A stretch of DNA of 23,644 nt from IMG/VR virus record IMGVR_UViG_3300015360_000202, positions 1 through 23,644 of that record. One strand, 5' to 3'. Below the pieces are notes generated by a model that did no database searches, had not been told where the DNA came from, and was given only the letters and a program-made list of their open reading frames with translations. Each line of letters starts with the position of its first letter. Positions within the stretch are counted from its first letter, which is position 1. The position numbers and the translations under genes were made by a program. Source of the DNA: a virus. Of the stretch, positions 1 to 23,644 are shown piece by piece.

Positions 1-260
1 ATCCCGCTTGCACCGCAAAAATACGACAAACCCTCCGGTTCTAGTCGTCGGACCGAAACCGACCATTGACCCAGAAACTCACGCTTGACTGTCCGGTCAA
101 CCACCATGACTATTGGTTGATTTACCGTGGTATCAAAAACCCGAATAGACCGGACCTCTAGCCAAGCAGTAGGCGGCCAGAACACCACACCAATGACCAC
201 AGCCAGGATGATCAGCCCGGCGATGACCAGGCTTAGGTAGTTCAGTTTTGTTTTTAGCAT
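1..260 (-). CDS. N-terminally anchored membrane protein, 3' end outside window
   Basis: ATG at 260 overlaps the preceding TGA (ATGA), and the frame is open to the window edge; 86 complete codons are visible. It begins MLKTKLNYLSLVIAGLIILA and continues VVIGVVFWPP, one clear transmembrane segment (about 8-28) with a basic N-terminus. It is followed by a beta-like periplasmic-type region (WLEVRSIRVFDTTVNQPIVM, then VVDRTVKREFLGQWSVSVRR and a Cys near residue 82). An Arg-rich VDRTVKREF phrase, as far as I recall, also occurs in hypothetical phage proteins near lysis genes. It could be a spanin-like or other envelope protein, but the part seen here does not decide this. Confidence 0.75.
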   Translation of the reverse strand, partial: MLKTKLNYLSLVIAGLIILAVVIGVVFWPPTAWLEVRSIRVFDTTVNQPIVMVVDRTVKREFLGQWSVSVRRLEPEGLSYFCGASG

Positions 261-616
261 CAGGCCCCCATGAGCACAGAAACTAAATAAGCTAACCACC
301 CGGCCAGCGCCCCACCAACGGCCATTAGCGCGCCGGCTATGGACTGGGCCCGCAAGTTAGACCAGAACCTACGGCGTTCGATCCGCCTCTCTATGATCTC
401 GATGTGATCGGATCTGTGAGCATTGTAATCAGCTCCCACGAAGGCAGAATCCACCAGAGCCGCCAGTTTGTACATATCCTGCCGGAGCACATCCATCTCG
501 CTGAACATGCGAGTAACGAGCTGGCCCATAGATTCCCGATCCCCCATGACTCGGGTCCTGTCGCCAGGGGCGCCGCGTATGGTTGACGGTGGACCTTCCT
601 CTTTATCTATTTCCAT
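260..616 (-). CDS. Small membrane protein with C-terminal transmembrane helix (XhlA-like layout)
   Basis: I choose ATG at 616, one base after the upstream TAA, with AGGGG about eight bases upstream; a longer frame from 649 overlaps the neighbouring gene and lacks this signal. The 118-residue protein has a polar N-terminus, a helical stretch (about 28-90, basic near the membrane with ERRIERRRFWSNLR) and one C-terminal transmembrane segment (SIAGALMAVGGALAGWLAYL, about 92-111, continuing VSVLMG). That layout is shared by XhlA-type accessory lysis proteins and by other small phage membrane proteins. Position after the tail genes fits a lysis module, but function is not shown. It ends in an ATGA overlap. 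Confidence 0.72.
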   Translation of the reverse strand: MEIDKEEGPPSTIRGAPGDRTRVMGDRESMGQLVTRMFSEMDVLRQDMYKLAALVDSAFVGADYNAHRSDHIEIIERRIERRRFWSNLRAQSIAGALMAVGGALAGWLAYLVSVLMGA

Positions 617-617
617 C

Positions 618-818
618 TTACATCCCCTGTCGCCATAACCAGCGATCAAAAGCCTTGTCAGTGCTCCGCATCTGATCCCAGTCAGAGTCAGAGGTCGTTC
701 CGGATTTCCAGTCTCTCAACCGGCCTCGATATTCCTCCTCGTTTAGACCGCTGGCAAGCTGATCAGGAGTCAGTTCAATGGTATCCACGTGGCTGGGTTT
801 TTGTCCGGATTTTTTCAT
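618..818 (-). CDS. Small hypothetical protein (66 aa)
   Basis: ATG at 818 lies twelve bases after the propeller stop, with GGA and AAGG upstream. The 66-residue protein starts basic (MKKSGQKPSHVD), followed by IELTPDQLASGLNEEEYRGR, and ends in an aromatic, helix-like AFDRWLWRQGM. It has no membrane segment and no recognisable domain. Its stop is one base before the ATG at 616, so it appears to be in the operon. Function unknown. Confidence 0.6.
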   Translation of the reverse strand: MKKSGQKPSHVDTIELTPDQLASGLNEEEYRGRLRDWKSGTTSDSDWDQMRSTDKAFDRWLWRQGM

Positions 819-830
819 ACCTTGTCCATC

Positions 831-1838
831 TCAGTTGGGAATCCACTGGAGCCGGTTACCGCCATAGGCCTCACTAGGAAGAGTCGTCGAGGTCGTCCAA
901 GTCGTTAGATCCTCCGACCGATAGTGCGTACCCAAGGCTCCGCTTTTGATGGCTATGTATTGAGTCCCGTCGTACCCCAACGAAACGCATTCGTTGGGCA
1001 GGGTCGCTTCCTGGGTCCAAGGGTTCAAACCATCTGGGGATGTGAGCGTGTAGCTGGAGGACCCAGTTCTAACAAGCAAGACGAACTGCGAACCATCCCA
1101 TAGCAGGTCAGATGGGTAGCTGGTTCCAGAGTCGATAAAGGTCGTTGTAACAAGGGTCCAAGAGGTCCCGTTGGTTGAGTGAATGTAGACAAGATAGTTG
1201 GTGCTGTTGTTTCTGCCCCACCTCACCATCCGGGTTCCACTCCAAGCAAGCCGAGATCCCACGTCCCAATAAAGATTAACGGCCCCGGCCGTTCGCAGGG
1301 TCCAGGTAACCCCCGTCGGACTCGTCATGACTAGATTCGTGGCGCTGTTGCAGGAGGCGACGAAAAGGGATAATTCAGGGACCCAGATAACAGTCGACCA
1401 ATTCCGGATTCCACCTACCTGATTCGACGAAAAGGACCAAGCGGTCCCGTTCGCACTATAAATCATGCTGTACCCGATATCCTGCTCACCCACCGCGACG
1501 ACATTGGTCCCATTAGAGGCCAACGAGCTCCACCCGTATCCAACGTCCTCGTAAGGGGTGGTTCTATTTGTCCAGGTGGCCCCATGGTCACTAGAGGTGA
1601 TGACATCATCGACGTCCCCGTACTGGTTGGCCGTGACCCATAACCCAGCATGAACGGCGATGTTCGCTTTCACGTTGGTAGAGGCCCAGTATCCGGACAG
1701 GTCTATGTTGGACCAAGTAGCCAGGTTGTCATCGGAGATAATGAAGCGGGAATCGCTATCGGCCGTCAGGACCCAACGCCCAGCGGGAGGTGGGGGTGGA
1801 GGACCGCCGGCAAACCGGAAGGAATTAAGAAGTAGCAT
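831..1838 (-). CDS. Predicted seven-bladed beta-propeller (Asp-box-like) adhesin
   Basis: I choose ATG at 1838 (335 residues), one base after the upstream TAG, with AGGAG upstream; an ATG at 1856 lies inside the previous gene and is rejected. After MLLLNSFRFAGG comes a run of six prolines (13-18), a likely linker. The rest holds seven repeats of an S-x-(D/N)-x-x-x-x-W type motif, at about residues 33, 80, 126, 170, 219, 265 and 306, spaced 41-49 residues apart: SDDNLATW, SSDHGATW, SANGTAW, SPTGVTW, STNGTSW, SPDGLNPW and SEDLTTW. These are Asp-box (BNR-like) repeats, so a seven-bladed propeller is likely. I see no sialidase active-site arginine triad, so binding rather than catalysis is favoured. 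Its place beside the tail tip suggests a receptor-binding or tip-decorating role. Confidence 0.85.
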   Translation of the reverse strand: MLLLNSFRFAGGPPPPPPAGRWVLTADSDSRFIISDDNLATWSNIDLSGYWASTNVKANIAVHAGLWVTANQYGDVDDVITSSDHGATWTNRTTPYEDVGYGWSSLASNGTNVVAVGEQDIGYSMIYSANGTAWSFSSNQVGGIRNWSTVIWVPELSLFVASCNSATNLVMTSPTGVTWTLRTAGAVNLYWDVGSRLAWSGTRMVRWGRNNSTNYLVYIHSTNGTSWTLVTTTFIDSGTSYPSDLLWDGSQFVLLVRTGSSSYTLTSPDGLNPWTQEATLPNECVSLGYDGTQYIAIKSGALGTHYRSEDLTTWTTSTTLPSEAYGGNRLQWIPN

Positions 1839-1839
1839 T

Positions 1840-2586
1840 CTATGCTCTCCTGCCAATTAGATACACCTTCAACCCAGTAGCGGTTCCATCCCCCACCTGA
1901 AACACATCGATGGTGATCTCGGCATCATCGGCCAGGGAAGAAGGCGAGTCCCCGATCACCGCAGGAGCTGCCGCCGTGACTGAGGTCTTCTCGGTGTTGT
2001 CAATTGTCAATTTCGTGGACAGTATGCTGACCCCGGTTTCTTTGATGTCGACCGTAAAAATACTCCCGCTAGCTTGGGCCACCGTCAAGCTACATCGCAC
2101 CGATGTCAGAGAAAAGGCGTAGGGCATACGGAACGTAACCTTGGCTGTTCCGGTCGTGATAGCGGAGGTCTCGTCAGAGATGGCGATCGCTAGGGCATGG
2201 GTCGAGTCAAACCCGGAGGCGTCGGCCTGGCCATGAATGCCTCCATAACCGGCCCTGTGATCCTCAATTGATGTCGCCACCACGGTATCCGTGATGACCT
2301 TATAAACGCGGCCGTAATCGGCTAGATTGTTCCAGTTGGTTGTGCCGGTGGAGACTGATGCGACTCCGGTAGCTCTGGCAACCACAACGTAATTTGAAGT
2401 CGAACCAGTCAGAGCCAAAGTCCCTGCAGATATCAGAGTCCCGCCCCAGCGGCCGCCCCAGTAACCCCAGGTCAGGCCTGACGCTGTCGTGGGATTCTTT
2501 GCGAAGACCTCTTGATGCGCCAGGCCTTCAAAGTTTTCATTGACCGGAACCTCGGGGCTGGCCATCTGATCAATCCAGTTTTGCAT
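1840..2586 (-). CDS. Tail-tip-associated structural protein (248 aa)
   Basis: ATG at 2586 has AGGGA about six to seven bases upstream. The N-terminus (MQNWIDQMASPEVPVNENFE, residues 1-20) and the following GLTWGYWGGRWGG resemble phage structural proteins in which this head piece precedes a variable tail. The second half (ITTGTAKVTFRMPYAFSLTS, then VRCSLTVAQASGSIFTVDIK) has the alternating pattern of a jelly-roll or other beta-sandwich. I assign no named family and no enzyme motif. Its place after the tip protein and before the propeller gene makes a tip-associated or adhesion protein likely. Its stop is one base before the start of the propeller gene. Confidence 0.78.
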   Translation of the reverse strand: MQNWIDQMASPEVPVNENFEGLAHQEVFAKNPTTASGLTWGYWGGRWGGTLISAGTLALTGSTSNYVVVARATGVASVSTGTTNWNNLADYGRVYKVITDTVVATSIEDHRAGYGGIHGQADASGFDSTHALAIAISDETSAITTGTAKVTFRMPYAFSLTSVRCSLTVAQASGSIFTVDIKETGVSILSTKLTIDNTEKTSVTAAAPAVIGDSPSSLADDAEITIDVFQVGDGTATGLKVYLIGRRA

Positions 2587-2595
2587 ATGCTTTCC

Positions 2596-5500
2596 CTAGA
2601 GTGTTGCCTGCCGGACGTAGCCCCGGCCAACTGTGGATGAAATTTGGTAGGCTCGAAGATACAGCTCCCCCTGATTTGGTGGGCTGTCAGGGAAGTCAAC
2701 CGTCTGTTGAGCCAGAGTATAGATTATGGTCTCCGTCTCAGTTAGGATGAGCGTCCGCACAACGGTCGTAAATCCGGAGTCCGAAAACACATCGATCTCC
2801 ATGTTGAGTCCCACCTCTCCTACCAGCCCGCCCTGGGTACCATCACCACCGAAACGAGTTGTCAGCCTAGACCGGCGGAGCAGAGTCAAGACAGTGTCAT
2901 CCGTATCCCGGTTAGCCCGCACTTGGGCTGGGCTCAAGGGGATCAGGTTGACGCCCTGAGGCGTAAACTCATCCGAGGTAACGGCGCTCAGTCTCTGGCC
3001 CCCACTTACCCCTTTGTAGTATCGGTCTCGATTCAAGTCTCCGATATCCATCGGGATAAAACGCATTCCGATGGTGGTCAGCAGGACGAACCGCTCCGAG
3101 GGTGCGTGCCCCGTCATCGCCCAGTCAGACCCCTTGCGCCCGCGAAGAAATCCGGTTAATCGGTATACCCCGGAACTGATCAAGGTGGCCGTCCGGAACT
3201 GAACCAGCTCCGAGCCGATCATTGCGGCGTTGACCTCTGGGCTGTTGAGAATATCCGTGCGGGTCGAACTGGAGAGCTGACCAAGTCCCACATTTACGAT
3301 GACAGTACTAAGCTCATCAAAAACAGAGAACCCAGTCCAGTCACCAAGAGCTGCGTAGGCAGTTCCGAATACGGCCTCATCAACAAAAGACTCGATCAGG
3401 ACATAGGTCACATCGTCCCGGCTGACATAGACCTCTGCGCTAAACCACCTGTCGCTAGAGCCTTTGACTGCCAGATAATGCCCCGGCTGATTGTCGGCGT
3501 CCCTGAGCAATGGGGCGTCCAGCAAGGCCAGAAAGGTGTCAGGAAGCGCCGTGACGACTGTCTGCTCTGGGACTCCACCAACGGTAAGTCCTAATTGCGA
3601 GAAGACCGATGCGTCGTCGCCCACGGTTTCCAGCTCGATCAAGACCAAGTCAGTGTCAGTCTTTTTTACGATCCTCTGCCGATATCTGGAGCCGTCCTCA
3701 TCCACCAAGATGATGGCGTCGGTGCTCTCCAGGTCTGCGTACTTTGCGTTCAGCCGAACGCGTGATGTCAGGAGGCCCACATAAAGATCGGCCAGCCGAG
3801 CGTCCGCAATTTTCTTGGCCTCGGACGCAGTGAACCCGAGTGGAAGTTGAATAACGGAGCTGTTGATCTGGCTCGTGAATACCCGGTCACTCTGCTGCGT
3901 GTCGGTCTGAAAATCCGCATCGATGTTCGAGTAGGTCAAGAAAATCTGTGCTGGTAGCTCCAGCTCGTTAGCCAGCTCCAAGGGTAGACGATCCGAAAAG
4001 GAACCACCCTCCTCCACCCACCCCAGGTCTTCGAACGGAATAGTGGCCGCGCTGGCCCTGGCCCTGGGTCGGAAGTAATTGGCATTGGACAAACAGACAT
4101 CGAAGAAGTAGCTTCCCATCAAGATGTCCAAGACCGAACGGACCGTCGATACCTGGCTGATAAGCATCGAGTGCACAGGGGTCGGAATGGACCCTAACGC
4201 GGTCGCATCGGTCTTGCCCGAGGGGATGCCGGCCCGATCGCCACAAAGTCGTTCTACGACCGCCTGAATGGTCGGCTCCACGGCTTGGTAAGTTGGCCCA
4301 GAGTTGAAGTTGTAAAGCGCAAGAGTTTTGGAGTCCCGTACAAAGGCAGCGGTCGGTAGTGAGTACTCGGCCTCCAGCAAATGCCGACCCAGCCTGACGC
4401 GCACAGAATCAAACCTTGCACCCGTGGTGTTCAAAAAAGAGCTACCAACGAACAGTGAAACCTTCGGATCAGTTCCCATGGCAGCCAGGAATAGGGCCTC
4501 CCCCTTCTCCATGGTTGTGCGACTGGGTTCATAGTAATCGTAACCCCCCTCGGTATAGGCTATGGAGTCATTGTGGTGCTTGCCGCCGGCTCCAAAGGCA
4601 TCCAAGAACTTGTGCTTGTGGACGACGGAATTGACCCGCGTATAAAACTGGCTGTCATAGCGAAAAACGGCTACATGGGCCCAGGTGTTCAGCGGGACCA
4701 CCTCTGGGTTCCTAGTGGTGTGGTTGATTCCGCTAATAGCGTCTCCGTAAAAGCTAAGACCTGTGGGAGTTGGGTAGTTAGAATCGACCACATCAGGGAA
4801 GCTTACATTAACGCCGGCGCGGTACCAAAAATTGGGTACGCTCGTATAGACCTTCGGATAGACCTTCCCGTTGCTGTCCACAAAAAGTGCAATGTGGGAT
4901 TGGTCAGCATGAACTCCGGAAACATCTTCATTCCACAGCTTGAAAAGCAAGCTTTGATGAGAGTAGTTCGTCAGGTAAACCCAGCCCTCGATCACTACAT
5001 CCTGCTGGCCTGGGTATTGGTAACGCATTCGGGTTAGCGTGTCAGCCGCGTAGTTGCTGCTGGCATCTTTAGTGTCCATGACCATGCGTCCGATGGCCAA
5101 AGAGGAAGAACCCCATTTTTTAATGGAGGTGTCGTACCACTGCGCGGTCGCCTTGTTGTCGTCATAGACCGGGAAGGTCGCGTGGGTTTGGCTAACCTCC
5201 TCGTACACGACCCCATCAGTATCAACGCCTGTGGTGATCTCCCGAGCGATCAAGAAAGTCAGATTTGGGATGTTCCCGCTTTGCCCGATCTGAAGGCCCT
5301 TGATAAAAACGGTTCCGCGGCCCCGGAAAGCCAGGGCATTTGCTACTCCTACCGCAGCTTCATAGTCCGGGTCTGGCTCCTGGGAGACCACCCCAGAATA
5401 AACAGTCATCCGATCCCACGGAGGAGCCGTTTGCGAGGCTAGCAGGGAGGCGGTTTCTATACCTGACTGGGTGGCATAGATCAGGTCCCCATTACTAAAG

Positions 5501-5892
5501 ACTTTCAGAGCGACCGGGGCAATTTCGCAATCACTCAATAGGAGCATCAGATCAACCGCGTAGCTCCAAGTCGTGACCTTTTGGCCACCCCCGCCTTTCC
5601 CTCCCTGGCGCGTTGTGGTTTTGGTTCCCCTTTTTTCGCTAGCCCAGATGATCTGTCCGGCCACGCGAACTGCTCCCTCAAAATAAGGGATCACTGAGCC
5701 GTAGGAACTCCCGGTCACCGACAGGTCACTGAGCCTGGGGCCTTGGACTTTCTGAGCTGGTGTAAGCATGCCCCCTAGTAACCCACCGACCGTCCATCCG
5801 ATCTGCGCCCCAGTCATGCCAAACGCTACGATGCCGGCCCCCGACAAACTCCCGACTGCTGCCCCCGCCGCGGCTAGTATTAGCTGGGCCAT
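2596..5892 (-). CDS. Central tail-tip protein (GTA gp15 'megatron'/gpJ-like) with LamG-like insert
   Basis: ATG at 5892 is in TAATG overlap with the peptidase gene. The 1098-residue product begins with a hydrophobic Ala/Gly-rich segment (residues 1-42), then GPRLSDLSVTGSSYGSVIPY (about 51-70) and VRVAGQIIW, the standard start of this hub family. Residues about 225-530 form an inserted region resembling a concanavalin/LamG-like fold (SSSLAIG; DVVIEGWVYL; LNTWAHVAVFRYDSQFYTRV; RFDSVRVRLGRHLLEAEY). The conserved tail domain resumes at about 540 (IQAVVERLCGDRAGIP), continues through ELANELELPAQIFLTYSNID, and has a late GVYRLTGFLRGRKGSDW, which matches the C-terminal part of gp15-type proteins. 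It forms the tail tip and probably contacts the receptor. Confidence 0.88.
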   Translation of the reverse strand: MAQLILAAAGAAVGSLSGAGIVAFGMTGAQIGWTVGGLLGGMLTPAQKVQGPRLSDLSVTGSSYGSVIPYFEGAVRVAGQIIWASEKRGTKTTTRQGGKGGGGQKVTTWSYAVDLMLLLSDCEIAPVALKVFSNGDLIYATQSGIETASLLASQTAPPWDRMTVYSGVVSQEPDPDYEAAVGVANALAFRGRGTVFIKGLQIGQSGNIPNLTFLIAREITTGVDTDGVVYEEVSQTHATFPVYDDNKATAQWYDTSIKKWGSSSLAIGRMVMDTKDASSNYAADTLTRMRYQYPGQQDVVIEGWVYLTNYSHQSLLFKLWNEDVSGVHADQSHIALFVDSNGKVYPKVYTSVPNFWYRAGVNVSFPDVVDSNYPTPTGLSFYGDAISGINHTTRNPEVVPLNTWAHVAVFRYDSQFYTRVNSVVHKHKFLDAFGAGGKHHNDSIAYTEGGYDYYEPSRTTMEKGEALFLAAMGTDPKVSLFVGSSFLNTTGARFDSVRVRLGRHLLEAEYSLPTAAFVRDSKTLALYNFNSGPTYQAVEPTIQAVVERLCGDRAGIPSGKTDATALGSIPTPVHSMLISQVSTVRSVLDILMGSYFFDVCLSNANYFRPRARASAATIPFEDLGWVEEGGSFSDRLPLELANELELPAQIFLTYSNIDADFQTDTQQSDRVFTSQINSSVIQLPLGFTASEAKKIADARLADLYVGLLTSRVRLNAKYADLESTDAIILVDEDGSRYRQRIVKKTDTDLVLIELETVGDDASVFSQLGLTVGGVPEQTVVTALPDTFLALLDAPLLRDADNQPGHYLAVKGSSDRWFSAEVYVSRDDVTYVLIESFVDEAVFGTAYAALGDWTGFSVFDELSTVIVNVGLGQLSSSTRTDILNSPEVNAAMIGSELVQFRTATLISSGVYRLTGFLRGRKGSDWAMTGHAPSERFVLLTTIGMRFIPMDIGDLNRDRYYKGVSGGQRLSAVTSDEFTPQGVNLIPLSPAQVRANRDTDDTVLTLLRRSRLTTRFGGDGTQGGLVGEVGLNMEIDVFSDSGFTTVVRTLILTETETIIYTLAQQTVDFPDSPPNQGELYLRAYQISSTVGRGYVRQATL

Positions 5893-6335
5893 TATGGTAC
5901 CACTTTCTTGAAGTCAAACAGACCAGCGATCCGGAAATCCTGAGACTGAACCAGCCTATGCTCGACTACCCGAGGAGGGGTTGCCCGGTCACTCGCGTGG
6001 ATGATGCCAATACCTGCTCCCCGGTAGTCACAGAGAATTCCGGCATGGTGCGGATGTCGATCTGTGACCAGCATCACTACCATTCCTGGGGCCAGGGGTG
6101 TTTCCTCGGGCAGCTCGTCCAGGTAAAACCTTGCCAGCCGCATCAAGGTTCTGCCGTCTGCGTTTCTGGCGTACCCGGTGTAGTCGAAGCTGGAGTCAAC
6201 GAGACCCAAGGTCTTGCCCACCCCGATCAAGAGTCCCACGCAGTCGACCGCAACACCCTTCATTCGCTGTTGATGTTGGTATGGGGTTCCCACCCATTGC
6301 CGGGCCTCTGCTACGGCTTCGGTTCGGTAGCTCAT
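5892..6335 (-). CDS. NlpC/P60-family tail peptidase (GTA gp14-like)
   Basis: ATG at 6335 overlaps the previous TGA. The 147-residue protein matches the phage/GTA NlpC/P60 group: ARQWVGTPYQHQQRMKGVAV (about 11-30), with catalytic Cys32 in VDCVGL; His97 in HHAGIL; and a downstream His113 in IIHAS that could complete the site. Size is typical. In the virion such enzymes sit at the tail tip and open peptidoglycan during DNA entry. The TAA overlaps the ATG of the large tip protein (TAATG), so the two are translationally coupled. Confidence 0.92.
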   Translation of the reverse strand: MSYRTEAVAEARQWVGTPYQHQQRMKGVAVDCVGLLIGVGKTLGLVDSSFDYTGYARNADGRTLMRLARFYLDELPEETPLAPGMVVMLVTDRHPHHAGILCDYRGAGIGIIHASDRATPPRVVEHRLVQSQDFRIAGLFDFKKVVP

Positions 6336-7171
6336 GGTGAAGACATCATCTTATCGACGCCAGGAACATCCGGTTCTGCCTGCATATTCAACACGTTGTC
6401 GAATTTGTCCCTGCAGTCCTCCTCACGTCTGTGACGACAACCAGCGATCGCCCGGAAGGTATCCCCCACCTCGACCGCAAAGTAGGTCGGCAAGAGCAGG
6501 GTAATTTGGGAACTTTCAAAAATCTTTACCACGTGTTCAAGTCCGGCGTTTGCTCCCGTCAGCCACTTCAGCTCTCCATTGCCAAAGTAATCGGAGGCTT
6601 GGACGAGCCCGGTGGCAGCAAATACTTGGTTACTAGTGACCCCGGTCACAGTCTCGGTGAAGGTAAAAGCCGCCAGATCCTTCCTGCACTTGCCGTCACC
6701 GAGCCTGGCTCGGCAGGTCTTGCTGGTCACGGACCCGATGGTCTGCTGAAAATATTGCTGCAGGCCGCGCAGCTCGGCCGTCACCACCCCTTCCCTGATC
6801 CTGACCCCACCGATGTACCCGGTGATCTTCTCATCAACCCCGTCCCCTGGGGATCGCCAGTTGTAGACCGAGACAGTGAACTCGGCATTGATCCAAAGTC
6901 CAGCAATGATCTCACCGGCAACGAAGACGGAGCCATCGTCAAGAGTGGTCAGTTCCATATTGTCCACCGACAGCCCACTCGAAGTAATGAGGCTGGAGGC
7001 TTGGAGTCCTTGAGTGCCGTCGTATCGGACTCCATCAATGACAACGTCATCCGAGGCCGAGGTAAACCCGTATATGGCCCCATCCTTACGAACCATCTTG
7101 AGCAGGGCCGCAAGGCTGGTGGTCCCGAGCTGGTAATGCGCGAGCAAATCAATGGGAATGGTCTTGCTCAC
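6332..7171 (-). CDS. Tail hub protein (DUF2163/BR0599, GTA gp13-like)
   Basis: The start is GTG at 7171, in a GTGA overlap. The 279-residue product shows the DUF2163 N-terminal part (YGFTSASDDVVIDGVRYDG, about 34-52; GEIIAGLWINAEFTVSVYNW, about 86-105; ELRGLQQYFQQTIGSVTSKT, about 133-152). It also has the BR0599 C-terminal domain (GLEHVVKIFES, then GCRHRREEDCRDKFDNVLNM, about 244-263). Four cysteines (C153, C162, C245 and C253) are arranged as two pairs and are a candidate iron-sulfur site, as reported for lambda gpL and, to my recollection, the GTA hub. It joins the distal tail ring to the central tip protein. It ends in an ATGA overlap with the peptidase gene. Confidence 0.9.
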   Translation of the reverse strand: MSKTIPIDLLAHYQLGTTSLAALLKMVRKDGAIYGFTSASDDVVIDGVRYDGTQGLQASSLITSSGLSVDNMELTTLDDGSVFVAGEIIAGLWINAEFTVSVYNWRSPGDGVDEKITGYIGGVRIREGVVTAELRGLQQYFQQTIGSVTSKTCRARLGDGKCRKDLAAFTFTETVTGVTSNQVFAATGLVQASDYFGNGELKWLTGANAGLEHVVKIFESSQITLLLPTYFAVEVGDTFRAIAGCRHRREEDCRDKFDNVLNMQAEPDVPGVDKMMSSP

Positions 7172-8106
7172 TCGGGGACCTCCTCCAGAACTATCGAGGG
7201 CCCGGTCAAGAGTCGGCCGCTCTCCTCCCCGGCCGGCCTCCGTAGGGTCCAGTCAATCGCGTCGTTCGCAAAGTGGACGGGAACGTAAAACCCACCGGTC
7301 CAGGTAAGCGCATCCGAGGTCTGGGGAAATTTACTCGCGGTTCCCCCAGTCCCAACCAGCCCCGTAGTAACGGTGCTCAGAACTATAGTGGTGGCCCCTA
7401 TCGAGTCCACCACGTGACTGAGGGAGTTCAGGGAGGCGGCAGCTGTACCCGAGATCCCAGACAGGTAAACCCGTTGGCCGATCGCCACGGCCGCTACCAT
7501 CCCGGTACCGTTGGCAAAGGTCAGGGTGGTGGTGGCCCCGACGGTAATGGAAACAAGCGCCTGAGCGACATCTGCCCCGAAAGTGATAGTCCCCCCGTTT
7601 ACGTAATCAATGGCGATCTCTCCGGCCCCCGCCCCTACCACGAGTGGGGTTCCATTGCGGTAACCAGTAACCGGGGCCTTCGGGCGGCTGATCCTTCGGT
7701 CGTGGTTGTAGGCTGGGGCATTCAAAGCCGCGTACCGTTTCTTCATCCGGTGGACCGGCATTCCGTAGCCCAGCCCGACGGTTCCTAGTTCCGCGGTCCC
7801 ATAGGCAACCAGGAATCCTGCGCCAGGGCCCGTAATCGAGTCTTTGGGGTCCTCCAACAGGAACCCCGACGCCCCGGCGTCGGTTACCTCGAAAAGAGCC
7901 TCTAGGGCGTTCCAGACAGCGGGAGCCATCGGGACCGATCCGAACTCGTACTCCCGGTAGCTGCGGGCTTGAACAATGTTGACCCCGATCTGGCCATTAG
8001 GGGACCGGGTCCTAAGGTTGGCCCGCGTTGACTTCCCCCGAAGTCCGGAGGCCAGAGCCTTGGACTTCGGAAAGATCACATCATCCAAAATAGTAAGGGT
8101 GCCCAT
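7168..8106 (-). CDS. Distal tail protein (DUF2460, GTA gp12-like) with beta-barrel insert
   Basis: ATG at 8106 lies two bases after the tape-measure TAA. The N-terminal part (FPKSKALASGLRGKSTRANL, about 12-31, and QARSYREYEFG, about 46-56) and the C-terminal TGGFYVPVHFANDAIDW (about 270-286) match DUF2460, whose gene-transfer-agent member is the distal tail ring. The family is usually about 210 residues, but this protein has 312. The extra length is mainly residues about 183-258 (ALVSITVGATTTLTFANGTG onward through SLSHVVDSIGATTIVLSTVT). This looks like an FCCH-type small beta-barrel placed between GGTITF and the conserved GFYVPV strand. The insert probably projects from the tail tip. It ends in a GTGA overlap with the next gene. 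Confidence 0.87.
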   Translation of the reverse strand: MGTLTILDDVIFPKSKALASGLRGKSTRANLRTRSPNGQIGVNIVQARSYREYEFGSVPMAPAVWNALEALFEVTDAGASGFLLEDPKDSITGPGAGFLVAYGTAELGTVGLGYGMPVHRMKKRYAALNAPAYNHDRRISRPKAPVTGYRNGTPLVVGAGAGEIAIDYVNGGTITFGADVAQALVSITVGATTTLTFANGTGMVAAVAIGQRVYLSGISGTAAASLNSLSHVVDSIGATTIVLSTVTTGLVGTGGTASKFPQTSDALTWTGGFYVPVHFANDAIDWTLRRPAGEESGRLLTGPSIVLEEVPE

Positions 8107-8108
8107 AA

Positions 8109-10748
8109 TTAGTTGTCCCTGGCATCAGCCACCCGGAGCTGCTGGGCGACCTGGGCGGCGAACTGGTTACCGGCCTGGCGGCTCATCCCGGACGGCGGGT
8201 TGATGATGACGTGGTAAGTTTTGCTGGTCCCACCCAACGCATGGTTGGGAATGATTGTTCCAGATTGGTCGGGGACGAAAAGCTCCCGGCCCCGTTCCCC
8301 CACCTCGTAGGGCATGCTGGGGATAACGCGTCCCCCTACGGCCTTCGGGAAAGCCGCCGCGAGCCCCAGACCGGAACCCCCACCCCCACCCCCGAAAAGA
8401 CCTGAGAACACTTTGCTGAAGAATCCACCACCAGAACCCCCAGTGGTCAAACCGTTGATCTGGCCAGAAAGGAAATTTCCAAAGGGCTTTACGAATGCTT
8501 CCTTCGTAACCATGTCCAACAACTGGCGCTCAATATCCCTCAAAACCTCTTTGAAGTTCTTGCCCTGGGTGATGGCGCTACCCAGGCTCTCCGCTATCCC
8601 GTCCCCGGCCTCGCTACCGAGTTCCTTGATCCGCGTCAGCAAGGGGTCGACCTCCTCCAGGGCTTGGCGGAATCCTAGCGCAAGCTCGGCCGCATAGGCC
8701 CGCGCCTCGTCCGTGTTCAGGGTCACCGCAAGCTCTTGAGCCTTCGCCGTCAGGGACTGCAACTGCGTCAGGGCTTGGGCCCGGACCCTCCCTACAGCTT
8801 TGAGCGTTTCTATTTCCGACTCCCCTCCAGCCCTAGAGGCCAGCGTGGTCAGTTCCTCACTGATCCTGGCCCGGTCCACCACGCGGGCGTACTCCTCTTG
8901 AGCACTCTTCAAAGACTCGACCCCCTCAAGCCGCGACCTGTACTGGTCTGCTATCCCAGCATCGCCCCCGATCTCCCGAATCAGCTTTTCGGCATCTGAG
9001 ACCTGCTTGTCAATCCTGATCTTGGCCGCGCTGGCCGTATCCCCACCCAGCTCAAGTACGGTTGCTCGGAGCTGCTCGTAGCTGTCACGCAGGGAAAGAA
9101 TTGAGGCCTGTTGACGCTGAGTAATCAGGATCTCATCCCGCCCAGCCGTCTCAACCAGCGCCGCCCGTTTTTCCAGAGCCTCCCGGACCTGGCTTTCCAG
9201 GCCTAGGCGATCGGGTCCCGAGGACTTGCGCGCAGCGAGGCGTTGAACCTCGATCTCTTTGTTCAGGGAACTGATGGTGTCTTGGAGGGCGGCGTCTCGG
9301 ATTCTTTTTTGCTCTTGGAAAAACTGGGATTGACTTACGAGCCCGGCATCGTATGATCCCTCAAGGTAGGAGTTCGCAAAGTCGTAGGCGTCCTTCTGTC
9401 GGCCAGCGAAGGCCCGGATAGCTTTTATCTGATCATCTAAGATCCGCTTAGCCTCGGCGGCGGCCCTAGACTGAGCCCCCGTATCACCTACAACCGGCGC
9501 CCGGCGTTTGGGCTTGGGTTTGGCCGGCCCAGTAAGACCGAGACGCCGGGACTCTGCTGCGCTCTGATCATCCGGGCTGGAAACTCCGATCCCTCGAATC
9601 CGGCGCTCCAGTTTGTCGATCTCCGCGCGCGCCCGCACGGCATCTTCCTTGACGGCGTCCCCGATGGCGCTAAATCCTTTGAAGTCCAGGCTAATCAGCG
9701 CAACGAACTGGGCGGCAAGGCCCCCGATCTCAGTACCGACAGCCTTGAATACGTAAACAACGTTGGCTCCCAAAATAAGGACTGTTTCAAAAAAGGTCCG
9801 AATGCCGGCGCCGATGTCAAGGAAAAGGCTTCCCTTCTCCCTGGCCTCAAGGAGACCGTCTGCCATGCCCTGAAGCATGGGGAGCAGGGCGTCAGCGATA
9901 GCATACCCCAGCGAGCCGAGCACCAGTTCAATCCGAGTGATGGTGTCGTTGAAGACCACCGATTTGGCGGCGACCTCCTCCGTCACGCCGCCGTACTGTT
10001 TGAAGAAGTCGATGTTTTCCTTCAGCGCTTTGCTTCCGTCCAAGAGCAAGGGGATCAGCTGCTCTCCTGACTTCCCGAACACCTCCATCGCAAGGGCCCC
10101 GCGCTCCGGGCTATCCTCGAACTCCGAAAACCGGTCAGCAAGCTGGAGCAGTATGTCCTGGGAGTTCCCTATTTTGGGATCGATCTGGAGCGCCGAAAAA
10201 ATATTGTTCGCTTCCCGGTTCCCTGCTCGGGCCTCGGCAATCTTACGGTTAAGTTTTCCGATCCCCGCAGAAACCTGCTCCAAGTTGGAACCAGCAAGAT
10301 CGGCCGCGTATCCGATTCCTCCAAGCTCCCGAACCGAGACTCCGGACTTCTGCGAGAACTTGGCCAGGGCGTCCGCTGCATTGATGGCGTTGCGAACGAT
10401 GGCAACCAACCCCACAGCGATCGCCGCGGCAGCCAGGCCTAGAGCCCTTCCCGCGGTCGCTGCGGCCCTCTGGGCGTCCATCTGACGGAAGGCCGCGTCG
10501 GCAGCTTTGAGTTGAGCTGCGGTCGCGCCTTTCTGGCTGAGTTCAAACAGCTTCGCTTCCTTGGCGGACATACCAAACATCTTGGCCTGCTTTTGAAGCC
10601 CGGCCACCTGCTTGTCGATAGCGCTCTGGTTCCGTTTTTGGCCGGCCGCAAATTTTTGGGCTTCCCGATCCGCCTTGCTCAACCCCTGGGTGAACTCGGC
10701 AGCATCAAGCCCCATCTTGACACTAAGGGCTCCTACTCCAGTTGTCAT
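8109..10748 (-). CDS. Tail tape measure protein
   Basis: ATG at 10748 has AGGA six bases upstream and starts eight bases after the T-frame stop; the longer frame from 10820 runs through gpT and is rejected. The 879-residue protein has a helical N-terminus (VKMGLDAAEFTQGLSKADRE, about 10-29) with long Ala/Gln/Lys-rich coils, and a hydrophobic segment LGLAAAAIAVGLVAIV (about 103-118). A second hydrophobic region (FFETVLILGANVVYVF) occurs in the middle, and further coiled coil follows. The C-terminal signature GGRVIPSMPYEVGERGRELF (from about 805) with VPDQSGTIIPN matches lambda-type tape measures. It sets tail length and enters or contacts the host envelope. By the usual rule of about 1.5 angstroms per residue, the tail would be roughly 130 nm long. 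Confidence 0.93.
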   Translation of the reverse strand: MTTGVGALSVKMGLDAAEFTQGLSKADREAQKFAAGQKRNQSAIDKQVAGLQKQAKMFGMSAKEAKLFELSQKGATAAQLKAADAAFRQMDAQRAAATAGRALGLAAAAIAVGLVAIVRNAINAADALAKFSQKSGVSVRELGGIGYAADLAGSNLEQVSAGIGKLNRKIAEARAGNREANNIFSALQIDPKIGNSQDILLQLADRFSEFEDSPERGALAMEVFGKSGEQLIPLLLDGSKALKENIDFFKQYGGVTEEVAAKSVVFNDTITRIELVLGSLGYAIADALLPMLQGMADGLLEAREKGSLFLDIGAGIRTFFETVLILGANVVYVFKAVGTEIGGLAAQFVALISLDFKGFSAIGDAVKEDAVRARAEIDKLERRIRGIGVSSPDDQSAAESRRLGLTGPAKPKPKRRAPVVGDTGAQSRAAAEAKRILDDQIKAIRAFAGRQKDAYDFANSYLEGSYDAGLVSQSQFFQEQKRIRDAALQDTISSLNKEIEVQRLAARKSSGPDRLGLESQVREALEKRAALVETAGRDEILITQRQQASILSLRDSYEQLRATVLELGGDTASAAKIRIDKQVSDAEKLIREIGGDAGIADQYRSRLEGVESLKSAQEEYARVVDRARISEELTTLASRAGGESEIETLKAVGRVRAQALTQLQSLTAKAQELAVTLNTDEARAYAAELALGFRQALEEVDPLLTRIKELGSEAGDGIAESLGSAITQGKNFKEVLRDIERQLLDMVTKEAFVKPFGNFLSGQINGLTTGGSGGGFFSKVFSGLFGGGGGGSGLGLAAAFPKAVGGRVIPSMPYEVGERGRELFVPDQSGTIIPNHALGGTSKTYHVIINPPSGMSRQAGNQFAAQVAQQLRVADARDN

Positions 10749-10755
10749 GCTTTTC

Positions 10756-11426
10756 CTACTTTCTATTCCTGGGGTTGAAATTGAAAAAAGTCGCTTCTTC
10801 TTCCGCCGTAGGCTCGGCATCAGGACCGGAGGTTGTGGTCTGGCGGTCGAACAGGAAGTCCCCTAGCTTGACTCCGTTCCCCCCACCCATCACCTCCACT
10901 AGAACCATGCATATCTGGGCTAGATAGGCTTCCATCCTCCGGGTGGGGAGCATCCGTTTTTCGGAGTACTCAATCCACCGATCTAACTCGATCTCCCCCA
11001 TGGTCCGCGTCAGGACTTCTACCGACATTCCCAGCTCAAGGGCCAAGTCGTGTAGGAACTCCCGACGCGGCGTCAGTTTCCCTCGTCGTCCGTCCCTGGC
11101 TCTTTCCCAGCTGCAACCACTTTTTGGAGGATGCTCCAGGGCTGCGCAGCCAAGAAGTCCAGATCGGCCGGGTTACCGGGATCGAACAGGCGATTGCCCT
11201 CAGAATCGCAAAGAAGCCGAGCAGCGCCACGTGCGATATTTCTCGGTCTGTCGTCCTTGGTTGCCCCCTCCGGAGCCTTTTGTTCGATCTCGGCGTCCAC
11301 CTCGCCCACCGTGGGTTGCCGGATGAACACCTCCCCCCACTCGGGAACATCTGGGACAGAGATGATCTGAGAACTGACCGCCCCAGTAACTGCCATCCGG
11401 GCAAGGATTTCTGCTTTAGTTGACAT
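10756..11426 (-). CDS. Tail assembly chaperone fusion (gpGT-like, programmed -1 frameshift)
   Basis: Ribosomes that slip back one base at 11082-11076 bypass the gpG stop and continue to the TAG at 10756. The fusion would be 223 residues: 117 from the G frame, then L-T-P-R-R-E-F-L and 98 more residues. The T part (REFLHDLALELGMSVEVLTR, then IELDRWIEYSE) is the usual helical C-terminal domain, with LG and W-x-x-Y landmarks, of gpT-like proteins. The T frame is at offset 2 relative to G, which requires -1 slippage, and no stop interrupts it between the slip site and the T domain. The only nearby T-frame start, a TTG at 11046, would cut the conserved helix. The fusion is thought to bridge tape measure and tail tube subunits. 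Confidence 0.85.
11073..11426 (-). CDS. Tail assembly chaperone, short form (lambda gpG-like)
   Basis: ATG at 11426 gives a 117-residue protein (MSTKAEILARMAV...); a longer frame from 11489 overlaps the major tail protein and is rejected. The start has no strong Shine-Dalgarno and sits eight bases after the upstream stop, so re-initiation is likely. The product is mostly helical and acidic and contains WGEVFIRQPTVGEVDAEIEQ (about 31-50). In siphophages, gpG-type proteins bind the tape measure during tail assembly and are not in the finished tail. The C-terminal codons GGA AAC abut the TGA and form a slippery site that yields the longer GT form. Confidence 0.82.
   Translation of the reverse strand: MSTKAEILARMAVTGAVSSQIISVPDVPEWGEVFIRQPTVGEVDAEIEQKAPEGATKDDRPRNIARGAARLLCDSEGNRLFDPGNPADLDFLAAQPWSILQKVVAAGKEPGTDDEGN
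11076..11082 (-). promoter_or_regulatory. Slippery heptamer GGGAAAC for -1 frameshifting
   Basis: Read on the minus strand this is G GGA AAC with GGA AAC as zero-frame codons, so it fits X XXY YYZ exactly and lies directly before the TGA of gpG. Slippage re-pairs the tRNAs on GGG AAA. Lambda uses the related GGGAAAG. A small GACG-CCG-CGTC hairpin candidate (11074-11064) follows directly, and a purine-rich AGGGA lies about 15 bases upstream; both are possible but weak stimulators. Experimental efficiency is unknown. Confidence 0.85.
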
Positions 11427-11434
11427 GGTGGGTA

Positions 11435-12091
11435 TCAGACGTAATCGTAGGGCGAGCCGGTGTTGCGGATGGTGAGGGAGCCGGTCCACATGCCATTGAC
11501 GGCAGCCTGCTCGCTGGTCTGCTGAATGAACCCAAGCAGAACCCGAGCACCGCCACTCTTGGGTAGGATGACCCGCACCGCCAGCTTGTCGCCGCTTTTC
11601 TCGAAGTCAGCGATCGCCAGCTGGATTGCAGTCTGCGGGGCGAAGTTGAAATCTATCTGCGTGGTTCCAAAGTCCGGAAGCCCGAGTTCGAACTCGGCCC
11701 CGGTTGAGCAGGCCGAGGTCGCCTCGATCTCCGGTTTGCTGCCCCCCTGGCGGTTGTACCCGGTCAGCTCGCAGAAGTTGGAGAAGGTCGCCGGATCTGA
11801 TCGGCCTCCTGAGATGTAGGTCGTGGACCCACTGGAGTCGGTGTCGATCAGCTTGTAGCTGTTGGCGTTGACGACTTCAATCATGTAGATTTCGTCGTTG
11901 AGTTCCACCATGCCGACCACATCTCTGATCTTGACGACAGACCCAGTAGTAAGACCGTGAGCGGTCTGAGTCACAACGGCCGGGTTGGCCTTGGTCACCC
12001 CAGTGATGACGCCCGAGGGAGACTCGGCATCGAAGCCGGTAATGATTCCAAAGGTCGAACCTTGGAACTTGAATCGTTTTCCACCTGCCAT
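11435..12091 (-). CDS. Major tail (tube) protein with inserted FCCH-like domain
   Basis: ATG at 12091 is preceded by AAGGGG at about nine bases, in the only sizeable intergenic gap (50 bases). The 218-residue product carries N- and C-terminal beta parts (FKFQGSTFGIITGFDAES; then ELGLPDFGTTQIDFNF and a late GMWTGSLTIRNTGSPYDY). These fit a tube protein before the G/GT chaperones. Residues about 27-96 (GVITGVTKANPAVVTQTAHG onward to SYKLIDTDSSGSTTYISGG) look like the FCCH-type small beta-barrel named after ubiquitin-activating E1 enzymes, often found inserted in phage tail proteins. In the tube it would probably protrude from the surface. Tube identity rests on order and fold-like composition. 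Confidence 0.82.
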   Translation of the reverse strand: MAGGKRFKFQGSTFGIITGFDAESPSGVITGVTKANPAVVTQTAHGLTTGSVVKIRDVVGMVELNDEIYMIEVVNANSYKLIDTDSSGSTTYISGGRSDPATFSNFCELTGYNRQGGSKPEIEATSACSTGAEFELGLPDFGTTQIDFNFAPQTAIQLAIADFEKSGDKLAVRVILPKSGGARVLLGFIQQTSEQAAVNGMWTGSLTIRNTGSPYDYV

Positions 12092-12141
12092 GATATTGCC
12101 CCTTTCAAGAAGCGTGATGCCGGGAGTCGGCGGTTAAGAAA

Positions 12142-12513
12142 TCAATTGACACTTTGCTGAAACAAATAAGTCACCCTGGCTCGGTGAGTCCGGGTCTCAC
12201 CATCAAAAGTTTCAAATCCTCCGGGCTGCCGAATGCATGGTGGGTCAACCACCAGCTGGAGGGCCGTAATAACGCTTGCTTTGACCAGCCGCATGTCGGT
12301 CCAAGACTCGGCTACTATGTCCAGGTTCACTGTCAGGTCGTCTTCGTCCTCGTCCGAACTCCCGCACGCATTAGGGAAATTATCGCCCGAAACGAGGCTG
12401 TAGCGAATAGCAGGCCAAACTGGGACGATCGGGCTCTGGGGAAAGGTGTTAGGATAAACCCGGTCGGACACCAAAGATCGGAGAGCCGTAAAAATGGTTT
12501 CTGGAACGTTCAT
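12142..12513 (-). CDS. Tail terminator / DUF3168-like tail completion protein
   Basis: ATG at 12513 overlaps the preceding TGA (ATGA). The 123-residue product has an N-terminal helix (ETIFTALRSLVSDRVYPNTF, about 5-24), then strands with PAIRYSLVSGD, an acidic loop (SSDEDEDDL) and VNLDIVAESWTDMRLVKASV (about 62-81). This matches the layout of DUF3168 tail terminator proteins, which cap the tail tube and stop its growth. Size and position between the gp10-like gene and major tail protein agree. The acidic loop is unusual but in a tolerated place. Confidence 0.8.
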   Translation of the reverse strand: MNVPETIFTALRSLVSDRVYPNTFPQSPIVPVWPAIRYSLVSGDNFPNACGSSDEDEDDLTVNLDIVAESWTDMRLVKASVITALQLVVDPPCIRQPGGFETFDGETRTHRARVTYLFQQSVN

Positions 12514-12992
12514 ACTTTCCCCTTTTTCAGCTTCCTGGCTTCCCGGGTGATACCAGCATTCAAGGTCTTGACCATGGCCTGTAGGGCCCGGTCCCGGCTC
12601 TGTGCGAAGGCTGGAGTCATGAAGGGCTGGGCTGCCATCTTCACAGTCCCAAACTCGTTAAACGAGGCGATCCGCCCAATGTATCCGTTTTTCTTGTTGC
12701 TCCGGATACGGACGATGTGCTCACTCGTCATGTCCGGGTCCTTGATCCGGACCACCTGAACATTGCGGGCGATCTCTCCAGGCTGATACACTACCCCTTC
12801 GATCTCAAACGGGGCGTCGGCCAAGGTGGGTTGCTGGGCGGCTTTCTCCACTACGGCCCCCTTGACTACCTGGGCACCGGCGTTGGTCGTTGACCTCGCA
12901 ATTCTTTTTTGGACAGCAGTCCCCAGTTGGGCCAGGTTGGCCCCGAGCTGGCGGAGCCCCTCGACCCGGTAGGTCCCTCTGGATGTAACCAT
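12510..12992 (-). CDS. HK97 gp10-like neck/tail-completion protein
   Basis: ATG at 12992 overlaps the upstream TAA (TAATG); AGGGG lies upstream. The 160-residue product starts with a beta segment, then VEGLRQLGANLAQLGTAVQK (about 10-29), a long amphipathic helix, and the basic stretch VRIRSNKKNGYIGRIASFNE (about 94-113). Near the C-terminus is the family signature FNEFGTVKMAAQPFMTPAF, where Glu-Phe-Gly and Pro-Phe-hydrophobic-Pro are characteristic of HK97 gp10-like proteins. These proteins help join tail to head. It ends in an ATGA overlap with the next gene. Confidence 0.85.
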   Translation of the reverse strand: MVTSRGTYRVEGLRQLGANLAQLGTAVQKRIARSTTNAGAQVVKGAVVEKAAQQPTLADAPFEIEGVVYQPGEIARNVQVVRIKDPDMTSEHIVRIRSNKKNGYIGRIASFNEFGTVKMAAQPFMTPAFAQSRDRALQAMVKTLNAGITREARKLKKGKV

Positions 12993-13345
12993 TATTGGCC
13001 CCTGTTGACCCCGACCACGCAATTGAACTGGATTTCGTGGTTCTGGGTTTTCACGTTGACCGGGTCCCCGATGATGCTATAAATAAGATCGCGGTAACGG
13101 CCGACGAGCCGGAGTCGATAGGTGGAGTCAATAGCAGCGGAGGCCAGTGACCATCGGGCCACGATCAGGACATGAACCCCGGCAAGGATCTGATCGGTCC
13201 CGTTTCCCTCGAATCCCTTTACTGGCTCAACCCCGGAGTTGAGCAGCATGTGAAAGGCCCACGAGGTGTCCATCTGACCGGCGCTTCCTTGGACGCGGAC
13301 CGGCTTCTCTACTATGAGCCGGGTGTTAAGCCTCCCGGACCTCAT
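12992..13345 (-). CDS. Head-tail adaptor / head closure protein (SPP1 gp16-like)
   Basis: I choose ATG at 13345, which forms an ATGA overlap with the connector stop and has a G-rich sequence upstream. A longer frame from 13447 would read through the connector gene out of frame and is rejected. The 117-residue product begins MRSGRLNTRLIVEKPV and contains the all-beta pattern of the Phage_H_T_join family, ending RYRDLIYSIIGDPVNV. Members act as stoppers that close the head after DNA packaging. Position between connector and gp10-like genes fits the usual order. The stop overlaps the next ATG (TAATG). Confidence 0.82.
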   Translation of the reverse strand: MRSGRLNTRLIVEKPVRVQGSAGQMDTSWAFHMLLNSGVEPVKGFEGNGTDQILAGVHVLIVARWSLASAAIDSTYRLRLVGRYRDLIYSIIGDPVNVKTQNHEIQFNCVVGVNRGQ

Positions 13346-13992
13346 GCCATCCCCCGATCCACTTTGTAGTTCCGCATCAGCCGCTCGGCCCCTAGCGGGA
13401 TATGCTCCAGCTTGACCATGCTCACATCCCCCCGGTTCTCGAACCAATGCTCAATCATCAGCAGCATCGCCTGCTTTATGCTTTTTGGAAGTTCTGGCAT
13501 TGGTGGGGAATCATTGGCGGACCCATAACCTGCCAGGTACCGGATGCGTACCGCGTTTGAGGAGGCTGTGAGCGCTGGCCAGGACGTCGACCCCTGAGCC
13601 GGGATCAGCACGGTTTCTCGCTCCGATACTTCTTGGGTCTGGTAATCAGTGATCTGCTGATCGACGCCCGAACCATCTGTGTAGGTGAGGCTGATCAATT
13701 CAACCACTGGGCCTTTGAGCGGAATGCCGAGCTGGTCGCCGGATGGGTACCATCGATGGGATATGGTCGGACACGGGAAGGTAGAAAGCCGCTGCTCAAG
13801 GACTCGTTCTTTCAGGCACAGCCCAGTGAATTTTTCGGCATGCTCTCTCGCCGTAACAAGAAGCCCAGCAATCAAAGCGTCCTCGTAGTAAACGACTGGG
13901 CTATCCAAGATGTCCAGTCTAAGCTGACGATAGCAATCGACCAGCGAGACCGGCTCAGTCGATACCTCGGAGATGATTTTAGGTTCGTTCAT
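13342..13992 (-). CDS. Head-tail connector (HK97 gp6/phiE125 gp8-like)
   Basis: ATG at 13992 lies in an ATGA overlap with the GT8-like gene. The 216-residue protein shows the usual pattern: an N-terminal SLVDCYRQLRLD helix (about 16-27), an EDALIAGLLVTAREHAEKFTG helix (about 37-57), a central beta region with GPVVELISLTYTDGSG, VRIRYLAGYG, and a C-terminal helix (PKSIKQAMLLMIEHWFENRG, about 168-187). Family members form the ring that joins the portal to the rest of the neck. It begins the canonical neck gene order here, so the portal and capsid genes should lie upstream, beyond 23644. The assignment is firm at family level. Confidence 0.88.
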   Translation of the reverse strand: MNEPKIISEVSTEPVSLVDCYRQLRLDILDSPVVYYEDALIAGLLVTAREHAEKFTGLCLKERVLEQRLSTFPCPTISHRWYPSGDQLGIPLKGPVVELISLTYTDGSGVDQQITDYQTQEVSERETVLIPAQGSTSWPALTASSNAVRIRYLAGYGSANDSPPMPELPKSIKQAMLLMIEHWFENRGDVSMVKLEHIPLGAERLMRNYKVDRGMA

Positions 13993-14693
13993 TTGGAAGT
14001 TCCGGTGATTCTACTACTTGAGGCTAGGGCGGCTTTCCATTCTCCGGCCATGGGGGCGTCCTTGTAATGATCCAGGCCCGGAACCCCAGCCGTCCAGTGC
14101 AGGAGTCGCGCATCCGGGTTTTCGCCGAATTCATCCACCAACCAGTTCCAAGATTCCGGGATATCGCCGATGTACCTATCCCTGATAAATTGGAACTGGA
14201 GAAGTTCCAAAGGCTTGAAGTCAGCCAGAGAGGTCGGGGTTATGGACCGCCAGGAAAAGTGTGCGCAATTTATGATCATCACGCTTGCCCACTGTTTCCT
14301 GTCGTAGTCCTGATTCTGAGTTTCGAGAGTGGTTCCGATGAACTTGACCGGGTGCCGCGTCTTGTACTGCAGCTTGACCACTTGCACGGCCATGAACGGG
14401 TTGAACAGGGAAGCAAGTTCCTTCAAGTCACCACGAACCAGCATGTCGGAACCATCGACGAAGATGGCCATGCCCTGATACCCGGTTATCCATGGGACCA
14501 GAAACCGACTAAGGGTGAATGAGTTGCTGCCCTCCGGAATCACGCCGTCAAATGAATCGGTGATCCTCCGGGTGATCGGACAAAGCCCAACCGGAACCGA
14601 TGAGTGATCGAGAACGGATTTGACGAAAGCAGAAGTCCCGGCCTCCACTCTGGACTCGTGGCCGAAAAACAGGGGCAGAACATATCTAGCCAC
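13989..14693 (-). CDS. GT8-like GT-A glycosyltransferase
   Basis: The start is GTG at 14693, with AAGGA seven bases upstream. The 234-residue product has the SRFLVPWITGYQGMAIFVDG segment (about 62-81) leading into an acidic DGSD metal-site motif (D80 and D83), in the place of the GT-A DxD. It is followed by MLVRGDLKEL, as in GT8-type enzymes where a D-x-L-x-L helix follows. ASVMIINC (about 136-143) corresponds to the acceptor-side NSGV region. LLHWTAGVPG (about 197-206) provides the C-terminal His of the metal site. DGSD rather than a strict DxD is a deviation, though the fold logic is intact. The gene ends in an ATGA overlap with the head-tail connector, so the cassette is coupled to the neck operon. 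Confidence 0.75.
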   Translation of the reverse strand: MARYVLPLFFGHESRVEAGTSAFVKSVLDHSSVPVGLCPITRRITDSFDGVIPEGSNSFTLSRFLVPWITGYQGMAIFVDGSDMLVRGDLKELASLFNPFMAVQVVKLQYKTRHPVKFIGTTLETQNQDYDRKQWASVMIINCAHFSWRSITPTSLADFKPLELLQFQFIRDRYIGDIPESWNWLVDEFGENPDARLLHWTAGVPGLDHYKDAPMAGEWKAALASSSRITGTSK

Positions 14694-15240
14694 TTTGAGT
14701 TCCTTTTTTCGCCACCATCCGCATGTCCCTCATGGAGGCCCCAGCGGCATGCCACTCTGGCTGCTCCTCCTCGATATCGACGAACCCGGCGCGCTCCAGA
14801 ACCTTGCGCAGGCTTGCGGGATGGTATCCCCACCGGTGGAGCATGTGGGAGTCCTGGGGGCGGTTGTCGCCGTAGAGTCCCCACATCCCGTACTGATCCG
14901 GGTGCTTCCCAGCAAGGGTGAATCCTGTGAGGAGGTTTCTGGCGCACTTGATGATGTCCGGGCATTCGACCACAATCTTGCCGCCAGGCCGCAGAATACG
15001 GAACCATTCTGCTAAGGCTTTTTCAGCCTCCCATGGTTCGATATGCTCGATCCCATGGATGCACATAAGCTCATCGGCTGAGTTGCTAGGTAGTGGGATC
15101 TCACGCATGTCAGCCAAGATCTGGGGCGGACCCTTAGCCTTCGGGTGATTGCTCACCACCACATCCACATTGATCCATCCCGGTAGGACGTGCCTACCGG
15201 AGCAGACGTTTACTTTGATTGCAGACTGACCCTTATCCAT
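14686..15240 (-). CDS. SAM-dependent methyltransferase (Methyltransf_11-like)
   Basis: The start chosen is ATG at 15240, preceded by GGGAGG at about seven bases, a near-ideal ribosome-binding site. A longer frame from 15282 is rejected. The 184-residue product has a short motif I region (KVNVCSGRHVLPGWINVDVV, about 9-28), ILADMREIPLPSNSADEL (about 41-58), the typical HGIEHIEPWEAEKALAEWFR (about 62-81) and LRPGGKIVVECPD (about 83-95). That is the classic Methyltransf_11 pattern used by enzymes acting on sugars or small molecules near glycosyltransferases. It probably caps a sugar by O-methylation. It overlaps the next GTG by eight bases. Confidence 0.82.
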   Translation of the reverse strand: MDKGQSAIKVNVCSGRHVLPGWINVDVVVSNHPKAKGPPQILADMREIPLPSNSADELMCIHGIEHIEPWEAEKALAEWFRILRPGGKIVVECPDIIKCARNLLTGFTLAGKHPDQYGMWGLYGDNRPQDSHMLHRWGYHPASLRKVLERAGFVDIEEEQPEWHAAGASMRDMRMVAKKGTQSG

Positions 15241-16004
15241 TGCCAAGCCTCCCATGCTTCGTTGTGTCCCCAGTTCCACCAACCCAGTCGGCGCAGAAAC
15301 TCGGTGCGTTCTTCCACTGTTGGGTTCGGGTTTCCCTCGTACAGGGTCCGCGCCGCCCCGTCATCCGTCTCAACCGGAATTCCCTGCCGGCAGGCATCCA
15401 CCGCCACGTTGGAATGCCGGCACACCACCAGCGAGCATCCCACTAGAGCCTCCTCTATCGGCACCCCTCCCGAGCAGAGCTGCGTTCCTGGGAGTCGACT
15501 AACGTCCCTTCCCTTGGGTCTCCACAGGATCGTCCGACCCGGGTAACGCCTTCTCAGCTCGGCCAGCTTGGCCTTCTCCCACTGTAGGTAGGAAAGGCCG
15601 TACAGGGCTGTGCTTTTTAGCCCCAGACCCACAAGCATGATAGGACCATTTGCCAGATCCGCCGTGTTCGTGCACGGGATGCGAAACCGGCTCCTGTTCG
15701 GACAACTCCCCAGCTGCTGATCCGTCGGATGTAGTGAGTCAATGGAGAGCCGCAGATGGTCATCACGTTCCCAGTACCCCAGGTCCCAGATTACTACCCT
15801 CCCACCACGCTTGAGGTGGGCCCTTCGAGCCTCGGTTCTGGAGGCCAGGCCAGCCCCATACATCATCAGGTTAGGGTACTTCCCGGTGTACCCCTTCGAG
15901 GCGACGGCAAACTCCGAACCAGCCTTCAGCAGGGCGTCCAGATGGTGATGTCCCCGCTTGGCCATCTTGGCATCGTTAATTAAAATTTCAAAATCTATGG
16001 GCAT
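15210..16004 (-). CDS. KpsS/capsule-transferase-like glycosyltransferase, paralogue 2
   Basis: I choose ATG at 16004 (264 residues), two bases after the upstream TAA, over an in-frame GTG at 16034 that would overlap the upstream gene by 28 bases. A GGA lies upstream. Key parts: VVIWDLGYWERDDHLRLSID (about 70-89), RTILWRPKG (about 157-165), and CRHSNVAVDACRQGIPVETD (about 195-214), equivalent to the NS..AL..G.PV motif of KpsS-like transferases. FLRRLGWWNWGHNEAWEAWQW (about 236-256, shared with paralogue 1) ends the domain. Similarity to the product of 17363-18130 runs across both halves, suggesting duplication and divergence. It probably adds a second, different sugar. It overlaps the next gene by 31 bases. 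Confidence 0.72.
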   Translation of the reverse strand: MPIDFEILINDAKMAKRGHHHLDALLKAGSEFAVASKGYTGKYPNLMMYGAGLASRTEARRAHLKRGGRVVIWDLGYWERDDHLRLSIDSLHPTDQQLGSCPNRSRFRIPCTNTADLANGPIMLVGLGLKSTALYGLSYLQWEKAKLAELRRRYPGRTILWRPKGRDVSRLPGTQLCSGGVPIEEALVGCSLVVCRHSNVAVDACRQGIPVETDDGAARTLYEGNPNPTVEERTEFLRRLGWWNWGHNEAWEAWQWIRVSLQSK

Positions 16005-16006
16005 TT

Positions 16007-16849
16007 TTATTTCCACAGGATCGACCGGACCCACTCCCGGTATTGAGTGGAGATGGTAGGAAGGTCCAACCGGGCATCCAAGAACCCCCGCTGTATGATC
16101 CGTCTCCGGACTGGTGATTCCAAATCCGACAGCGCCTCAAGTAGCTCCACCTCATTGGTGGCCCAACGCTCATGTCCCGAGGCCGTCTCTCGGTACCCGG
16201 CCTCGGGACTCAAGATGGCCGGTGTTCCCGAGGCGTGAGCATTTGCCAGCTTGACGTTTGATTTCCAGTGAGCCGGAGCGTATCCGCTCTGGGCTCTAAG
16301 CCCCACGACCACGTCGAGGTCTGCTAAATCTACCGCTTGGTTGATCCACTGAATACCCTTTCTCGAACAGTACCTCCGGAGCCGGTCGTCCCAGTGACCA
16401 AGATAATTCGAGCCGCCCTGATACCCAATTTTAACGATGCTAGGTCTAATCGGGTTCAGGGGCATGCCTGCCATGGGGTGGTGCGGTAACCAGAGAGTTG
16501 GGATTCCAAATCTGTGGAAGTCCAGCTCCATCTGCCGCGTGGCTGCGACGATGCCTACAGGTTTCCACAAATCCATCTGGCCAGCGGCCCACGCCATGCA
16601 GGTGGTCCGGTCCCAGTCGTTGCCGTGAGGTTGGGGCCAGGCATCCACGACGTCCCAGATTACCGGGACCCCTTCCCGGCGAAGGGCCAGAACTTGGGCA
16701 AGATCGGGTCGCTTGATAACCACGGCCGCATCAAAACCTCGGAACTCTTTTGCTTCCCGCAGAACCCGGGCTCCGAAAGCCGAGCCGAGCTGCTCCCCTC
16801 TGATTTTCCAGCTACCCGATGTGCCCCGACCGGTGAATAAGATGTTCAC
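16007..16849 (-). CDS. GT-B (GT4-like) glycosyltransferase
   Basis: The start is GTG at 16849, overlapping the previous TGA (GTGA), with GGAG seven bases upstream. The 280-residue product shows an N-terminal Rossmann start (MNILFTGRGTSGSWKIRGEQ, residues 1-20), VIWDVVDAWPQP (about 63-74), and a C-terminal donor-binding half with WKSNVKLANAHASGTPAIL (about 195-213) followed by SPEAGYRE. The acidic residue in SPEAGY lies where retaining GT-B enzymes carry their donor-contacting Glu. At 280 residues it is shorter than the roughly 350-400 usual for GT4, as is common for phage versions. It probably transfers a sugar from a nucleotide donor; substrate unknown. It is followed after two bases by the second KpsS-like gene. 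Confidence 0.78.
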   Translation of the reverse strand: MNILFTGRGTSGSWKIRGEQLGSAFGARVLREAKEFRGFDAAVVIKRPDLAQVLALRREGVPVIWDVVDAWPQPHGNDWDRTTCMAWAAGQMDLWKPVGIVAATRQMELDFHRFGIPTLWLPHHPMAGMPLNPIRPSIVKIGYQGGSNYLGHWDDRLRRYCSRKGIQWINQAVDLADLDVVVGLRAQSGYAPAHWKSNVKLANAHASGTPAILSPEAGYRETASGHERWATNEVELLEALSDLESPVRRRIIQRGFLDARLDLPTISTQYREWVRSILWK

Positions 16850-17397
16850 GTCCGAACTCCAAACCCAAATATCTCAGTTCTCAAAAAAGACCGGGTGCCA
16901 TCGGCGTCAATTTTACCCAGGCTTCCGAACGCCTCCGTGAGCTTGTGGGGACTTGCGTACACCAGCGAACTCCACCGGACTGATGGGAACAGAGACCGGA
17001 CCCCAGAGGCCGTGAACCGGAAGTAGTCGTCAGGATATCCATGCACCCGCCAGACAAAGGGGACTGAAAGATGGAGGGTAGCTGCTGGGAACATCAGCAG
17101 CTCTAAGTTTCTGGCGATCAACCAAGGTCGCGGGGAATGTTCCAACACCGAGATGCACTCGACGTGATCGAAAAACCCGAGGGCTTGCGTCTGCTGGTAA
17201 TCCTCCAAGTTGGCCACGATGTCAACTCCGGGACCGTCACTAAAGTCAACCCCTACTGCATACTCAAAGGCCGCAGTTCTATCCTCCCGGCCTGGGTAGA
17301 CCTTGGACCCCGCAATCAAGGTCCGACCCGACCGAGGTTTCACAAACCGCGAAACAAAGTCGTTATGAGCCGAGTAGGTGGCTGAAGGCTTTGCCAT
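16846..17397 (-). CDS. Class I SAM-dependent methyltransferase
   Basis: ATG at 17397 has GAGGA about eight bases upstream, inside the previous gene. The 183-residue product is short for a class I methyltransferase but keeps the order of elements: a modified motif I (TLIAGSKVY, about 26-34), the acidic strand VGVDFSDGPGVDIVANLED (about 48-66), motif IV with FDHVECISVLEH (about 76-87) and the late strand LHLSVPFVWRVHGYPDDYFR (about 108-127). This resembles Methyltransf_11-type enzymes found beside glycosyltransferases, which O-methylate sugars. The canonical Gly-rich loop is weak, so altered cofactor binding is possible. It ends in a GTGA overlap with the next gene. Sugar methylation is inferred from context. 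Confidence 0.7.
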   Translation of the reverse strand: MAKPSATYSAHNDFVSRFVKPRSGRTLIAGSKVYPGREDRTAAFEYAVGVDFSDGPGVDIVANLEDYQQTQALGFFDHVECISVLEHSPRPWLIARNLELLMFPAATLHLSVPFVWRVHGYPDDYFRFTASGVRSLFPSVRWSSLVYASPHKLTEAFGSLGKIDADGTRSFLRTEIFGFGVRT

Positions 17398-18130
17398 TTT
17401 CGATTTCCTCTATTGTCCAGATAGTCCAAGCCAAACGGCGGAACATTCCCAGTCGATCCGCGTCGACCCGTTTAGGGAGGCCCGGCCACTCCGACAGGGG
17501 CCGCCCGGCCCCGGCCCCTACCCACTGCGGGAACCCGTACCAAACGGGGACCCCTTCCAGCAAAGCAGTCAAGGCCGCAGAGCTGTTCCAGGTGACCACC
17601 TGCTGAACCTTCTCCAGATCATCGGTTAACGCGACCCTGGGGGGTTCTTTCCCTGGGTGTGGACGTATCCTCCCACCAATGCTCCTTTGAACGCGCTCCG
17701 CCCACCCTGATGGCGCAGCGATCCCTTTTTCACCGATCCCCCGCTGCCCGAATATCAAGGTCTCGGTTCCACCGACCCTCCACGGGGCCAGATCCACCTG
17801 CCAGGAGTCCCAACGGGCCGGCCCCCCGTTTTGCCAGTCACCCGCTCCGGCGTGATGCCCGAGCGCCAGACTAAACCACTCCTGACCCCTCCAATGTTTA
17901 CCCAGGTATCCATTTTCAGCTACCAGCACCGTCCCGCCCTTGGACTCCCAGAACTGGGCCTGCTCGTCATAGCCAGTGTACCGGTTCCAGATGAGTAGCA
18001 CGTCTCCAGGCTCCGGTACTGACAGGTCATCAGTCGGGGAAAATCCCGCGGTGGCCAGGCCCCTTGAAAACCTTTCCCTGCGGTAGTGCAGACTCTGACG
18101 TAGCCGGTTGACTGCTTTGCGCATTTTCAT
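17363..18130 (-). CDS. KpsS/capsule-transferase-like glycosyltransferase, paralogue 1
   Basis: ATG at 18130 overlaps the preceding TGA (ATGA). In the 255-residue product, LIFGQRGIG (about 125-133), RIRPHPG (about 154-160) and TWNSSAALTALLEGVPVW (about 180-197) match the C-terminal sugar-nucleotide domain logic of KpsS/KpsC-like capsule polysaccharide transferases, which show a His-Pro motif and an NS..AL..G.PV motif. The last part (RRLAWTIWTIEEIENGKAF, about 231-249) matches the tail of the gene ending at 15210, so the two are paralogues. The N-terminus is basic. Likely role is transfer of a sugar to a glycan or protein acceptor in the host cytoplasm; donor and acceptor are unknown. It overlaps the following methyltransferase gene by 35 bases. 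Confidence 0.72.
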   Translation of the reverse strand: MKMRKAVNRLRQSLHYRRERFSRGLATAGFSPTDDLSVPEPGDVLLIWNRYTGYDEQAQFWESKGGTVLVAENGYLGKHWRGQEWFSLALGHHAGAGDWQNGGPARWDSWQVDLAPWRVGGTETLIFGQRGIGEKGIAAPSGWAERVQRSIGGRIRPHPGKEPPRVALTDDLEKVQQVVTWNSSAALTALLEGVPVWYGFPQWVGAGAGRPLSEWPGLPKRVDADRLGMFRRLAWTIWTIEEIENGKAFSHLLGS

Positions 18131-18777
18131 TCACTTCTAGTACAGATTCCAAGCGGCGCTGCCTGACCATGGGTAGCGGCCCTCTCCATCTCCAAATGCT
18201 CGAGCAAGTTCCCCATCGGGAACGCCGTGATCCGGCTACCTGGGGTGCAATTGATGACCTCTATACCAAGACCTTTCAGGGCGGCCCCGAGTTGATTGAA
18301 GCGGTCAATCCAGACCGGGTACCTTTCCTGTGGGGTTGTCCGCAGGGGACTTTGATGCTCGGGGTGCCAGTGCTGGCCCCCCATGTCAAACCCACAAAGT
18401 AGGATCTTGGAAGCCCCAGTGTGGGCCGCGAGATGCACGGCTTGGTACCCACTATTTCCACCGGTGCGCAAGGCCCCTGGGTCTTTATCAAACCCAACGG
18501 TTCCCGAGTTCCGGAGCTGCAGGACCCCTTTGACCCGACCCACAGAGACCTTTAGACCGGCGAAAGCAAGACTGTCCGGGTTTGTACTCCACCACTCCTC
18601 GTCGGCCGCATAGAGACAGCTCGCGTTTGGCATCAAGCGGAAAGTGGAGTTGACAACGATTGACTGGACTCCACAGGCTCCAACGGCCTCGGCAACCTGC
18701 GGGCTCATGCTGGGACCGCTGGCAAGCACCGCCACGGTCTGACCAACCCACATCTGCGGAACGGTCCAGAGTTTCAC
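18127..18777 (-). CDS. DUF115/sialyltransferase-like protein (probable glycan-modifying enzyme)
   Basis: The start is GTG at 18777, supported by GGAGG seven to eight bases upstream within the end of the collagen-like gene. The 216-residue protein begins with a Rossmann-like strand and VAVLASGPSM (about residues 15-24). It has a central GNSGYQAVHLAAHTGASKILLCGFD block (about 107-131) and a late NCTPGSRITAFP (about 176-187). This GPS, then NSG/A-helix/GxD layout is shared by the DUF115 (MAF flagellin glycosyltransferase-like) and GT42-type sialyltransferase folds. Reaction and substrate are unknown. It is the first gene of the glycan cassette and ends in an ATGA overlap with the next. Assignment to a nucleotide-sugar enzyme fold is moderately secure; the exact activity is inference. 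Confidence 0.7.
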   Translation of the reverse strand: MKLWTVPQMWVGQTVAVLASGPSMSPQVAEAVGACGVQSIVVNSTFRLMPNASCLYAADEEWWSTNPDSLAFAGLKVSVGRVKGVLQLRNSGTVGFDKDPGALRTGGNSGYQAVHLAAHTGASKILLCGFDMGGQHWHPEHQSPLRTTPQERYPVWIDRFNQLGAALKGLGIEVINCTPGSRITAFPMGNLLEHLEMERAATHGQAAPLGICTRSE

Positions 18778-18778
18778 C

Positions 18779-19963
18779 TCAGTACCTCCGCCCGTCCTGG
18801 GTCATCTGGGTTAGATCCTTGCCGGCCCGGCCCTCGGCTCCGCGGTCCCCTTTGTCCCCTTTGTGCCCGTCGCGGCCATCGCGCCCACGTTTGGCCACCA
18901 GCTTCCAGCAATCCGAGACGCCTGGCTTCTCTGCTGTCTCGGAGGAGCAGTGCCAGAGACTCCCGTCCCAGGTGACAGTGTCCCCGGACTCAAAGGTGGA
19001 TTCCTTCCAAATCCCGCGGTAGACCATCGCAGGGATACGGACCGGAATGCTCAAGATGTCGCCCTCCGAGGTCTTGATGTTGATGTCGAAATTCCGGAGC
19101 TGCTCGGTAACCTCAACCTCGATGCCAGCAATCCCGGCTACGATGCAGTTCCACCCATCGATTCCCGCTGTTGCGCTGCGCGATACCCAAAGGCCACCAA
19201 GATGTTTGGCCCAGGTTCCGCGCTGGTATTTCCTGCTCAAGTCAATGGCCGGAAGGACGTCGATCGCAAAGGCATCCCGGCCCGGTTCCCCGTCGGGGCC
19301 ATCGCGGCCGGCCTTACCGTCGGTCCCTGGGGCTCCATCCTTGCCATTGATCCCTGGGGCTCCATCCTTGCCGCTGACTCCGGGATTACCTTGAATCCCT
19401 GGGGCTCCATCCTTGCCGCTGATTCCGGATTCTCCCTGCAATCCTGGGGCTCCATCCTTACCGTCGGTACCTGGGGCTCCATCCTTGCCCCATGCGCCTG
19501 CCGCTCCATCCTTACCGTCGGTCCCTGGGGCTCCATCCTTGCCATTGATCCCTGGGGCTCCCTGCAATCCTGGCTCTCCGGGAATTCCATCCTTGCCATT
19601 GATCCCGTCGGCTCCATCCTTGCCGCTGACTCCGGATTCTCCCTGCAATCCTGGCTCTCCGGATATTCCATCCTTGCCGCTGATTCCGTCAGCTCCATCC
19701 TTACCAGCGGGTCCAACCTCCCCGTTCTTTCCGGCCGGCCCCGGCTCACCAGTTACCCCGGGTTCTCCCTGCGGACCCTGAGTTCCCTCTTGCCCTGGGG
19801 ACCCGGCCTGTCCCGGATCACCAGCGTCCCCTTTTGGGCCGGGCGTGAGAGCGAGCACTTCGACCTGCTCCAGTTTAGACCTTAGGGGCTTCAGTTCCTC
19901 CCCCACGTATTGCTTGATCGCGGTCAGAACTCGGTTGACAAATTTGGTAGTAGTTTCACTCAT
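18779..19963 (-). CDS. Collagen-like fibre protein with carbohydrate-binding-like module
   Basis: ATG at 19963 is preceded by AAAGGC and lies 11 bases after the previous stop. Residues 1-41 form a helical N-terminal segment that could trimerise. Residues about 42-229 are an almost unbroken Gly-X-Y collagen-like tract with many GKDGAPG, GISGKDG and GEPG units. Residues about 314-357 (YRGIWKESTFESGDTVTWDG onward, with SLWHC and a later CWKLV) resemble the small aromatic carbohydrate-binding modules (CBM5/12 type) common on phage fibres. A second short collagen tract follows (about 360-383). Collagen-like phage proteins form trimeric fibres. Position before the neck genes suggests a head or neck fibre, though tail attachment cannot be excluded. 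The TGA is followed after one base by the GTG of the first sugar-modification gene, so the two are probably translationally coupled. Confidence 0.88.
   Translation of the reverse strand: MSETTTKFVNRVLTAIKQYVGEELKPLRSKLEQVEVLALTPGPKGDAGDPGQAGSPGQEGTQGPQGEPGVTGEPGPAGKNGEVGPAGKDGADGISGKDGISGEPGLQGESGVSGKDGADGINGKDGIPGEPGLQGAPGINGKDGAPGTDGKDGAAGAWGKDGAPGTDGKDGAPGLQGESGISGKDGAPGIQGNPGVSGKDGAPGINGKDGAPGTDGKAGRDGPDGEPGRDAFAIDVLPAIDLSRKYQRGTWAKHLGGLWVSRSATAGIDGWNCIVAGIAGIEVEVTEQLRNFDINIKTSEGDILSIPVRIPAMVYRGIWKESTFESGDTVTWDGSLWHCSSETAEKPGVSDCWKLVAKRGRDGRDGHKGDKGDRGAEGRAGKDLTQMTQDGRRY
19277..19840 (-). repeat. Gly-X-Y collagen-like coding repeats
   Basis: This is a nine-base (G-X-Y) periodic tract encoding residues about 42-229 of the collagen-like protein. 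Higher-order units of 18 to 27 bases recur, visible on the plus strand as repeated gggctccatccttgcc blocks. These near-identical units are recombination-prone and could change fibre length. The periodicity also opens a long shadow frame on the opposite strand. Confidence 0.9.
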
Positions 19964-19974
19964 AGCGGTTGCCT

Positions 19975-20283
19975 TTAGTGCTGGTTAATCATCGCCAGGA
20001 AGCTAATAATAATGGCCATTATCTGGGCTTCCTGTTCTCTCCTACTAACCCGGTTCAATTTGAACCGACGCGGCCTGCTGACTCCGGATTCCAAGCTGGG
20101 AGTTGGTGGGGTCGGCGCAACGGACTGATCCTTTCCACCAAAATTTCCCGTTCGCCTGACCCCGTACCCACCCAGGCCGAGCCGGGTAATCTTCCCTACC
20201 GGGTGGACGCCAACGATGATCCCTTTGCCAGAGAAAGGACCAGAGCCCTCTCCGTACCCACCTAGCCCGAGCCGGGTGGGCAT
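19975..20283 (-). CDS. Small Gly-rich repeat protein (102 aa), unknown function
   Basis: ATG at 20283 lies one base after the TGA of the 714-residue gene; I see no clear Shine-Dalgarno, so translational coupling is likely. The 102-residue product contains the nine-residue phrase TRLGLGGYG twice (about residues 3-11 and 33-41). Both are followed by a short stretch ending in GK, then a Pro/Ser/Arg-rich middle and a hydrophobic C-terminus (IMAIIISFLAM). I do not recognise a named family. Similar small Gly-rich proteins do occur among phage structural genes, so a minor virion component is plausible. The coupled start and the repeat conserved at protein level support a real gene. Confidence 0.65.
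   Translation of the reverse strand: MPTRLGLGGYGEGSGPFSGKGIIVGVHPVGKITRLGLGGYGVRRTGNFGGKDQSVAPTPPTPSLESGVSRPRRFKLNRVSRREQEAQIMAIIISFLAMINQH
20162..20187. repeat. 26-bp imperfect direct repeat, copy 2
   Basis: This is the partner of 20252-20277, with two mismatches in 26 positions. It lies in the same gene and frame and encodes the second TRLGLGGYG motif. Confidence 0.85.
20252..20277. repeat. 26-bp imperfect direct repeat, copy 1
   Basis: This 26-base sequence matches 20162-20187 at 24 of 26 positions. The spacing is exactly 90 bases (30 codons), so the reading frame is kept and both copies encode TRLGLGGYG within the 102-residue protein. It is an internal gene duplication rather than an obvious DNA signal. 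Confidence 0.85.
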
Positions 20284-20284
20284 A

Positions 20285-22429
20285 TCAAGTTATCGTAAAG
20301 GTGTCCGTCACGGCTGGGGCCTGGGTCAGAGCCGTGACGGTGATCACTGGAAGGCTGGCTGCCGTGACCCCGGTGATATCAGTCGCTTGCCCGCGCAGGC
20401 CGGCCGTCGTTGTGTCTTTGTCGAAGATCAGGATACGACCCTTGAACTGATCGGAATCGCCACCTACGGGGCTCAAAGCCGAAGTTACGATGCTCGTCGT
20501 ATTTGATCCAGTGTCCACGGTTCCGGTCACTATCGCCAGGGTGGTTCGTTCGAGCCGGTCCGCTGACTCGGTGCTCCCACTGATAGCGAGGACGTCTGAC
20601 TTCATGTTTCCAGCCCCGGTCAGGGCCGCAGGGACCCGGCCCTGAAGATCGGAGACCCCCGAGAGCAAGGTTCCGATCTCCGTGTCGATATACCCAACAG
20701 CGACGGCCAGATTGGTGGCCGAGGCGACGGCCGTGAGTCCGGCTCCTGCTGCTCCGATCTCTGCGGTGTCTACCAAGATGGAGTCAACAACCCCATCAAC
20801 CACTGCGATGTCAGCCAGGACCCCGGACAATTGGGTGTCCAAATTAGCCGAGGCCAATCCGATAGCTGTACGAACTCCTGCGGCATCCAAGCCTCCGCCC
20901 CCTGATCCTGTCGGAGCGAGTTCCAGGGAGTCGGAAGTAAACTGGTACTCACCTGGGGAACCGGCTGCTGGAATTAGAGTCGTATCGAGTTTGATGGTCG
21001 TAGCTAAGATAGCGGAAACCTCGGTATCCACGTAGTCGTCCAGGGCGTCCAGAGTCGTCTGCGAGGCCCGGCTGCTGACCGTGGCATTGAGGTTGTCACC
21101 GATGATCTTGCCCGCCGTACCAGACCCGTAGGCTCCCGGAAGCGCCGTGATCCAGGGGTCCCCAGAGGCTCCTGCCGCTGAAAGAGCTTCGCCAGTAGAT
21201 CCTACTCCCGCATGGCCGCTGAGCAGCTCATCCCACACTTGGTCTGCTATCTCTGCGCTGGCGTCAGCCGCCATGCTCGCGGCTGTGATGACGTTGGCTG
21301 CCAGAGCCCCGGCGCTGGCATCAATGCGCCCGCCGACCAGAGCCGCAGGGAGTCGGGATTGGAGGTCTCCGATCTCAGTGTCGATGTATCCTGCCACGGT
21401 TGCGAGGTTGGCCGCCGATGCCAGGGTGGTGAGCCCTGAACCAGTCGCGCCTATCCTTGCGAAGCTGTCGCCGGTCTGAGGGGTGTGGCCAGTCAGAGAA
21501 CCAACCGAACCAACAACGTTGCCTCCGACATTCCCGGTCACCGATCCCACCGCGCCTGTAACGGACCCGACCGCGCCCGACACGGCGGCGGTGGTGAGGC
21601 CAGTGCCGAGAGTCACACCATTCATCACTGACTTGCCAACGCTGAGCGCGACCGTAAAGTCAGCAGCAACCGTGTTCCGCCAAACACCCGCCGACACGTC
21701 TGCGGCCGTGAGTTGATTGGTCACCGTCGAGACCGTGGGGATCACAGCGCCCGTATGAGTGACCCCCGACAGGACGATCCCGGTGGCGGCTGTGATGTTG
21801 GTCGGCGATGCGATGGAACTCGGGAAGGTCACGCCCGCCCCAGCCGTGACGGACTGCGTCTTGATCGTGTTGACGTCGACCTGTTGAGATGTTGCTATGG
21901 TGGTGGCAGTGAAGTCATGAGTGGTGGTCTTGTTCAGGACTTGCCCCCAGTCCAGGCCTGCATGCCCAGCCACATCACTCCTGCTCGTGACTACGGTCTG
22001 CGAGACCGGAAGGCATCCCGTCTTGTAGGCCACGACGGCGAATGCGGCGTGATTCGTTTCTGCTTGCGTTGGGGCGTAATAAACAATATTCGACGACGCC
22101 CCGTAGCTCACAGTTCCGCCGCCTGCGGTCTCTGATCCACCTTCGGCTCGGACCACCACAGAGACTCCGGCCGACTGCACAGCACCGTCTGAAATTTGGA
22201 TCACGGCCCCGATGGCGATGCGGGGTGGTGTTGCGGAATTACGTGGAAACATTGCACTCACTCCTGCGCCGATGGCGCTTGACCTCTGAGAGGCCCATAC
22301 AGATTTAGAAACCCCACCGACAGCAACAGCAATAACCTGCGCCCACCCCGTAGGCGTTACCCGACTCGATGTTGTGGCGTCGTCGCCCTGTTGCCAGCCG
22401 TTTGGGGTGACTCGGCTTGTCGTAGCCAT
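20285..22429 (-). CDS. Large repeat-containing phage structural/fibre protein (714 aa)
   Basis: ATG at 22429 follows the previous stop by three bases, with an AGGGTG ribosome-binding sequence upstream. The protein is dominated by Ala, Gly, Thr, Val and Ser and has one Cys (139). Visible features in order are: a duplicated SRVTPxGW motif (about residues 5-12 and 22-29); a beta-rich N-terminal half; GSVTG repeats at about 287-314; two copies of a helical module containing GYIDTEIG (about 325-364 and 557-603); the phrase ADQVWDELLSGHAG (about 396-409), which recurs in phage fibre-like proteins; and a beta-type C-terminal domain from about 630. The pattern fits an elongated, probably oligomeric virion protein. 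Head fibre, tail fibre and neck appendage are all possible. Its place just upstream of the collagen-like and neck genes favours a head- or neck-associated appendage. Function is inferred. Confidence 0.8.
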   Translation of the reverse strand: MATTSRVTPNGWQQGDDATTSSRVTPTGWAQVIAVAVGGVSKSVWASQRSSAIGAGVSAMFPRNSATPPRIAIGAVIQISDGAVQSAGVSVVVRAEGGSETAGGGTVSYGASSNIVYYAPTQAETNHAAFAVVAYKTGCLPVSQTVVTSRSDVAGHAGLDWGQVLNKTTTHDFTATTIATSQQVDVNTIKTQSVTAGAGVTFPSSIASPTNITAATGIVLSGVTHTGAVIPTVSTVTNQLTAADVSAGVWRNTVAADFTVALSVGKSVMNGVTLGTGLTTAAVSGAVGSVTGAVGSVTGNVGGNVVGSVGSLTGHTPQTGDSFARIGATGSGLTTLASAANLATVAGYIDTEIGDLQSRLPAALVGGRIDASAGALAANVITAASMAADASAEIADQVWDELLSGHAGVGSTGEALSAAGASGDPWITALPGAYGSGTAGKIIGDNLNATVSSRASQTTLDALDDYVDTEVSAILATTIKLDTTLIPAAGSPGEYQFTSDSLELAPTGSGGGGLDAAGVRTAIGLASANLDTQLSGVLADIAVVDGVVDSILVDTAEIGAAGAGLTAVASATNLAVAVGYIDTEIGTLLSGVSDLQGRVPAALTGAGNMKSDVLAISGSTESADRLERTTLAIVTGTVDTGSNTTSIVTSALSPVGGDSDQFKGRILIFDKDTTTAGLRGQATDITGVTAASLPVITVTALTQAPAVTDTFTIT
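21488..21571 (-). repeat. GSVTG-type tandem repeat coding segment
   Basis: This segment of the 714-residue gene (residues about 287-314) encodes AVGSVTG twice in succession and then degenerate versions (NVGGNV, VGSVGSLTG). The period is about seven residues. Such Gly-Ser-Val-Thr runs are common in phage fibre proteins and suggest a beta-structured shaft or flexible linker. The DNA copies are similar enough to allow length change by slippage, but only one allele is visible. Confidence 0.7.
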
Positions 22430-22432
22430 GCG

Positions 22433-23644
22433 TTACACCCTGATCTGAGGATCGGCGTAGACAGTGCTCGACGGCTTGCCGACGACAAACCGCATGCTGA
22501 TGGGCCCAACTTCCGCAGGCGTGATCGTCGCGTTCAGGCCGAGTTTGCCAGACCATGCAACGAGTGAGTCCTCACCGGTCCACGACCCAAGACCCGCGCC
22601 TGCGGCTTGATTTGCCGGCGTCCCGAGAAGCGTCATACGGTCAGAGTACGGCGTCCCCTGCGTGCTTGCGTTGGTAACTTTTGCCAACACCTCGCACCAC
22701 ACTTCATCGTCTTTATACGCCGTTGCTGACAAGTCCCGCAGAAACTCCGCGTAGGGCGTGATCGCGGTCAGGGTCGTGTTGTAGTAGCTAATCCACGGGG
22801 TTGTGAACGGCGTGTAGTACGAGCAGTTTGCCGTTGTTTGAATCTTCCAACTTTGCGCAGCAGCGCCAGCCGTGAAGAAAATACTAGTGTCAGATACGAC
22901 AGATCCAAGTGCATTTTGATACCCAAACAGGCCGTGGGTATCGCCGCTTGAGCAGTCAAGCACGAATACTTCAGCGCTGGAAAAATTCAGGTGAGTTTGC
23001 GTGGCAAGCATCACGTAACCAGACCCGAGCCGGCATCGCTCAAATGTTGCAGTACCAGCTATTGTTGTCGCGTTACTAACTAAGGTATTAGCGGCTAGGT
23101 GCGATAGATCGCCACCGGACCAGAGGAAGCTACCGCCGCCAGGGTCGCCAACATTAAACTTTACCAACCCTGATGGCGATGAACCGTCCGAACTTAATGA
23201 CCCGCCGATAAATTCAACTCTGCCCCCACACAGCAGCGATTGACTGACGCTCCCAAAACGTACCGTGCAGTTCGTTGCGTTGACGAATACTTGAGAGTCG
23301 TTAGAACCTATTGCGATGCCTGTATTGGCGTTTGTATTGCCGTGCCAAAAATAGCAGGACTCGTAAACCACATGCATGCCATCCGATTGGGCAAGGGTGA
23401 TTGAATCACCAGTAGCCCCGGCAGTGCGGAGTGTTATTCCGTAAAAAAACAGCTTCCGGTTTGCGCCTCCAATTGAGACGCCCCGATTCGTCGTGCTGTT
23501 GCCAATCCACGCGCTCACGCCCATCGTCGCAAGTGCGTCGGAGGGGTCTTTGTCAACGCAGATCACAACCCCTTCCCCCACCAACGCGTAGGTAGTGTCT
23601 ACCTCAAGCTCCTCCGTGTGACCTACGTGAACCTTAATAATGAC
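22433..23644 (-). CDS. Beta-helix-like phage appendage/spike protein (5' end outside window)
   Basis: The reading frame is open to the window edge, so the N-terminus is missing and 403 residues are visible. A TTG at 23584 could be read as a start, but twenty in-frame codons upstream of it continue without a stop, so the true start probably lies beyond 23644. The protein is rich in Gly, Ser, Thr, Asn and Val. It has short alternating strands of the kind seen in right-handed parallel beta-helices of phage spikes (for example VFVNATNCTVRFG and VEFIGGSLSSDGSS), followed by a compact C-terminal domain ending in DPQIRV. I recognise no catalytic motif. It opens the block of appendage genes, and its TAA is followed after three bases by the next ATG. 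A role as head or tail decoration or receptor-binding spike is inferred from composition and position; no specific family is assigned. Confidence 0.75.
   Translation of the reverse strand, partial: VIIKVHVGHTEELEVDTTYALVGEGVVICVDKDPSDALATMGVSAWIGNSTTNRGVSIGGANRKLFFYGITLRTAGATGDSITLAQSDGMHVVYESCYFWHGNTNANTGIAIGSNDSQVFVNATNCTVRFGSVSQSLLCGGRVEFIGGSLSSDGSSPSGLVKFNVGDPGGGSFLWSGGDLSHLAANTLVSNATTIAGTATFERCRLGSGYVMLATQTHLNFSSAEVFVLDCSSGDTHGLFGYQNALGSVVSDTSIFFTAGAAAQSWKIQTTANCSYYTPFTTPWISYYNTTLTAITPYAEFLRDLSATAYKDDEVWCEVLAKVTNASTQGTPYSDRMTLLGTPANQAAGAGLGSWTGEDSLVAWSGKLGLNATITPAEVGPISMRFVVGKPSSTVYADPQIRV

Follow-up and report, generated by a model that had tools for sequence, protein, structure and literature searches.

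Gene order at the locus

The window analysed here is the whole of a 23,644-nucleotide stretch of viral DNA (IMG/VR record IMGVR_UViG_3300015360_000202). Seven overlapping open reading frames, all on the minus strand, occupy positions 13989-18777 between a collagen-like gene and a head-tail connector gene, within the virion-assembly operon. From upstream to downstream, the features are:

18779..19963, minus strand: upstream collagen-like gene (PF01391, 4.9e-36); candidate acceptor protein
18127..18777, minus strand: gene 1 (D115), minimal Maf-like/GT42-related glycosyltransferase, 216 aa, proposed initiating enzyme
17363..18130, minus strand: gene 2 (KPS1), beta-Kdo-transferase fold, 255 aa
16846..17397, minus strand: gene 3 (MT1), probable SAM-dependent methyltransferase, 183 aa
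16007..16849, minus strand: gene 4 (GTB), GT4-like GT-B glycosyltransferase, 280 aa
15210..16034, minus strand: gene 5 (KPS2), divergent paralogue of gene 2, 274 aa
14686..15240, minus strand: gene 6 (MT2), SAM-dependent methyltransferase; annotated start TTG 15282, likelier ATG 15240
13989..14693, minus strand: gene 7 (GT8), GT8-like glycosyltransferase, 234 aa
13342..13992, minus strand: downstream head-tail connector (phrog_442, 1.2e-13; phrog_40, 1.4e-11); conserved insertion point

An earlier note on this DNA had described seven consecutive overlapping genes, coupled to the collagen-like gene by a one-base gap and to the connector by an ATGA, and both statements were borne out when the reading frames and gaps were checked. 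One free base separates the collagen-like gene from gene 1, after which the overlaps measure 4 nt (genes 1 and 2), 35 nt (2 and 3), 4 nt (3 and 4), 28 nt (4 and 5), 8 nt (6 and 7) and 4 nt (gene 7 and connector). Genes 5 and 6 overlap by 73 nt if gene 6 starts at the TTG and by about 31 nt if it starts at the likelier ATG, just 5' of which lies the sequence GGGAGG. Inside 13989-18777, no promoter-like or terminator-like sites were found on the minus strand. The cassette is flanked on one side by genes for the head-tail adaptor, Hc1, Neck1 and the major tail protein, and on the other by the collagen-like and fibre-like genes. None of the seven proteins contains a membrane-span-like segment (maximum 19-residue Kyte-Doolittle mean 1.48), and all are predicted to be soluble.

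Families and folds of the seven proteins

The enzyme classes proposed in the earlier note proved largely right at the level of families and folds, the methyltransferase assignment of gene 3 being the weakly supported one. The structure prediction and fold search that it had suggested were carried out for genes 1 and 2 and returned a Maf-like and a beta-Kdo-transferase fold, respectively.

D115 matches phrog_4603, annotated as alpha-2,3-sialyltransferase, with an E value of 2.8e-36. The Maf family PF01973 (formerly DUF115) matches 49 of the 51 members of the D115 family; the window protein itself scores 22.8 bits, which is under the curated cut-off of 34.6. A Foldseek search with the structure model (pLDDT 96.2) gave nothing at E<=1e-3 and returned generic Rossmann folds only. 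When the Foldseek candidates were realigned with VIA, the catalytic domain of Maf (5mu5) matched with a Z score of 15.9 (rmsd 3.1, 181 of 216 aa), followed by MptE-like HPPK (12.1) and the sialyltransferase CstII (11.4), while unrelated folds reached 5.5. CstII was also found when the D115 profile was compared with PDB sequences, at an E value of about 0.01 and ranked below ferritin fusion artefacts. The GPS, NSG, GxD and His residues are conserved over 51 diverse members of the family. D115 thus shares the catalytic-domain fold and the GPS and NSG/GxD motifs with Maf and the GT42 sialyltransferases, and a CMP-keto-sugar donor would be expected in both. Maf, which acts on cytoplasmic Ser/Thr residues, is however a multi-domain protein encoded with flagellin, whereas D115 has 216 residues and is encoded among phage virion genes.

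Genes 2 and 5 had been called KpsS-like. For KPS1 (model pLDDT 95.6), all 25 Foldseek matches at E<=1e-3 are beta-Kdo transferases of the KpsC/WbbB/KrkA type; realignment to KpsC (8fuw) gave a VIA Z score of 12.8 (rmsd 4.0, 220 residues), and the next fold scored 7.0. The KPS1 profile had no match among PDB sequences, so the relation is visible by fold only. In retaining Kdo transferases, (K/R)XHP is the CMP-binding motif (PMC12887879) and QXXXD the nucleophile motif (PMC12887879, PMC10148158). The former is kept, as RxHP, in all 65 KPS1 proteins (R156-P-H158-P159 in the window protein). The latter is absent: the window protein reads QRGIG, with Gly133 at the Asp position, and a Gly stands at this position in 65 of 65 proteins when they are aligned by sequence with phage paralogues that have the complete motif. 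KPS1 therefore has the whole-length fold and the (K/R)xHP motif in common with KpsC (GT107), WbbB (GT99) and KrkA (GT140), but differs from them in the catalytic residue. KPS2 was merged with gene 2 by iterative profiles, which makes it a paralogue, and motif counts indicate that it lacks the HP motif too. That these enzymes depart from known Kdo transferases in a catalytic residue could not be seen in the earlier note. The Pfam model Capsule_synth had no match in 20 related contigs and evidently misses the KPS family. Window KPS2 had no match among isolate phages, and a motif-complete type (KPS3) was found among isolate records in one environmental genome only.

Gene 3 matches phrog_32762 (E 0.0064) and UbiG O-methyltransferase chains (E 0.016), and PF13489 matches three of six relatives (best E 0.0048); these weak similarities suggest a probable SAM-dependent methyltransferase. 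The match of gene 6 to PF08241 (Methyltransf_11) is stronger, at 4.7e-10. Among 14 relatives of gene 4, PF13524 was found in six (best 1.3e-5) and PF13579 in four; the window protein had no match in isolate phages. Gene 7 matches phrog_28018 (E 8.2e-27), and Glyco_transf_8 (PF01501) matches 13 of the 27 members of its family (best 4.9e-9), the window protein not being one of them.

Recurrence in other phages

The cassette belongs to a class that is widespread in phages of Gram-negative bacteria. Dozens of contigs, as well as D3, PAJU2 and virus S20, have a D115 relative where the head genes meet the neck genes; in P1 (pmgO/pmgP) and the Caulobacter jumbo phages, the relatives stand among other late genes. 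The named hosts among the matches listed are Gram-negative, except for one record labelled as an algal virus, which is probably a bacteriophage. Glycosyltransferases and methyltransferases accompany D115 repeatedly and in fixed order, and since this order is seen again in many independent contigs, the arrangement is more than chance. The sets nevertheless vary: D3 (orf7, orf12, orf13), PAJU2, P1 (pmgO, pmgP, pmgQ), S20 and the Caulobacter phages have D115 homologues together with genes for glycosyltransferases, methyltransferases or both, including GT-D, GT2 and GT9-type enzymes, and of these phages only the Caulobacter ones share KPS with the window. No KPS, GT8 or GTB gene lies near D115 in 40 of the 58 loci of the D115 scan.

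The gene directly upstream of D115 may be a connector, collagen-like, portal, capsid or closure gene. A constant neighbour as glycosylation target is thus ruled out, and no single target stands out. Ser/Thr-rich C-termini, which might mark a target, were not seen on capsid or tail-tube proteins. In the 20 related contigs, no CMP-sugar synthetase (PF02348) was detected while controls matched, so the donor would be host-made. We found no literature on this cassette in open-access papers, and the D3 capsid paper makes no mention of glycosylation.

A candidate pathway for virion glycosylation

The seven genes probably specify a pathway of soluble enzymes that O-glycosylates at least one virion protein in the cytoplasm of the host while late genes are expressed. 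Maf O-glycosylates Ser/Thr residues of flagellin. Judging from its fold, D115 would likewise transfer a keto-sugar from a CMP donor, probably host CMP-Kdo made by LPS-bearing bacteria, to Ser/Thr residues in a protein of the head, neck, tail or fibre. KPS1, with its fold and CMP motif, may add another CMP-activated keto-sugar; KPS2 and the GT4-like and GT8-like enzymes could then lengthen the glycan, and methylation by one or both methyltransferases would cap it, as their families suggest. The glycan might shield or tune the particle surface. The virion target and the identity of the sugar are our inference. This reading is favoured by the two folds and the RxHP motif, the precedent of a Maf enzyme that can put Kdo on Ser/Thr (PMC11339370), the head-neck recurrence of D115, the seven soluble proteins and the Gram-negative hosts. 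Against it speak the varying neighbour of D115, the lack of Ser/Thr-rich capsid or tail-tube tails, and KPS1, in which the nucleophile shared by all characterised Kdo transferases of this fold is missing.

The Caulobacter jumbo phages also count against it, as their cassette follows the tail-fibre genes and adjoins lysis genes. This position would suit a late remodelling of glycans on the host surface, namely Kdo-containing LPS or capsule, to block re-adsorption or aid release, and such glycans are the usual products of Kdo transferases, GT8 and GT9 enzymes. We regard this as unlikely, because the seven proteins include no membrane span, flippase or lipid-carrier enzyme, the cassette lies among head-neck genes of unrelated phages, and gene 1 is closest in fold to an enzyme that glycosylates proteins. 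KpsC, WbbB and KrkA also differ from the cassette in this respect, since no lipid-linked acceptor machinery is encoded near it, and serotype-converting gtr systems rely on a membrane flippase and a membrane-bound glucosyltransferase, for which no counterpart is seen among the seven proteins of the window, which covers part of the genome.

D115 might instead be a structural or assembly factor, its catalytic fold recruited for a non-catalytic role in the particle, with the sugar enzymes as cargo. The relatives in PAJU2 and Eowyn are annotated as structural protein, P1 pmgO and pmgP are termed morphogenetic, though non-essential (PMC10695390), and the 40 loci mentioned above have no KPS, GT8 or GTB gene nearby; the conserved motif residues and the repeated fixed-order association make this quite improbable. 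That the substrate is a hypermodified DNA base appears very unlikely. Phage glycosyltransferases often target DNA (discussed in PMC12619734), and base-modifying genes may sit elsewhere, as the window is a fragment. However, the thymidylate-synthase/hydroxymethylase family (PF00303) was found in none of the 20 related contigs, which may be incomplete but in which controls matched, and the virion-operon location and the Maf-like fold point the same way; a search for Tet/JBP (PF12851), in which no control matched, gave 0 of 20 and does not bear on the question. The earlier note's preference for virion glycosylation is supported.

To our knowledge, phage particles were shown to be glycosylated only recently, in work on mycobacteriophages. 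This precedent, which the earlier note had invoked, is real (Freeman et al. 2023, as cited in PMC12619734). As far as that citation goes, both cases involve glycosyltransferases that the phage encodes and that are proposed to modify proteins of the particle, and here they are encoded with virion structural genes, as would be expected of a virion glycosylation system; mycobacteriophages differ in their hosts, probably in their enzymes, and in that glycans were measured there, whereas the cassette is known from genes. Its enzymology in Gram-negative phages would be new. More tentatively, and with considerable doubt, Gram-negative phages may widely carry a Kdo-based virion O-glycosylation in which a Maf-like enzyme primes Ser/Thr with host CMP-Kdo and an Asp-less family of Kdo-transferase fold, probably inverting since the nucleophilic Asp is missing, extends the glycan. 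With a recognisable marker gene between the head and neck genes, which the classical phage D3 carries and of which P1 has relatives, virion glycosylation in Gram-negative phages can be tested directly. If true, this would give a function to the long-uncharacterised D3 orf7 and P1 pmgO and pmgP, and the transferases would gain a family whose fold is known but whose active site is altered.

Gene layout of the cassette

The minus strand carries all genes of interest in the window, a 23,644-base IMG/VR virus record; they are listed here in transcription order.

Upstream of the collagen-like gene, minus strand: two fibre-like genes, then a 102-aa gene
18779-19963, minus strand: collagen-like gene, just before the cassette
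18777-13989, minus strand: the seven cassette genes
After the cassette, minus strand: head-tail connector, head closure, Neck1, tail terminator, major tail protein and tape measure, in this order
After the tape measure, minus strand: gene-transfer-agent-like tail tip, last in order

The extent that the earlier note had assigned to the cassette was confirmed, as were its couplings: a single base separates it from the collagen-like gene, and it overlaps the connector by ATGA. Inside the cassette, the coding strand shows no site that resembles a promoter or a terminator, and co-expression with the virion genes is thus the simplest reading of the sequence.

The C-terminal domain of the collagen-like protein (residues 222-366) matches a portal-protein C-terminal extension (phrog_1289, 6.8e-52; phrog_2271, 1.1e-33), and in related loci (e.g. 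L002:3873-4757 and L007:6426-7412) the portal gene is immediately followed by a gene that encodes this domain. The protein of window 831-1856, which lies at the tail module's end, has a repeated S-x-D-x-G-x-T-W-like pattern resembling Asp-box/BNR propellers; a Pfam search of this protein gave no match.

Folds and motifs of the cassette enzymes

The product of gene 1 (D115) matches phrog_4603 ‘alpha-2,3-sialyltransferase’ at 2.8e-36. Its match to PF01973 is below the cut-off; at E<=0.1, PF01973 hits were obtained for 49 of 51 family members. The AlphaFold model (pLDDT 96.2) is closest to Maf of Magnetospirillum (Z 15.9, 181 residues), followed by an MptE-like pterin kinase (Z 12.1) and the GT42 enzyme CstII (Z 11.4), whereas unrelated folds reach about Z 5.5; none of these three came out on top by Foldseek alone. 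By its model, D115 has the fold of a family of enzymes that add sugars to Ser/Thr of proteins, but since it falls short of the curated cut-off and length, the name Maf-like suits it better than Maf enzyme.

For gene 2 (KPS1), all 25 Foldseek matches of the model (pLDDT 95.6) at E<=1e-3 are beta-Kdo transferases, which reach Z 9.5-12.8 upon structural realignment (VIA) against 7.0 for the next fold. Known retaining Kdo transferases share two hallmarks, the nucleophilic Asp of QXXXD and a CMP-binding (K/R)XHP motif (PMC12887879; PMC10148158). In an alignment of 147 phage KPS proteins, whose residue register comes from sequence alignment among phage paralogues rather than structural superposition, the KPS1 type keeps RxHP, E72, N73 and R130 in 65/65 and has Gly at the position of the nucleophilic Asp in 65/65. 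In the KPS2 type, Asp replaces E72 in 73/73 and Lys replaces the motif His in 63/73, and QXXXD and RxHP are both complete in all nine KPS3-type proteins (L078, L080, L088, L103, L109, L115, L119, L134 and L142). Phages therefore hold both motif-complete and altered versions. Because the nucleophile is missing, KPS1 should be described by its Kdo-transferase fold and not as a GT99/107/140 member; we infer that it may still bind a CMP-sugar but would act by a different, possibly inverting, mechanism. Several of the KPS3-type genes lie near D115 and neck genes. Tetraselmis virus 1, a giant algal virus, has several KPS1-fold proteins among its BFVD entries, annotated as capsule polysaccharide biosynthesis proteins.

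By sequence, gene 5 (KPS2) is paralogous to gene 2, as iterative profiles seeded by either retrieve a nearly identical set. Gene 4 is GT4-like, gene 7 GT8-like and gene 6 a methyltransferase; gene 3 is probably a methyltransferase.

Related gene sets in other phages

A scan with the KPS1 alignment returned 65 viral loci and, in 84,980 bacterial and archaeal species genomes, 6 loci (all metagenome bins, mostly Pseudomonadota), so that the family looks essentially viral. The order D115-KPS1-GTB-KPS2-MT2-GT8-connector recurs, with variations, in L002, L012, L013, L074 and other loci. The D115 scan recovered no fewer than 589 relatives; among the best 80, with a D115 gene called in 58, a capsid, portal or collagen-type gene lies within 6 kb upstream in 40/58 and a neck or tail gene downstream in 37/58 (directly adjacent in 21 of the 37), counts that are descriptive and not a random sample, as the loci were picked for their resemblance to the window protein and are in many cases truncated. 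The gene directly upstream of D115 varies between loci.

In D3, the capsid and connector genes flank a D115 relative (orf7), and a methyltransferase gene (orf13) comes later; PAJU2 is arranged likewise, except that D115 is placed after the adaptor. Virus S20 carries an algal label, yet it is tailed and its gene set is that of a bacteriophage; nine genes, among them those for a GT-D and a GT2 enzyme, separate its head genes from head closure. P1 (L166, 79592-82150) contains, in its late pmg region, tandem D115 relatives, pmgO (E 1.5e-46) and pmgP (7.3e-14), then ppp and pmgQ, which is annotated as a glycosyltransferase; none of these three pmg genes is essential (PMC10695390). Caulobacter jumbo phages carry a D115-KPS1-KPS2-GT8-methyltransferase set after tail and fibre genes. 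D3 orf12 (L005:7748-8575), without a hit in the Pfam search, starts with GLGD, a motif of heptosyltransferases, and CcrColossus gp131 (L003:18556-19386) is a GT9 enzyme (PF01075, 4.3e-8); judged by these sequences, D115-type gene sets thus swap glycosyltransferase types.

Proposed virion glycosylation and its alternatives

We propose that the cassette would carry out cytoplasmic O-glycosylation of virion proteins. All seven proteins are predicted from sequence to be soluble, the cassette is positioned among virion genes in unrelated phages, and CMP-Kdo can be used by a Maf enzyme (PMC11339370). No CMP-sugar synthetase gene turned up in 20 related contigs, and a look for Ser/Thr-rich tails that might mark a modified virion protein picked out none. 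Modification of the host surface stays the main rival, since building surface glycans is what Kdo transferases normally do. A role in DNA modification is unlikely, given that no thymidylate-synthase-family gene was seen in the 20 related contigs. The preference of the earlier note for virion glycosylation is supported in its direction, but falls short of proof.

Virion glycosylation has been demonstrated in mycobacteriophages, where the glycans are reported to sit on the capsid and tail-tube C-termini (PMC12619734). Set against that system, the enzymes of the window cassette are near Maf and KpsC. If the proposal is right, the cassette would nonetheless work like the mycobacteriophage system.
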